DNA of 56,918 bases from Armatimonadota bacterium (GTDB lineage: Bacteria; Armatimonadota; Zipacnadia; Zipacnadales; UBA11051): assembly GCA_013178155.1 (NCBI GenBank), contig JABLXH010000022.1, positions 1 through 56,918 of the forward strand. Reading direction: 5' to 3'. A program made the translations under genes and the position numbers. Position 1 is the first letter of the stretch. Each line of letters starts with the position of its first letter. The notes beneath the pieces are model-generated. The model was not told where the DNA came from and did no database searches. It saw only the letters and a program-made list of their open reading frames with translations. Positions 1 through 56,918 of this stretch are shown here, piece by piece.

Positions 1-396
1 ATCGGTGAGCTTCTCCAGGCGCAGCCCCTGCACCCCTGCATGGAGGCGGTAGCAGTCGCCCTGGTCGTTGACGTAAGCCAGAAGACCTATCCCCCACGCT
101 CCCTTGCCCTCTTCGGCCTGGAACTTCACCAGCACGCTGTAGTCGGCCCAGACCGCCAGCGCCCAGGCGTCACGGGTCAGGTCCTGGTTGCCCTGGCGCA
201 GCACCCGGCTCTCCCGCTCCGCCAGGAACCAGTCTCCCTCCAGAGGCAACCACCCGGAAGGGCAGGCATCGCCCTGGGTACTGTCAAAAGATTCGGTGAA
301 CAGCGCCCGCTCCGCCGGGATCTGGGCCCACAGCGGCGCCGAAGCCACGAGCATCATCCATGGAAGCAGTGGGTGGACTGCGGGGCGCCCGGGCAT
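1..396 (-). CDS. Secreted LamG/DUF1080-like protein (partial, C-terminus off window)
   Basis: The open frame starts at 396 and runs off the left edge; 132 residues are visible with no stop. A signal peptide (hydrophobic LLPWMMLVASAPLWA, cleavage after AQ) is followed by a jelly-roll-like domain opening (LFTESFDS...GWLPLEGDW...YSVLVKFQ...GDCYRLH). The same opening occurs twice in the next upstream gene, so this is a paralogue made by tandem duplication. The start lies 2 bp after the neighbour's stop, so it is the fourth visible gene of the sigma/anti-sigma operon. This fold usually binds carbohydrate or acts on keto-disaccharides; no catalytic residues can be judged from the fragment. Confidence 0.7.
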   Translation of the reverse strand, partial: MPGRPAVHPLLPWMMLVASAPLWAQIPAERALFTESFDSTQGDACPSGWLPLEGDWFLAERESRVLRQGNQDLTRDAWALAVWADYSVLVKFQAEEGKGAWGIGLLAYVNDQGDCYRLHAGVQGLRLEKLTD

Positions 397-398
397 GG

Positions 399-1652
399 CT
401 AGTTACCCTGCACGCTGAGGTCGTCGAAACTGCACACGTCATCCAGGCACCAGACAGCCACTTCGCCACTCCGCAAGGGCGGCTGCAGGGTGTCTTTGGC
501 CTCGATCTGCCATTCTGCGGGCTCGCCGGCCTGGGCAGGCCAGATCTTGCCCTGCAGAAGCACTCCGTCGGGTCCGCTCTCTACCCGCAACTTGAGTGCA
601 TACCACGCACCGTCGTCCACGGCGAAGGGCACGGTGGCCAGGGTGAGGGTACCCATTGGCGTGCGACGGGCCAGGAAGAGTGAGGAACGGGCCAAATGCC
701 CGAACTGATAGCAGGAACCGTCGTCCTGCCAGTACGTCGCAATCCCAAATCCCTGGTTATGGCCGCCGCGTGCGGCCTTTGCCAGTACCCGGGTCGTGCA
801 CCCCGCCCAGCCGCCGAGCAAGGCGTAGGCGGCGGTGCCAAAGGTGCGATCGTCCTCCAGAGCGGTCTGACGGAGAGGCTGGCCGTCACCGGGTGGCTGC
901 CAGGTTCCGCCGCTGAATTCCCAGTCGCGGCCGCCGGTGCGGACCCCTCCACCCATGGGTTCTGCCGCCAGCACCTCGCCGCTCGCGGCAGTGACCACGA
1001 AATCCGTGAAAGCCGCGCTGGCGTAGCCAGTGAACAGGCCCGGCCGACCATGCCGCAGAGGCACGCCGGCGTCCAGCGCCTCAACCGTCCAGGCCTGGGG
1101 CTCCGCGCCGTCCGCGGGCCAGACCTTTCCCGATAGCTGCGTCCCCTGGGGGGTATTGCGCAACGACAGGCGGAAGCGGTGGGGTTGGTCGGCCGGCAAC
1201 ACAAAGGGGACCGCTCCAAGGGCCTGGACCTGGCCACTGCTCTCGCGCCACAGAGCCAGCAAGTCGCCATACGTGCTCAGCCGGTAACAGTCGGAGCCGG
1301 CCGAGTACCCGACCACTCCCACCGCCGCGGGTTCCGCCTTGGCGATCAGACGGATAGTGGCGGCAACATCGTAGTCCGACCAGGACGAGCCCGCCACGGC
1401 CAGACCGCGAAAACCCGCCTCCGACTGCTGCAGCACGCCCGTCTCATCGCTGGCCGTAACCCATGATCCGGCCACAGACGCCCAGCCCGGCGGCAGTGTG
1501 CCTTCGGCCTGTCCCTCGAAGTCGGCTTCATAGAGCACCGGCCCCTGTCCCTGGGCCTGAGCCAGCGACAAGACCGCAGACAGCAGCATGATGAGCGCGC
1601 AGCTACGCAAGTGTGGATCGACTCCTTGCCTGGGGCCACGAGATGGCTTCAC
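399..1652 (-). CDS. Secreted protein with two LamG/DUF1080-like domains
   Basis: The protein has 417 residues. A GTG start (1652) overlaps the upstream stop by one base (TAGTG), showing translational coupling. After a basic N-terminus and hydrophobic segment (LIMLLSAVLSLAQAQ), two similar concanavalin-like domains follow, roughly residues 38-225 and 226-417. Each has a D(F/W)E...W opening, an xxxDCYR or GSCYQF strand, and a repeated 'LSGKVWPADGAEPQAW' / 'LQGKIWPAQAGEPAEW' strand. The duplication is clear by eye. The location downstream of an ECF sigma/anti-sigma pair suggests an extracytoplasmic product made under that regulator. Substrate is unknown; carbohydrate binding is an inference from the fold. 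Confidence 0.72.
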   Translation of the reverse strand: MKPSRGPRQGVDPHLRSCALIMLLSAVLSLAQAQGQGPVLYEADFEGQAEGTLPPGWASVAGSWVTASDETGVLQQSEAGFRGLAVAGSSWSDYDVAATIRLIAKAEPAAVGVVGYSAGSDCYRLSTYGDLLALWRESSGQVQALGAVPFVLPADQPHRFRLSLRNTPQGTQLSGKVWPADGAEPQAWTVEALDAGVPLRHGRPGLFTGYASAAFTDFVVTAASGEVLAAEPMGGGVRTGGRDWEFSGGTWQPPGDGQPLRQTALEDDRTFGTAAYALLGGWAGCTTRVLAKAARGGHNQGFGIATYWQDDGSCYQFGHLARSSLFLARRTPMGTLTLATVPFAVDDGAWYALKLRVESGPDGVLLQGKIWPAQAGEPAEWQIEAKDTLQPPLRSGEVAVWCLDDVCSFDDLSVQGN

Positions 1653-2785
1653 TAGAGCACCTGGGCCAGGAGCGCCCCGGTCTCGTCGCCAATCCCCGCA
1701 TCTCCCCCCAGAGCGGCGGCCCGCGCATAGGCACTGGCCGCCCCTTCCGTATCACCAAGAGACTGCTGAACCTCGCCCAGGGCTATGAGCGCCGTAGCCC
1801 GTTCGGCTTCCGGGCTCTGGGCGACGGCGCCGCGCAGCAACTCGGCGGCTCTCCGGTAGTTGTAGGCAGCAAGCTCGTCCTGACCGACGCTCTGGCGGCG
1901 AAGGTCACCGAGCGCCCGATAGGCCTGGGCCTGGGCCAGAACCGGAGCTGAGGGCCACGCGGTAACCTGACGGTATGCGGCGTCGGCCGCAGCGGTATCA
2001 CCCTGCGCCGCCCGCAACCTCGCCGCCGTGAGCAAGGCATCGGCAGCCTCAGGGGCTCCGGCGTGCGCCACAGCGACGTTCTCCAGCGCCAACAGCCGCA
2101 CCGTATCGTCCCCCTCGTTGGCATGCATGGTCGCGCGACACAAGGCAATGGCAGCCTCTTGTCCGCTGGTACCCCTGTCGCCAGTCGGAATCGAGTCTGA
2201 GGAGGCAGCAGCCGGTGGGCGGCTCATCTGCGGCGATGGCGCGTTCGGCACCAGCGCCATTGCCCTGGCGGCATGCCGTCCCAAAGCTTCCGCCGTTTCC
2301 CTGCCCGCTTGCGGCCGCTGCATGGCACGCAGGACGGGCGCCGCAGGCTCACGCGACGGCCGCGTCCCGGGTACGGCCGGGGACGATGCTGCGCGGGCGA
2401 TCAGGCCTTGTTCCGTGGGCCCAACCGCGGGCGGCGGTGCGCCCTCACGGCCCGGCAGCGAAGCCGCATACCACACCACGAGGCACAGCGCAACCGCGCT
2501 GGCCGCCATGGTCCCCCACGATGTCAGCAGTCGGCCCGGCTGCAGAACCCTCCGCTCCCGCCTTCCCAGGGCCACCCGGGCCCGGGAGAGGGTCTGGCGC
2601 GCCAGGTCAGCCGGAGGAGTAGCCGTGGGCACGGCACGCAATAGCGTGTCCAGTCGACGCAACGCCTCCATTTCGGCCCGACAAGCAGCACAGACCGACA
2701 GGTGGGCTTCGACACGGGCGCGCTGGCGCCGCGTCAACTCACCGGCAATGTACCGCGATAGATTGTCGCTGCTCTCACAGCGCAT
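1652..2785 (-). CDS. Anti-sigma factor: zinc-finger, one TM segment, periplasmic TPR region
   Basis: The N-terminus is a ZAS-type zinc finger, with H28-x3-C32-x2-C35 and an upstream Cys3. This arrangement binds and inhibits ECF sigma factors. One membrane span follows (about residues 88-108, TMAASAVALCLVVWYAASL), then a low-complexity Ala/Pro linker and a C-terminal region of TPR-like helices (about 210-377, with AYRALGDL and ALIALGEVQQSLGDTEGAA). The ATG at 2785 is preferred over a TTG at 2800 because GGGGA lies 8 nt upstream. It overlaps the sigma-factor stop by 11 bp. The TPR tail is larger than in minimal anti-sigmas and may sense a partner outside the membrane. Confidence 0.8.
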   Translation of the reverse strand: MRCESSDNLSRYIAGELTRRQRARVEAHLSVCAACRAEMEALRRLDTLLRAVPTATPPADLARQTLSRARVALGRRERRVLQPGRLLTSWGTMAASAVALCLVVWYAASLPGREGAPPPAVGPTEQGLIARAASSPAVPGTRPSREPAAPVLRAMQRPQAGRETAEALGRHAARAMALVPNAPSPQMSRPPAAASSDSIPTGDRGTSGQEAAIALCRATMHANEGDDTVRLLALENVAVAHAGAPEAADALLTAARLRAAQGDTAAADAAYRQVTAWPSAPVLAQAQAYRALGDLRRQSVGQDELAAYNYRRAAELLRGAVAQSPEAERATALIALGEVQQSLGDTEGAASAYARAAALGGDAGIGDETGALLAQVL

Positions 2786-3518
2786 CGAGATCGTCCCCAA
2801 CCAGATGCTGCAAAGACGCTCTGAGGCGGGCCTTGGCGCGGAAGACGCGCGTCTTGACCGTATTGACGGGCAGTCCCAGCGCCGCAGCGGTCTCTTCGTA
2901 GGTCATACCGCCCAGGCCATGCAGGACCATGACTGTGCGGAACTTCAGCGGCAACTGACTGATAGCCAGACGCACTTCCCGCTGAACCTGATCCCGGACC
3001 ACCTCGTCCTCGGGTCGTCCCTCGCGCCCGGCCGGCTCGGGGCGCCCCGGAGCTACATCCTCCCAGGAGTCCGACTGCCGCCGCCGTTCCTTGCGCAGGT
3101 GGTGCAGGCAGACCCTTATGGTCAGACCATGGATCCACGTGCTGAGCGAGGCCTCTCCCCGGAAACGATGCAGCGACCGTATGACTTGCAGGAAGGCCTC
3201 CTGGGCCAGGTCATTGGCTCGGTCCGCATCTTGAGTCATGTGGTAGGCGACGTTGTAGACCCGTTGCTGGTACCGGCGAATCAGGGTCTCCCACGCCCGG
3301 TGGTCGCCGGCGATGCAATCCTGGATGAGATCTGCTTCGGCCTCGCTCACGTAGCCGTGCCTGACCACCGCGGGTGCTGGCGCGAACGCGCTCTCGCCGT
3401 GCTCGTACTGAAGCAGTTGGACGTCGCCCGCCCGTGCGAAGGTCCCTGTCATTGGACCATCCATGTGGCGAAGCGTGGCAGGTAGTGCTGAGCTGGCGGA
3501 TGCAGGAAACCTGGCCAT
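2775..3518 (-). CDS. RNA polymerase ECF-type sigma factor
   Basis: The protein has 247 residues, longer than the usual 180-200 because of an unstructured N-terminal extension of about 60 residues. Region 2 is visible as YNVAYHMTQDADRANDLAQEAF...RFRGEASLSTWIHGL (core and -10 binding). Region 4 is LPLKFRTVMVLHGLGGMTYEETAAALGLPVNTVKTRVFRAKARL (helix-turn-helix, -35 binding). A charged linker (PGRPEPAGREGRPEDE) separates them. It overlaps the downstream anti-sigma gene, the normal arrangement for a sigma factor held inactive at the membrane. Internal Met codons at residues 19 and 23 are alternative starts. Confidence 0.88.
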   Translation of the reverse strand: MARFPASASSALPATLRHMDGPMTGTFARAGDVQLLQYEHGESAFAPAPAVVRHGYVSEAEADLIQDCIAGDHRAWETLIRRYQQRVYNVAYHMTQDADRANDLAQEAFLQVIRSLHRFRGEASLSTWIHGLTIRVCLHHLRKERRRQSDSWEDVAPGRPEPAGREGRPEDEVVRDQVQREVRLAISQLPLKFRTVMVLHGLGGMTYEETAAALGLPVNTVKTRVFRAKARLRASLQHLVGDDLDAL

Positions 3519-3675
3519 GTCTCACCCTGGCTCTCGATAGCCCTCCGTTAGTTGCGCCGTGTTCCCCTCAGGTTCCTCCTTTTGGGGTATGCGATTGCCA
3601 CTTAGGCAGGTGCTGCACCCGGTGTTGGCGAACACCGCGGTCCAGCACGTCGCGTCAGTCGAGGTGATGACGACC

Positions 3676-4587
3676 ATGACGCACCCCAGGTTCGTGGTCA
3701 CTGGAGCTTCTGGTCTCATTGGCTCACACCTTGTTGCCGCGCTAGTTGCCCGCGGAGCAGAGGTCATACGTCTGGTGCGCCGGAGCCCCCTGCCGGAAGC
3801 GAATGAGATCCTCTGGCAGCCGGAGGCAGGTACCCTGGACTCGGCCGCGCTGGCAGGGGCCACTGCGGTGGTTCACCTGGCGGGAGTCAGCCTCACGGGG
3901 GGGCCGTGGACGCCTGGCCGGCGCCAGGCGATCCTGCAGTCGCGAGTGCGCAGCACCCGTCTGCTGGCACAGACCTTGGCCGGTCTGCCGCCGCCCAGAC
4001 CAGCACTCATCTCGGCCTCGGCCATTGGTTACTACGGCGATGCTGGCACCGAGCCCGTGACCGAAGACAGTGCGCCGGGGAGCGGTTTCCTGGCTGGCGT
4101 CTGCCAAGCCTGGGAGGCGGCTGCTGACGCCGCACGCCAGGCGGGTGTTCGGGTGGTGCATCTGCGGTTCGGTGTCGTCCTGTCCAGGGACGGGGGTGCT
4201 CTGCCCAGGTTCGTGGCGCCAACCCGGCTGGGACTGGGCGCCGTGCTGGGGAGTGGCCGCCAAGTGATGAGCTGGGTGGCGATGGCCGACGCCATCGGAG
4301 CCATCCTGCACTGCCTGGACACGCCCTCCCTCCAGGGGCCGGTGAACGTGACCGCGCCGGAGGTCGTCACCAACGCCGAGTTTATGCGCGCCCTGGGCCA
4401 GGTACTGCACCGGCCCGTCATGCTGCGGGTGCCGGGCACGTTTCTTGAGCTGGCTATGGGTGACCTGGCCCGCGAACTGCTGCTGAGCAGTGCACACGTC
4501 GTCCCCCGCAAGCTACCGGAAAGCGGCTACCAGTTCCGCTTCCCCACCCTGCGGGAGGCGCTGCAAGCTGAACTCGGAGCAAGGTAG
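3676..4587 (+). CDS. TIGR01777-family NAD(P)-dependent epimerase
   Basis: The protein has 303 residues from the ATG at 3676, which has GAGGTG 9 nt upstream; the ATG at 3667 is an alternative. A Rossmann start (FVVTGASGLIGSHL) is followed by family signatures: VVHLAGVSLTGGPWT, SASAIGYYGD, SGFLAGVCQAWE, LRFGVVLSRDGGAL, and the C-terminal DUF1731-type segment with VPGTFLELAMGDLARELLLSS and FPTLREAL. Members are extended SDR-type proteins (E. coli YfcH type); their physiological substrate is not established. The next gene (TspO) begins 7 bp later. Confidence 0.88.
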   Translation: MTHPRFVVTGASGLIGSHLVAALVARGAEVIRLVRRSPLPEANEILWQPEAGTLDSAALAGATAVVHLAGVSLTGGPWTPGRRQAILQSRVRSTRLLAQTLAGLPPPRPALISASAIGYYGDAGTEPVTEDSAPGSGFLAGVCQAWEAAADAARQAGVRVVHLRFGVVLSRDGGALPRFVAPTRLGLGAVLGSGRQVMSWVAMADAIGAILHCLDTPSLQGPVNVTAPEVVTNAEFMRALGQVLHRPVMLRVPGTFLELAMGDLARELLLSSAHVVPRKLPESGYQFRFPTLREALQAELGAR

Positions 4588-4594
4588 AACGGCC

Positions 4595-5056
4595 ATGAGA
4601 AATGCGGTCGCGCTCGTTATCTTCTTGGCTCTGACCTATGCTGTGGCGGCGATTGGTGGCGCCAGCAGCGGGCCTGATGAGTGGTATCGGAGCCTGACGA
4701 AGCCGCCCTGGACCCCACCCTCCTGGGTGTTCGGACCGGCCTGGGGCCTGCTCTACACGCTGATGGCTGTGGGCGCCTGGCTGGTCTGGCGACAGGCGGG
4801 GGAGGCTCCCATTGCGCTCCCGCTCGGGCTCTACGCGGTGCAACTGGTTCTCAATGGCCTCTGGTCGGTGCTCTTCTTTGGCCTGCACTCACCGGGTCTG
4901 GCCATGGCGGACATTGTGCTGCTCTGGCTGGCCATTGTCGCCACCACCTACGCCTTCTGGCAGATCAGCACAGTGGCTGGCATCCTTTTCCTGCCTTATC
5001 TGCTCTGGGTCACTTTCGCCTCGACTCTCAACTATGCCATCTGGCGGCTCAACTAG
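4595..5056 (+). CDS. tspO: TspO/MBR family tryptophan-rich membrane protein
   Basis: The protein has 153 residues with five hydrophobic segments. Hallmarks are WYRSLTKPPWTPPSWVFGP and the Trp-rich GLYAVQLVLNGLWSVLFF and TLNYAIWRLN segments. TspO proteins bind porphyrins/tetrapyrroles and cholesterol-like ligands in the membrane and influence tetrapyrrole or stress responses. The start ATG (4595) is just after the stop of the upstream epimerase gene; a longer frame upstream of it overlaps that gene and has no hydrophobic character. The pairing with a TIGR01777 epimerase suggests a shared transcript. Confidence 0.92.
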   Translation: MRNAVALVIFLALTYAVAAIGGASSGPDEWYRSLTKPPWTPPSWVFGPAWGLLYTLMAVGAWLVWRQAGEAPIALPLGLYAVQLVLNGLWSVLFFGLHSPGLAMADIVLLWLAIVATTYAFWQISTVAGILFLPYLLWVTFASTLNYAIWRLN

Positions 5057-5086
5057 AGCGTACTGATACCCCGAGAGGAACCAACT

Positions 5087-7048
5087 GTGCGCAGGATTAC
5101 TCTGGCCGTTGCCTCTCTGCTCACCCTGTCCAGCCTGGTGCTGGGCGAAACCGTTGTGGAGGATTTCGAGTCGGGTACCAGCGGATGGGAACCCGCGATG
5201 CCCTACGGCGATGTTGCCGCGACGAGGTTTGCCGCGGAGGAGGGGGCTCTGCGCGTAGACTACGACTTCCGCGGGGCCGAGACGAACCACTGGATGGTCA
5301 TCCGCTCGATGAAGCTCGATCTGGCCGCAGCGGAGAGCGTCTCCTTCACTATCCGCGGGACCGGCGACGACGTATTGGTCTTCCTCTTTCTCTATGACTC
5401 TCGGGGACGCTTCATGAATTACGGGCCTCACGGGTCCAACACGGACTTTCACACGGGTTACCCGGACTGGCGCAAACTCACGGTCATGCTGGAGCGCGAC
5501 CGCTCGGCTCAAGGAGGCGATGCGGATCTCGGCGACATCCAGCGCGTGGGGTTCTTCTTTTGGCACCTCGGCCCGGCCAAGGGGACGGCCTGGGTGGACA
5601 ACTTGACCATCGCCGACTTCCCGGAGCCGAAGCTGGTCGTCAGGCCGGTGGCCATTAGCCCCAATGGGGACGGGGTGAATGATACGGTCCAGGTGCAGGC
5701 CCGCGGGCCGCGCGGATGCCGCACCACGGTGACGCTCCTTGACGGCAACAGCAGACTGCTGGCCACGCTGGCCAGCGACCGACCACTGGACGGCGGGCGC
5801 TGGCAGATGTCGTGGGACGGCCGGGTACGCGGGCGGAGGCTGCCGGATGGCAGCTATACCCTCCAGGCGAGCTTTGCGGGTGAGAAGACCGGAACCTCCA
5901 CGGTAGCTGTTACCGTGGATGCCAGCCACCGCTGGCCTCCGGTCCGCTACAGGAGCAAGCCTTTCTTCCCCATCGGTGTCTGGTTCGAGGGCGCGCCCAG
6001 TTACGCCGGCCACCCGGCCGACCCTGCCGGAGCGAAAGCATACTACGACCGCGCTTTCTCCGACCTCAAAGCTCACGGCTTCAATTGTGCGGCAGTCCCC
6101 AACTGCCCCGAGTCGCTGTGGGAGACGCTGCTGCAGTCGGCCCAGGAGCACGACTTCGGCATCATCCTGGAGGTTGCGCCGCTGGTAGCGCTGGTGAGCC
6201 GCCGGGAAGAGCTGACCGAGGCCGAGGTCTACACCGCCGTCAAGAGCGTGGTGGACCGCATTGGCAAGTACCGTTCGTTGCTGCGGTATCAGGTCCGGGA
6301 TGAGCCGCCCCGGGACGCCATCCCCAACTGGGTTCTGGTGCAGCGCATCCTGGCCGCCGTGGATCCCTCGCGCCCGGCCTTCTCCTGTTTCTGCTGGTAT
6401 GAGTCTCTGGGCCGATTGACCCAGGAAACCACCGTTTCCGAGGTGGTCTTTGACATCTACCCCCACCGCCAGGGCAACCCCCCTCCGAGCATGGGAAGTT
6501 TTGTGCCGACCCTCGCTGCCTTCAAGGCCGCCTCGCGCGGCAACCGCATGTGGGCGGTGCTACAGGCCTTTGGTACCTCTCACGCACCGAACTCGTGGCG
6601 CTATCCCACGCCGGAGGAGCTGCGGGCACAGACGTATCTGTCCCTGGCCGCAGGCTGTCAGGGCGTCTTCTACTTCATCTACTCCCACATGCCCGGCTAT
6701 CTGGATGGCATGGTGGCGGCCGACGGCACGCCCACGGCGATGTACGAGCCCACCTGGAGACTGGCGCAGGAAGTCGGCAAGCTGGCACCGCTGCTCCAGG
6801 ACTTGAGACCCGCTGGCGAGGGCCCGGCCGTAGAGGGGGAGGCGCTGGCGGGTAGCTTCCGCACGCCGGCGGGTGGGCTGGTGGTCATCGTGGCCAGCAC
6901 GCAGCCGGGACGCGACGTGACGGCCCGCGTGACGGTACCGGACGGGAACTACCGCGACGCGCTCAGCGGCGAGGCCTTCCGGGCCTGGGGCGGCAAGATG
7001 CGGGTGCCGTTGCCGCCGGGGCACGGACGCGTGCTGGTGCGAGAATAG
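5087..7048 (+). CDS. Secreted glycoside-hydrolase-like TIM-barrel protein with CBM-like and FlgD-type Ig domains
   Basis: The protein has 653 residues from a GTG start with AGAGGA upstream. A signal peptide (ITLAVASLLTLSSLVLG) precedes a CBM11-like carbohydrate-binding region (about 20-180, VVEDFESGTSGWE...WVDNLTIADF). An Ig-like module of the FlgD type (about 185-280, ISPNGDGVNDTV, LPDGSYTLQ) comes next. The C-terminal part (about 290-650) looks like a beta/alpha-barrel hydrolase (YRSKPFFPIGVWFEG, LLRYQVRDEPP, VFDIYPHR, GCQGVFYFIYSHMPG). The Glu in RDEPP is a plausible acid/base by analogy with clan GH-A, but I cannot place it in a numbered family. The HAD gene follows 3 bp downstream. Confidence 0.72.
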   Translation: MRRITLAVASLLTLSSLVLGETVVEDFESGTSGWEPAMPYGDVAATRFAAEEGALRVDYDFRGAETNHWMVIRSMKLDLAAAESVSFTIRGTGDDVLVFLFLYDSRGRFMNYGPHGSNTDFHTGYPDWRKLTVMLERDRSAQGGDADLGDIQRVGFFFWHLGPAKGTAWVDNLTIADFPEPKLVVRPVAISPNGDGVNDTVQVQARGPRGCRTTVTLLDGNSRLLATLASDRPLDGGRWQMSWDGRVRGRRLPDGSYTLQASFAGEKTGTSTVAVTVDASHRWPPVRYRSKPFFPIGVWFEGAPSYAGHPADPAGAKAYYDRAFSDLKAHGFNCAAVPNCPESLWETLLQSAQEHDFGIILEVAPLVALVSRREELTEAEVYTAVKSVVDRIGKYRSLLRYQVRDEPPRDAIPNWVLVQRILAAVDPSRPAFSCFCWYESLGRLTQETTVSEVVFDIYPHRQGNPPPSMGSFVPTLAAFKAASRGNRMWAVLQAFGTSHAPNSWRYPTPEELRAQTYLSLAAGCQGVFYFIYSHMPGYLDGMVAADGTPTAMYEPTWRLAQEVGKLAPLLQDLRPAGEGPAVEGEALAGSFRTPAGGLVVIVASTQPGRDVTARVTVPDGNYRDALSGEAFRAWGGKMRVPLPPGHGRVLVRE

Positions 7049-7051
7049 AAC

Positions 7052-7768
7052 ATGCCCGAAGCGACGCTTCCGGCCGGCATGCTGCTGGACCTGGATGACA
7101 CCGTCCTGACCTATGACGCCATTTCCGGTGAGGCCTGGCGAGCGGTGTGTCAGGCCGAGGCGCGACACCTGGACGCGGAGGAACTGGACCGTGTGCTGCG
7201 CGAGACGCGGTGCTGGTACTGGAGCGACCCCGAACGGCATCGTCAGGGCCGACTGAACCTGGATGCGACCCGCGTTGAGGTGACGCTCATGGGACTGCGG
7301 CGCCTGGGAATCGATGACCGAACCTGGGCAGAACGGCTGGCCCACGGTTTCGCGGCTCGGCGCGACACTGCCATCGGGTTCTTCCCCGGAGCCGAGGAGA
7401 CCCTCCGCGAACTGGTCAACCGGGGGGTTGCTCTTGTGCTGATGACCAACGGCGCAGCGGCCCCGCAGCGAGCCAAGATCGAGCGGTTCCGGCTGGACCG
7501 CTTCTTTGGCGCGTTTCTGGTAGAGGGCGAACTGGGCTTTGGCAAGCCGGACCCGAGGGTGTACGAGGCGGGGCTCCGCCAGCTCGGTTTGCCACCGAAC
7601 GCGGTGTGGGCTGTGGGGGATAACCTCGAGTGGGACGTGGCCGGGCCGCAGCGTCTGGGCATCCGCGGCATCTGGCACGACTACCGACAGCGCGGCCTGC
7701 CGCCCGACCACACCGTGGTCCCCGATCGCATCATCACGAGCCTGGCGGACCTGCTATGGACGCCCTGA
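7052..7768 (+). CDS. HAD-superfamily hydrolase (phosphatase)
   Basis: The protein has 238 residues. Motif I is D13-L-D15-D-T17, with D13 as predicted nucleophile. Motif II is LMTNGAA, followed by the Lys in FGKPDPRVY, and motif IV is AVGDNLEWD. An alpha-helical cap lies between motifs I and II, as in YjjG/phosphoglycolate-phosphatase-like enzymes. It should remove phosphate from a small metabolite in the cytoplasm; the substrate cannot be read from sequence. It follows the secreted glycosidase gene by 3 bp and ends 9 bp before a convergent gene. Confidence 0.85.
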   Translation: MPEATLPAGMLLDLDDTVLTYDAISGEAWRAVCQAEARHLDAEELDRVLRETRCWYWSDPERHRQGRLNLDATRVEVTLMGLRRLGIDDRTWAERLAHGFAARRDTAIGFFPGAEETLRELVNRGVALVLMTNGAAAPQRAKIERFRLDRFFGAFLVEGELGFGKPDPRVYEAGLRQLGLPPNAVWAVGDNLEWDVAGPQRLGIRGIWHDYRQRGLPPDHTVVPDRIITSLADLLWTP

Positions 7769-7777
7769 ACGCTGCTT

Positions 7778-8581
7778 TCAGGCTTCCCACAGGCAGAACG
7801 CCAGTGCGGCCAGCACCACAAAGGCAGCCGTGTATGCCAGCTCTTCAAAGCCGAGACGGCGAACGCTGACACTCCGCCCCCCGGGCGTCAGTGCTGCCCA
7901 CACCGCCCTGGCGGCAGCAGGCAGGAGTGCAACCGCTGCCAGGTCCGGTGCCAGCCCAAGCGCCCCCATCGCCCACGCCAACCCGACGATAGCCAGATGG
8001 TACACCATAGACACCACGCCGGCGCGTCCAGTGTCGGTGCGACCGCCCCTCACCACCCAGCGCACATGCAGAACGCTGCCGCAGAAGTTCATGGCCCCCA
8101 GGAGCCAAAGCGCCAGGAGGGCACTGCCAGACCCCTGGCCGGCGGCGCAGGCCGCTGCAGGGATGGCGGTGCTTAGCCCCAGCATGCCCAGCAGCTCGCC
8201 CCCGAGGGTGCGGTCGCGGTCGTGCCACTCCAGCCAAGCGGTTGCCAGGCCCAGGCATCCGGCCACAAAGCCCAGGGGCACAAGGATCCAGCGCTGATAG
8301 ACCAACAGGAGCGGGAACAGCGGGGCCAGCAGCAACAGGCAGTACCCGGCCAGCCACCACGCCAGGACCCTCCGCTGGCCTGTCCCGCATGGGGCGCGAA
8401 GCCACAGCACAGCGGTGTGGCGGAGAGGAAGCGCGGCCAACAGAGCCATCAGAAGCAGCGCCGCCGGTACCGGCGCGTCGCCAACCGCTACCCCAAGGAC
8501 GTAGCCCAACAGCAGTACCGACCATGCCCCGTGCTGGCGAGGTATTGTGGCTCGCAGGGAGACCCGGGCCGGCCGCCTCAT
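7778..8581 (-). CDS. YwiC-like integral membrane protein
   Basis: The protein has 267 residues with about eight hydrophobic segments. The N-terminal signature IPRQHGAWSVLLLGYVLG matches the start of the YwiC-like family (usually PREHGAW). The function of the family is not established. Its ATG overlaps the end of the upstream trpF gene by 4 bp (ATGA), so the two are translationally coupled within a methyltransferase-proximal minus-strand run. Confidence 0.72.
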   Translation of the reverse strand: MRRPARVSLRATIPRQHGAWSVLLLGYVLGVAVGDAPVPAALLLMALLAALPLRHTAVLWLRAPCGTGQRRVLAWWLAGYCLLLLAPLFPLLLVYQRWILVPLGFVAGCLGLATAWLEWHDRDRTLGGELLGMLGLSTAIPAAACAAGQGSGSALLALWLLGAMNFCGSVLHVRWVVRGGRTDTGRAGVVSMVYHLAIVGLAWAMGALGLAPDLAAVALLPAAARAVWAALTPGGRSVSVRRLGFEELAYTAAFVVLAALAFCLWEA

Positions 8582-9255
8582 GGTCCGGCGAGGCCTGCGT
8601 TGCCGGCATTGGCGGCCCGCACGATGCGGGCCAGCGCGTGCACGCGGTCGGGCGCTTTCCGTCCGGGGGAGGACTCCAGGCGGCTGCTGGCATCAAGTCC
8701 GGCGGGGCGTACTTGCTCCAGGGCCGCAGCAGCACTGTCGGGGCCAATGCCGCCGGCCAGCAGCACGGGCAGCGGCGATGCGGCCACGATCCGGGCCGCG
8801 AGCGCCCAGTCGGTCTGCTGGCCGGTGCCCCCGGTGTGACCGCCGACGGAGCTGTCCAGCACCACCATCTCAACACCTGCGGCGGCAGCCTCGGCGATGG
8901 TGGCAAGCACCATCTCGGCATCGCCGCCTGCTGCGGGAAGCCCGACGGCGACCCAGACTGAAGTGGCGCCGGCCAGTTCGCGAGCCACGCGCACGGCATG
9001 AGGCCCGTGGAGCTGGAGTGCCCGGGGCCGCATCTGCTGGGCCCAGGCCCGCAGCCGTTTCGGGTCTTCACAGACCGTCACGATAACGATGTTGGGGGCG
9101 AGCCGGGCCAGGACGCCGGCCTGGGCCAGTGTGAGCGACCGGGGTGATGGGGGTGACTCGACAACGACGCCCAGGAAGTCGGCCCCCGCCGCCTGGGCGA
9201 CCCGCAGATCGGCGATCGTCGTCAGTCCACAGACCTTGAGCAGGGCTGGTGCCAT
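8578..9255 (-). CDS. trpF: Phosphoribosylanthranilate isomerase
   Basis: The protein has 225 residues, close to the family's usual 200-230. It catalyses the Amadori isomerisation of phosphoribosylanthranilate in tryptophan synthesis. Visible features are the N-terminal K7-V-C9-G motif (catalytic Cys), the general-acid Asp134 in VVLDSS, GGTG (142-145), the phosphate-binding LAGGIGPD (166-173), and DASSRLESSPGRK near the C-terminus. The last is a variant of the usual DVSSGVE...PGxKD. It stands alone, with no other trp gene in the window, between a glycosyltransferase and a membrane protein. The start overlaps the upstream stop (TGATG). Confidence 0.85.
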   Translation of the reverse strand: MAPALLKVCGLTTIADLRVAQAAGADFLGVVVESPPSPRSLTLAQAGVLARLAPNIVIVTVCEDPKRLRAWAQQMRPRALQLHGPHAVRVARELAGATSVWVAVGLPAAGGDAEMVLATIAEAAAAGVEMVVLDSSVGGHTGGTGQQTDWALAARIVAASPLPVLLAGGIGPDSAAAALEQVRPAGLDASSRLESSPGRKAPDRVHALARIVRAANAGNAGLAGP

Positions 9256-10436
9256 CAGCGCCTCCGGGCCGCCAGGACCTGGTCGTAGACTGCCTCCACC
9301 TTGCGCACCGCCTGGCGCACATCAAAGTGCTCCAGGGCCCGCAGGCGACCTGCACGCCCCATCCGTTGTGCTGTCTGGGGGTCGCCCAGCAGGGCACAGA
9401 CAGCGTCGGCCAGAGGGCCGACCTGCCAGGTAGGCACCACCAGGCCGGTCTCGCCGTGGACGACAATCTCCGGTGGGCCTCCGGTATCGCAGACTACCAC
9501 GGGCTTACCCGCGAGCATGGCCTCCACGATCACGATCCCGAAGGGCTCCTGCCGCGAAGGGAGGACCATGATGTCCGAGACGGCCAGTAGCTGCGGGATG
9601 TCTGCACGGAACCCGGTGAAGACAGTGGCCTCGCCAATGCCCAGCCGGTCTGCCCGGTCCCGCAGTTCCTGCTCGTAAGTACTCTCCCAAAAAGTCGGAG
9701 CGCCAACCACCAGCAGTCGCGCGCGGGGGCGTTCACGGTGCACGGCGGCGAAGGCGTCCAGCAGCACCATGTGACCCTTCCAGGGCGTCAGACGCGCCAC
9801 GACGGCGCACACTTCGTCCTCGGGACTCAGTCCCAGCTTTGCCCGCAACTCTGGCGACGGATTACAGCAGGGGAAGTGGTCAGGACTGCGACCGCCATGG
9901 ATCACCGTGACGGGGCGGCCCGTTGGTGACAGATACTCTGCCACGGCCCCGGACATGGCGATGATGTGCGGCCGGGTCAGCTTGGCCACTCGCTGCAGCA
10001 GTTGCCGCGCGGGTCCGGGGTCGAGGATGTCCCGCACGTCCCACACCAGCGGTGTACGGCTCAGCCAGGCGGCGATCCCGCCCAGTACATGCGTCTTCAG
10101 CGAGTTGGTGTGCACGATGTCGGCCCTTGTCCGGCGCACGGCTGAGGCCAGTTGCCACACCGGGCCCAGGCTGGCGCGGGCGCTCTGAAGGTCGGCACCG
10201 AGGTGCCCCAGGGTGTCGCGCGAGCGTTGCAGGACGGCTGGAGCTGTGGCAAAGAGGCGATGGACGTCGATTCCTGACAAGTCCACGTCGCGCAGCCAGT
10301 CGGTGCGCTGGGCAACCAGCAAGATAGGCTGCACCCGGTCGCGGTCGACAAAGCGCAGGAGGTCTGCCAGAGCCTCCTCCGCGCCGCCGCCCACCTCGGA
10401 GGCATGATCTATGTACGCCACTCGTACCGGGGGCAT
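9255..10436 (-). CDS. GT4-type glycosyltransferase
   Basis: The protein has 393 residues. The N-terminal Rossmann domain contains a VGGGAEEALADLL loop typical of GT-B fold acceptor domains. The C-terminal donor domain has VARLTPWKGHMVLLDAF, the LLVVGAPTF strand, VLPSRQEPFGIVIVEAM (E-x7-E retaining motif) and GETGLVVP. It probably transfers a nucleotide-activated sugar during polysaccharide or glycolipid assembly at the inner membrane face. Acceptor and sugar are unknown. It is coupled to trpF by a one-base overlap. Confidence 0.85.
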   Translation of the reverse strand: MPPVRVAYIDHASEVGGGAEEALADLLRFVDRDRVQPILLVAQRTDWLRDVDLSGIDVHRLFATAPAVLQRSRDTLGHLGADLQSARASLGPVWQLASAVRRTRADIVHTNSLKTHVLGGIAAWLSRTPLVWDVRDILDPGPARQLLQRVAKLTRPHIIAMSGAVAEYLSPTGRPVTVIHGGRSPDHFPCCNPSPELRAKLGLSPEDEVCAVVARLTPWKGHMVLLDAFAAVHRERPRARLLVVGAPTFWESTYEQELRDRADRLGIGEATVFTGFRADIPQLLAVSDIMVLPSRQEPFGIVIVEAMLAGKPVVVCDTGGPPEIVVHGETGLVVPTWQVGPLADAVCALLGDPQTAQRMGRAGRLRALEHFDVRQAVRKVEAVYDQVLAARRR

Positions 10437-10502
10437 CCTGGTGTCCGGGCCTGCAGTCAGGGGCCTGCTGCGGCTGCGACCACACGCGCCTGCCGGCCCG
10501 CT

Positions 10503-11342
10503 CTACTCCTTGCGGAAGTTCAGGCAGTAGTGATGCATGGTGTTAGACACCCAGGAGCTTCCCATGCCGTAGGGGGCCAATCGCTGGTTGTCCTGGCACC
10601 AGATCTTCTCATCCTTCAGTCGTAGCACTTTCCCGACCTCGCGCCCCAGGTCCCACGCCAGCGGGTAGAGGACGCCGCCCTTCTTGATGTTCTTGACGAT
10701 GATCGTCAGATAGGCGCGAGGACGCAGCACGGCGGCCACCTGAGCATAGACACGGGTCAAGAGGGTCAGGAACTCGTTGTAGTCGGCGACGTTGCCCAGG
10801 TCGCGCGGGTCGTCGGAGTAGTGCACATCGAGCCCCTCGGATTCTCTTCGGCGCTTCTGGGTCTCAAAGCCTTGCCGCCGCAGCATATCCCAGTATGGTG
10901 GACTGGTGATGCAGTAGTCCACTTCCGGCAGGTCCAGCTCCGCCAGTCGCAGGGCGTCGGCGATGATGATCCGAGACTCCCGCAGTGGCTCCATGTCAGC
11001 AGCGAGTCCGCTGGTAAAAAGCGCGTCGTGCAGCCGCTGGCGTGCCACCTCGGCGTATTTCTCCAGCAGCTCCACACCGATGCCGACACGACCGGAGCGG
11101 ACCGCAGCCACCACGGCGCTGCCAGTGCCCGCCATTGGGTCGAGGACCACTTGCCCCCGCTTGGTGAAGAACCGGACGAACTCCTCAACGAGGCTTTCGG
11201 GGAACTTGGCCGGGTGCAGCAACACCTCTTTCCCCCGGGGTGGGGGGTTATGAACGAACCAGCTCTTCTGAAACTTGAGCCACTCCTTGTTGCTCAAGTC
11301 ATTCAAGCGGTTGACCAGCGGACGCTTGGGCGGGACCGACAA
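10503..11342 (-). CDS. Orphan DNA methyltransferase (N4-cytosine/N6-adenine type)
   Basis: The protein has 279 residues from a TTG start preceded by GGAGGAG at good spacing. The catalytic motif IV is TSPPYWD (146-152). The SAM-binding motif I is LDPMAGTGS (67-75) with the preceding HPAKFPESLVEEFV helix. Motif I precedes motif IV, the reverse of typical beta-class enzymes, so the domain is permuted towards gamma order. No restriction endonuclease or specificity subunit lies nearby, so it is a solitary methyltransferase that may modify the chromosome for regulatory or protective reasons. The recognition site cannot be predicted. Confidence 0.82.
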   Translation of the reverse strand: MSVPPKRPLVNRLNDLSNKEWLKFQKSWFVHNPPPRGKEVLLHPAKFPESLVEEFVRFFTKRGQVVLDPMAGTGSAVVAAVRSGRVGIGVELLEKYAEVARQRLHDALFTSGLAADMEPLRESRIIIADALRLAELDLPEVDYCITSPPYWDMLRRQGFETQKRRRESEGLDVHYSDDPRDLGNVADYNEFLTLLTRVYAQVAAVLRPRAYLTIIVKNIKKGGVLYPLAWDLGREVGKVLRLKDEKIWCQDNQRLAPYGMGSSWVSNTMHHYCLNFRKE

Positions 11343-11497
11343 GAGGGGCTCCTCCGTGCTCTGAGCGCGACCGATGACATTTCTACGTACGCGACGCCTT
11401 GCCCTGCCTGGCCTGCACCAGCCCGTCTGAGTGGCCGGCGTGGGAAGCGAGCGACCTCTGGCAAGACGTTGCCCTTCCCTCCGGCCGCATCTTGGGC

Positions 11498-11533
11498 TAT
11501 ATTACCGCAAGGTTAACAGACCGTTAAGGAGTC
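11498..11533 (+). promoter_or_regulatory. Possible Pho-box-like triple direct repeat before the Pit operon
   Basis: A TATATT element (11498-11503) is followed by three 11-bp-period repeats: ATTACC (11501), GTTAAC (11512) and GTTAAG (11523). The last overlaps the ribosome site AAGGA. PhoB/PhoP boxes in several phyla are direct repeats with 11-bp period, and TTAACA is the Bacillus PhoP half-site. The gene downstream is phosphate transport. This is a pattern match without experimental support, and the position at or after the start of transcription would fit repression better than activation. Confidence 0.35.
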
Positions 11534-11539
11534 TTGCTG

Positions 11540-12229
11540 ATGCCTGATCATGGACCCAACGAGGCCCAGCGGCGCCGACCAGTACTGTCCGGTTTCCAGC
11601 GCATCCTGGGTACCCTGATGCCCAAGGAGGAGGACTTCTTCGTGCTCTTCCAGCGCATGGCCGACAACGCGCTGGAGGCGACCCAGGTGCTGCAGTCCCT
11701 GACCGAGGACTTCTCCCGTCTGGACTACGCCGTGGGCAAGATTGATGAGCTCGAGCATCGGGGGGATGAGACCGTCCACGAGGTCACTCGTCGCCTCAAC
11801 GCGACCTTCGTCACACCGATGCTGATGGACCGCGAGGACATCCTGCACATGTCGGAGCTGATTGACGACATTACCGACCACATCAAGGCGGTGATCGATC
11901 GGTTCCGCATTTATGACATCAGCGCCGCCACACCGCCATGCCAGCGCGTGGCCGGGCTGCTGCTGCAGGCAACACAGCTCCTGCGCGACAACATGTACGC
12001 CCTAGATGGCCTGCAGCCGGGGCAGAATCCCTACTGTCCCAGCATCAACGCCCTGGAGAATGAGGGCGATGTGGTGCTCAGGGAGGCTATGGGAGCGCTG
12101 TTCCGGGACGAAGCCGACGCCCGCAACATCATCAAGTGGAAGGACATCTACGAGATGATGGAGGAGGCCCTGGACAACTGCGAGGATGCCGCCAACCTGG
12201 TTGAGGCTCTGGTGGTGAAGAATGCTTGA
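11540..12229 (+). CDS. DUF47/PhoU-like accessory protein for Pit phosphate transport
   Basis: The protein has 229 residues from the ATG at 11540 (AAGGA 9 nt upstream; a TTG at 11534 is the alternative). It is mostly alpha-helical: MPKEEDFFVLFQRMADNALEATQVL, KIDELEHRGDETVHEVTRRLNATFVTPMLMDREDI, ENEGDVVLREAMGALF and IIKWKDIYEMMEEALDNCEDAANLVE. These match the DUF47 family, a PhoU-like fold. DUF47 genes almost always sit next to pit genes and are thought to regulate the low-affinity phosphate transporter. Its end overlaps the start of pit by 8 bp. Confidence 0.93.
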   Translation: MPDHGPNEAQRRRPVLSGFQRILGTLMPKEEDFFVLFQRMADNALEATQVLQSLTEDFSRLDYAVGKIDELEHRGDETVHEVTRRLNATFVTPMLMDREDILHMSELIDDITDHIKAVIDRFRIYDISAATPPCQRVAGLLLQATQLLRDNMYALDGLQPGQNPYCPSINALENEGDVVLREAMGALFRDEADARNIIKWKDIYEMMEEALDNCEDAANLVEALVVKNA

Positions 12230-13256
12230 CCCGCTCGTCATTCTGGTGGTGGCGGCGGCGCTGATCTTCGACTTTATCAACGGGTTCCACGATACGGCGA
12301 ACTCCATCGCGACCTCGGTCCTGACGAGAGCCCTGACGATTCCCCGGGCCATCCTCATGGCCGCAGGCCTGAACTTCCTGGGTGCCTTTGTCTCGGAGCA
12401 CGTCGCCACGACCATCGGCAAAGGGATCGTTGATCCCACGACCGTCACCCAGGCCGTGGTGCTGGCTGCCCTTATGGGGGCCATCGCCTGGAACCTCATC
12501 ACCTGGTACCTCGGCCTGCCCAGCAGCTCCTCGCATGCGCTGATCGGTGGGGTAGTGGGTGCGGCTGCCGCGTCACAATTCAGTTGGCAGCAGGAGAATG
12601 GCTCGCTGACCTGGAGCATCCATTACGGAGCGTTTCAGGCCGCCGGTATCGAGAAAATCCTGGTGGCGCTCATCACTTCGCCCCTCTTGGGCTACCTGAC
12701 GGGCCTGCTGCTGATGATCTCGCTCTCGTGGGCCTTTCGCCGCGTGCCCATGTGGCGACTCAATAGCTGGTTCCGGTTCTTTCAGGTGGGGTCGGCGGGG
12801 TTCATGGCCTTCAGCCACGGCGGTAACGATGCCCAGAAGTCCATGGGGATCATCACCATGGCGCTGGTGGCGGGTGGCATCATCCACGACTTCCATGTCC
12901 CGACCTGGGTGAAGGTCTGCTGTGCCCTGGCCATGGCGCTGGGCACCGCCATGGGAGGCTGGCGCATCATCAAGACCATCGGGCGCAAGGTCATGGAGTT
13001 GCGCTACATTCACGGTTTTGCCGCTGAGACGGGCGCGGCTCTGGTCATCCAGGCGGCCACGCATATCGGCGCCCCCATCAGCACCACTCACGTCATCTCC
13101 TCCTCGATCATGGGCGTTGGCTCCTCCCGACGGCTCACTGCCGTCCGCTGGCGGATCGTCAACAATATCCTCTGGGCCTGGGTACTGACGATTCCTGCTG
13201 CCGCTGCCATGGGCGCGCTCGTCTACGACACCATGCTCTGGTTCGGTGTGCGGTAG
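12222..13256 (+). CDS. pit: PiT-family inorganic phosphate transporter
   Basis: The protein has 344 residues with about ten hydrophobic segments. The two inverted PiT signature repeats are present: FINGFHDTANSIATSV near the N-terminus and AFSHGGNDAQKSMGI in the second half. The conserved GLPSSSSHALIGG and PISTTHVISSSIMG segments are also seen. It imports metal-phosphate or phosphate with H+/Na+ across the inner membrane. The overlap with the DUF47 gene gives a standard two-gene operon. Confidence 0.93.
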   Translation: MLDPLVILVVAAALIFDFINGFHDTANSIATSVLTRALTIPRAILMAAGLNFLGAFVSEHVATTIGKGIVDPTTVTQAVVLAALMGAIAWNLITWYLGLPSSSSHALIGGVVGAAAASQFSWQQENGSLTWSIHYGAFQAAGIEKILVALITSPLLGYLTGLLLMISLSWAFRRVPMWRLNSWFRFFQVGSAGFMAFSHGGNDAQKSMGIITMALVAGGIIHDFHVPTWVKVCCALAMALGTAMGGWRIIKTIGRKVMELRYIHGFAAETGAALVIQAATHIGAPISTTHVISSSIMGVGSSRRLTAVRWRIVNNILWAWVLTIPAAAAMGALVYDTMLWFGVR

Positions 13257-13357
13257 CCCCGGGCAAGCAGGTTCGGCTCGCCGAGGCTGCGAAATGGACA
13301 CGGGGCCAGCCCGTCTTCGTGCCGGCATGCGCCAGCGCAGCCAGGGAGGTGCGAGCC

Positions 13358-15832
13358 ATGTGGCGCCTCGTATCAGCCGTCCTCGTCGCCAGCGCGATCA
13401 GCCTGGCGTGCGCCGCCCCTGTGACCATCGTGGCTGACGGCCAGGCCAGGGCGCGCATCGTCGTGCCCCACTCCGCCTCGGCGCAGATCACCCAGGCCGC
13501 TCAGCTTCTGGCCACTTGCGTGCAGCAGGCTTCGGGGGCAGAGCTTCCCGTCACTGACGACATGGCGCCGGACAGCGAAGCGGGCGCAAGCATCCATATC
13601 GGCCCGACCGCCGTCGCGACCGAGGCCGCGGCGCTGCCGGCCGGCCTGGACGATGACGGGTTCGTGATCCTGGTCACAGGCCAGCGGATCGTCATCCTGG
13701 GCCCGACGGACTACGGGACGGAGTTCGGCGTCTGCGAGTTTCTGGAACGGTTCGTCGGTGTGCGCTGGTTGCTGCCCGGAGAACACGGAACAGACATACC
13801 CGGCCAAACCTCCATAGTGGTGCCAGAAGGCAGGGTCGTGGACCAGCCGGTTTTCATGTCACGTCTGTTCAGCGGACTGCGCGGCGCGGCGCAGGGCGAA
13901 TGGGCCCGTCGCAACCGCATGCACGGCCGCATCAGCTTCCACCATAACCTGGGTGAGACCGTGCTGCCCCCGGAGCGGTTCAGGGACACTCATCCCGAGT
14001 TCTTCCCCATGAAAGATGGCCAGAACCGCTACCTGCCGGCCGATGGTGACTATGTGGCCTGGCAGCCATGCTTCAGCGCTCCGGGGAGTGTGGAGGCGGC
14101 AATCGAGAGCATCTGCGCCGCTTTCCGGGCCAACCCGACCCTGACTTCCTTCTCGCTGGGGGTCAACGACAGCAGCGGCCACTGTCGCTGTCCCGAGTGC
14201 CTCAAGCGGGTACCGGCGGAGAAGAACTTCCTGGGACTGGACAACTACTCCGAGCTGTACTACGACTGGTGCAACCGGGTGATTGAGGGGGTGCTGAGAG
14301 AGTTCCCGGACAAGTGGTTTGGCTGCCTGGCGTACAGCGAGGTCGCGGCCCCACCGACCACCGTGAAGGTCCACCCACGGCTGATCCCCTACATGACCTA
14401 TGATCGCATGAAATGGATCCATCCCGAGATTTGCGCGGCCGGGCAAGCGGCGACTGCGGCCTGGCATGCCGCCAGCCCGACCCTCGGCTGGTACGACTAT
14501 ATCTACGGGACCCCCTATTGCCTGCCGCGGGTCTGGTTCCACCACTCCCGCGACTACCTGCGGTTCGCTCGCGACACCGGCGTCAAGGCCCATTACGCCG
14601 AGATCTACCCCAACTGGGGCGAGGGCCCCAAGCCCTATCTCTTCCTGAAGCTCTGGTGGAACCCGGAGCGCAACGTGGACGCGCTGTTGGATGAGTGGTA
14701 CCGACGCTGTGTGGGGCCGGCTGCGGCGCCGGCGCTGCGGGAGTACTATGCCATCTGGGAGCGCTTCTGGACCCGTGACATCCTGAAGTCGCAGTGGTTC
14801 TCTGTGGGGGGGCAGTATCTGAACTTCAGCAGCCCCGGCTACCTGGCGGACGTGAAGCGCGCGGACATCGCCGCGAGCCGACGCCTGCTGGACGAGGTGC
14901 TCGCCAAGTGCCAGACGGACGAACAGCGCGCACGGGCGCGGTTGCTGGAGACCGCATTCCAGTATTACGAGGCCTCGGCGCTCGCCTTCCTGGCAAACAG
15001 TGACCTGCAGATGGCGGACGTTTCGACGGAAGCACAGGCCCTGCAGGTGCTCGACCGCAGTGTGGAAGGCCTGACCATGGCCGAGCGACGTCGGCACCTG
15101 GCGCTGGACGTCTTCCCCAACGACCCGGTGCTGGTCCATCCACTACCTATCACGGACATGGGGCTGGGAGGGGAGACCTGGGGCGGCAGCGGCCTCTGGG
15201 CCATGGCCGACTGGGTGGCGCGCGGCGACAACGCTGTGCGGCGCCGGATACAGGAGCTGGCGGAGCAAAGCCAGATGCCGGCGGTGCGCAGCCAGGCGGC
15301 CATGCTCCTGGCGATTGCCAAGGGCTCTGCCACGAGCCTGTTGGCTAACGGCTCCTTCGAGGCGGGGCGTGATGAGGCGGCCGATGGCTGGTGGTACTGG
15401 CTGAAGCCAGATGTGCCGCCCGAACGGCCCATCGGGCGCATGCTACGCAGTCAGGATGTGGCCCATACGGGGTCCTACTCCTTGCTCTGCGATGGCATGC
15501 TCCGCGGGGGACCGGTGCAGACCGCTGCTTTCCCTGGACCCGGCAAGTACTATGCTCTCTGTTGGGTATATGTGCCGGAGGGCCAGCACAGCCAGGGCAC
15601 CGCGGAGCTGTCGCTGACGCCGCTTGATGACCGGGGACAGAACCTTCCCGGGTACAGCTCTCGCCTCGTGCCGCCCGCCGGTCGGTGGACGCTGCTCGTG
15701 GTCGGCGCCGATATCCCGGCGACGTTCGAGGGCAAGCCCGTGGCCCAGCTTCGTCCCATCCCCATCGTGGACGGGTTCGCGGCTGGGGGCAAGGTGTACT
15801 TCGATGACGTGGGCCTGTATCGCCTGCCGTAG
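13358..15832 (+). CDS. Secreted DUF4838 protein with GH67-like N-terminal domain
   Basis: The protein has 824 residues from the ATG at 13358, preceded by GGGAGGTG at 8 nt. A signal peptide (MWRLVSAVLVASAISLACA) is followed by an alpha-glucuronidase-type N-terminal domain (about 20-150; QAAQLLATCVQQASGAELPV, IHIGPTAVA, VILGPTDYGTEFGVCEFLE, VRWLLPGEHGTDIP). The DUF4838 barrel follows (about 160-560), with SLGVNDSSGHCRCPECLKR carrying a CxCPEC motif that could bind metal, and WPYDYIYG-like aromatic segments. A C-terminal carbohydrate-binding-like module (about 660-824; SLLANGSFEAGRDEAADGW) ends it. It probably acts on polysaccharide outside the cytoplasm. Confidence 0.85.
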   Translation: MWRLVSAVLVASAISLACAAPVTIVADGQARARIVVPHSASAQITQAAQLLATCVQQASGAELPVTDDMAPDSEAGASIHIGPTAVATEAAALPAGLDDDGFVILVTGQRIVILGPTDYGTEFGVCEFLERFVGVRWLLPGEHGTDIPGQTSIVVPEGRVVDQPVFMSRLFSGLRGAAQGEWARRNRMHGRISFHHNLGETVLPPERFRDTHPEFFPMKDGQNRYLPADGDYVAWQPCFSAPGSVEAAIESICAAFRANPTLTSFSLGVNDSSGHCRCPECLKRVPAEKNFLGLDNYSELYYDWCNRVIEGVLREFPDKWFGCLAYSEVAAPPTTVKVHPRLIPYMTYDRMKWIHPEICAAGQAATAAWHAASPTLGWYDYIYGTPYCLPRVWFHHSRDYLRFARDTGVKAHYAEIYPNWGEGPKPYLFLKLWWNPERNVDALLDEWYRRCVGPAAAPALREYYAIWERFWTRDILKSQWFSVGGQYLNFSSPGYLADVKRADIAASRRLLDEVLAKCQTDEQRARARLLETAFQYYEASALAFLANSDLQMADVSTEAQALQVLDRSVEGLTMAERRRHLALDVFPNDPVLVHPLPITDMGLGGETWGGSGLWAMADWVARGDNAVRRRIQELAEQSQMPAVRSQAAMLLAIAKGSATSLLANGSFEAGRDEAADGWWYWLKPDVPPERPIGRMLRSQDVAHTGSYSLLCDGMLRGGPVQTAAFPGPGKYYALCWVYVPEGQHSQGTAELSLTPLDDRGQNLPGYSSRLVPPAGRWTLLVVGADIPATFEGKPVAQLRPIPIVDGFAAGGKVYFDDVGLYRLP

Positions 15833-15891
15833 TAGGTCCGACAACGGGCGCAGTGTCCTGCGCCGCCGCCTTCCGAGGTGATGGCGACCAC

Positions 15892-17244
15892 ATGGAGCGT
15901 CTTTTCGGAACTGACGGTATCCGGGGCCGCGCCAATGAGTACCCGATGACACCGGATGTCGTGTACGAACTGGGACGAGCCGCCGGGTATGTGTTCCGCC
16001 GCTACGGAGCGGATACGGTCCTTGTCGGGCGGGACGGTCGCATCTCCGGCGACATGCTGGAGGGGGCGCTGGTCGCTGGCCTCTGTTCGGTTGGCGTCTC
16101 GGTCTGCCGCGCGGGGATTGCTCCGACGCCCGCCATCTCGCACCTGACCGGCGTGCTGTCGGCGCAGCTTGGGGTCATGATCTCTGCCTCCCACAACCCC
16201 TTCGATGACAACGGTATCAAGTTCTTCAACCAGGATGGCACAAAGATAGACGACGACGTTGAGCGCGAGATCGAGCAGGCCTTCTGGGATAAGAGCCACG
16301 GTGACCTGCGACCTACCGGGAGCGCCGTGGGCCGGGTCGTTGAGCGCACCAATGTCATTGACCGTTACCTCGCGCATGTGCGCCAGACCGTCCCGGCGGG
16401 CTTCGATCTTTCCGGGCTCACCATCGCCGTGGACTGCGCCAACGGGGCCCACTCACTGACCACGCCGCGCCTGCTGGCGGAGTACGGGGCGCAGGTCATC
16501 GCCATCAACAACGTGCCCGATGGTCTGAACATCAACGAGGCTTGTGGCTCCACGCACCTCGAGCCGCTGCGCCGCGCGGTGGCTACCCACCTCGCTGACC
16601 TGGGCATCGCCCACGACGGCGATGGCGATCGGGCCCTGTTCGTGGATGAGCGCGGTAACCGCCTGGATGGCGACCACATCCTGACCATCTGCGGGCTCTA
16701 TCTGCACGAGCTGGACCGCCTGCGCGACAACGTCCTGGTGACGACAATCCTGGGCAACAGTGGGCTGGATCTGACGCTCAGCCCCCACGGCATCCAGGTC
16801 CTGCGCAGCCCGGTGGGAGACCGGCTGGTCTGGGAGAAGATGCGCGAGGTCGGAGCGAGCCTGGGTGGTGAGCAGGCTGGACACATTATCTTCGGTGAGT
16901 ACGCCCATACCGGTGACGGCCTGCTGACCGCGCTGCAGGTGCTGGCGGCCGTACAGCACTGGGGCAGACCTCTGTCAGAACTGGGCGCGATGCTGACCGT
17001 TCTGCCGCAGGCGGTGCGGAATGTGCGCGTGCCCGACAAGCCGCCCCTGGAGGACTTCCCGGCGGTGGCCGAGGCCGTGGCGCGGGTGGAGGCCGAGCTG
17101 GCAGGACGTGGCCGCATCGTGGTACGGTACTCGGGCACTGAGCCGCTGGCGCGGGTCATGGTCGAGGGCGAGGACGCCGCGCAGATAGACCGCCTGGCCG
17201 AGACCGTCGCGGAGGTGCTGCGCGAGGTGCTGAAAGGGGAGTAA
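15892..17244 (+). CDS. glmM: Phosphoglucosamine mutase
   Basis: The protein has 450 residues, the normal length. It converts glucosamine-6-phosphate to glucosamine-1-phosphate for UDP-GlcNAc, peptidoglycan and lipopolysaccharide synthesis. The start MERLFGTDGIRG is typical. The catalytic phosphoserine is Ser100 in ISASHNPFDDNGIKF. The metal loop is DGDGDR, the sugar loop GGEQAGHIIF, and the phosphate loop RYSGTEPLARVMVEG. It lies between a DUF4838 gene and a GH5 gene, with only 4 bp to the latter. Confidence 0.94.
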   Translation: MERLFGTDGIRGRANEYPMTPDVVYELGRAAGYVFRRYGADTVLVGRDGRISGDMLEGALVAGLCSVGVSVCRAGIAPTPAISHLTGVLSAQLGVMISASHNPFDDNGIKFFNQDGTKIDDDVEREIEQAFWDKSHGDLRPTGSAVGRVVERTNVIDRYLAHVRQTVPAGFDLSGLTIAVDCANGAHSLTTPRLLAEYGAQVIAINNVPDGLNINEACGSTHLEPLRRAVATHLADLGIAHDGDGDRALFVDERGNRLDGDHILTICGLYLHELDRLRDNVLVTTILGNSGLDLTLSPHGIQVLRSPVGDRLVWEKMREVGASLGGEQAGHIIFGEYAHTGDGLLTALQVLAAVQHWGRPLSELGAMLTVLPQAVRNVRVPDKPPLEDFPAVAEAVARVEAELAGRGRIVVRYSGTEPLARVMVEGEDAAQIDRLAETVAEVLREVLKGE

Positions 17245-17248
17245 AGCG

Positions 17249-18817
17249 ATGGAACGCATGGATCTGCTAGCTCTCTGTGTGCTGGCCGCCATCGCCTGTG
17301 GCAATGCCGTGGCACAACAGCCGAAGGTGGGAGATCTGGTCTACCAGACCGACTTCGACACACCTGAGGCGCGTGAGGGCTGGTCTCAGAATCCCGGCGC
17401 CCAGTGGGTTGCGGCCGAGGGACGCGGCACCTGCCTCCGGTTCACGGTGCCGGTCGAGCTGGCCGGGGCCATGAACGGCATCCAGCGCACCATAGACCTG
17501 ACGCCCTATCGTGGCTGCCGCCTGGCTTTCGAGTGCCTGGCCAGGGCTGAAGGTGTGACCCAGCCGGCCAACCCCTGGAACGGCGTCAAGTTCATGCTAC
17601 ATTACCGGTCCGAGGCGCTCGGCGATCAGTGGACCAACCAGAACGATGTCTATGGCACCTTCGACTGGAAGAGGCTCAGCTTCGCCGTGCTGATCGCCGA
17701 GGATGCCACCGTCGGCGAACTGGTCCTCGGTCTGCAGGACTGCTCCGGTACGGCATGGTTCGACGAAGTGCGGGTGCAGGTCTACAAGCTTCCCCTGCCG
17801 CAGCGCCCACGGCCGATGGCTAACCCCGGCCCGGCCTTCAAGGGGCACGACCTGCCCCGCCTGCGCGGCGTCATGTCACCCAACGAGTTTCGCGACGAGG
17901 ACCTCCGGGTGCTGGGGCAAGAGTGGAACGCCAACGTCATCCGCTGGCAGATGACCCGCAACTGGGGCCAAATCGGCACCGACCGTGACCTGACCGAGTA
18001 TGACCAGTGGCTGGGACGCGAGCTTGATGACCTCGACCGGGTGCTGGAGGCCTGTGGGCGCTATGGCATCAAGGTCGTGGTGGACATGCACTCCCCGCCG
18101 GGCGGACGGCTGGAGGGCAGCGAACTGGCGATCTTCCACGAGTCGCAATACCAGGACCACTGGATGAAGCTCTGGGAGATGATCGCCCGGCGGTACAAGG
18201 GCAATCGGGTCATCTGGGGCTACGACCTGGTCAACGAGCCGGTGCAGCACCGGCCCTCGCCGCCGGGGGTAGCCGACTATCTGGAGGGTCAGGTGCGCGT
18301 CGCGCGGGCCATACGGGCCATAGACCCGGTTATGCCAATCTTCATCGAGGCCAACGAGTGGGACTCGGCCGCGGGCTTTGAGGAACTGATGCCGGTGGAC
18401 GTGCCCAACGTCATCTACCAGGTCCACATGTACACCCCGGGCGAGTACACCCACCAGGGGGTCTACGACAAGACGCACGTCTTTGCCTATCCCGGCTTGA
18501 TCAACGGCGTGCAGTGGCACAAGTACCGGCTGCGCCAGTCCCTGCAGGCCGTGCGTGACTTTCAGTTAGCCTATAACGTGCACATCTACGTGGGGGAGTT
18601 TTCGGCCGCGCGCTGGGCCCCCGGCGCGGCGGAGTATCTCAGCGACTGCATCGAGCTGTTCGAGGAGTACGGATGGGACTGGACATACCACGCATACCGC
18701 GAGTGGGATGGCTGGAGCGTTGAGCATGGCCCCGATCCCAACGACCACCAGCCCACCGCCGAACCGACCGACCGGATGAAACTGCTGCTGAGCTGGTTCG
18801 CGCGGAACGAGAAGTGA
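17249..18817 (+). CDS. Secreted GH5-type glycoside hydrolase with N-terminal CBM-like domain
   Basis: The protein has 522 residues, with AAGGGGAG before the ATG. A signal peptide (LLALCVLAAIACGNAVAQQ) is followed by a jelly-roll binding domain (about 28-185, VYQTDFDTPEAREGW...WFDEVRVQVYKL). A clan GH-A barrel (about 200-520) follows. The acid/base is E330 in DLVNEP and the nucleophile E450 in YVGEFS; KVVVDMHSPPGG is the typical strand 3 motif. It should cleave a beta-linked glucan or mannan outside the cell; specificity is unresolved. Confidence 0.88.
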   Translation: MERMDLLALCVLAAIACGNAVAQQPKVGDLVYQTDFDTPEAREGWSQNPGAQWVAAEGRGTCLRFTVPVELAGAMNGIQRTIDLTPYRGCRLAFECLARAEGVTQPANPWNGVKFMLHYRSEALGDQWTNQNDVYGTFDWKRLSFAVLIAEDATVGELVLGLQDCSGTAWFDEVRVQVYKLPLPQRPRPMANPGPAFKGHDLPRLRGVMSPNEFRDEDLRVLGQEWNANVIRWQMTRNWGQIGTDRDLTEYDQWLGRELDDLDRVLEACGRYGIKVVVDMHSPPGGRLEGSELAIFHESQYQDHWMKLWEMIARRYKGNRVIWGYDLVNEPVQHRPSPPGVADYLEGQVRVARAIRAIDPVMPIFIEANEWDSAAGFEELMPVDVPNVIYQVHMYTPGEYTHQGVYDKTHVFAYPGLINGVQWHKYRLRQSLQAVRDFQLAYNVHIYVGEFSAARWAPGAAEYLSDCIELFEEYGWDWTYHAYREWDGWSVEHGPDPNDHQPTAEPTDRMKLLLSWFARNEK

Positions 18818-18853
18818 CGACAGGCGCGCCCGGGCCGGCCTCTCCAGAGGGCG

Positions 18854-21304
18854 TTACCGGCACCTCAGCCGCACCTGCACCTCCGCGCCGGGCTTCAGGT
18901 CCAGGCGCAGGACCAGGTGTGCCTCGCCCTCCAGGTTGCGGGCCATGATCGCCTCCCTGGCGTCTGTCTCGATAGGCGCGTCGGGGTCCACCTCCGGCGG
19001 CAGGCCCCACAGGCAGATGGCGTAGTCCGGCTGCTCCGCGGCCGTGTCCAGACGCACCGTCGCCACCAGCGTGTTGCCCTCCCGCCGCCACGGGGACAGC
19101 GCCACACTCACATCCGGCACGTCCACCGGGGCGATGCTGCTGCCCTCCGGGCCGGTCTCCTGCTGTGTGTAGTCGAACCACCAGATGGGGTTGGGGCACT
19201 CGCGCTCGAAGCGGATCGAGGCGCGCTGGTCCTCGACCAGGACATACTCATAGGACAGCGGGTCCTTGAAGCGCGTCGTGCCGTTGCGGCGGTGGGCCAT
19301 AAGCACCGACATGCGCGTCTCCCACGGCAGGCGCTCGCGCGGGACGAGGTGGTACTCATTGCACCAGTGACACAGCCACCACCTGTCATACAGCACATGG
19401 TCGGTGCGGCTGACAAAGAGCGTACGCGGCGTGGCGGCGAAGTGGCGGCGGTAGTAGTCGGCGATGTCAATGGAGCGGGCGAAGACGACCCGGTAGCGTT
19501 TGGGGAAGTCGAAGGCGATGAGGCGCTGGTAGCGCTCCACGAAGTCGGACATGCCCCCATCATCCCCCACCACGTCGCCGCGAGCCCAGTCGCCGATCCG
19601 GAAGGCGTCGGTGGCGGGCACGAAGGGCCGGTCGCCAACCTCGCCCTCCGCACTCAGGATGCCGTTCAGGTAATGCCGCACGTGGTTGCCCTCGCGGACG
19701 ACGGCGAAGTGCTGCCACTCATCCGCCCGTAACTGGGTGGTGACACCCGTTCCCTCCCAGCCCTGGCCCGTGCCGCCGATGAGGTAGAAGCGGTTCGTTG
19801 CGGCGCCCGCTTGCTCCAGCGAGAAGCCCCGGTGGTTGCGGCCGCCGTCGTCGTTGTGGCACGATAGCAGGTTGGCCCAGGGGGCCTGCACGGCGCCGGG
19901 CCGCACCCAACAGCCCAGGGTAAAGCCGGTCCCGGAGGGCGTCACCGGCCGCTCCATCCGGACGCAGCCGTCTGTGCCATCGAGCCGGACGGCCGCCCCG
20001 CGGGGGCCGTCGGTCCAGATGGCGCCACCGACCAGATCTCCCCCGTTGCCCCCGGCCAGATCGCGGACAATCCGGCCTCGCCCCTCGTCCAGCGGCCAGG
20101 CAGCTAGCGCACCGCGGAGGGAGCCGACCCCCTCCAGCATCACTCGGCCAACCTCGGTCTCGCTCAGGACGCGGTCAGCCACAAAGACCTCGGCCACGTC
20201 GCCATTGAAGGCCCGGTGCTCGGGCACGGTGTACTGGAAGGAGGGGTTGGGATAGCCCGCACCGACCAGGCCGTCGTAGAGGGGGACCGCGAATATGGGG
20301 TGTCCGCTAAGCCACGTAGCGTTCACCAGCTCCTCAAGCCCCTGACGGATGCAGTTCTCCGCCGGCTCCCACAGCCCCGCAGCGGCCTTGAAATGCCAGC
20401 TCACCGGGCCGATGAAGTGCCAGCCGCCGCAGAAGTCCCACTGGTGGGCGACGACCTCGCCGCCGGGGCTCTGGTTGGTCTTCCGGCAGTCGGTGGGCGA
20501 GGTGAAGTACGGGAACTCGGGCATGCCCAGCCATGGCGGGGCATTGGCCTCCATTAGCCCGCACTGGTCATTGATACCCAGGGCCGCCAGGGCGCGGGTG
20601 TAGCCGGGGTCGCGGTCGTGGAACATTTCCAGACGAGCCGAGCGCACCTCGGCGGGGTCGGGCATGAGTGAGCGGGCGCGGTCCAGGAGGGCGCCGTAGT
20701 GCTCCAGGCGCTGCTCGTGGGTGAGGTCGGGGGTGTCCGGCAGCCAGGGGATGATCGCGTCGCCGAAATGCCGGTGGTAGCCCAGGAACTTGCGGAAGAG
20801 TGCGTCATCCGGGTCGAAGCGGTCGGCGGGCAGACGGTAGTCCAGGGGGATGCCAGTGGCGTGCAGCGTGGGCTCCGCCTCCAGGCCTTCGAAGGCCGAG
20901 AACCGCAGGACAACCCAGTCGTCCTCGATGACTGCGAAATAGCGGAAGAACGTCTCTTCGCCTGCCTGCCAGCGGGCCAGATAGCTGCCCGGTCTGCGCG
21001 GGGTGTAGGTGACCACCGCCTCGCCACCCGCCAGCGGCACGGCGTGCCTCTCGCGAGGCAGGTGCTCGACCCAGTGCAGGTCACCACCAGCGCGGAAGGC
21101 ATTGCCGGGCCGGGCCTGCTCCAGGTAGCGAGGGAAGATCTCCAGATCACCGCAGGCGATGCCGGCCGGCGCGTGGAACCGGAACTCGATCGTCTCCCCC
21201 AGCCGCAGCAGTCGGCTCGAGGTGCCAAGCTGCGGCTGGTCGGCCAAGTCAGTGCCCATGGCGTACCCTCCGGCGCCCAGACAGATGAAAGCGAGGGGCA
21301 ACAC
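18854..21304 (-). CDS. Large secreted LamG-domain protein
   Basis: The protein has 816 residues from a GTG at 21304, giving a short hydrophobic N-terminus (LPLAFICLGAGGYAMG) that reads as a signal peptide. A LamG/concanavalin-like domain lies at about 430-600 (TLGCWVRPGAVQ, DEWQHFAVVREGNHVRHYLNG, FRIGDWARGD). Flanking regions are unfamiliar: an N-terminal beta-rich part (LLRLGETIEFRFHAPAG), a middle with WDFCGGWHFIGPVSWHF, and a C-terminal part with FARSIDIADYYRRHF. It starts 13 bp after a zinc-ribbon gene. Function is unknown; an extracellular carbohydrate-related role is an inference. An upstream in-frame extension overlaps the neighbour and is not needed. Confidence 0.68.
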   Translation of the reverse strand: MLPLAFICLGAGGYAMGTDLADQPQLGTSSRLLRLGETIEFRFHAPAGIACGDLEIFPRYLEQARPGNAFRAGGDLHWVEHLPRERHAVPLAGGEAVVTYTPRRPGSYLARWQAGEETFFRYFAVIEDDWVVLRFSAFEGLEAEPTLHATGIPLDYRLPADRFDPDDALFRKFLGYHRHFGDAIIPWLPDTPDLTHEQRLEHYGALLDRARSLMPDPAEVRSARLEMFHDRDPGYTRALAALGINDQCGLMEANAPPWLGMPEFPYFTSPTDCRKTNQSPGGEVVAHQWDFCGGWHFIGPVSWHFKAAAGLWEPAENCIRQGLEELVNATWLSGHPIFAVPLYDGLVGAGYPNPSFQYTVPEHRAFNGDVAEVFVADRVLSETEVGRVMLEGVGSLRGALAAWPLDEGRGRIVRDLAGGNGGDLVGGAIWTDGPRGAAVRLDGTDGCVRMERPVTPSGTGFTLGCWVRPGAVQAPWANLLSCHNDDGGRNHRGFSLEQAGAATNRFYLIGGTGQGWEGTGVTTQLRADEWQHFAVVREGNHVRHYLNGILSAEGEVGDRPFVPATDAFRIGDWARGDVVGDDGGMSDFVERYQRLIAFDFPKRYRVVFARSIDIADYYRRHFAATPRTLFVSRTDHVLYDRWWLCHWCNEYHLVPRERLPWETRMSVLMAHRRNGTTRFKDPLSYEYVLVEDQRASIRFERECPNPIWWFDYTQQETGPEGSSIAPVDVPDVSVALSPWRREGNTLVATVRLDTAAEQPDYAICLWGLPPEVDPDAPIETDAREAIMARNLEGEAHLVLRLDLKPGAEVQVRLRCR

Positions 21305-21317
21305 GATGCCGCGGCAG

Positions 21318-21617
21318 CTACTCACCGCCCTGCTCCTGTTCCTCGTCGCGGAGGAGCTCATCCAGTGGCTGGACCCAGCCTTCGGCCTCGCTGCTGTCCT
21401 GGCGGACGATGATGCCACCGCAGCCAGGACATACGGCCGTCTCCCCCAGGACGGTCTGCTGCAGGCCGCACAGCCCGCAGCGCTGGAGCACCGGCGACTC
21501 GGTCAGGGGCAGGTTAGCGACTGCCTGTCGGCGGCGGGTCTGGGCTCGCCGGCCAGCCTTCCGGCGTCTGCACACTGGCCGTTCATCGGCCGAGAAGTCG
21601 AAGCTGCGCTGGTCCAT
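21318..21617 (-). CDS. Small zinc-ribbon protein
   Basis: The protein has 99 residues with GTGAGG before the ATG. It has a basic N-terminal half and a four-cysteine zinc ribbon, C47-x2-C50 ... C63-x2-C66 (RCGLCG, CPGCGG), then an acidic tail (DELLRDEEQEQ). Zinc ribbons of this size usually bind nucleic acid or protein partners; nothing more specific can be said. It is divergent from the nucleoside hydrolase gene (114 bp gap) and precedes the LamG gene by 13 bp. Confidence 0.6.
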   Translation of the reverse strand: MDQRSFDFSADERPVCRRRKAGRRAQTRRRQAVANLPLTESPVLQRCGLCGLQQTVLGETAVCPGCGGIIVRQDSSEAEGWVQPLDELLRDEEQEQGGE

Positions 21618-21731
21618 GGGCTGGCCTCACACCCCACTGCCAGAGAGAAGGGCAACGCCCTCCTTGCGGTGAACGTAGCAGCCATTTCCCCGGCGGGGGC
21701 ATCAGCGCCTGCCGGGCAGGGAGAGGAACAC

Positions 21732-22601
21732 ATGCGGCAAAGGATCATCCTCGACACCGACATAGGCACTGACATAGATGACGCCTACGCGCTGGCTCTC
21801 ATTCTCGCCTCGCCCGAGCTAGAGCTGGTGGGGGTCACCATCGCCAATAACCGGACCGACCAGCGCGCGAAGCTGGCCCTGAAGATGCTCTATGAGACCG
21901 GGCTTGAGCGCGTACCCGTCGCCGTCGGCCGGGTCACTGAGACGGGCGGCTCGGTGAACCAGTATCCCTGGGCGGAGGATTTCGTGGCCACGCAGCCCAT
22001 CGCGCAGTCGGCAGCCGAGTTTCTGGTGGACCAGGTGAACCAGCATCCCGGCGAAATCACCATCCTCGCGGTGGGCCCCTTCACCAACATTGGCGATGCC
22101 CTGGCCCTGGACCCGCAGTTTCTCCAGAAGGCCAGAAGCTTCTGCATCATGGGCGGCTGTGTGGGCTGGCCGGAGGGCGCCACACCGGAGATTCGCCCGG
22201 AGTACAACATTGTCACCGACATTCCTGCTTCCCAGGCTATGTTTCGGGCTGGGGTGCCGGTGCTGATGGTGCCGTTGGACGCCACCATGCAGGTGCAGCT
22301 TCAGGCGGACTTCCGGGCCAGGTTGCAGACGCGGGGGACGCCCCTGACTGACGCGCTGACACGGATGCTGGCCCTCTGGCCCCACGACACGCCGACGCTG
22401 CATGATCCGCTGGCCGTGGGCATGCTGCTTGACCCCGCTCTGTGCGGGGTGGCCGAGATGCACATTGAGGTGGACCAGGAGGGGATCACGCGGCCCAGTG
22501 CTGGTGAGCCCAACTGCCGTGTGGCCGTCACCCCGCGGGTGGGTGCCTTCCTGCAGCTATTCATGGAGCGGCTGCTGACACAGGACTTGAAGCGGAACTA
22601 G
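21732..22601 (+). CDS. Nucleoside hydrolase (inosine/uridine-preferring family)
   Basis: The protein has 289 residues. The N-terminal calcium-binding motif is DTDIGTDIDDAYAL (residues 8-21), with a GVTIANN strand and ILAVGPFTNIGDAL in the middle and VWDPL-type equivalent HDPLAVGMLL near the end. It hydrolyses the N-glycosidic bond of nucleosides to base plus ribose. The ATG at 21732 is chosen because the family motif begins here; the frame extends upstream but that part overlaps the divergent zinc-ribbon gene. Ribose released here could feed the nearby PRPP synthetase. Confidence 0.88.
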   Translation: MRQRIILDTDIGTDIDDAYALALILASPELELVGVTIANNRTDQRAKLALKMLYETGLERVPVAVGRVTETGGSVNQYPWAEDFVATQPIAQSAAEFLVDQVNQHPGEITILAVGPFTNIGDALALDPQFLQKARSFCIMGGCVGWPEGATPEIRPEYNIVTDIPASQAMFRAGVPVLMVPLDATMQVQLQADFRARLQTRGTPLTDALTRMLALWPHDTPTLHDPLAVGMLLDPALCGVAEMHIEVDQEGITRPSAGEPNCRVAVTPRVGAFLQLFMERLLTQDLKRN

Positions 22602-22613
22602 GGAGGGCGTCTG

Positions 22614-23897
22614 ATGAGTCAGCTTGCTTTGCTGGGCGGGCCGAAAGCCTGCAGCTTCGACCGAGTGGAGACGTGGGAGCCGGACTACGAGCGGGAGATT
22701 GCGCTGTGCAGTCAGATCATCCGCGAGCGGGCATTCTCCAACACCGGGCACCCCATCGCACTGGAGTTTGAGCAGCGGTTTCGTGAGCTTGTCTCGGGGA
22801 CCGAGTTCGTTCTGCCGCAGAACAACGGTACCTCGACCCTCATCGCCGGGTACTTTGCCGTGGGCGTCGGGCCGGGAGATGAGGTTATCTGCCCGACTTA
22901 TACCTGGATCTGCAGCTTCGCCCCGGCCATGGTGCTGGGGGCCAAGCCGGTCTTCTGCGACCTGGACCCCGAGACCCTGTGCCTGGACCCGGCTGACCTG
23001 GAGCGGTGGATCACCCCGCGCACCAGAGCCATCTGCGTGCCCCACCTGTTCGGCAGCGTGTGTGACCTGGACCCGATCATGGAAGTGGCCCGTGCGCACG
23101 GCATCGCGGTGGTGGAGGACTGCTCCCATTCCCATGGCGCGCGCTACGATGGCAAGCCCATCGGGTCCATCGGCGATGTCGGCTGCTTCTCGATGCAGGG
23201 CGCCTCGCCGTCCGGCAAGCCTGTGGGGGCCGGCGAGGGTGGGGTCTTTTGCACCAATAACCGCCACTACTACGAGCGCGTCCTGGCCTTTGGGCACTTC
23301 AACCGCTACAACATCAGCACGGAGTTGACCGAGCCGCCCCTGACTGAACTGACTACCGCCACTTGGGGCATGATCAAGTTCCGCGCGACCAATCTGTCAC
23401 TGGCCATTGGCCTGGTGGCGCTGGACAGTCTGGAGTACCGCAACCGGCGCATCAAGGAGAACTACGACGCGCTCCTGGGCCTCATCGCCGATGTCGAATG
23501 CTTGCGTCCGGTGAAGTCCTACCCGAAGGCCGAGAATGCTGGCTTCTACGGGAACCTGCGGTTGATCTTCCATCCGGAAGCAGCCGGGGGGCTCAGTCCC
23601 GAGAGGTTTGCGGCGGCCGTAGCGGCTGAGGGGGCATCGCTCGGCGGTCGGAACTACGACGGTTACCACCTTACCTCGCCCTTCAGCACCGGCATGGCCT
23701 TCTACGACGACGGGCGCGGGGTCATCTCCCCGCAGGAGGGCTATGTGCCGCAGGGCCCCGGCAGCCTGCCCAAGGCCGAGAAGGTCATCCCCAACATCCT
23801 GGCGCTCCCCACGATGATTGACCCGCCTGATGGCTACATCGAGGGGATGGCGACAGCGATCAGGAAAGTGGCGCACCACTACCGGGACCTGCTGTGA
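22614..23897 (+). CDS. DegT/DnrJ/EryC1/StrS-family PLP aminotransferase
   Basis: The protein has 427 residues. The Schiff-base lysine is predicted as K202 in SGKPVGAGEGG, and the PLP-pyridine Asp is D169 in VVEDCSHSHGA. The TSTLIAGYFAVGVGPGDEVICPTYTW substrate-entry region is typical. Family members usually aminate keto-sugars in nucleotide-sugar pathways, though members linked to secondary metabolism exist. It begins 12 bp after the nucleoside hydrolase, so it is in the same operon. The nearest sugar partners are the SDR epimerase and isomerase at 26043-27987. Confidence 0.88.
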   Translation: MSQLALLGGPKACSFDRVETWEPDYEREIALCSQIIRERAFSNTGHPIALEFEQRFRELVSGTEFVLPQNNGTSTLIAGYFAVGVGPGDEVICPTYTWICSFAPAMVLGAKPVFCDLDPETLCLDPADLERWITPRTRAICVPHLFGSVCDLDPIMEVARAHGIAVVEDCSHSHGARYDGKPIGSIGDVGCFSMQGASPSGKPVGAGEGGVFCTNNRHYYERVLAFGHFNRYNISTELTEPPLTELTTATWGMIKFRATNLSLAIGLVALDSLEYRNRRIKENYDALLGLIADVECLRPVKSYPKAENAGFYGNLRLIFHPEAAGGLSPERFAAAVAAEGASLGGRNYDGYHLTSPFSTGMAFYDDGRGVISPQEGYVPQGPGSLPKAEKVIPNILALPTMIDPPDGYIEGMATAIRKVAHHYRDLL

Positions 23898-23935
23898 GGT
23901 TTTCGGCTGCTCGGCCGTGACACCGCGGCCCCGCC

Positions 23936-23964
23936 TTCCCCTGGGATTGCTCGTGGGGTATAAT
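23936..23964 (+). promoter_or_regulatory. Predicted sigma-70-type promoter for the PHP gene
   Basis: A perfect -10 (TATAAT, 23959-23964) has a weak -35 (TTCCCC, 23936-23941) at 17 bp. It lies 40 bp before the PHP-protein start and after the DegT stop. Confidence 0.45.
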
Positions 23965-24004
23965 GGCGGGGCCGTCGGATTCGCGCCAGGACGAAGGATG
24001 TCGC

Positions 24005-24787
24005 ATGAGGATCTCTTTTGACTGTCACGTCCACACGCTGCGTTCGGCATGCGGGGAGGACATCACGGACGAGTGGCTCTTCCAGCAAGCGCGGACACGG
24101 GACCTGTGCTTCGCTGTGACGGACCACACCATGCACCTCTATTACGAGCCCGAGATCGCCTGGGCCATGTACCGCGAGGATGCCATCGAGCTGTTCGAGG
24201 CGCGCAAGGCGGTGGGGCGCGAGCGCGTCGTGCGGTACATGGAGGACCTGCGCGCCGGGGGCTGCCCGAATCTCCTGGTAGGTGTCGAGTTGGATGTGCT
24301 GCCGGACGGCCAGTTCATGTTTCCCGACGACCTGCGGGGTCAGTTGGACATCTGCCTGGGCGCGGTGCACGTCCTGCCTAGTGCCGAGGCGAGGGGTCAG
24401 CAGCCGGCTGTCGAGGCGGAGCAGCGGCAGCAGACCCTGTGGCTGATGGAGTACGGTGTGGATGTGCTGGCCCACCCCTTCCGAACGATGCTCAGCAGCG
24501 GCTACACCGTGAGCGACGACCTGGTCACCTGGACGGTGGAGCAGGCTGCCGAGCACGGCGTCGCTCTGGAGGTCAACTCGCACAAGCGATATCGCGACCA
24601 CGACCTGCTGATGGTACGCAGGTGTGACGAGCTTGGCGTCCGGCTGGCGTGCGGTTCGGATGCCCACAACACGCGGGAGTTCGGTGTCTTCGACTACCAG
24701 CGCCAGGTCTTCTGCGAGGCGGGTCTCAGCGACGGACGGCTGGCTGAACTGCTCTTCACACCGGAGATGTGCGGCACTTACCGCTGA
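24005..24787 (+). CDS. PHP-domain phosphoesterase
   Basis: The protein has 260 residues. The first PHP metal motif is DCHVHT (H8, H10), followed by AVTDHT, GVELDVLPDGQF, DICLGAVHVLP and the final LACGSDAHN with Asp and His. These supply metal ligands of the polymerase/histidinol-phosphatase fold. The reaction could be phosphate hydrolysis of a small metabolite (as in histidinol phosphatase) but the substrate is not determinable. It has its own likely promoter. Confidence 0.82.
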   Translation: MRISFDCHVHTLRSACGEDITDEWLFQQARTRDLCFAVTDHTMHLYYEPEIAWAMYREDAIELFEARKAVGRERVVRYMEDLRAGGCPNLLVGVELDVLPDGQFMFPDDLRGQLDICLGAVHVLPSAEARGQQPAVEAEQRQQTLWLMEYGVDVLAHPFRTMLSSGYTVSDDLVTWTVEQAAEHGVALEVNSHKRYRDHDLLMVRRCDELGVRLACGSDAHNTREFGVFDYQRQVFCEAGLSDGRLAELLFTPEMCGTYR

Positions 24788-25032
24788 CCTGGGACGCTAG
24801 CCGTGAGTACCCTTGGCACTCAGGCCAGCATCGTCTTCCAGGTCTTCACGGCGGAGGCGCCACGGTATGTCGAGGCGCTAATGGCCGCTGTGTAAGGACA
24901 GGCCGGAGCCAGTCTCCAGGAGGCCACAAGCGAGCCGCTCGTGGGCCGTCCGGCGGGCGGACTGACCGGGACTCCGGTACTGCTTTCAGTTCTGGCACTC
25001 TATGATGCGGAGTGACGGTCCAGGTGAACCCC

Positions 25033-25980
25033 ATGCGTGAGCGACTGATGGTGGTGGCCGGCAGCTCGAATGTCCCCCTGGCAACGGAGATCTGCCATCA
25101 CCTGGGTATCCCACTGACGCCGGTGGCCATCAGGCGCTTCTCCAACGAGAACACCTTTGTCCAGATCCTGGAAAGCGTCCGCGAGGCCGACGTCTTCGTC
25201 ATCCAGTCACTGTACCCGGCACCCAATGAGATGCTGGTGGAGTTGATGCTGCTTTGCGACGCGCTGCGCAGTGCGTCAGCACGCCGTATCACCGCGGTCA
25301 TCCCGCACTACTCCTATGCCCGCTCTGACAAGAAGGACCAGCCGCGTATCTCCATCGCCGCCCGCCTGGTAGCCAATGTGCTGGCGGCCTCCGGCGCGGA
25401 CCGTTTCCTGACCATGACCCTGCACTCGGAGCAGGTCCATGGCTTCTTCAGCCGTCCCACCGACCATCTTCAGGGCGCGCCAGTCGTCTGCGACTACCTG
25501 GCCCGTACCGACCTCAGCAACGCTGTGGCCCTCCTGGACATGGGGCAGGACAAGCGCGCCGCGGGCTACGCGGAGCGGCTCAACATCCCTGTCGCCGTCA
25601 TGTCAAAGCGCCGCATCAGCGACACCGAGGTGGAGATAACCAATCTCATCGGCGATGTCAGGGATCGCGACGTCATCTTCCTGGATGACGAAATCAGCAG
25701 CGCCACTTCCCTGATGGCGTCGGTTGAGGCGGTGGCGAAGCTGGGTGTCCGATCCGTGCGGGCCGCCTGCACCCACGGGCTGTTCTGCGGCCAGGCCTGC
25801 GCCTTGATTGAGGCTTCACCGCTGGTGGAGGTGGTGTCCACCAACACCGTGGACCTGCCCCCGGAACGGCGCATACCGAAGATCAAGGTGCTGTCGGTGG
25901 CGCGCCTGTTCGCCGAAGCCATCAAATGCATTCACGACGGAGAGTCAGTGGGAGCGCTCCTGCGCCGACAGGACCTCTAG
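25033..25980 (+). CDS. prs: Divergent ribose-phosphate pyrophosphokinase (PRPP synthetase) homologue
   Basis: The protein has 315 residues from the ATG at 25033 (AGGTGA 5 nt upstream); a GTG at 25012 is the alternative. It aligns along its length with Prs: RFSNENTFVQILESVREADVFVIQS, the flexible loop YSYARSDKKDQPRISIAARLVAN, catalytic-region His131 in MTLHSEQVHGFF, and the PRPP-loop position FLDDEISSAT. Two motifs are unusual. The common SPDxGGxxRA is LLDMGQDKRA (168-177), and the DDxIDTGGT loop is DDEISSATS. It may be a true but divergent Prs or a related PRPP enzyme. Upstream 24788-25032 shows no clear promoter. Confidence 0.8.
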   Translation: MRERLMVVAGSSNVPLATEICHHLGIPLTPVAIRRFSNENTFVQILESVREADVFVIQSLYPAPNEMLVELMLLCDALRSASARRITAVIPHYSYARSDKKDQPRISIAARLVANVLAASGADRFLTMTLHSEQVHGFFSRPTDHLQGAPVVCDYLARTDLSNAVALLDMGQDKRAAGYAERLNIPVAVMSKRRISDTEVEITNLIGDVRDRDVIFLDDEISSATSLMASVEAVAKLGVRSVRAACTHGLFCGQACALIEASPLVEVVSTNTVDLPPERRIPKIKVLSVARLFAEAIKCIHDGESVGALLRRQDL

Positions 25981-26042
25981 AGGCGTCCCGTAGGCCCGAC
26001 CGATCTCGCTCGGTCCACCACCAACCAAGGGAGACGAAAGCC

Positions 26043-26885
26043 ATGTTCCGGAATCTGAGTTGCGGTGCGCTGGGCATCAGTGCCAACCTGGCGCAGAGTA
26101 TCGAGTATGCCAAACTGGGGGGATTTCAGGGCGTGGACGTCCCCCTCGGTGAAGTCGAGAGCTACGGCGTGGAAGCCTTCAAGGCCCTGTTTGCTGAGAA
26201 CGGCATGCAGATGGGCGGCGTCGGATTGCCGGTGGACTGGATGGGGTCCGAGGAAGCCTGGCAAGCCAGTCTGCGAGCCCTGCCGGCAGCCTGTGAGCTG
26301 GCCCGGGCCGTCGGCGCCACCCGCTATGCGACCTGGGTCCCCTCGTGGAGCGACGAGCGCGACCTGGCCGCAAACCTCGATTTCCATGTCACGCGCTTTC
26401 GTCCCATCGCGGAAATCATGCGCGACTACGGTATTCGGCTGGGGCTGGAGTTCATTGGCCCCAGGACGCTACGGGCCGGCCACGCCTATGAGTTCGTGTA
26501 TGACCTCAAGGGGATGCTCGAACTATGCGAGCGCATTGGGACAGGTAACGTCGGCTTACTGCTGGACTGCTGGCATTGGTACACCTCTGGTGGCACCACC
26601 GAGGACTTGGGCTTGCTGACCAACGAGAACGTGGTCTACGTGCACGTCAACGACGCTCCGCTGGGCGTACCCCTCGATGAACAGATTGACAACGTCCGCG
26701 ACGTGCCCGGAGCGACGGGAGTCATTGACATCACGGCCTTCCTGCAGGCTCTGGAGTACTGCGGCTATGATGGGCCGGTCACGCCTGAACCCTTCTGTGC
26801 GCGCCTGAAGGATCTGACGCCCGAAGAGAACGTCACGTATGTCGGCCGCATGCTACAGCAGTGCTGGGAGCAGGCGGGGCTGTAG
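26043..26885 (+). CDS. Sugar phosphate isomerase/epimerase (xylose-isomerase-like TIM barrel)
   Basis: The protein has 280 residues with GGGAGACGAAAG before the ATG. The AP-endonuclease-2/xylose isomerase-like barrel is seen as a repeated strand-helix pattern. The metal-site Glu is in LGLEFIG, followed by [10 protein letters not shown] (Asp/His), VYVHVNDAP and a C-terminal PVTPEPF. Enzymes of this type isomerise or epimerise free or phosphorylated sugars and inositols; the substrate is unknown. The epimerase gene follows 31 bp later. Confidence 0.85.
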
Positions 26886-26916
26886 CGAGTACTCGGCACC
26901 GTGGAGAGACGGCAGC

Positions 26917-27987
26917 ATGGCACCTGAGACCAACACGACAACGCCGCAGACCGTCTTCATCACTGGTGGAGCGGGCTTCCTCGGCATCAATCTTATCCGC
27001 TACCTGCTGGAGCGGGGCTACAATACCGTCTCCTATGACGTCGCCGCGTTCACCTACCCGGAACAGACAGACGCCCGGGTCCGCGTGGTGCAGGGCGACA
27101 TTCGCGACTTGCCCACCCTGCAGCAGGCCATGGAGGGCTGCGACCTGGTGGTGCACACCGCCGCAGCCCTGCCGCTGTACAGCGAAGACGACATCATGAC
27201 CACGGATGTGGACGGCACGCGCAACGTCTTGCAGGCGGCGCAGGCAGTGGGCATCCGCCGGGTCGTCCATATCTCCTCGACCGCTGTGTACGGTGTACCC
27301 GACCACCACCCGCTCTATGAGGACGACCGTCTCGAAGGGGTGGGAGCCTATGGGAAGGCCAAGATCCTGGCAGAGGAGGAGTGCCTCAAGGCGCGCGGGC
27401 AGGGCCTGATTGTGCCGATCCTGAGGCCCAAGTCCTTTGTCGGCCCAGAGCGTCTCGGGGTCTTTGCGATGCTCTACGAGTGGGCCTACGAAGGCCACGG
27501 TTTCCCGATGCTGGGTAGCGGGAAGAACCTCTACCAGTTGCTGGATGTGGAGGACCTCTGCGCGGCCATCCACCTCTGCCTGACCTTGCCGGACGACGTG
27601 GTCAACGACACCTTCAACATCGGGGCGAAGCACTTCCGCAGTCTGCGGGACGACTTCCAGGCCGTGCTCGACTACGCCGGACACGGTAAGCGCATCAAGT
27701 GCCTGCCCGCGGGACCGGTGGTCGCGGTGCTGAAGCTGCTGGAGAAGCTGCGGCTGTCACCGCTGTACAAGTGGATCTACGAGACGATAGACAAAGAGTC
27801 CTTTGTCTCCATTGAGAAAGCCGAAGCGAAGCTGGGCTTCACCCCCCGCTACTCCAACGAGCAGGCCCTGATCCGCAACTACCAGTGGTACGTTGACCAT
27901 CTGGACCAGATCCGCCAGACGAGCGGGGTGTCACACCGGGTGCCGTGGAAGCAGGGGGCTCTGAAGCTGGCGAAAGTCTTCTTCTGA
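26917..27987 (+). CDS. NAD-dependent epimerase/dehydratase (extended SDR)
   Basis: The protein has 356 residues. The cofactor site is TGGAGFLG, the active site is SST in HISSTAVYG with Y-G-K-A-K (YxxxK). Further conserved parts are the VHTAAALP and FVGPERLG segments. The C-terminal part ([30 protein letters not shown]) is typical of UDP-sugar epimerases or 3-beta-HSD-like members. It lies immediately after a sugar isomerase, so the pair may modify the same sugar. Confidence 0.87.
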
Positions 27988-28034
27988 AGGCATCGGCGGC
28001 CGTGACGTGCACCGTGGAGGCCTTTCGGCAGCCC

Positions 28035-28538
28035 ATGACCTGCTACCTGTCACTGGGGTCCAACATGGGTGACCGGGCGCTTTACCTGGTCCGGGCCATC
28101 GGCTTGCTGGCGGCCGATGAGCGCCTGCAGCTCTGCCGGGTCTCCCCGGTCTATGAAACTGCACCGGTGGGCTACACAGAACAGGGACCCTTCTTGAACC
28201 TCGTCTTGTCTCTGGATACAGAGCTGGTGCCGGAGGAGCTGCTGGCCATTGTCCAGCAGGTGGAGACGTCGCTGGGGCGCGTCCGGACTTTCCGCAACGC
28301 GCCGCGCACCATGGACATAGATCTGCTGCTTTGCGGCGAGGAGACCCGGCAGACGCCGGCCCTGACCCTCCCCCACCCGCGAATGCTGGAGCGCCAGTTC
28401 GTGCTGGTTCCGCTGGCGCGGATCGCGCCGGACCTGCAACCAGACGGGATGACGGCGGTGGCGGAACTAGCCGACCCGGCCAGTCCTGAGGTTCGGCTGG
28501 TGGGCACACTGCGCGAAGCGCTCGGGAGTGCCACCTGA
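28035..28538 (+). CDS. folK: 2-amino-4-hydroxy-6-hydroxymethyldihydropteridine diphosphokinase (HPPK)
   Basis: The protein has 167 residues, the normal size. It transfers pyrophosphate from ATP to hydroxymethyl-dihydropterin in folate synthesis. Motifs are LSLGSNMGDR, VSPVYETAPVGYTEQGPFLN and the HPPK signature RTMDIDLLL. The first Met at 28035 is preferred since folK homologues start here; an upstream GTG near 28002 is possible. The stop overlaps the next gene's ATG (TGATG). No folP or folB is seen in the window. Confidence 0.92.
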   Translation: MTCYLSLGSNMGDRALYLVRAIGLLAADERLQLCRVSPVYETAPVGYTEQGPFLNLVLSLDTELVPEELLAIVQQVETSLGRVRTFRNAPRTMDIDLLLCGEETRQTPALTLPHPRMLERQFVLVPLARIAPDLQPDGMTAVAELADPASPEVRLVGTLREALGSAT

Positions 28539-29545
28539 TGCTGGGCAGCATGCGTCTGGCCGAGAGGGTGCAGTTCTTCCGCGAGCTGGCTACGCTGGTG
28601 GATGCCGGGATGTCCTTGGGCATGGCCCTCTCGACCCTGGAGGGTCGCCGCACCAGCATGGAGTTGAAGCTGGCGACTCAGGAGGCGGCCCGCAAGGTCT
28701 CGTCAGGACAGCGGCTCTCAGACGTGATGGCCCGGCACCCCCGGGTCTTCTCTGAACTGAACCGGGCCCTGGTGGCTGCCGGGGAACAGGGCGGTCGTCT
28801 GGATGACATGCTCAACCTGAGCGCCGACTATCTCGAGCGCGAGTTGGAGTTTCACCAAACACTCTCGCGGGAGACGTTCTACCCCAAGCTCGTGGCGGGA
28901 GCTGTGCTGTTCATCCCCCTCATCACGAGAATGGTCATCACGGCGATAACCGGGTCTATGGGACAGGCCCTGGCGGTGGGTCTCGTCGGCCTGGCCTGGT
29001 GCACGCTGATACTGGGCCTGCCCATTGTGGTCGTCTACGTTCTCGTGCAACGGTACGGAGCTTCGCGGCAGGGCCGTATCGGCCTGGACCGCCTCAAGCA
29101 GCGCATCCCGTTGGTCGGCCCCATCGTCACCAAGCTGTCCTGGGCCCGTGCCTGCCGGGCGCTGTCGGCGCTCTACAGCGCCGGCGTACCGATCAACGCC
29201 GCGGTGCAACTGTCAGCCAAGACGGCGGGCAACCATGCCGTGGAGGAAGTGTTCCTGCGGGCCCAGCGGCCGCTCGAGGAGGGCAAGCGCCTGAGCGAGG
29301 TGCTGGCCCAAAGCGGCCAGATCCCCGCCCTGGCCCTGAGCATGCTGAAGACAGGCGAGGAGTCCGGGAACATTGACGCCACGATGAACAAGGTCGCCGA
29401 CTACTTCGAGGCGGAAGCCTCCACCTCACTCAAGAAGCTAACCCTGGCCATTGTCCCGGTGGCCGTGATAGTATTCGGTGTTGTGGTACTGTTTCAACTG
29501 GTGGGCTTCTACCAGGGTTACTTCAGCGCCGTGTTGAGCCAGTAG
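28538..29545 (+). CDS. Type II secretion system F family (GspF/PilC-like) inner-membrane protein
   Basis: The protein has 335 residues. It carries two copies of the T2SSF repeat, each a helical cytoplasmic domain followed by membrane helices: LAERVQFFRELATLVDAGMSLGMALSTLEG, and RACRALSALYSAGVPINAAVQLSAKTAGN. Membrane spans lie near residues 115-165 and 310-330, with GEESGNIDATMNKVADYFE as the family's conserved stretch. The protein normally assembles pilus or T2SS pseudopilus at the inner membrane. No other pilus or secretion gene is nearby; it sits inside a folate-pantothenate-NAD gene run and is coupled to folK. Confidence 0.9.
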   Translation: MLGSMRLAERVQFFRELATLVDAGMSLGMALSTLEGRRTSMELKLATQEAARKVSSGQRLSDVMARHPRVFSELNRALVAAGEQGGRLDDMLNLSADYLERELEFHQTLSRETFYPKLVAGAVLFIPLITRMVITAITGSMGQALAVGLVGLAWCTLILGLPIVVVYVLVQRYGASRQGRIGLDRLKQRIPLVGPIVTKLSWARACRALSALYSAGVPINAAVQLSAKTAGNHAVEEVFLRAQRPLEEGKRLSEVLAQSGQIPALALSMLKTGEESGNIDATMNKVADYFEAEASTSLKKLTLAIVPVAVIVFGVVVLFQLVGFYQGYFSAVLSQ

Positions 29546-29578
29546 GCCGACACGTCGCCACGAGGAGTCGCTGCGGCA

Positions 29579-30421
29579 ATGCGCATTGAGAGCACTGTCC
29601 GGGGGGTACGGGCCTTCGTTGATGCTGCGCGACGAGAGGGCAGATCGGTGGGGCTGGTGCCCACGATGGGGGCGTTTCACGCCGGACACCTGTCCCTGAT
29701 GCGACGCGCGGTCGCTGACAATGACGTGACCGTGGTCAGCCTGTTCGTGAACCCTACCCAGTTCGGACCGCAGGAAGACTTCAGCCAGTACCCGCGCGAC
29801 CTGGAGGGCGACGCGCAGAAAGCACGGGAGGCAGGAGTCTCCCTGATCTTCGCCCCCAGCGAGGAGGAGATGTACCCACCGGGCGCCTGCACCTGGGTCA
29901 CTGTGGACCGTCTGACCGAGGGACTGTGTGGACGTTACCGCCCCGGACACTTCCGAGGTGTGACGACGGTCGTGACCAAGCTGCTCAATGTTGTTCAGCC
30001 TGACCGCGCCTATTTCGGTGAGAAGGACTACCAGCAACTCCAGGTCATCCGCCGCATGGTCCGTGACCTGCTGATACCGGTGGAAATCATCGCCCAGCCC
30101 ACCGTCCGCGAGCCAGATGGCCTGGCCATGTCCTCCCGCAATGCTTACCTCAGCCCCGAGGAACGGCAGGCGGCGGTGCGCCTGCCCCAGGCCCTCCAGG
30201 CGGCAGCCGATCTGGTGAGACAGGGCGCAACAGGCGCCGACGCCGTGCGGCGGGCCCTGGAACTGCTGCAGAGTGAGCCGCTCCTACGGCCGCAGTACGT
30301 GGAGGCCGTGGATCCCGAGACGCTGGAGGACCGGTCCGCATCCGGGGCACCGCTGGTGCTGGCAGCGGCGGTGATGGTGGGCAAGACGCGACTCATTGAC
30401 AATATCCGCGTGAACGGATAG
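29579..30421 (+). CDS. panC: Pantothenate synthetase (pantoate-beta-alanine ligase)
   Basis: The protein has 280 residues, the usual size. It joins pantoate with beta-alanine using ATP, the last step of pantothenate synthesis. Motifs are the ATP-binding HxGH in TMGAFHAGHLSLM, FVNPTQFGPQEDFSQYPR, GEKDYQQL and MSSRNAYLSPEER (KMSKS-like). It directly precedes panD, which makes its beta-alanine substrate. Confidence 0.95.
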   Translation: MRIESTVRGVRAFVDAARREGRSVGLVPTMGAFHAGHLSLMRRAVADNDVTVVSLFVNPTQFGPQEDFSQYPRDLEGDAQKAREAGVSLIFAPSEEEMYPPGACTWVTVDRLTEGLCGRYRPGHFRGVTTVVTKLLNVVQPDRAYFGEKDYQQLQVIRRMVRDLLIPVEIIAQPTVREPDGLAMSSRNAYLSPEERQAAVRLPQALQAAADLVRQGATGADAVRRALELLQSEPLLRPQYVEAVDPETLEDRSASGAPLVLAAAVMVGKTRLIDNIRVNG

Positions 30422-30433
30422 AGGATAGCTGAA

Positions 30434-30820
30434 ATGTTACGGCACATGGCAAAGAGCAAGATCCACGGGGCGACGGTCACCATGACCGAGCTCCACTACG
30501 AGGGCAGCATCACGTTGCCGGCGGACCTGATGGAGGCGGCCGACATCCTGCCAGGCGAGCGTGTGCAGGTCGTCAACCTGTCTAATGGCCAGCGGCTGGA
30601 GACCTATACCATCGCTGGCGAGCGAGGCTCGACGACGGTCTGCCTGAACGGCCCGGCGGCCCGGCTGGCGGTCGTGGGCGACCGCGTGCACATCATCTCC
30701 TATGCCTTCTACTCTGACGAGGAGGCCCGGACGCTCAACGTGATGACAGTGCACGTTGATCAGCACAACCGACCCATCTCTGGCGGAGCACAATGCCCGG
30801 CCGAGCCGGAGCGTGAGTGA
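30434..30820 (+). CDS. panD: Aspartate 1-decarboxylase
   Basis: The protein has 128 residues. It makes beta-alanine from aspartate for pantothenate. The self-cleavage site YEG24-S25IT creates the pyruvoyl group on S25, with the same numbering as the E. coli enzyme. ATVTMTELHYEGSITLP and VQVVNLSNGQRLETYTI are canonical. It starts 12 bp after panC, and its TGA overlaps the nadC ATG by one base. Confidence 0.95.
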   Translation: MLRHMAKSKIHGATVTMTELHYEGSITLPADLMEAADILPGERVQVVNLSNGQRLETYTIAGERGSTTVCLNGPAARLAVVGDRVHIISYAFYSDEEARTLNVMTVHVDQHNRPISGGAQCPAEPERE

Positions 30821-31647
30821 TGGACTGGCGGGAAGTCGTCGCTCAGGCCCTGGCCGAGGATATCGGCCCCGGGGACATTACCACCGAGACCACGGTCCCG
30901 GCCAGCCTCCGCGCGTGCGGGGTGTTTCTGGCCAAGGCCGCGGGAGTGCTCTCGGGTCTGGATGTGGCCGCCGAGTGCTTCCGTCAACTGGACCCGGCCT
31001 GCGACTTCCAGGCCCGTCTGGCCGAGGGCGATGAGTTTGCGCCGGGTACCACCCTGGCAGTGGTGACCGGATCGGCTCGGGCTCTGCTGACGGCTGAGCG
31101 GACGGCCCTGAACTTCCTGCAGCGGCTCTGCGGCACCGCCACCCTGACTCGCGCCTACGTGGACCGCGTTGCCGGTACGAAGGCTCGGATTGTGGACACG
31201 CGCAAGACGACACCGGGGCTGCGGCGGCTTCAGAAGACGGCCGTGCGGGCGGGTGGGGGCCACAACCACCGCTTTGCGCTCTACGACGGCGTGCTGCTGA
31301 AGGATAACCATCTGGCGTTGGCCGGAGGCGTGGCAGCCGCGGTAGCGGCAGCCCGGGCCGGTGCCCCGCACACGCTCCGGGTCGAGGTCGAGGTGACCAC
31401 CTTGCCCCAGTTGCAGGAGGCCATTGCGGCTGGCGCGGACGTCGCTCTGCTGGACAACATGGACCTGGCAACCTTGCGACAGGCCGTGCAACTGGCGGCA
31501 GGACGCATCCTGCTGGAGGCCTCCGGCGGCGTGAACCTGGATACTGTCAGCGCCATCGCTGCCACCGGAGTAGATCTGATCTCGGTAGGGGCCTTGACGC
31601 ACTCCGCGCCTGCCGTGGACATCAGCCTGGAGATCGAGCCGCTCTAA
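30820..31647 (+). CDS. nadC: Nicotinate-nucleotide pyrophosphorylase (carboxylating)
   Basis: The protein has 275 residues. It converts quinolinate plus PRPP to nicotinate mononucleotide, CO2 and pyrophosphate. Signatures are EDIGPGDITTETTVP, TALNFLQRLCGTATLT, DTRKTTPGLR with the PRPP/quinolinate-binding Arg and Lys, GGGHNHRFAL, LLKDNHL, VEVEV and GASGGVNLDT-type EASGGVNLD. The ATG at 30820 fits a GGAG ribosome site inside the end of panD; a GTG at 30817 is an alternative. No nadA or nadB is in the window. Confidence 0.95.
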   Translation: MDWREVVAQALAEDIGPGDITTETTVPASLRACGVFLAKAAGVLSGLDVAAECFRQLDPACDFQARLAEGDEFAPGTTLAVVTGSARALLTAERTALNFLQRLCGTATLTRAYVDRVAGTKARIVDTRKTTPGLRRLQKTAVRAGGGHNHRFALYDGVLLKDNHLALAGGVAAAVAAARAGAPHTLRVEVEVTTLPQLQEAIAAGADVALLDNMDLATLRQAVQLAAGRILLEASGGVNLDTVSAIAATGVDLISVGALTHSAPAVDISLEIEPL

Positions 31648-31670
31648 AGATTCCTGATGGGGGTGTTCCC

Positions 31671-32858
31671 ATGCAGCGCCTCGTCACCCTGTCGCTGGCG
31701 GTGGCCCTCTCCGGTTGGGCTGCCATGGCTCAGGGACCGGCGGTCAACCTGGCCCTGGGTCGCCCGTACGTCTCCAACGCGCCGGTTCTGCCAGGCTGGA
31801 CCGGCCTGGTGGATGGTGACCGCGAGTCGGACAGCGCGCCAGCCTGCTTTGCCACGGCCAACTCTCCCGAGTACCCCAAACATGTCACGATCGACCTCGG
31901 AGGCCAGTGCACCATCAACAAGGTCGTCGTGTATAACAGCGGCAACGGCAACACTCGCACCGTCTCCTTGGCCTCCTCGCCTGACGCGCAGAACTACAAG
32001 CTACTGCGCGAGCCTGACTTCATCTTCGCGGACCGTGATCCGCTCTTCCTCTCGGTGGCCTTCCAGCCCCGTGTGGCGCGTTACGTCCGAATCACCTTCC
32101 GGGACACCTGGAAAGGAGGCCTGGGTGGCGACAACTGCCTCTTCTTGCGGGAAGTGGAGGTCTACGGCCAGGCGGGCAAGGAGATGCGGGATGATCCGCT
32201 CAAACTGGCCGCCACCCAACCCCCCTTTGAGACTGACCGGGCCGTGAGCATCTTCCGGCGGTACTGCCTGGAGCAGCCTGGTGACCTGGACATCGCGGTC
32301 ATCGGCGACCTGACGGTGATTGACGCCGACAAGGAGGGCCACTGGGCGACGGTGGCCGCCAATGCGCTGCGGCGTTTCTACCCCGACAAGCGACTGACGG
32401 TGGAGATCGCCGGCGGGACCTCGGGCAGTATCGCTTACGGGCTTGAGTGGGCGCAGGAACGTCGCGGCTCGCTGGCGCCGGACCTCGTACTCCTGTCCTA
32501 CGGGGCGCAGGCCGCTGCCGCCAAGGCCGACGTCAATGAGTTTCGCGTCAAGTACCAGGGCCTGGTGAATGAACTGCTGACGCACACCGCGGCGCTGGTC
32601 GTAGCGATCACGCCCCCGCCGTACCTTTCCAGCGCCGCGGGGCCTACGGGGGAAAACGCCGAGCGGGGGACCTGGCCCTATGCCTGGGCCGTGGAGCAGG
32701 TGGCACAAAGCCAGCAGCTACCCCTGGTGCGGACGGCCAGCGTCCTGGCGCGAGTGACTGACGCGGCCGACCGTGCGTCGCTGCTGCTGGACAGCCAACA
32801 CCTGGGCGGAGCTGGCCACCAGGCCCTGGGTATAGCCATTGCCGACCTTTTGCGCTAA
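31671..32858 (+). CDS. Secreted discoidin (F5/8C)-SGNH-like protein with altered nucleophile motif
   Basis: The protein has 395 residues. The signal peptide is LVTLSLAVALSGWAAMAQ. A discoidin-type binding domain spans about 25-167 (VNLALGRPYVSN, VTIDLGGQCTINKVVVYN, YVRITFRD). An SGNH-hydrolase-like domain spans about 200-395. Its block I reads G212-D213-L214 instead of GDS, block III is YGAQ rather than GxND, while block V keeps D374-x2-H377. Loss of the nucleophile Ser suggests a non-catalytic or re-purposed fold. It is 23 bp after nadC and may share its transcript. Confidence 0.78.
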   Translation: MQRLVTLSLAVALSGWAAMAQGPAVNLALGRPYVSNAPVLPGWTGLVDGDRESDSAPACFATANSPEYPKHVTIDLGGQCTINKVVVYNSGNGNTRTVSLASSPDAQNYKLLREPDFIFADRDPLFLSVAFQPRVARYVRITFRDTWKGGLGGDNCLFLREVEVYGQAGKEMRDDPLKLAATQPPFETDRAVSIFRRYCLEQPGDLDIAVIGDLTVIDADKEGHWATVAANALRRFYPDKRLTVEIAGGTSGSIAYGLEWAQERRGSLAPDLVLLSYGAQAAAAKADVNEFRVKYQGLVNELLTHTAALVVAITPPPYLSSAAGPTGENAERGTWPYAWAVEQVAQSQQLPLVRTASVLARVTDAADRASLLLDSQHLGGAGHQALGIAIADLLR

Positions 32859-32938
32859 TATAGCCAGCAATCGCCGTGACGCGTTACGGACCGGCGCAGC
32901 CGGGACGCCGCAGACTTCGCACAACGGGATGATGAGCT

Positions 32939-33262
32939 ATGCGCACTCTGGGCGGCGTACTCCTGGGGATCGGGCTTTTCTTTCCTGGTATCGTTCTGCT
33001 GCAGTGGCTATCGGTGAACGTCCTGGGCATCTATGACTCGATGACACTCACCGACGGCTGTCTGGTGATGATCATCATCCTGCTGTGCGTGAATCTCGCC
33101 CATATGCGGCCGAGCCGTGCGGCACGCCCGGCGGACCGTCGCCGCAGTGACTACGACTTCGAGCCGACCCCCGCCCCGCGTCTACGTTACCTGCCCGGGT
33201 CTGGCGGCACCGACCGCAAGCGACGGCGGACGGACACCCCGCGGCGCCCCCGTCGGCGATAG
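32939..33262 (+). CDS. Small membrane protein with basic tail
   Basis: The protein has 107 residues. Two hydrophobic spans (about 4-25 and 36-58, LGGVLLGIGLFFPGIVLLQW and CLVMIIILLCVNLAHM) are followed by a basic Arg-rich cytoplasmic tail of about 45 residues (RPADRRRSDYDFEPTPAPR...RPRRR). The gene is followed at once by a strong intrinsic terminator. No function is suggested by sequence. The start is 80 bp after the SGNH gene. Confidence 0.62.
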   Translation: MRTLGGVLLGIGLFFPGIVLLQWLSVNVLGIYDSMTLTDGCLVMIIILLCVNLAHMRPSRAARPADRRRSDYDFEPTPAPRLRYLPGSGGTDRKRRRTDTPRRPRRR

Positions 33263-33283
33263 ACCCAGACACTCTGACAAAGG

Positions 33284-33313
33284 CAAGGGCCCAGCTTGAA
33301 TGCTGGGCCCTTG
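33284..33313. terminator. Strong intrinsic terminator between convergent genes
   Basis: A perfect 12-bp stem, CAAGGGCCCAGC (33284-33295) pairing with GCTGGGCCCTTG (33302-33313) around the loop TTGAAT. It sits between a plus-strand gene ending at 33262 and a minus-strand gene ending at 33371, so it probably ends both transcripts, as the arms are flanked by purine-rich and pyrimidine-rich tracts on opposite sides. Confidence 0.72.
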
Positions 33314-33370
33314 TTGCTCCTCCCTCCCCCGCGCGATCGAAGCGGGGCGCGCTGAGCGGACGCGGTGCGG

Positions 33371-34291
33371 CTACGACATGTCAATCTCCACGTTGTTGGC
33401 CACGGGCCCGTAGATGGTGTAGTCGGTGCGGCAGGTCTGCAGGATCGAGCCGGGCACGTACTTGTTGGGATAGCAGTGGGCAGCCAGGCGGGCAATGAAC
33501 CGCTGCCATGACATGTTGGTGCCCGGCCCGCACATGCCATCCAGCCAGAAACTGCGGTGCTTGGCGCCCAGGATGTCGGCTGGCGCGATGGAGGCAGCCT
33601 TGGGCGGCACCCACGACCAATCGCCGCCGAAACTGTGCAGGGCATTCTGCATGATCGTCATCGGGTGCAGCTCAACGATCTGCGCCTTGGCCTGCTTGTA
33701 CTCCTCCAAAGTGGCATAGTTGTCCCCCAGGTGGCTCTCGAAGAAGGCGATGTGGCCGCACCAACCGATGCCGCCGTAGCAGCAGTCGGCCCCACCGGCC
33801 GCCGCAATCATGTCCGAGTAGTGGTCAATGTTGGCGGTGTTGGGGAAGTTGATGTTCTCCGGCTTGGGGCGCAAGTCTTCGCGAATGCGTCCGAAGAAGT
33901 TGCCCATCATGGCGGTGGCGAAGGACCCTTCCCAGTCCGGCGGCGCCGTCTGGCCGTTCTCATCGGCATATTCGTCCATGTTGAAAGTGACCAGGTGCTT
34001 GCAGTCGATGTTGAGGCGGTTGATGATGTTAGCGGCAATGGCATACTGGGGCACCGGGCCCACGGGGAGAATGAGCACACACTGGCGCCCCTCCTCGGCG
34101 GCCGTCACGATGCGGCTGACGATGTCAAGCGCGAACTCGGAGTAGAAGATCTCGAGGCTTTCGATCAGGCGGATCTTGAAGTCCGGGTTTGGGTGCTTGC
34201 AGATGTCTTCCTTCTTGATGGCCCGAACGCGGGCGCATTCAGCCGCATCCTGGAAGGAGATGAACTTGCTGAGCGCTGGTTGGAATGCCAT
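33371..34291 (-). CDS. Glucosamine-6-phosphate deaminase-like (NagB/RpiA-superfamily) protein
   Basis: The protein has 306 residues. It aligns with NagB: LILPVGPVPQ (phosphate loop), TFNMDEYAD with D106, and GGIGWCGHIAFFES. In NagB the acid/base triad is Asp141-His143-Glu148 (GxDGHIAFNE); here the Asp is Cys178, while His180 and Glu185 remain. It could act on an amino-sugar phosphate but the altered residue makes catalysis uncertain. It starts 87 bp after the fucosidase stop, so both may be co-transcribed. Confidence 0.82.
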   Translation of the reverse strand: MAFQPALSKFISFQDAAECARVRAIKKEDICKHPNPDFKIRLIESLEIFYSEFALDIVSRIVTAAEEGRQCVLILPVGPVPQYAIAANIINRLNIDCKHLVTFNMDEYADENGQTAPPDWEGSFATAMMGNFFGRIREDLRPKPENINFPNTANIDHYSDMIAAAGGADCCYGGIGWCGHIAFFESHLGDNYATLEEYKQAKAQIVELHPMTIMQNALHSFGGDWSWVPPKAASIAPADILGAKHRSFWLDGMCGPGTNMSWQRFIARLAAHCYPNKYVPGSILQTCRTDYTIYGPVANNVEIDMS

Positions 34292-34378
34292 GGTGGCAAA
34301 CTACCTCCCTGACGTACTCTCGTCGCTTTCCTTACGGCCAGCAGTTCGCCGCGAAAGCCGTGTTTCCTTCCGCCGGCC

Positions 34379-35638
34379 CTAAGCCGTCGTCTTGCCCCAT
34401 GGGTCCTTGGGCAGGATCACGCAACCTGCCCCCAGCGTCTGCTTGGGCTCGCCGCTGAACTTCAGTTCGATGACCGTTACCAGCGGGTCAGGTGCCTCGG
34501 CCGGCACGCCCTGGAGCAGCACCCGGTCCTTCTCTTGCTTCACCTTCAGCTTCTTGCCGCCCATGATACGGGCCGATTCGATGGTGCAATGCAGACCGCC
34601 GATGGAGAAGTCAGTGCCCGGCCACCGGTTCACGTGGTAGTACAGGGTGTTGCCCTTGCGGGTGAACGCGCCCAGGAAGGTCCATTCCTGTTCCATGGGG
34701 TCGGTGGCCGTGTAGATGGATTCCCCGTACTTGCCGAGCCACTCGCCAACCTGCTTGAGGATCTTGGGCTGGGGCGGCGGAATGGTGCCGTCGGGCGCGG
34801 GACCACAGTTCAGCAGCAGGTTGCCGCCACCTGCCGCGACCTGCCGCAGCATCCCCAGGACCTGCCGGGCACTACGGTACTCAGGCTCAATGGGCCCGTA
34901 GCCCCAGGAGCCGTTGAAGGTCATGCAGGCCTCCCACATTCGCTGCTCGGCCACGATGTGCTCTTCGGGCGTGCCGAAGTCACCGGGGAGTTGGTTGCGG
35001 TTGTTGATGATGATGTCAGGCTGCAACTCCAGCACCATCTTGTTCATTTTCTCGGACTCCCAGCCGGCGGCGTCCAGGGGCCAGGATACGTCATACCACA
35101 TGATGTCAATCTTGCCGTAGTTGGTCAGCAGCTCCCGGATCTGACCGTGAATGTAGTCCACGAATCGCCGTCGCGATTTATCATTCTTGGCACACAGGGC
35201 GCCGTCGGGATGATGCCAGTCCATGAGGGAGTAGTAGAAGCCGACCCTGAGTCCTTCGGCCCGGCAGGCCTCAACGTACTCGGCCACCAGGTCGCGCCCC
35301 GGTCCGCGCCTGGCGGCGTTGTAGTCGGTCAGCTCCGAGTCAAACAGACAGAAGCCCTCATGGTGCTTGGTGGTCATCACCATATAGCGCTGCCCTGCCT
35401 GCTTGGCCAGCTTGGCCCATTTCCGGGCCGGCCACGGGCCAGGCTTCCAGGTGTCAGCCAGCTTCTCATACTCGGCCAGCGGAATCCGCTCCCGGTTCAT
35501 GACCCACTCGTGGCGACCGAGCTGCGAATAAAGCCCCCAGTGGATGAACATCCCGTATCGGGCCTCGCGGAACCAGGCGAGACGACGTTCGCGGTCCTGT
35601 TCCTCGCTCAACGGCTTGGCCGGCTTCTTGGCAGGCAT
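34379..35638 (-). CDS. GH29 alpha-L-fucosidase
   Basis: The protein has 419 residues from an ATG with GGGAGG 9 nt upstream; a further in-frame extension upstream is not needed. There is no signal peptide, so it is probably cytoplasmic. GH29 motifs are RYGMFIHWGLYS, TTKHHEGFCLFDSELTDYN (91-107), GFYYSLMDWHHPDG and the nucleophile Asp183 in IMWYDVSW. The C-terminal part is a beta-sandwich-like domain. It releases alpha-linked fucose from oligosaccharides taken up by the cell. Confidence 0.9.
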   Translation of the reverse strand: MPAKKPAKPLSEEQDRERRLAWFREARYGMFIHWGLYSQLGRHEWVMNRERIPLAEYEKLADTWKPGPWPARKWAKLAKQAGQRYMVMTTKHHEGFCLFDSELTDYNAARRGPGRDLVAEYVEACRAEGLRVGFYYSLMDWHHPDGALCAKNDKSRRRFVDYIHGQIRELLTNYGKIDIMWYDVSWPLDAAGWESEKMNKMVLELQPDIIINNRNQLPGDFGTPEEHIVAEQRMWEACMTFNGSWGYGPIEPEYRSARQVLGMLRQVAAGGGNLLLNCGPAPDGTIPPPQPKILKQVGEWLGKYGESIYTATDPMEQEWTFLGAFTRKGNTLYYHVNRWPGTDFSIGGLHCTIESARIMGGKKLKVKQEKDRVLLQGVPAEAPDPLVTVIELKFSGEPKQTLGAGCVILPKDPWGKTTA

Positions 35639-35721
35639 TGAGGCGACCTCCCTTGGATTGGTGGAACGGACACTCGGGTCCGTCTTGCTCACGGGGCTGA
35701 AGCGGCCGCTGCCCCGCTGTC

Positions 35722-36273
35722 CTATACCTTACCGGACTGGACAATCTCGTCCACGAAGTCCAGCAGCTTCTGGAATGAGGCGTGACGTGGCGGATCGGCG
35801 TTCCATTGCCAGGCGAACTCGGCATGGATGAGCCATTCCTCCTGGTACCTGGCAATCTCTCGACGGATATCCTCGGCCCGCAGGTCATCGAGATCGAAAC
35901 GGCGGGGACAGAGCGTACCACGCTTGTGGCGGACGCGCTCGCCCTGGTCGGTGAACGGGTAGACGCGGCAGGTGCCGGGACGGTAGTCGTAGATGCCGCA
36001 GCGCAGGTGGCCGCCGACGTCCATCAGGAAGGAGCATCCCCGGTCCAGACCGTCCGGCGGCAGCAGCGCCAGGGCGATGGGCTGTTTCCGGATGATGAAG
36101 GCAAATGGCTCCTCCTTCGGATCCTCGTCCACGTACCTGGCGAGGAAGTCATGCACCGGGATGTGCAGGTAGCGGTGGATACGAGCCACGTCAACGATGG
36201 AGACCGTGACCGCCAGTTCGCGACAACAGGAGCCAGGACACACCTGGCAGGGGTTGGGGTGGCTCCGGGCCAT
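35722..36273 (-). CDS. YkgJ-family cysteine-cluster protein
   Basis: The protein has 183 residues. The N-terminal CQVCPGSCCRELAVTVSIVDVARI matches the CxxCxxxCC cluster of the family, with additional cysteines at RGCSFL, LRCGIYDYRPGTCRVYPF and LCPRRF. These are likely zinc or Fe-S ligands. The family is widespread and its role is not established. It lies between a deaminase gene and the fucosidase gene on the same strand. Confidence 0.85.
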   Translation of the reverse strand: MARSHPNPCQVCPGSCCRELAVTVSIVDVARIHRYLHIPVHDFLARYVDEDPKEEPFAFIIRKQPIALALLPPDGLDRGCSFLMDVGGHLRCGIYDYRPGTCRVYPFTDQGERVRHKRGTLCPRRFDLDDLRAEDIRREIARYQEEWLIHAEFAWQWNADPPRHASFQKLLDFVDEIVQSGKV

Positions 36274-36293
36274 GGCTCGATCAGCACCGCCGC

Positions 36294-37592
36294 TCAGGGA
36301 TGGGCCAGTCGCAGGCTCCGCGCGCTGGCCTCGGCGATGACCCTTTCCTCGTCCAGCTTAAGGAACCTCCGGTCACGCAGGAGGACTTCGCCATCCACGA
36401 TGACCGTGTGCACGTCACTGGCCTGCGCGGCATAGATGAGCTGGGAGACGATGTCATGCAGCGGCTGGAGATGAGCCCGGCTCAGGTCCAACAGGACACA
36501 GTCGGCTTGCTTGCCCACTTCCAGCGTACCGATGCGGTCGGCCAGACCCAGGGCGCGAGCGCTCCCCAGCGTAGCCATGGCGAAAGCCTGCCGCGCCGTG
36601 ACCGCCGTCGGGTCACCGCGATAGCCCTTGTGGATCAGGGCCGCCATACGGGCTTCCTCGATCATGTCGAGGTTGTTGTTGGAGGCGGCCCCGTCCGTAC
36701 CCAGCCCCACGACCGCGCCGGCCGCCAAGAGGTCGGGGACGCGGGCGAAGCCGCTGGCCAGCTTCATGTTGCTCGTGGGGCAGTGACAGCAGCCCAGACC
36801 GGTCTCCGCAGCCAGAGCGACATCAGCATCGGTCAGGTGCACGCAGTGGGCGGCCGCTACCTGCAATTCCAGCATGCCCAGATCGGCCATGTGCTGCAGC
36901 GGCGTCACGCCGTGCTCGCGGATGCTGTCCTCGACCTCCCCGGCGGTTTCCGAAAGATGGATGTGGATACCGAGATGGTGCTCGCCAGCTAGAGTGATGA
37001 CCTTGCGCAGAAGCAGGTCGGGGCACGTGTATGGCGCGTGTGGGCCCAGCATCGGCGTGACCCGGCTGGGACCCGAGCGGACAAGCTCAACACAGAACTC
37101 CACCGCCTCGGCCAGCAGGTCCTCGGCGTTGGGCAGGAAGCCCAGCAAGACACCAGAGGGTACCGCCCTGATGCCGCCATCCACGGCAGCGCGGGCACCC
37201 TCGGTGAAGAAATGGTACATGTCGTTGTAGCAGGTGACACCGGCCCGCAGCATCTCGGCAATGCCCAGCAGGGTGCCCCAGTAGACGTCCTCCGGCGCCA
37301 GCCGCCCCTCCATCGGCCAGATCTTCTCCTCCAGCCAGGGCTTCAGGGGCATGTCATCGGCCACGCCACGAAACAGGGTCATCGCCGCGTGGGTATGGGC
37401 GTTAACCAGTCCGGGGATGAGCAGCATCCCCTCAGCATCAAGCACTTCGGCGTCCGGCGGGCAGGGCGGGGCCTCACTTTCCCGCCCGACGTACGTGATG
37501 ACCCCATCCTCAGCCTGGAGCAGAGCCGATGGCAGCGGAACGCTCTCGGCGCCGGCCAACAGCAAAGCGTTGGTCACGCGCAACACGCCCAT
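36294..37592 (-). CDS. mtaD: 5-methylthioadenosine/S-adenosylhomocysteine deaminase-type amidohydrolase
   Basis: The protein has 432 residues from the ATG at 37592 with GGAGG 8 nt upstream; longer in-frame starts add no family sequence. Metal ligands lie in LIPGLVNAHTHAAMTLFRG, plus HIHLSETAGEVEDS, AAHCVHL and GLGTDGAASNNNLDM. This is the MTA/SAH deaminase or closely related adenosine/guanine deaminase branch. It makes S-inosylhomocysteine or methylthioinosine, salvaging purines. The promoter is predicted at 37638-37667. Confidence 0.85.
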   Translation of the reverse strand: MGVLRVTNALLLAGAESVPLPSALLQAEDGVITYVGRESEAPPCPPDAEVLDAEGMLLIPGLVNAHTHAAMTLFRGVADDMPLKPWLEEKIWPMEGRLAPEDVYWGTLLGIAEMLRAGVTCYNDMYHFFTEGARAAVDGGIRAVPSGVLLGFLPNAEDLLAEAVEFCVELVRSGPSRVTPMLGPHAPYTCPDLLLRKVITLAGEHHLGIHIHLSETAGEVEDSIREHGVTPLQHMADLGMLELQVAAAHCVHLTDADVALAAETGLGCCHCPTSNMKLASGFARVPDLLAAGAVVGLGTDGAASNNNLDMIEEARMAALIHKGYRGDPTAVTARQAFAMATLGSARALGLADRIGTLEVGKQADCVLLDLSRAHLQPLHDIVSQLIYAAQASDVHTVIVDGEVLLRDRRFLKLDEERVIAEASARSLRLAHP

Positions 37593-37637
37593 GATGGCAA
37601 CCTCCAGCAGCAACGGCATGACCGCAGACAGGGCCGG

Positions 37638-37667
37638 ATTATAGCACGCGGAGTCTTCGACCGGCAA
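37638..37667 (-). promoter_or_regulatory. Predicted sigma-70-type promoter for the deaminase operon
   Basis: On the minus strand, TTGCCG (37667-37662) and a perfect TATAAT (37643-37638) are 18 bp apart. Transcription would begin near 37631 and continue into the deaminase at 37592. It is divergent from the miaB promoter. Confidence 0.62.
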
Positions 37668-37701
37668 CGAACAGCAAGAGCTCGCGCCTTCGCGGAGCCA
37701 G

Positions 37702-37730
37702 TTCCAACAGGCGTATAAAGCTGTTATAAT
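37702..37730 (+). promoter_or_regulatory. Predicted promoter giving a leaderless miaB message
   Basis: TTCCAA (37702-37707), 17 bp, then a perfect TATAAT (37725-37730). The miaB ATG is at 37739, only 8 bp beyond the -10, and no Shine-Dalgarno sequence fits between them, so the message would be leaderless or nearly so. Confidence 0.58.
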
Positions 37731-37738
37731 GCAGCGCC

Positions 37739-39058
37739 ATGCCTGAGCTGTACTACATTGATACAATGGGTTGCCAGATGAACGAGCGCGACTCCGAGAC
37801 CATCGCCGGGGTCCTGCAGTCTCTGGGGCTACGACCCACTGACGACCCGCAGGTGGCGCGGGTAGCGATCCTCAACACCTGCGCGGTCCGGGAGAAGCCC
37901 GAGCACAAGGTCTTCTCCAAACTGGGTGACTGGGCCAAGCTCAAGCGGGCGCGGCCCGAGCTGGTCATCGGCGTGTGCGGCTGCGTCGCTCAGGTGATGG
38001 CCGACGAGATCCGCGCCAGAGCGCCCTATGTGGACCTGATCCTGGGGCCCCGCAATCTCTCGGCGCTGCGTGCCGGAGTGGAGCGCGCCCTGAGCGACGA
38101 CCGCTGCGCCATTTGTGTCACTGATCCTGATGAGCTGCCCGATGACCACCAGCCGGCTGCCCGCACGCCGGGCGTGTCTGCCTTCGTCAACGTGACCTAC
38201 GGCTGTGACAACTTCTGTGCTTACTGTGTGGTGCCGTATGCCCGGGGCCGCGAGGTCAGCCGACCGGCGGGCGACATCCTGGCGGAGGTCCAGGAGGTCG
38301 TCGCCGAGGGCTACCGCGAGGTCACACTGCTGGGGCAGAATGTCAACAGCTATCGCGACCCCCACAGCGGTGCCGGCTTTCCAGACCTCCTGCGGGCCGT
38401 CGGCGCGGTGGAGGGGCTCTGGCGTCTGCGCTTTACCACCTCTCACCCGAAGGACTGCTCGGAGAGCTTGCTGCGCGCCATGGCTGGGACCCCCGCGGCC
38501 TGCGAGCATCTCCACCTGCCCATCCAGGCCGGCGCTGACGAGGTGCTGGCACGCATGGGCCGGGGTTACACCTACGCGCACTACAAGAGCCTCGTGGACC
38601 TGGCCCGCGAGATAGTGCCGGGACTGGCGGTGACCACCGATGTGATGGTGGGCTTTCCCGGCGAGACAGAGGAGCAGTTTGAGCGGACGCTGGCGGCCTT
38701 TGCGGAGATTCGCTTCGACCAGGCCTTCATGTTCAAGTATAGCGACCGCCCGGGGACGGCGGCCGAGGCCATGCCGGAGAAGGTGCCTGAGCCGGTGAAG
38801 CAGTCGCGCCTGCAGCGCCTGGTGGCGCTGCAGAACGAGATCGGGCGCGCGGTCAACGCGGCCCAGGAGGGTCAGGTCTTTGAAGTGCTGGTGGAGGGCC
38901 GTGACGGCAAGTCGCCAGAGAAGTGGCGTGGACGCACGCGTGGCAACAAGCTGATGGTCTTCTCGGGCGGCCAGGACCGCGCCGGGAAGCTGGTGGCTGT
39001 GCGTGCCGTCCGCGGTTTCCTGTGGGGATACCTCGGTGAGGAGGATGCTATGGCATGA
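37739..39058 (+). CDS. miaB: tRNA-2-methylthio-N6-dimethylallyladenosine synthase
   Basis: The protein has 439 residues. It is a radical-SAM methylthiotransferase that modifies A37 of tRNAs reading UNN codons. The UPF0004 domain binds one Fe-S cluster through C12, C48 and C82. The radical-SAM cluster is C156-x3-C160-x2-C163 (YGCDNFCAYC). LGQNVNSYRDP, LRFTTSHPKDCS and DVMVGFPGETEEQF are signature stretches. The C-terminal TRAM domain is last (VLVEGRDGKSPEKWRGRTRGNKLMVF). The ATG of the next gene overlaps the stop (ATGA). Confidence 0.95.
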   Translation: MPELYYIDTMGCQMNERDSETIAGVLQSLGLRPTDDPQVARVAILNTCAVREKPEHKVFSKLGDWAKLKRARPELVIGVCGCVAQVMADEIRARAPYVDLILGPRNLSALRAGVERALSDDRCAICVTDPDELPDDHQPAARTPGVSAFVNVTYGCDNFCAYCVVPYARGREVSRPAGDILAEVQEVVAEGYREVTLLGQNVNSYRDPHSGAGFPDLLRAVGAVEGLWRLRFTTSHPKDCSESLLRAMAGTPAACEHLHLPIQAGADEVLARMGRGYTYAHYKSLVDLAREIVPGLAVTTDVMVGFPGETEEQFERTLAAFAEIRFDQAFMFKYSDRPGTAAEAMPEKVPEPVKQSRLQRLVALQNEIGRAVNAAQEGQVFEVLVEGRDGKSPEKWRGRTRGNKLMVFSGGQDRAGKLVAVRAVRGFLWGYLGEEDAMA

Positions 39059-41955
39059 AGATCAGAGTCATTGCCTGCGGTGTGCTGCAGCCGGAGCTGC
39101 TCAAGCTCGCCCAGGATTCGCCCAACGAGATCGAGATTGAGCTCCTCGAGGCCGGCCTGCACGACCGGCCAGACCTGCTGCGCGAACAGGTGCAAGCAGC
39201 CATTGAGCGCGCCGAGGCGGACGGCTGCGAAGCCGTGGCCATTGGTTATGGGCTGTGCGGCCGGGGGCTTTCCGGGGTCGTTGCCCGGTCGGTGCCGGTG
39301 GTGATCCCCCGGGCCCATGACTGCATGACGCTCTTTCTGGGCAGCCGCCAGGCTTACCGCGAGCAGTTCGCCCGCGAGCCCGGCACCTTCTACATCACCG
39401 CAGGTTGGTATGAGCACAAAGTTCGGCCCATCGGCCATGACAAGGAGAAGTACTACGAGGTCCACGACGACCTGACCAGGGACCCGCGCTACGCGCCGTG
39501 GCAGGAGCAGTTCGGTCACGACGAGGCCCTGCATCTGATCCAGTTCCACGATAGCTGGAAGCGAAACTATACGCGGGCGGCCTTCATTGACACCGGTCTT
39601 GACGACAAGTCCCGTTACGAGGAGTTCGCCCGGAGCATGGCCGAGGCCCTGGGCTGGTGCTACGAGGCGATCCCGGGCGACCCACACCTCCTCCACAAAC
39701 TCCTCAACGGCCCGTGGGATGACAGCGAGTTTCTGGTACTGCAGCCCGGCCAGCGCTCAATGGCCTCCGGAGACGAAGGCTTGCTGACGGCGATTGACCT
39801 TACCGGCGATACGTCACCCCCGACCCCTCTCCACAACGTGGAGAGGGGAGAACAGCATGGTACAGGACCCGCCGTTGTGGGAAGGGTCTCCGACCCCGAC
39901 GCCCTTGCTGTGGGAGGGGCCTCTGGCCCCGGTACCGCTGCTGTGGGAGGGATCTCCGACCCCGACGCCGTCTCCGGCTACGACACCGCCAGCACCTCCC
40001 TGGGCCTGGGCATTGACGCGGGGGGCACCTACACCGACTGCGTGGTTTACGATTTGCAGACCCGCGAGGTGCTGGCCAAGGCCAAGGCGCTCACCACCCA
40101 CCACAACCTCAGTGTCGGCATTGACGAGAGCCTGCACAAGCTGGAGCTGCCCCGGCCCGGGGCCATTCGCATGGTGGCGCTCTCGACGACCCTGGCCACC
40201 AACTCCATCGTCGAGGGCAAGGGGGGACGGCCCGGAGCGCTCATCATGTCCCCGCTGACCGGCGCTGATCGTGACGTGGACTGGCGTCCCCTTCGCTTCA
40301 TCCCGGGTGTGATGGACATCCGCGGCGATGAACTGGAGCCGCCGGACCCGGTCGCGACCCAGCAGGCGATCCGCGAACTACTGGCCGAAGGGGTGGATGC
40401 CTTCGCCGTTTCCGGCTACGCCAGCGTGCGCAATCCGAACCATGAGCTGCAGGTGCGGGAGCTGATCCGGGGGCTCTGCGACCTGCCCATCGTCTGCGGC
40501 CATGAGCTGTCATCGCGGCTGGACTACATCGCCCGGGCCAACACCGCGATCCTCAATGCTCGCCTGCTTTCGGTTATCCGTCACCTGTTGGATGCGGTGC
40601 GCGCCTCTTTGCGCAGCCTGGGGGTGAAGGCGCCGATCATGGTGGTCAAGGGCGACGGCTCACTCATCAGTGAGAGTGTGGCGCTGGAGCGGCCGGTGGA
40701 GACGATCCTGTCGGGGCCGGCGGCCAGCGTCTCCGGCGCACGGCACTTGACCGACGTCAGCGACGGCCTGGTCTTTGATATGGGCGGGACCACCACCGAC
40801 AGCGCGACGCTGAGCCAGGGCCTGGTGCGCATCGCCCCCGAGGGCGCCACCGTCGGCGGCTGGAAGACCAGCGTCGAGGCCGCCGACATCGCCACCATCG
40901 GCCTCGGCGGCGACAGCCATCTGAGCTTCAACGCCGACCGCGTGCTGTTCGTGGGCCCCCGCCGCGTGGTGCCTATCTGCAATCTGGCTGCGGAGCACCC
41001 GGAGATCCGCCCGACCCTGGACCGCTTTGACCACAACGGCGTCACTAACCGCAGCACACCGCAGCTTCTGGAGTTTTTCCGGCTGGGCCGCGACCATGAG
41101 GACGCCCCGCTTACTGACCGCCAGCGGGCCGTCGTTGAGGCCCTGCAGGATGGGCCGCTGTCCCGCGAGCAACTCTCTCGCCGGCTGCGGCTGGTGGAGC
41201 CGTCGCTGCTGCGCACCGAGGACCTGGAAGACCTGGGCTATGTCCAGCGCAGCTCCCTGACACCCACCGACTTGCTGCATGTTACAGGCGAGTTCACCGC
41301 GTTCGATGTGGAGGCGGCACGGCAGGCCCTCCACTTCTTCGCGGGGCTCTATGGGGCACCGCCCGCCACCGTCATCGAGCTGGTTCGCGACGAGATCGTC
41401 AGGCGCCTCTGTCTGGAGGTGCTGCGGCATGTCACCGGGCTGCAGCTTACCGGTGCGGGCGACCAGGTTCTGTTGCGGCTTGGCCTGGCTGCGGCCTCGC
41501 AGGGGCCACTTTCGGTCGGCATCACCTATGGCCACACTCTCGTGGCCATTGGCGCGCCTGTGCATCCGTTCTTCCCCGAGGTGGCCCGTCGCCTGCACTG
41601 CCGCCTCGTAATCCCGCCGCACGCCGAGGTCGCCAACGCCATCGGTGCCATCGCCAGCGAAGTGGTAGTGCGTGAGCAGGCCATTGTGCGACCGGGAGAG
41701 CTGGCCGCCTATGTGGTGCATACGCGGGCGGGCAAGCGCGAGTTCGAGAAGCTGGAGCAGGCTGTGCAGGCGGCACGAAAGACGGCCCACGACCTGGCAG
41801 TCGAGCGGGCAGGGCTGTCGGGAGCGACGCGGCCGCAGGTGCGCATTGATGTCAACGAGCGCCGGGGGATGCTGGCCGATGGCCAGGAGGAGCTGATCGA
41901 GGTCTGCATTGAGGCCACGGCCTCCGGCCGCCCGGAGTTGGACGCGGCCACGTAA
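39055..41955 (+). CDS. DUF1638-hydantoinase/oxoprolinase-type (ASKHA) fusion protein
   Basis: The protein has 966 residues. Residues 1 to about 240 form a DUF1638 domain (MKIRVIACGVLQPELLKL, AVAIGYGLCGRGLSG, VVIPRAHDCMTLFLGSR, TFYITAGWYEHK). Residues about 253-306 are a repeat-derived linker. From about 316 on is a hydantoinaseA/oxoprolinase-like ASKHA module: LGIDAGGTYTDCVVYDLQ, STTLATNSIVEGKGG, GDGSLISESVALERPVETILSGPAASV, VFDMGGTTTDSATL. An inserted winged-helix-like stretch (DRQRAVVEALQDGPLSREQLSRRL) follows near residue 690. The family may use ATP and often sits by corrinoid or methyltransferase genes, none of which is in this window. Confidence 0.82.
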   Translation: MKIRVIACGVLQPELLKLAQDSPNEIEIELLEAGLHDRPDLLREQVQAAIERAEADGCEAVAIGYGLCGRGLSGVVARSVPVVIPRAHDCMTLFLGSRQAYREQFAREPGTFYITAGWYEHKVRPIGHDKEKYYEVHDDLTRDPRYAPWQEQFGHDEALHLIQFHDSWKRNYTRAAFIDTGLDDKSRYEEFARSMAEALGWCYEAIPGDPHLLHKLLNGPWDDSEFLVLQPGQRSMASGDEGLLTAIDLTGDTSPPTPLHNVERGEQHGTGPAVVGRVSDPDALAVGGASGPGTAAVGGISDPDAVSGYDTASTSLGLGIDAGGTYTDCVVYDLQTREVLAKAKALTTHHNLSVGIDESLHKLELPRPGAIRMVALSTTLATNSIVEGKGGRPGALIMSPLTGADRDVDWRPLRFIPGVMDIRGDELEPPDPVATQQAIRELLAEGVDAFAVSGYASVRNPNHELQVRELIRGLCDLPIVCGHELSSRLDYIARANTAILNARLLSVIRHLLDAVRASLRSLGVKAPIMVVKGDGSLISESVALERPVETILSGPAASVSGARHLTDVSDGLVFDMGGTTTDSATLSQGLVRIAPEGATVGGWKTSVEAADIATIGLGGDSHLSFNADRVLFVGPRRVVPICNLAAEHPEIRPTLDRFDHNGVTNRSTPQLLEFFRLGRDHEDAPLTDRQRAVVEALQDGPLSREQLSRRLRLVEPSLLRTEDLEDLGYVQRSSLTPTDLLHVTGEFTAFDVEAARQALHFFAGLYGAPPATVIELVRDEIVRRLCLEVLRHVTGLQLTGAGDQVLLRLGLAAASQGPLSVGITYGHTLVAIGAPVHPFFPEVARRLHCRLVIPPHAEVANAIGAIASEVVVREQAIVRPGELAAYVVHTRAGKREFEKLEQAVQAARKTAHDLAVERAGLSGATRPQVRIDVNERRGMLADGQEELIEVCIEATASGRPELDAAT
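39824..39848. repeat. Palindromic element inserted in the coding sequence
   Basis: A perfect 11-bp inverted repeat, CCCCTCTCCAC (39824-39834) and GTGGAGAGGGG (39838-39848), with loop AAC. It encodes part of PPTPLHNVERG in the linker of the fusion protein. Short palindromes of this CCCCTCTCC/GGAGAGGGG type are usual between genes; here it is in frame within one, comparable to protein-inserted palindromic elements in Rickettsia. Confidence 0.75.
39874..39972 (+). repeat. Three in-frame 33-bp tandem repeats
   Basis: Units start at 39874, 39907 and 39940, all 33 bp, each beginning G(T/C)TGTGGGA and carrying a GGxCTCxGxCCCC core that is itself partly self-complementary. They encode the 11-residue units VVGRVSDPDAL, AVGGASGPGTA and AVGGISDPDAV. 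They lie just after the palindromic element in the domain linker and keep the reading frame. Confidence 0.82.
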
Positions 41956-42014
41956 GCCAGTCGGTACAGGGCTGCATCGGTCAGGTCCCTGGTCGTCACC
42001 CCAGGAGGCACAGG

Positions 42015-43100
42015 ATGTCCTTCCCACCCCAGCCCACCAGCGATCACCCGATCCCCATCCGGGCCCATCATCTGCTGTGCGCCGTGTGCGTGCGGGGAGG
42101 GTGTGACAGCCCACCTTGTGGCCTGGAGGCCCTTCAGCCGCTGCTGGATGCCATGTGGGCTGACCCATTTCAGTCACTGCTGCTCCACGCCGACCTGGAT
42201 ATCGCCCTCGCGCACTATCGCGATGCCTACACCAGTCGCGACCCCGTTGCCCTGCCCGAGGGCTTCGCCAACCGACGAGCGGACTATGTCACCCGCAAGA
42301 AGGACCTTGAGGTCCTGCGGGTGCTGGGTCTGATTCCCAACTCCGCCCTCCCGGCCTTCATCGCCTATCGCCTGCTCTTCAGTCGCCAGCCGACTTTGCA
42401 GGGCATCTGCCGGAGCGCGACAGGGCCTTCAGAGAACTGGCCCGAGTGCCCTCACGCTCGCGCGGGGTACTACGAGCGCATCGCGGCAGAGGGAGAGGTG
42501 GGTGACCTCGAGGTCCAGACGCGCCTGGGCGAAGAGTTGGCCGGCCGCGGCCTCTGGGCCATGGTCCACCCTCGCAACCGGGCCGACATGGCTGCCGCCA
42601 AGCAGGCCTCGGCGCGTTACATCCGTGAGCAGGCCGACCGGCTCTTCATCCGCCCCGCGCACCTGCTGTGCATCCTGTGTACCGCGGACCAGCAGGAGCC
42701 CCTCATCCAGGACAATCTGGTGGAGCTGCGGCAGCGCATGGAGGCGGATCCGGACATCCCGGTCACGCTGACCGAGGGCTGCTGCATGGTCTGTGACTCG
42801 TGTAACGTCTATGACCCCGCGCGTCACCTGTGCTATCATGGCCACATCAAAGCGGCGTTGCGCGACCTGATGGTGCTGGAGTTGCTGGACCTGGCGCCCG
42901 GGGCGACGCTGCCCGCGGGTGACCTATACCAGCGCATCTATGACTGCATCGGCAGCCTCAAGGAGGTCTGCGGCTGGCGCGATGGCTCGAGCACGGCGCC
43001 TTTCTGGGGGCCCTGTTCGTATGATCGGCCGGTCCTGGAACAGGCTCGCGAGATGGGGCTCCTGACGGTTCGCCCAACGAGGGAGAACAGGGGAGTGTGA
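42015..43100 (+). CDS. Cys-rich protein with duplicated DUF1284-like modules
   Basis: The protein has 361 residues with AGGAGG 6 nt before the ATG. It has two RxxHLLC units typical of DUF1284-like proteins: IRAHHLLCAVCVRGGC at residue 15 and FIRPAHLLCILC near 210. The first is followed by a helical region; the second is followed by CCMVCDSCNVYDPARHLCYHGH. About 14 cysteines and several histidines suggest metal or Fe-S binding. It lies 59 bp after the fusion gene and 1 bp before the PEBP gene, so these are co-transcribed. Function is not known. Confidence 0.62.
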   Translation: MSFPPQPTSDHPIPIRAHHLLCAVCVRGGCDSPPCGLEALQPLLDAMWADPFQSLLLHADLDIALAHYRDAYTSRDPVALPEGFANRRADYVTRKKDLEVLRVLGLIPNSALPAFIAYRLLFSRQPTLQGICRSATGPSENWPECPHARAGYYERIAAEGEVGDLEVQTRLGEELAGRGLWAMVHPRNRADMAAAKQASARYIREQADRLFIRPAHLLCILCTADQQEPLIQDNLVELRQRMEADPDIPVTLTEGCCMVCDSCNVYDPARHLCYHGHIKAALRDLMVLELLDLAPGATLPAGDLYQRIYDCIGSLKEVCGWRDGSSTAPFWGPCSYDRPVLEQAREMGLLTVRPTRENRGV

Positions 43101-43101
43101 G

Positions 43102-43689
43102 GTGCAGATGGGTAAGCGCGTGTTGCTGCTGACAGTGCTGGCGTCATTGCTCGCCGGCGGGTGCCCGCCGCGCGAGACGACGGTCGCCCCCCCTGAGCCG
43201 GTGGCGAAAGCTGCGGCGCCTGCGGACTTGGCCCTCTCCAGTCCAGCCTTCGAGGAGGGGGCCGCCATCCCGGTGCGACACACCGGCGACGGCCAGAACC
43301 TCTCCCCGGAACTGCGATGGACTGGAGACCTGCCGCCGTCGGCGCAGGTGCTGGCGCTGGTCATGGATGACCCGGATGCACCCGGCGGGACGTTCACGCA
43401 CTGGCTGGTCTACGACATCCCAAAGACTGCGACGAGTCTTGCCGAGGGCGTGGAGCCAAACGCCATGCTGCCGGACAATGGCGGCAAGCAGGGTACCAAC
43501 GACTTCGGCAAGATCGGCTACGGCGGGCCTGCGCCACCGCCCGGCAGCCTGCACCACTACCACTTTACCCTTTACGCGCTCGACGCCCCGACCGGACTGG
43601 AGCCGGGGGCGCAGCGGTCGCAGTTTGACCGGGCGGTGAAGGACCACATTGTCGCCAAGGGCGAGCTAATGGGGACATACGCCCGCTGA
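43102..43689 (+). CDS. YbhB/YbcL-type PEBP family lipoprotein
   Basis: The protein has 195 residues from a GTG (43102) or ATG (43108). A lipobox (LLAGGC, Cys21) follows a hydrophobic signal, so the protein is probably anchored to a membrane face. The Raf-kinase-inhibitor-like (PEBP) core has MDDPDAPGGTFTHWLVYDIP, LPDNGGKQGTNDFGKIGYGGPAPP and HHYHFTLYALD, the expected anion-binding motifs. Bacterial members' ligands are not known. It starts 1 bp after the preceding stop. Confidence 0.85.
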   Translation: MQMGKRVLLLTVLASLLAGGCPPRETTVAPPEPVAKAAAPADLALSSPAFEEGAAIPVRHTGDGQNLSPELRWTGDLPPSAQVLALVMDDPDAPGGTFTHWLVYDIPKTATSLAEGVEPNAMLPDNGGKQGTNDFGKIGYGGPAPPPGSLHHYHFTLYALDAPTGLEPGAQRSQFDRAVKDHIVAKGELMGTYAR

Positions 43690-43696
43690 TCCGACA

Positions 43697-45022
43697 TCAC
43701 CGCGGCGCCCGGTTCCAGCCTTTGTCCTTGGCCGCCTGCTCCTGGTCCGGGGGAACGCGATGGGGCTTGCCGTCCTTGTCGAACCAGGGGTCGCCGTCGC
43801 CGATGGGGACCTCCTTGCGTTCGCCCGTGTTGGGGTCGGGCACAGGCTCGTGGTCACGGATCCACGCGTCCCAGTCCATGCCGATGCGATCCATCACCTG
43901 GTTGCGGTAGTTCAGCACGTCGTTGACCGTGCGGAACTGGTTGGCGCGCCAACGCGGATCGGTCTTGACCGAGGCGATGACCCCCTGGCCCAGCGCATAG
44001 GCCTGGGCGAAGTTCGCCTCCGGGCCCCAGACCCCGTTGGCCACCAGTATCCAGTTGCCCAGCCCCCCCAGCAGCGGCGATTGGTCCAGCATCCAGGTGA
44101 CCACATCCAGGCGCATGCGGATGGGGGTGCCACCGACCGTACCGGAGTAGTCCGCAAAGACGCGATCCACCCGCGGCTGGCTGCCCAGGCCCAGCGCTCT
44201 GATGGCCGCCATGTAGGCCTGCGCGGAACGCGGCAGTTCGTGCACCCCGGCCAGCCGTAGTCCGGGCACCTTCTGTTCCAGATAAGGCAGGATGATCGTT
44301 TCGGCGGCCTGACCCGCAGGGCAGTACGGAACGGTGATGTTAAAGGTGCCCGGTTGGGCGGTGAAGGCGCCGGTCAGGCCGTCCGGAGCGGCGACCTGCC
44401 AGACGAAATAGCCCGGCACGAGCTCGCTGCGGAAGATCTGCCCTTCCCATCGCCAGCCGCTGGGCAGCGTCATCCGGTAGGCGTTCTCGGTCGGCTCGCG
44501 CAGGAAAGTCAGCGACACGGTGGGGATCAGCCTGAAGCTCGCCAGGGCCGCCTTGACGTCCTCCACCCCCGCCTCGTACACCTCGGGGCGGGCCATGGCC
44601 CCCACCACGAAGCTGCGGCCGCGTTCCGTCCGGCAGAGCCACCGCTCGCGCACGGGCCCCCGGGCGCCGTCGGAGGTCATCTGAAGCTCCCACTCGTCGC
44701 CATTCCCAGTGGCTGCGACGATGGGCTTTGCCCCGTTGCCAAGTAGTTCGAGTGCTCTTGCCAAAGCCTTGGCTTCCTGCGCAGGCGGCTGTGGGGCATT
44801 GAAGAACCACAGCGCTGGGCTGAGCGCGAGGGAGGCTCCGCTGGCGGCATCCAGCGCAATCTCGAGGTTACCGCCGGGGCCAGTGGTCATCACCCAGTCC
44901 TCAGGGATGGTCACGCTGAAGCCGGCAACAGGGTTTTCCCGGGTCACACGCGGCACCGGCTGGCCTGCGGCCAGGCTTGCCGCCAGTATCGCCAGTAGCG
45001 AGACCACGAACAGCGTACGCAT
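43697..45022 (-). CDS. Secreted protein with two PsbP/DUF1795-like domains
   Basis: The protein has 441 residues. A signal peptide (TLFVVSLLAILAASLAAGQ) is followed by a domain opening with GFSVTIPEDWVMT that resembles the DUF1795/PsbP start (positions about 30-165). A second similar stretch (YRMTLPSGWRWEGQIF, about 205-310) follows. The C-terminal tail has an Asp/Pro-rich segment (DPNTGERKEVPIGDGDPWFDKDGKP). Function is unknown; PsbP-like folds are used in secreted binding proteins of many bacteria. It is separated by 121 bp from the upstream membrane gene. Confidence 0.65.
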   Translation of the reverse strand: MRTLFVVSLLAILAASLAAGQPVPRVTRENPVAGFSVTIPEDWVMTTGPGGNLEIALDAASGASLALSPALWFFNAPQPPAQEAKALARALELLGNGAKPIVAATGNGDEWELQMTSDGARGPVRERWLCRTERGRSFVVGAMARPEVYEAGVEDVKAALASFRLIPTVSLTFLREPTENAYRMTLPSGWRWEGQIFRSELVPGYFVWQVAAPDGLTGAFTAQPGTFNITVPYCPAGQAAETIILPYLEQKVPGLRLAGVHELPRSAQAYMAAIRALGLGSQPRVDRVFADYSGTVGGTPIRMRLDVVTWMLDQSPLLGGLGNWILVANGVWGPEANFAQAYALGQGVIASVKTDPRWRANQFRTVNDVLNYRNQVMDRIGMDWDAWIRDHEPVPDPNTGERKEVPIGDGDPWFDKDGKPHRVPPDQEQAAKDKGWNRAPR

Positions 45023-45143
45023 CCTGCACCTCCCGTTCGCCGTCTGTCACTAGCGCGAGATTCGTTCGCTGTCGCAAAGCCTCTTCCTGCCGATGGCGCA
45101 CCATCAGCCCACGACCACGGGGCAGCGACTGCTGTCGGGGCTC

Positions 45144-47099
45144 TTACCCGGGAGAGAAGTCGTACATCGGGCGCTGCAGGATGACGCTGACGGCACTCCA
45201 GAAGGCTCCGACGCAGTACTCGCCGATGATCACGCCGAAGACGAAGGGGAGGAATCGCTGGTAGGTCTTGTGGCCGGCCCAGCGCAGTATCGCCCATTTC
45301 ACCAGCCAGGCGATGACGAGGCAACTCCAGAAGTACTCCACACCAAACACCATGTCCAGAGCGTAGCCGGCTGGATGCAGGGGCCACCAGGAGAACTGGG
45401 TCCGCAGCCAGATCATGGCGACTGTCGCCACCCCACCCACGCCCATGAACAGCATCTTCTGCCAGCTCGGCTCCTGCGGATAGCCGATGTAGGAGGCGAG
45501 TTGGGTCCACTGTCCCCCATTGTGGTGGATGAGGGCCGTGGTCCCGTGCTCGTAGGTCAGGTGAATGGCGGACCAGTAGCTAAAGAGTCCGCCGAGCAGG
45601 AAGGCGATGGCCATCCCTACCGCCAGGCGGCGCGGCTCGGCGCCCGACACCTCGGCCATCTTCAGCGCCTCCAACTGCACTGGCATCGGCGTGGTGCGGT
45701 AGCCCCGGCCGCTGAGCCACCAGAAGTACGGGAAAATGGCCAGGTTGCGGGCTCCCACTCCCCGGGTGCCGGCCACGGCGACCTGGAGGGTAACGGCGTT
45801 GATGTTGCCGGCCATCTCATGGGCCGGAGGACCCAACTCCGCCCGCACACGGGTGACGGCGGTGTGCAGCACGATGACGAAGGCCAGGAAGGCGAGCACC
45901 GAGCCGAGGGTCATGCCAGACTTCAGGCAGACGGCAATCAGAAACACCAGCCCAATGAAGACAGCAGTCACGGCGGCGCGGTAGCTCAGCGGGTCCGCCC
46001 CCTCGGCCTGTCGGGCCAGACGGCCGCGCCACAGGTCACGACCGATCTCGGCGAAGTGCCGACGACCAACCCACATGGCGTACCCAAACAGCACAAACCA
46101 GGCGCCAAAGGTCTGCTCGGTGAGGTAAGGCAGCCCCGGCATCAGCCGGATGGGCATGGCAGTGGCAGCCACCTCCAGCAGCTTGCGGAAGACGAAGAAG
46201 AACCACATGGAGAAGCACAGGTCGAGCGGGATCAGAAACCCGAGCGCGGTGAGGAACGGGTAGAGAGGGATGCCCACGCGCCCGATGGCGTTCCACGGCC
46301 GCCCCCAGGACCAGGTGTCTATGAAGTGCTTGCCATCATGCCGCACATCAATGAGTGGCAGCGCCGGCCAGAACGTATGCAGGCCATTGTAGAGGTCCAG
46401 CAACGCACCGGCGGCAATGCCCAGCCAAAGGACCCGGTTGCTGAAGAACTGGGCGTTGCCGCCCTCATGGGTCATCACCAGGGGCAGTTGAACGATGGGA
46501 TAGCCCAGCTTCTCACGCTCGGTCCACTGCTTCCGCAGCAACACATTGATGCCGATCATCACCAGGCCCACAGCCAGCACGATAGCGCACCACCACAGGA
46601 CCGGCCCGACCCAGGCCCGCCAGAAGCCATACTCATACAGTGACGAACGACCATCGTAGAAGGGTTCCAGCACCCGGGGGTCGCTGACCGACAGGAAGCG
46701 GGGGAGGTACTCGTGGAAGAGCTGCTCCCAGTGGTTTGCCTCGTTGGCGTACCAGAACCCGTGGGACAGATTGGGTACCCCGAGCTGCAGGGAGTCGTGG
46801 CCGGCCAGCATGATGGCGATGGCCACCATGGCGTAGATGGTCACGAATTCCGCCTGCGTGAGCGCGTAGCGCGGCGCCACTCGTTTCAGCAGCACATTGA
46901 CGGCGAGAAGAACGATGATGTTAAAGACCGCGCCCCAGGGCAGGGAGATGCAGGTGGGATGCCCGCTATGCCAGATGCCCTCCACCATCATGACCCAGTA
47001 GACATTGAAGGGAATCAGCGCCGCCCCCAGGACCAGAGCACGTGTGGTAACCAGGGGGCGAGCGGGGGCGTCAACCGTCTGTTTGGCGCTTTGGGCCAT
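45144..47099 (-). CDS. DUF6785-type polytopic membrane protein
   Basis: The protein has 651 residues with roughly 14 hydrophobic spans and no signal peptide. Motifs ALTQAEFVTIYAMVAIA, GHDSLQ, KLGYPIVQLPLVMTHEG and AHEMAGNINAVTL recall the DUF6785/DUF6784 families, which are common in Armatimonadota and planctomycete-like genomes. It is probably a transporter but the substrate is unknown. The ATG at 47099 lacks a strong ribosome site. An upstream in-frame extension starting at 47186 has low-complexity charged residues and was not used. Confidence 0.75.
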   Translation of the reverse strand: MAQSAKQTVDAPARPLVTTRALVLGAALIPFNVYWVMMVEGIWHSGHPTCISLPWGAVFNIIVLLAVNVLLKRVAPRYALTQAEFVTIYAMVAIAIMLAGHDSLQLGVPNLSHGFWYANEANHWEQLFHEYLPRFLSVSDPRVLEPFYDGRSSLYEYGFWRAWVGPVLWWCAIVLAVGLVMIGINVLLRKQWTEREKLGYPIVQLPLVMTHEGGNAQFFSNRVLWLGIAAGALLDLYNGLHTFWPALPLIDVRHDGKHFIDTWSWGRPWNAIGRVGIPLYPFLTALGFLIPLDLCFSMWFFFVFRKLLEVAATAMPIRLMPGLPYLTEQTFGAWFVLFGYAMWVGRRHFAEIGRDLWRGRLARQAEGADPLSYRAAVTAVFIGLVFLIAVCLKSGMTLGSVLAFLAFVIVLHTAVTRVRAELGPPAHEMAGNINAVTLQVAVAGTRGVGARNLAIFPYFWWLSGRGYRTTPMPVQLEALKMAEVSGAEPRRLAVGMAIAFLLGGLFSYWSAIHLTYEHGTTALIHHNGGQWTQLASYIGYPQEPSWQKMLFMGVGGVATVAMIWLRTQFSWWPLHPAGYALDMVFGVEYFWSCLVIAWLVKWAILRWAGHKTYQRFLPFVFGVIIGEYCVGAFWSAVSVILQRPMYDFSPG

Positions 47100-47287
47100 G
47101 TCGTCTGCCGAGTGGGAATGATGACCGCGAGAATGGGGGCCCTTTCGCCGAAGAGGGCCCCGCGACCTGCCCGCTGGCAGCCACACACCGGATTGCCCTT
47201 GACCTGCGCCACGGGTATGGTGTACTCGTATACGCTCACGCCCGGCGGGCCCGGCAGCGCAAAGGAAGTTGTGCAGGAGGCTTTGGT

Positions 47288-48253
47288 ATGCCCGAGCAGC
47301 AGGTGTTCTTCTCCGACTACACGCTGGCCGATGAGCTGGACCTGGAGGAAAGCATCCTTGGTCCGGCCGGTCTGACTATCATTCGCACCCAGGCTGCCAC
47401 CGAGGAAGAGGTGCTGGCGGCGCTGGAGGGCCTCGACCCGGTGGCCCTGGTGACCCAGTGGGCACCGATCACACCCCGCGTGCTGGACAAGTGCCCGCAT
47501 CTGAAGGTTGTCTCCCGCAACGGCATCGGCGTGGACAACATAGACCTGGATTACTGCCGGCAACGAGGCATCGTCGTCACCAACTCGCCGCGCTACTGCA
47601 CCCGCGAGGTCGCTGACCATGCCATGGCGCTGCTCCTGGCGCTGTCCCGCAAGCTGCTGTTCACCACCGACCGGGTGCGTGCCGGGGAATGGACCAGCGA
47701 GTTCTTGACCCCCATTCGCCGGCTCAGTGAATGCACCCTGGGCGTCATTGGCATGGGTGGCATCGGGCGGGCCGTCGTAGAGCGCGCGCGCCCCTTCTTC
47801 GGCGAGGTCATCGGCCATGACGCCTACCCCACGGACGTGGTCGTCGCCGGCCAGCCGGTCACCATGACCAGTCTCGATGAGCTGCTGTCCCGCTCGGACT
47901 TCGTAACCCTCCACGTCCCCGGGACCCCTGAGACAACGCACCTGATCAACGCTGCGAGACTGGCACAGATGAAGCCAGGGGCCTATCTGGTCAACACCTG
48001 CCGGGGCATCGTGGTGGACACGGAGGCGCTGGTGGACGCCCTCCGCAGCGGTCACCTCCGGGGGGCGGGGCTCGATGTGTTTGAGCACGAGCCCCTGCCG
48101 CCCGACCATCCGCTGCGGTTCTTCCCCGAGGTTATCATCACACCACACGTGGCTTACTACTCCGAGGAGGCCACCGCTGACGTGCGACGCGACACCTGTG
48201 TCAACATCGTGAATGTGCTGGCGGGGAGACCACCGGTGAACCGTGTTGTCTGA
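47288..48253 (+). CDS. C-terminal-binding-protein-type 2-hydroxyacid dehydrogenase
   Basis: The protein has 321 residues with AGGAGG before the ATG. The NAD-binding motif is GVIGMGGIGRAVVERARPF, with FVTLHVPGTPETTHLI, the conserved Arg in NTCRGIVVDTEAL, and the Glu/His pair in DVFEHEPLP and ITPHVAYYSEE. It belongs to the D-isomer-specific dehydrogenases (phosphoglycerate, glyoxylate or CtBP-like). Substrate is unresolved; no serine-pathway neighbour is present. A TTGACC (47199-47204) may be part of its promoter. Confidence 0.88.
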   Translation: MPEQQVFFSDYTLADELDLEESILGPAGLTIIRTQAATEEEVLAALEGLDPVALVTQWAPITPRVLDKCPHLKVVSRNGIGVDNIDLDYCRQRGIVVTNSPRYCTREVADHAMALLLALSRKLLFTTDRVRAGEWTSEFLTPIRRLSECTLGVIGMGGIGRAVVERARPFFGEVIGHDAYPTDVVVAGQPVTMTSLDELLSRSDFVTLHVPGTPETTHLINAARLAQMKPGAYLVNTCRGIVVDTEALVDALRSGHLRGAGLDVFEHEPLPPDHPLRFFPEVIITPHVAYYSEEATADVRRDTCVNIVNVLAGRPPVNRVV

Positions 48254-48333
48254 GGCCGAGTGGTTGGCTGTCGGTGGTCCTTATGCAGGGAACGCACGCC
48301 GCACATGATTGTCAAAGATGACCGGAGACCCCC

Positions 48334-48363
48334 TTGACAGAGCGGGGTGGGGAGGTCTACACT
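48334..48363 (+). promoter_or_regulatory. Strong promoter for the small SOS-type gene
   Basis: A consensus -35 TTGACA (48334-48339) and a -10 TACACT (48358-48363) are 18 bp apart. Transcription would start near 48370, inside the LexA-like operator. Confidence 0.7.
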
Positions 48364-48364
48364 G

Positions 48365-48378
48365 CGAACTTGTGTTCG
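48365..48378. promoter_or_regulatory. LexA/DinR-type operator, perfect CGAAC-N4-GTTCG palindrome
   Basis: The sequence CGAACTTGTGTTCG has inverted 5-bp half-sites and a 4-bp spacer. It matches the Gram-positive and actinobacterial LexA box (CGAAC-N4-GTTCG). It lies 1 bp past the -10 element and covers the predicted start of transcription, where a repressor would block it. Confidence 0.75.
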
Positions 48379-48411
48379 ACAAACATAAGTTCTATGTGGG
48401 AGAATGCAGCC

Positions 48412-48609
48412 ATGGACACAGTCTCCGAATGCAGTTCGGCCGCGCTGAATGGCGTTGATGTCCTCCTGTGGGTTCTCTTTGTTGCCGTGGTCCCACGGCT
48501 CTTCGTCTGGGCCTACCGGAGGCCGGTCAGTCGAACAACTGAGGTCGCGCTGGCGCAGCAGGAGGCAGAGCCGGCAACGGATGTTCCGCAGCTCAAGCTA
48601 GCAGTGTAG
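48412..48609 (+). CDS. Small single-span membrane protein under LexA-type control (candidate SOS cell-division inhibitor)
   Basis: The protein has 65 residues from the ATG at 48412 with GGGAG upstream. A short N-terminus (MDTVSECSSAALNG) is followed by one hydrophobic span (VDVLLWVLFVAVVPRLFVWAY, about 15-35) with RR just after, then a polar tail of about 29 residues. The gene has its own promoter, LexA-type operator and downstream hairpin. SOS-induced small membrane inhibitors of the divisome (SidA, YneA, DivS and ChiZ) have this size and topology but little shared sequence. The division role is inferred from the operator and topology only. Confidence 0.6.
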   Translation: MDTVSECSSAALNGVDVLLWVLFVAVVPRLFVWAYRRPVSRTTEVALAQQEAEPATDVPQLKLAV

Positions 48610-48634
48610 CAGCGCCTGAGGACGTGCCGCCACG

Positions 48635-48658
48635 GACGCCCGGCAACCACCGGGCGTC
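48635..48658 (+). terminator. Stem-loop after the small gene
   Basis: A 9-bp stem, GACGCCCGG (48635-48643) and CCGGGCGTC (48650-48658), loop CAACCA, lies 26 bp after the stop. The following TGGCGTTCC is not a proper U-tract, so this may be a weak or bidirectional terminator. Confidence 0.5.
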
Positions 48659-48741
48659 TGGCGTTCCTGGTCAAGCAGGCGGCGCGGCTTACCCGGGCAG
48701 GCACTGTGGACAAGCTGCGGCGGTTGCCACAGATTGTTGTT

Positions 48742-48770
48742 TTGCCAGTGCCCACCGATCATGCTATCAT
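48742..48770 (+). promoter_or_regulatory. Predicted sigma-70-type promoter for the GH172 gene
   Basis: TTGCCA (48742-48747), 17 bp, then TATCAT (48765-48770). Transcription from about 48777 leaves a leader of some 95 nt before the ATG at 48873. Confidence 0.6.
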
Positions 48771-48872
48771 TACGCAGTGGTGGGTTACCGCTGGGGGCAA
48801 GGTCAGCAACGAACACGGGTGGCGCTATCCAGAGGGGAAAGCGCCGCGCAAGTACGGACAGGTTCGACCCAC

Positions 48873-50462
48873 ATGAGCGGTTTTCTCGTTGACTGGACAC
48901 GGCTCGAGGGTCTGGAACTGCCGCGAACCTATCGCTCGCGCCGCGTGAGCCGTCTTCTTGACATTGAGCCCAACACCACTGTCACCCTCTTCGACGTGCG
49001 GGGAGCAGGCTGCCTGCACCACCTCTGGTTCACGCTGGGGCACAACAACTTCCGCGGGCTGATCGTACGCATGTACTGGGACGGGGAGACCGACCCCAGC
49101 GTGGAGGCGCCCCTGACAGACCTGTGCGGCATCGGCCACAACCAGCGGTCAGCGGAGATCGCGACCCCGCTGATAGCCGTGGCGCCGCACAATGGTCTGA
49201 ACCTCTACTTCCCGATGCCCTTCGCCCGCCGAGCCAAGATTACCCTCACGAACGACAACCCTACGCCCGTTGATGGTCAGCTATACTTCCAGGCCGACTA
49301 CGCCGAGTTCACCCACGCCCAGACGGCGACCATGCGTTTCCATGCCCAGTGGCGCCGCGACAATCCTGCTGTGCGTCGCGGCAAGCTCTACACCATCGCC
49401 GAGGCCTTGGGCCGGGGCTATCTCGTCGGGACGACGTATCACCTCCGTCTGCGGGACCATGCCGACGCCTGGTTCCACGGGGGCGGCGATCAGGTGCTGC
49501 TGGACGGCGGCACACCGCAAGCCAACGTAGTGCATGGCATCGGTGGCGAGGACTTCTTCGGGGCCTCATGGGGTATCCGAGAGTTTCGGACGCCCTATTG
49601 CGGTTGTCTCCTGACCGGTGAACGCCTCTCCATGTACCGGTTCTTTGCGGAGGCGCCGATTCGCTTCGACCACAGCCTGTTGTTTGGCTTCGGCACCATG
49701 GCCAATAGCGTTTCAAGCGTCGCCTACTGGTACCAGGTCGAGCCCCACGAGCGATTCTGGGAGCTGCCGCCCCGGGAACTGCGCCTGCCGGAGGCCGACA
49801 TCGCGGCCAGCGAGTACGATGTGGAGCTGGAGCCGCGCCAACAGGGGAGCTGGGCCGTGGTGGGTCCCTTCTCGGGTGACCTGGAGACCGTCCTCCCCCC
49901 TGAGCGGGCCTATCTTTCTGACCCGGACCGCGCCCTGAAAGACCAGGTCTACCCGACCAGCTATGGTCGGCCCTTCGGGACCACCGCGGATCCGGCCTCA
50001 GCCACGGTGCGATGGGAGTGGGTGCGGACCGCTCTCTGGTGGCTGGACCTCAACGCGATTTTCGCTCCCAAGATGGCCGGCCCCACCACTGTGCAGATGG
50101 TCCACGGGGTGGCTTACCTGCTGGCTCGGGTTCATTCGCCCGACGAGCGACTGGCCGGGCTGCTGGCGACCTTCCATGATGGCCTGAAGGCCTGGGTGAA
50201 CGGCCGGGAAGTGTACGCGGGACAGCACGCGGCCACTTACGCGGCGGAGATCATCCCGCTGGAGCTGCGGCCGGGTGACAACACGGTCCTGCTCAAGACA
50301 ACCAACACCGACCCGACGACCTGGACGGGCTGGTGCCTGAGCCTCCGTCTGTGTCATCCGGACGGCACACCGGCCACCGACCTGCAGTACGACCCCCTGG
50401 ACGATCTGCCCGACAGCCCCATCGGGCTGCGCTTGCCGCCAGCGGACGCGCCGCGCCCATGA
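48873..50462 (+). CDS. DUF2961/GH172-family protein with C-terminal beta domain
   Basis: The protein has 529 residues from the ATG at 48873; an upstream extension overlaps the promoter and was not used. The DUF2961 core occupies about 1-290 (LPRTYRSRRVSRLL, GAGCLHHLWFTLGHNN, IVRMYWDGETDPSVEAPLTDLCGIGH, FPMPFARRAKITLTND). GH172 enzymes act on alpha-D-fructofuranosides or D-arabinofuranosides. The C-terminal part (about 320-529) has WAVVGPFSGDLETVL and LELRPGDNTVLLKTTN, like beta-sandwich domains of other secreted sugar enzymes. No signal peptide is visible, so it is probably cytoplasmic or exported by another route. Confidence 0.83.
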   Translation: MSGFLVDWTRLEGLELPRTYRSRRVSRLLDIEPNTTVTLFDVRGAGCLHHLWFTLGHNNFRGLIVRMYWDGETDPSVEAPLTDLCGIGHNQRSAEIATPLIAVAPHNGLNLYFPMPFARRAKITLTNDNPTPVDGQLYFQADYAEFTHAQTATMRFHAQWRRDNPAVRRGKLYTIAEALGRGYLVGTTYHLRLRDHADAWFHGGGDQVLLDGGTPQANVVHGIGGEDFFGASWGIREFRTPYCGCLLTGERLSMYRFFAEAPIRFDHSLLFGFGTMANSVSSVAYWYQVEPHERFWELPPRELRLPEADIAASEYDVELEPRQQGSWAVVGPFSGDLETVLPPERAYLSDPDRALKDQVYPTSYGRPFGTTADPASATVRWEWVRTALWWLDLNAIFAPKMAGPTTVQMVHGVAYLLARVHSPDERLAGLLATFHDGLKAWVNGREVYAGQHAATYAAEIIPLELRPGDNTVLLKTTNTDPTTWTGWCLSLRLCHPDGTPATDLQYDPLDDLPDSPIGLRLPPADAPRP

Positions 50463-50473
50463 CCCTGCCCGGT

Positions 50474-50890
50474 TCAGGGGTTCTGCGGGGCCGGAGGCGG
50501 CGCGGGCGCCACTCCACCGCCCCCCATTGGGACACCCCAGCCTCCCCCGACGCCGGGCGGGTTCATCCCCGGAGCCAGCACCGGTGACATCAGCGGTACC
50601 TGTTTCAGCAACTCGAGCGTGTTGGCGTCGAACTGGAACAATACCCCGTTGTAGATCACGTAGAGGAATCGGTCGGGCACCACCAGCATGACCGGGGTCG
50701 GCGGCGTCATCGGCCCGAATCCTGGCAGCATCCCGGGCCGGCCCGGCATCCCCGGTCCTGGCATCCCGGGCATTGGGCCTTCCATGCCAAAACCGCCGCC
50801 GCCCGGAGGCGGAGGGGGCTGATTCTGGGCGAGAACGGGCGTCGCCACCACCAGCGCGGCCAACAGCGTGACGACAGCAAGGCGTGCCAT
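50474..50890 (-). CDS. Small secreted Pro/Gly/Met-rich protein
   Basis: The protein has 138 residues with GAGGAGG before the ATG. A signal peptide (LAVVTLLAALVVATPVLAQ) is followed by low-complexity Pro/Gly/Met sequence (PGMPGPGMPGRPGM), a short folded core (VVPDRFLYVIYNGVLFQFDANTLELLKQVPL), and another Gly/Pro tail. The core suggests a small beta hairpin or binding unit. A 6-bp GGCGGG-CCCGCC stem (50905-50921) lies next to the ribosome site. Function is unknown. Confidence 0.55.
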   Translation of the reverse strand: MARLAVVTLLAALVVATPVLAQNQPPPPPGGGGFGMEGPMPGMPGPGMPGRPGMLPGFGPMTPPTPVMLVVPDRFLYVIYNGVLFQFDANTLELLKQVPLMSPVLAPGMNPPGVGGGWGVPMGGGGVAPAPPPAPQNP

Positions 50891-51108
50891 GGCATGACCT
50901 CCTCGGCGGGTCTGTCCCGCCCCTCGACTGGAGAGAGAAGCTCCCCAACATACCTGACACGCAGCGGCGGGTTCGAGTTCCAGGGAGCCTCAGGGTTCGC
51001 TTGCGCAGCCTGGGCCGCCGGGTGCCACTGCCCGCACCGCTGGGAGTGGGTCAACCACCGCACGGCCGGGGAGCCTGGCCGTGGCACCCCACAGTGCAGT
51101 GAGGAGCG

Positions 51109-52314
51109 CTACAGCCCCTTCTCGCGCCGCACCGCCGCCGCCACCTTCGCGGGGAGCGCGAAGATGTCAATGAAGCCCTTGGACTTGGTCTGGTCGAACT
51201 TGTCTGCCTCGCCGTAACTGGCCAGTGAGAAGTCATACAGCGAGTTGGGCGATGTGCGCGATACGGCCTCGCAGGTTCCCTTGTAGAGCTTCACCGTCAC
51301 CTGCCCGTTGACGTACTTCTGGGTCTCGTCTACAAAGGCGTCGATGGCCTCGCGCAGGGGTGTGAACCAAAGACCATAGTAGACGATCTCGGCGTAGCGC
51401 AGCTCCAGATAGGGCTTGAAGTGGTAGGTCTCTCGGTCCAGGGTCAGGCTCTCCAGGTCGCGGTGAGCCGCCAGGAGGATAGTTGCCGCCGGGGTCTCAT
51501 AGAGCTCTCGGCTCTTGATGCCCACCAGTCGGTTCTCCATCATGTTGACCCGCCCCACGCCGTTGGCCCCACCAATGGCGTTGAGCCGCGCGATCAGCTC
51601 CACACCGTTCAACCGTTCACCGTCCAGCGCCACGGGCACGCCGGCCGCGAACTCAATCGTCACATAGGTTGGCTGGTCGGGGGCGGCCTGAGGGCTGACG
51701 GTCCAGGCCCAGGCGTCTTCCGGCGCTTCCTGGGCCGGGTCCTCGATGCTACCACACTCGATGCTCCGCCCCCAGAGATTGGTGTCCGTGGAGTAAGGTG
51801 ACGCCTTGCCCACGGGCACCGGAATGCCGTGAGCCTCGGCATAGTCTATCTCTTCTTCGCGCGTCATCCCCCATTCGCGCGCCGGAGCGATGCACTTGAG
51901 CTGCGGGGCCAGGGCGGCGTAGGTCACCTCGAAGCGCACCTGGTCATTGCCCTTGCCCGTGCAACCGTGGGCCACGAACTCAGCGCCGCGGTCCAGCGCT
52001 ATGCGCACCTGCTCCTTGGCCAACAGCGGCCGGGCCAGGGCGGTGAAGGCCGGGTACTTGTGCTCATACCAGAGGTTAGCCTTGATGGCTCGCGATACGA
52101 AGTTGTCTACGAACTCCTGCTTGGCGTCCACCACGATGGACTCGATGGCACCGGTTCTCTCGCCCTTGAGCCGGATACCCTCGTAATCTTTCTCTTCGCC
52201 GACATCTACAGCGACGGCGATGACGTCCACATTGTAGTTCTCTGCGATCCACTTGATGGCAACGGAGGTATCGAGGCCACCGGAGTAAGCGAGCACACAC
52301 TTGGGCTTTGACAT
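51109..52314 (-). CDS. argG: Argininosuccinate synthase
   Basis: The protein has 401 residues, the usual size. It joins citrulline and aspartate with ATP to make argininosuccinate. The ATP pyrophosphatase motif is AYSGGLDTSVA at the N-terminus. VAHGCTGKGNDQVRFE, YADPNL-type equivalent EEIDYAEAHGIPVP, and PYSTDTNLWGRSIECG are canonical. The start is set by the YSGGLDTS motif; an upstream extension has no homology. A promoter and hairpin precede it. Confidence 0.96.
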   Translation of the reverse strand: MSKPKCVLAYSGGLDTSVAIKWIAENYNVDVIAVAVDVGEEKDYEGIRLKGERTGAIESIVVDAKQEFVDNFVSRAIKANLWYEHKYPAFTALARPLLAKEQVRIALDRGAEFVAHGCTGKGNDQVRFEVTYAALAPQLKCIAPAREWGMTREEEIDYAEAHGIPVPVGKASPYSTDTNLWGRSIECGSIEDPAQEAPEDAWAWTVSPQAAPDQPTYVTIEFAAGVPVALDGERLNGVELIARLNAIGGANGVGRVNMMENRLVGIKSRELYETPAATILLAAHRDLESLTLDRETYHFKPYLELRYAEIVYYGLWFTPLREAIDAFVDETQKYVNGQVTVKLYKGTCEAVSRTSPNSLYDFSLASYGEADKFDQTKSKGFIDIFALPAKVAAAVRREKGL

Positions 52315-52337
52315 GGTCCACTTCCTTCCTGACGGAA

Positions 52338-52362
52338 GCCGGCCCGCGGGGTCCGGGCCGGC
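52338..52362 (-). other. Stem-loop in the argG leader
   Basis: A 9-bp GC-only stem, GCCGGCCCG (52338-52346) and CGGGCCGGC (52354-52362), loop of 7 nt. It lies about 24 bp upstream of the argG start, near the ribosome site AGGAAGGAAG, in a position that could affect translation or act as an attenuator. Confidence 0.4.
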
Positions 52363-52399
52363 CTGCCTTTCGGGGTGCGAATGAGGGGTATCTGCAGGC

Positions 52400-52427
52400 A
52401 TTATAGCATGAGGGGTGCAGCCTGCAA
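52400..52427 (-). promoter_or_regulatory. Predicted sigma-70-type promoter for argG
   Basis: On the minus strand TTGCAG (52427-52422), 16 bp, then a perfect TATAAT (52405-52400). It leaves an 80-nt leader containing the stem-loop. Confidence 0.6.
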
Positions 52428-52527
52428 GAGAGTCGGCGCTGGAGCAGTCGGCTCAGGTGGGACAGGGAATCGACCCCGGCGGCTGTTGCCGGCCAGGCCC
52501 ACGGGCTTTGCCACCCGGAGAGAGTGT

Positions 52528-52989
52528 TCACTCCCCAAGGTAGCTGTCCACCGCCGGCGCCCAGCCATCCGATGAGGTGACACGCCACACGCGCCCCTCG
52601 CGGGCCAGTTGCAGGCGCACCTGGAGGTCCACCCCGCGGCCCTCGGTCGCGTCTCCGAAGCGCACCCGTGCCCGGACCAGGGCGGTGGCCACGTCGCCCT
52701 GGATCTCCAGACTGGCTATCTCGGGCACCACCGTGATCGCGTCAATGGAGCGCAACCCGGCGATCACCTGCTGCGTCAGGGTACGTTTGCTGTTGCCATA
52801 GGGGTCGTGATAGCTCTCGGAGACGAGCCTGAGAACGCCGGAGGGGTTTCGCATCTCCACCGCCCGCGCTGCATCAGCGACCAGACGGTAGATCCGCTCT
52901 TCATCCGTGGGGCGCGGGCGCACCAGAAGCCACCACGCAGCGAGCCCCAGAGCAGCGACGACCAGCAGCGTGACGGGTCCTCTGCGCAT
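52528..52989 (-). CDS. Membrane-anchored NTF2-like protein
   Basis: The protein has 153 residues. One N-terminal hydrophobic anchor (TLLVVAALGLAAWWLLV) precedes an alpha/beta domain of NTF2/SnoaL-like type (ERIYRLVADAARAVEMRNPSGVLRLVSESYHDPYG, VATALVRARVRF, VWRVTSSDGWAP). Such domains bind small ligands or mediate contacts. No catalytic residues can be assigned. It lies 130 bp downstream of the helicase gene and before the argG promoter. Confidence 0.55.
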   Translation of the reverse strand: MRRGPVTLLVVAALGLAAWWLLVRPRPTDEERIYRLVADAARAVEMRNPSGVLRLVSESYHDPYGNSKRTLTQQVIAGLRSIDAITVVPEIASLEIQGDVATALVRARVRFGDATEGRGVDLQVRLQLAREGRVWRVTSSDGWAPAVDSYLGE

Positions 52990-53119
52990 GCGCGATCACC
53001 GCCCCAAGAGACATTACAGCCAGCCGCCAGGTTCCCTGTGGTGCGCGGTGCCCGCCCTGGAAACACACACTGGCGCCGGCCCGTTGCACGATGCCCGGGC
53101 GCGGCGCCCAATGCGCTGG

Positions 53120-54376
53120 TCAGCGGGCCCGGCGGCGGACCGTGGGCTTATTCAGCGGCCACCGGCCCGCCCGCTTGGGGCCGGGAGCACGGGAACTCCA
53201 GGAGGTGGGGGCCGAGCGGGCGGCCGCGCGGCTTGTGTCCAGCGTCGGTTGCCCGTAGTCGAAACCGTCCACCTTGCGCACGCAGATCGGCTCGCCCAGC
53301 GCCCGCTCGATGACACGCACCGTGGCGCGATCATCGGCGGTGACCAGGGTCAGCGCAGCTCCTGATCGCTCGGCCCGACCAGTTCGGCCCACGCGGTGGA
53401 TATAGGCATCGGCGGTGTCCGGGATGTCATAGTTGATGACATGCGAGACAGCCGCGATGTCCAGCCCGCGGGCTGCGATGTCGGTGGCGACGAGAAGCTG
53501 CACCTTCCCCGTGCGAAAGCTGTGAAGAGCCTGTTGGCGCTGCCCCTGGCTGCGGTTGGAGTGCAGCACGGCCGCGGCGTAGCCACAGCGTTCGATCTGC
53601 CTGGCCACGCGATCGGCCCGGTGCTTTGTGCGCGTGAAGACCAACACTGACCTGGCGTCCGCGTCCTGCAGCAGCCGCACCAGCAGATCGGTCTTTTGGT
53701 TAGTGTCCACCGGACACAACGCGTGCTCGATGGTCTCGGCCGGGGCCGCGATCCCCATGGCTACCCGCTCCGGGTCGCGCAGGATGTCTTGTGCCAGCCG
53801 CTCCAGTTCGGGTGCGAAGGTGGCCGAGAAGAGCATCGTCTGCCGTTCACGCGACGTCCGCCCCACGATGCGGCGCACGTCTGGCAGGAAGCCCATGTCC
53901 AGCATCCGGTCGGCTTCGTCCAGGACCAGCACCTCCACGGAGCCCAGGTCCACGTTGCCGCGGCCCATGTGGTCCAGCAGACGTCCCGGGCAGGCCACGA
54001 TGACCTCGGTGCCCCGGCGCAGAGCCTGTTCCTGCGGGGCCATGCCCACGCCGCCATAGACAGTGGCCGACTTGACCTTGGTAAACTTGCCAAGCTGCCG
54101 CACGGCGGCGTGCACTTGCTCGGCCAGTTCCCGGGTCGGGGTGATGATGAGAGCCCGCACACGGCCTGGCCGCGCCGGCCTGGTGATGAGGGTCTGCAGC
54201 AGCGGCAGCACAAAGGCCGCGGTCTTGCCGGTGCCCGTCTGCGCGGTGCCGATGAGGTCACGTCCGGCCAGGGCCGGCGGCAGAGCCGCCTCCTGGATCG
54301 GGGTAGTCTCGGTGTAACCCGCAGCGGCAACGGCGCGCTGCAGGCGTGCGTCCAGGGTGAAACTGCCAAAGTCCAT
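53120..54376 (-). CDS. DEAD-box RNA helicase (RhlE-like)
   Basis: The protein has 418 residues. All helicase motifs are visible: Q motif TTPIQEAALP, AQTGTGKT, PTRELAEQV, CPGRLLD, VLDEADRMLDMG, LFSATF, RGLDI in ATDIAARGLDI, and HRVGRTGR. The short basic C-terminus (GPKRAGRWPLNKPTVRRRAR) resembles RhlE and DeaD tails. It unwinds short RNA duplexes in ribosome assembly or RNA decay, often at low temperature. The message has a leader of about 300 nt with several stem-loops. Confidence 0.93.
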   Translation of the reverse strand: MDFGSFTLDARLQRAVAAAGYTETTPIQEAALPPALAGRDLIGTAQTGTGKTAAFVLPLLQTLITRPARPGRVRALIITPTRELAEQVHAAVRQLGKFTKVKSATVYGGVGMAPQEQALRRGTEVIVACPGRLLDHMGRGNVDLGSVEVLVLDEADRMLDMGFLPDVRRIVGRTSRERQTMLFSATFAPELERLAQDILRDPERVAMGIAAPAETIEHALCPVDTNQKTDLLVRLLQDADARSVLVFTRTKHRADRVARQIERCGYAAAVLHSNRSQGQRQQALHSFRTGKVQLLVATDIAARGLDIAAVSHVINYDIPDTADAYIHRVGRTGRAERSGAALTLVTADDRATVRVIERALGEPICVRKVDGFDYGQPTLDTSRAAARSAPTSWSSRAPGPKRAGRWPLNKPTVRRRAR

Positions 54377-54690
54377 ACGTCATCCTTTTGTTCGCCAGCT
54401 ATCGAAGCAAGTTGGTGCCCACCAGTCCCGGCGTAGCTGGTAACGATGCGCGAACGCGGCGCTCTTACAAGAGCGCAGGCCGGGAGTGGGTTAGCACTCG
54501 GCGAGTCAGTGGCACAACTGTCCGATAAGACCGTGAGGTCCCGACCGCAAGGGTCGGCTGGGCGGTTGGAGCAGACGGCGCACGGGGCGGTGTGCGGGGG
54601 TCGAAACGTCCGGGCCAATGCCGGGTAATGCGGAACAGCAAACTCGTAAAGTGCTCGGGGGAACCGCATATCACGGTTCCCCGCAGCAAC
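54377..54690 (-). other. Long structured leader of the DEAD-box helicase message
   Basis: On the minus strand downstream of the promoter, several perfect stems occur: GGGGAACCG/CGGTTCCCC (54658-54682, loop of 7), CCGACC/GGTCGG near 54541-54557, and the 8-bp palindrome GCGCTCTT/AAGAGCGC (54459-54476). The leader precedes AAAGGA and the ATG at 54376. There is no convincing coding sequence in this stretch. Confidence 0.5.
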
Positions 54691-54719
54691 ATCATAGCAC
54701 AGTCTGCATCCCGTGGCAA
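54691..54719 (-). promoter_or_regulatory. Predicted sigma-70-type promoter for the helicase gene
   Basis: On the minus strand TTGCCA (54719-54714), 17 bp, then TATGAT (54696-54691). It starts a leader of about 300 nt. Confidence 0.62.
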
Positions 54720-54787
54720 GGGATGTGTTTCAGACCGGCGCCGAGGCAAGCCGCTGCAAGGCAGAGCTGGCGTGCCTCCGGCAGCGT

Positions 54788-56419
54788 CTAGCGTTTGGTC
54801 TTCGGGCCGGCGTCCAGCACCTCACGCGACACAGTTCCGGCGAACTTGGCGATGTTTTTCTCGAAAAGGCTGACGAGCCGCTCAGCCTGCACATCATAGG
54901 CCGCCGGGTCATACCAGGTGTCGCGGGGCCGCAGAATGCTGTTCGGCACGCCGGGGCAAGAGGTCGGGACGGCGAGTCCGAAATACGGGTCCGTCTCGGT
55001 GGGCACATCATCGAGCTGACCCGACAACGCGGCCCGCACCAGCGCCCGCGTGTGAGCGATCGAGATGCGCCGACCATGCTCCTCGTCCACTGCCGAACCG
55101 CCCTGCCAGCCAGTGTTGATGAGCCAGCACTTCGCGCCGTGCTTGCGGATGCGCTGGCCGAACATCTCGGCGTACACTGTCGGCGGCCGGGCCATGAAGG
55201 GAGCGCCAAAACAGGCGCTGAAGGTTTCCTTGGGCTCCTTGCCCATGCCTTTTTCGGTCCCGGCCACTCGGGCCGTGTACCCGGACAGGAACTGGTACAT
55301 GGCCTGTTCGGTGGTCAGTCGAGCGATGGGCGGCATGACACCGAAGGCATCGCACGTCAGCAGGACGATGTTTTCGGGGTGGCCGCCGAGACCGTCCTTG
55401 ACCACATTGGAGAGGTGGCTGATGGGGTAGCCGGCGCGGGTGTTCTCCGTGAGCGTGTCATCGTTGAGGTCTACCCGCCGCGTCTCGTTGTCTACCATCA
55501 CGTTCTCGAGGATCGTTCCGAAGCGCCGCGTGCACTGGTAGATCTCAGGTTCGGCTTCCGGTGACAGCCGGATCACCTTCGCATAGCAGCCACCCTCGAA
55601 GTTGAAGATGCCGTTGTCACTCCAGCCATGCTCGTCATCGCCAATCAGGGCCCGCTCCGGGTCGGCCGAGAGCGAGGTCTTTCCGGTACCGGAGAGGCCA
55701 AAGAAGAGCGCCACATCGCCGCGGGGCCCCGTGTTGGCGGAGCAGTGCATGGAGAGCACTTCCTGGGCCGGCAGATAGTAGTTCAGGATGGTGAAGACGG
55801 ACTTCTTGATCTCACCGGCGTAGGAGGTGCCACCGATGAGGATGGTCTTCTGCCCGAAATCTACCAGGATGAAGGACTCGCTGCGCGTTCCGTCGAGTTC
55901 GGGTACGGCGTGGAAATGCGGGAAGGCCAGCACCCGGAACTCAGGCACATGCTCGTCCAGCTTCGCCCGGTCTCTGATCTGGATGAACATATTACGAGCG
56001 AAGAGGCTTTGCCAGGCCGTCTCCGTGATGACGCGGATGGGCATCCGGTACTGGGGGTCTGCGCCGACGTAGCAGTCCTGGATGAACAGGTCACGGCCCT
56101 GGACGTAGGCCATCAGCCGCTGGTAGAGGGCATCGAAACGGCTCTGCTCGAAGGGCCGGTTCACATCGCCCCACCAGATGTGGTCAGCGGAGGAGGGTTC
56201 GTGGACCACGAACTTGTCGTCGGGCGAGCGTCCAGTGTGGTGGCCGGTGCGCACGGCGATGGGCCCCAGATGGCAAAGGATGCCCTCACGGCGCCTGACC
56301 ACTTGCTCGTAAAGAGTCGGGGTGGATGGCGTCCAGTAGACGCTGCCCACATTCTTGAAGCCGTGGTGCTCCAGGCCGTGACGCCTGGGCAACTGATCCG
56401 TATACTGGTCCTGGCTCAT
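54788..56419 (-). CDS. pckA: Phosphoenolpyruvate carboxykinase (ATP)
   Basis: The protein has 543 residues. It converts oxaloacetate and ATP to phosphoenolpyruvate, CO2 and ADP in gluconeogenesis. Motifs are RTGHHTGRSPDDKFVV, the P-loop GLSGTGKTSLSAD, ALIGDDEHGW, FNFEGGCYAKVI (Mn and ATP site) and the NTGWQGG segment. AGGAGG precedes the ATG at 56419; upstream in-frame residues are basic low-complexity and not part of the family. Expression from 56555-56583 would leave a leader of about 130 nt. Confidence 0.96.
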   Translation of the reverse strand: MSQDQYTDQLPRRHGLEHHGFKNVGSVYWTPSTPTLYEQVVRRREGILCHLGPIAVRTGHHTGRSPDDKFVVHEPSSADHIWWGDVNRPFEQSRFDALYQRLMAYVQGRDLFIQDCYVGADPQYRMPIRVITETAWQSLFARNMFIQIRDRAKLDEHVPEFRVLAFPHFHAVPELDGTRSESFILVDFGQKTILIGGTSYAGEIKKSVFTILNYYLPAQEVLSMHCSANTGPRGDVALFFGLSGTGKTSLSADPERALIGDDEHGWSDNGIFNFEGGCYAKVIRLSPEAEPEIYQCTRRFGTILENVMVDNETRRVDLNDDTLTENTRAGYPISHLSNVVKDGLGGHPENIVLLTCDAFGVMPPIARLTTEQAMYQFLSGYTARVAGTEKGMGKEPKETFSACFGAPFMARPPTVYAEMFGQRIRKHGAKCWLINTGWQGGSAVDEEHGRRISIAHTRALVRAALSGQLDDVPTETDPYFGLAVPTSCPGVPNSILRPRDTWYDPAAYDVQAERLVSLFEKNIAKFAGTVSREVLDAGPKTKR

Positions 56420-56554
56420 GGTCGGCCTCCTGTAAGGGGAGCACGTGCGCTTGAGGTGACGTCTGACGGGCCGCCGACCCGGGCGGCTGTCAGGAGGAAC
56501 CTGGGCTGGCGTGGGACATCTGCGTCGGGTTCTGGTCACGCCCGGTAAACAATG

Positions 56555-56583
56555 AGTATATCAATATAACGTTTGCCTGTAAA
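56555..56583 (-). promoter_or_regulatory. Predicted sigma-70-type promoter for pckA
   Basis: On the minus strand TTTACA (56583-56578), 17 bp, then TATACT (56560-56555) in an AT-rich patch that stands out from the surrounding GC-rich sequence. Confidence 0.62.
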
Positions 56584-56599
56584 GGGGTTCGTCGCCCTC

Positions 56600-56918
56600 C
56601 TATCCGCCCCCCGCAGCGTTGTTTTCCGTCGGCTTCAGCCGGCTCAGCAGCTCCCCCAGCGCCTGATTGTACTCGGGACTGACAACGTGCCCCTCCAGCG
56701 GCGTCACCACCATCCGCTTGGGCTCCGGGAGCTGGTTGAAGGCGGCATAGACGCCGCTGGGCGGACAGGTCGTGTCCACCAGTCCCAAGCAGACCGTGCT
56801 CTCGCAGCGTGCGTGTCGGGCGAAGTTGACCGCATCATAGTACGGAGCGACGGCTGCTGCTGCTGCCTCAGGTCCTGGCACCAGGCGCGGCCAGCCCGGT
56901 GTGCGGCCGGCCAGAAAG
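56600..56918 (-). CDS. Acetylxylan esterase-type alpha/beta hydrolase (partial, N-terminus off window)
   Basis: The visible 105 residues are the C-terminal end of an AXE1-type enzyme. The segment YYDAVNFARHARCESTVCLGL-V-DTTCPPSGVYAAFNQL includes the catalytic Asp in LVDTTCPP, and the catalytic His is in EGHVVSPEYNQAL. These enzymes deacetylate xylan or cephalosporin-type substrates. The upstream end lies beyond the right edge of the window. Confidence 0.85.
   Translation of the reverse strand, partial: FLAGRTPGWPRLVPGPEAAAAAVAPYYDAVNFARHARCESTVCLGLVDTTCPPSGVYAAFNQLPEPKRMVVTPLEGHVVSPEYNQALGELLSRLKPTENNAAGGG

Follow-up and report, generated by a model that had tools for sequence, protein, structure and literature searches.

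A candidate SOS-regulated single-span membrane protein behind a tandem LexA operator in Armatimonadota

Self-cleavage of LexA, stimulated by RecA upon DNA damage, is an established pathway. Outside the γ-proteobacteria, the usual division brakes of the SOS response are small single-span proteins (PMC4211646, PMC13396833, PMC6851548); SidA binds FtsW/FtsN (PMC4211646), and the span of YneA contacts TM7 of FtsW (PMC13396833). These brakes vary in sequence between lineages and escape homology searches. In colicin genes, adjacent or overlapping LexA boxes prevent leaky, lethal expression (PMC2994835). The published Gram-positive LexA consensus is CGAACRNRYGTTYC, and a CGAAC-type box is also read by the LexA of Bacillus subtilis (PMC2248561). 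Here we describe a unit at positions 48334-48658 of a 56,918-nucleotide stretch of an Armatimonadota genome (the window, by which we mean the whole stretch analyzed), a candidate gene whose product is probably a brake on growth or division, induced by DNA damage, that belongs to a previously undescribed family.

The original prediction had described a stand-alone SOS-type unit consisting of a TTGACA-18-TACACT promoter, a perfect LexA-like operator directly after the −10, a 65-residue frame with one hydrophobic span, and a 9-bp stem-loop serving as a terminator. Promoter, operator, and frame were all found in place (Table 1). The −35/−10 pair (48334-48363) matches the consensus at 10 of 12 positions, and a promoter scan returned three promoter-like sites in 801 bp where 0.1 would be expected. 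The operator CGAACTTGTGTTCG begins 1 base past the −10 and is the sole perfect box match within the window. Together with a second box, which the original prediction overlooked, it forms a tandem pair with a 15-bp step. The frame opens with ATG at 48412 and its stop codon occupies 48607-48609; in the relatives, GGGGG/AAGGGG occupies the position, relative to the start codon, that the ribosome-binding site has in the window gene. The stem of the stem-loop was also confirmed, its arms (48635-48643 / 48650-48658) pairing perfectly over 9 bp (z = −1.85), whereas the terminator was not: because a T-run is absent 3′ of the hairpin and a terminator scan of the locus gave no match, we regard it as only a possible terminator and not one of the standard intrinsic type. 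The unit is flanked by a 2-hydroxyacid dehydrogenase gene upstream and a gene for a DUF2961 protein downstream, neither of which has a known repair role. An imperfect 16-nt inverted repeat (48357-48372 / 48594-48609, 88% complementary) pairs the −10/operator region with the 3′ end of the frame and may be due to chance.

Table 1. Coordinates of the features of the unit, numbered from the first base of the window
Feature	Position	Strand	Basis and remarks
−35 hexamer TTGACA	48334..48339	+	Promoter scan; aligns with the TTGACA of three relatives
−10 hexamer TACACT	48358..48363	+	18-base spacer; relatives have a 17-base spacer and TATACT/TATAAT
LexA box 1, CGAACTTGTGTTCG	48365..48378	+	Over the expected transcription start; half-sites are those of the genome's own lexA operator
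LexA box 2, CAAACATAAGTTCT	48380..48393	+	One mismatch (last base); 1 base after box 1
Ribosome-binding site GGGAG within GGGAGAA	48397..48403	+	Sequence; equivalents in relatives
65-codon gene	48412..48609	+	Acidic N terminus; single span, approximately residues 14-34; C-terminal tail rich in Arg at first, then polar
9-bp GC hairpin without T-run	48635..48658	+	Stem search, terminator scan; possible weak terminator

The presence of lexA in the genome, with a matching motif in its promoter, had been set as a check on the original prediction. The genome encodes one lexA (TIGR00498, 227 bits against a cut-off of 111), and its promoter carries the box CGAACTATTGTTTG. The DNA-binding helix of the encoded LexA is of the Gram-positive type, and we take its recognition helix to resemble that of B. 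subtilis LexA. Across the order, CGAAC-N4-GTTTG was found upstream of lexA in 20 of 30 lexA loci; those lacking it come mostly from one family (f3), in which R-GAAC-N4-GTTTG stands in at least three lexA promoters, and the rest are truncated loci. A LexA box also precedes a DEAD-box helicase gene in the window's own genome and in G001, G002, G005, and G006 (L170, L126, L154, L148, and L163); this helicase is a conserved SOS member, unusual in textbook regulons. Within the window's family the box further precedes DUF6504 and DnaE-type polymerase genes, a DUF5131 gene, and dinB, one of the genes whose promoters the original prediction had proposed to search. Because the motif is present at the genome's own lexA, at 20 lexA promoters of the order, and at polymerase and helicase genes, we conclude that this lineage uses the CGAAC-N4-GTTYG-type motif as its LexA box.

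Among the boxed genes, the DnaE-type polymerase carries a PHP domain (L131, L153, L160, L144). In G002 and G006, the DUF6504 gene lies between the LexA box and the DnaE-type polymerase gene, and this arrangement suggests a mutasome-like operon. The DUF5131 gene was seen behind the box in two genomes (L146, L149).

By itself, the single-box motif is at chance level genome-wide (five perfect palindromic boxes in the whole 5.5 Mb genome versus six for a reversed control), and it is position and context that set the window site apart. CGAAC-N4-GTTYG occurs at about 12 sites in the genome, three of which are clearly promoter-proximal and intergenic: those of lexA, the helicase gene, and the window gene. 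CAAAC-N4-GTTTG occurs there once.

With a 1-base spacer, the tandem pair was found in four of the seven family genomes, a single time per genome and in every case ahead of a small single-span gene. The window unit reads TTGACA-18-TACACT-g-CGAACTTGTGTTCG-a-CAAACATAAGTTCT; the corresponding units are TTGACA-17-TATACT-CAAACTATTGTTCG-a-CGAACACACGTTTG in G004, TTGACA-17-TATAAT-CAAACAACTGTTCG-c-CGCACAAATGTTTG in G002, and TTGACA-17-TATAAT-CAAACAGTTGTTCG-a-CGAACAAGCGTTTG in G006. By computation, the unit with its operator, promoter, and gene is thus conserved in four genomes, and, provided the genes are orthologous, the operator is conserved at the candidate orthologue in G002, G004, and G006. Neither a profile search nor a tandem-operator search allowing two mismatches detected the unit in G001, G003, or G005, and the same two-mismatch search across the order yielded no additional small single-span unit. 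When 291 genomes of the phylum were searched for the tandem pair with at most one mismatch, 12 sites were recovered, one per positive genome and including the four family units, versus two for the reversed-pattern control. Since G116 has the pair in front of lexA and G045 has it in front of a Y-family polymerase gene (L204, L208), the tandem LexA operator is a real design in the phylum that is not confined to the window-type gene.

Two further observations concern these operators. In G007 (L214:1500-1530), a 20-nt sequence (CGAACTTGTGTTCGACAAAC) that matches the window operator exactly stands before a gene with repeated SH3-like segments; we rejected this site as a further unit, its downstream product being an SH3-like protein. 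A third, weaker LexA-like half site lies just upstream of the −35 in the relatives (CGAACATATTTTCT, CGAACAAATTTTCT, and CGAACAAGTTTTCT in L210, L211, and L212); it is conserved in the three relatives and absent from the window.

Because the box of the lineage is confirmed and the tandem pair recurs before small single-span genes in relatives, we consider the putative LexA control of the window gene nearly certain. The claim of an SOS-type unit is likewise borne out by the lexA gene in the genome, the box type in its promoter, and the recurrence in three family relatives, where conservation was to be checked, of this arrangement together with a small single-span protein resembling that of the window.

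The four proteins differ in length (65 residues in the window, 60 in G004, and 41 each in G002 and G006), each with one hydrophobic span. Their start codons (ATG, GTG, TTG, and TTG) align, with GA next in all four. With one single-residue gap before it, a core can be aligned (AALNGVDVLLWVLFVAVVPRL in the window, AVFRGWDLLVLLCWVLMSPAL in G004, AVLKGWDLLLLIAWVLLTPEL in G002, and AVLKGWDVLFLIAWVLLTPEL in G006) in which seven residues (A, G, D, L, V, P, L) are invariant, giving the shared pattern A-x3-G-x-D-x-L...V...P-x-L. Between G002 and G006 there are seven synonymous and three conservative codon changes and none at second positions (NG86: dN 0.033, dS 0.28, dN/dS ∼0.12), so this frame appears to evolve as expected for translated coding sequence. 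The window protein is only 25 to 30% identical to its candidate relatives, and a profile built from the relatives alone, run against frames totaling about 1 million residues, ranked it behind some spurious frames (E = 0.25); span-preserving shuffles match the window-versus-relatives score in about 2% of cases. In a profile search of 41 genomes of the order, no units but the four boxed ones scored; the match ranked after them (L176) was spurious, lying antisense to an apparent shikimate kinase gene. Searching with the 65-residue protein gave a best E of 0.018 in 60 relatives, with no match having a box upstream, and no homologue in viral contigs; in 84,980 species genomes a single 16-residue match, in Polyangium, was judged to be chance. 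The LexA operator used as a search key, on the other hand, retrieved the unit in relatives whose proteins are too divergent for sequence search.

The four proteins are likely to be homologous, the case being made by weak similarity combined with identical regulation and layout. Sequence by itself cannot prove this, since the genomic location is not shared: the relatives' units adjoin an isocitrate/isopropylmalate-dehydrogenase-like gene, with the downstream neighbor mostly on the opposite strand, and the window gene is located elsewhere. The weak pairwise similarity, the different neighborhood, and the double operators before lexA and the Y-family polymerase gene would all fit a reading, compatible with any function, in which the small proteins of the window and of the three relatives have no common ancestry and stand behind similar operators by coincidence; given that all four agree in the operator pair, in spacing, in where the promoter lies, in the alignment of the start codons, and in the core, we consider this improbable. 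That boxes and frame are functionless and due to chance agrees with the lack of single-box enrichment, but it is very hard to reconcile with a tandem pair that four genomes have kept in the same position, with box and promoter in register, and with substitutions between relatives that look coding, and we give it almost no credence.

As for the 65-residue protein itself, its span shows no amphipathicity (moment 0.11-0.27), and the mean hydropathy is 2.16 across a 19-residue stretch. AlphaFold2 returned a single helix (residues 3-36) that is confident in the span, followed by a low-confidence tail without regular structure. From the distribution of charge, all four proteins are predicted to be oriented N-out/C-in. 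Clustering of the invariant residues on one helix face was not significant (P = 0.36). The protein had no significant match in Pfam, NCBIfam, PHROGs, or PADLOC, and no sequence relation to SidA, YneA, SosA, DivS, or ChiZ was found.

We propose that in an undamaged cell, two LexA dimers on the adjacent boxes over the transcription start would shut a strong promoter, and that upon DNA damage, cleavage of LexA would free this promoter, with its perfect −35, so that a small membrane protein is produced in a burst. The product, presumed to be a single-span inner-membrane protein of 65 residues lying N-out/C-in by its charge, would most likely delay growth, probably by binding of its span to a membrane-located part of the septal cell-wall machinery (FtsW/FtsI region) in the manner of SidA and YneA, and the delay would last until LexA is restored. 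In this scheme, we infer LexA binding, induction, membrane insertion, target, and division arrest. A single-gene SOS unit, repressed by LexA and with a SidA/YneA-like division-inhibitor role, is our best guess, to which we would give an even chance; the original prediction, too, had proposed a candidate division inhibitor, which we find plausible.

The main rival is a TisB/DinQ-type SOS membrane peptide, which would depolarize the inner membrane and slow the cell and would not be directed at the divisome. Small size, a lone hydrophobic span, and very strict control by LexA would suit such a peptide, for which Escherichia coli DinQ, an SOS-regulated single-span depolarizing peptide, provides the precedent (PMC3567139). 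No promoter-like site was found on the − strand in 48100-48900, however, and a search confined to the locus gave no Rfam match; these results, the lack of amphipathicity, and the conserved G-x-D and P, which suggest specific contacts (a weak point, with four sequences of which two are nearly identical), make this rival unlikely in our view. On these grounds, which are modest (a non-amphipathic span, conserved G-x-D and P, and neither an antisense RNA nor an opposing promoter detected at the locus), we favor a division inhibitor over a depolarizing toxin. The strong differences in length and sequence among the C-terminal tails (proteins of 41-65 residues) would also fit an SOS-regulated membrane adaptor that inhibits nothing and modulates, for example, a protease, a transporter, or a repair complex; the tight tandem operator, by the colicin precedent, suggests instead a product harmful when leaky, and we think an adaptor quite unlikely. 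A new division-inhibitor family of a phylum that has been little studied, one that evolves fast, is controlled by a dedicated tandem LexA operator, and acts via the span alone, N-out/C-in unlike YneA, ChiZ, and SosA, is a tentative reading that we would not yet favor.

We regard the small-protein family as new but its functional kind as already known, and see no new mechanism in it; its notable aspects are the tandem operator and the operator's use as a search key. If the protein blocks division, it would add an independent case to the view that bacteria have repeatedly evolved small single-span proteins to act on the septal synthase; it would also offer a short peptide of natural origin as a probe of that synthase.

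Among described systems, SidA of Caulobacter crescentus resembles the window protein as predicted, being a LexA-controlled, tiny single-span inner-membrane protein with no extra domain (PMC4211646); it differs in its length of 29 residues and its known target, FtsW, and no sequence relation between the two was found. YneA of B. subtilis and ChiZ of Mycobacterium are likewise SOS-induced, small, and single-span, as predicted for the window protein, but they carry an extracellular LysM domain that the window protein lacks, and its orientation is predicted to be the opposite. SosA of Staphylococcus aureus is an SOS-induced small membrane division inhibitor (PMC6851548), the role proposed here for the window protein; SosA needs its extracellular C-terminal region, whereas the longer tail of the window protein is predicted to be cytoplasmic. 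DinQ and TisB of E. coli share with it the single span and SOS control (PMC3567139) but are type I toxins with an antisense RNA, and none was found at the window locus. For the operator, the closest likeness is to colicin genes: their box sequence is different and their product unrelated, but they too have two adjacent or overlapping LexA boxes, an arrangement for which very tight control is known (PMC2994835).
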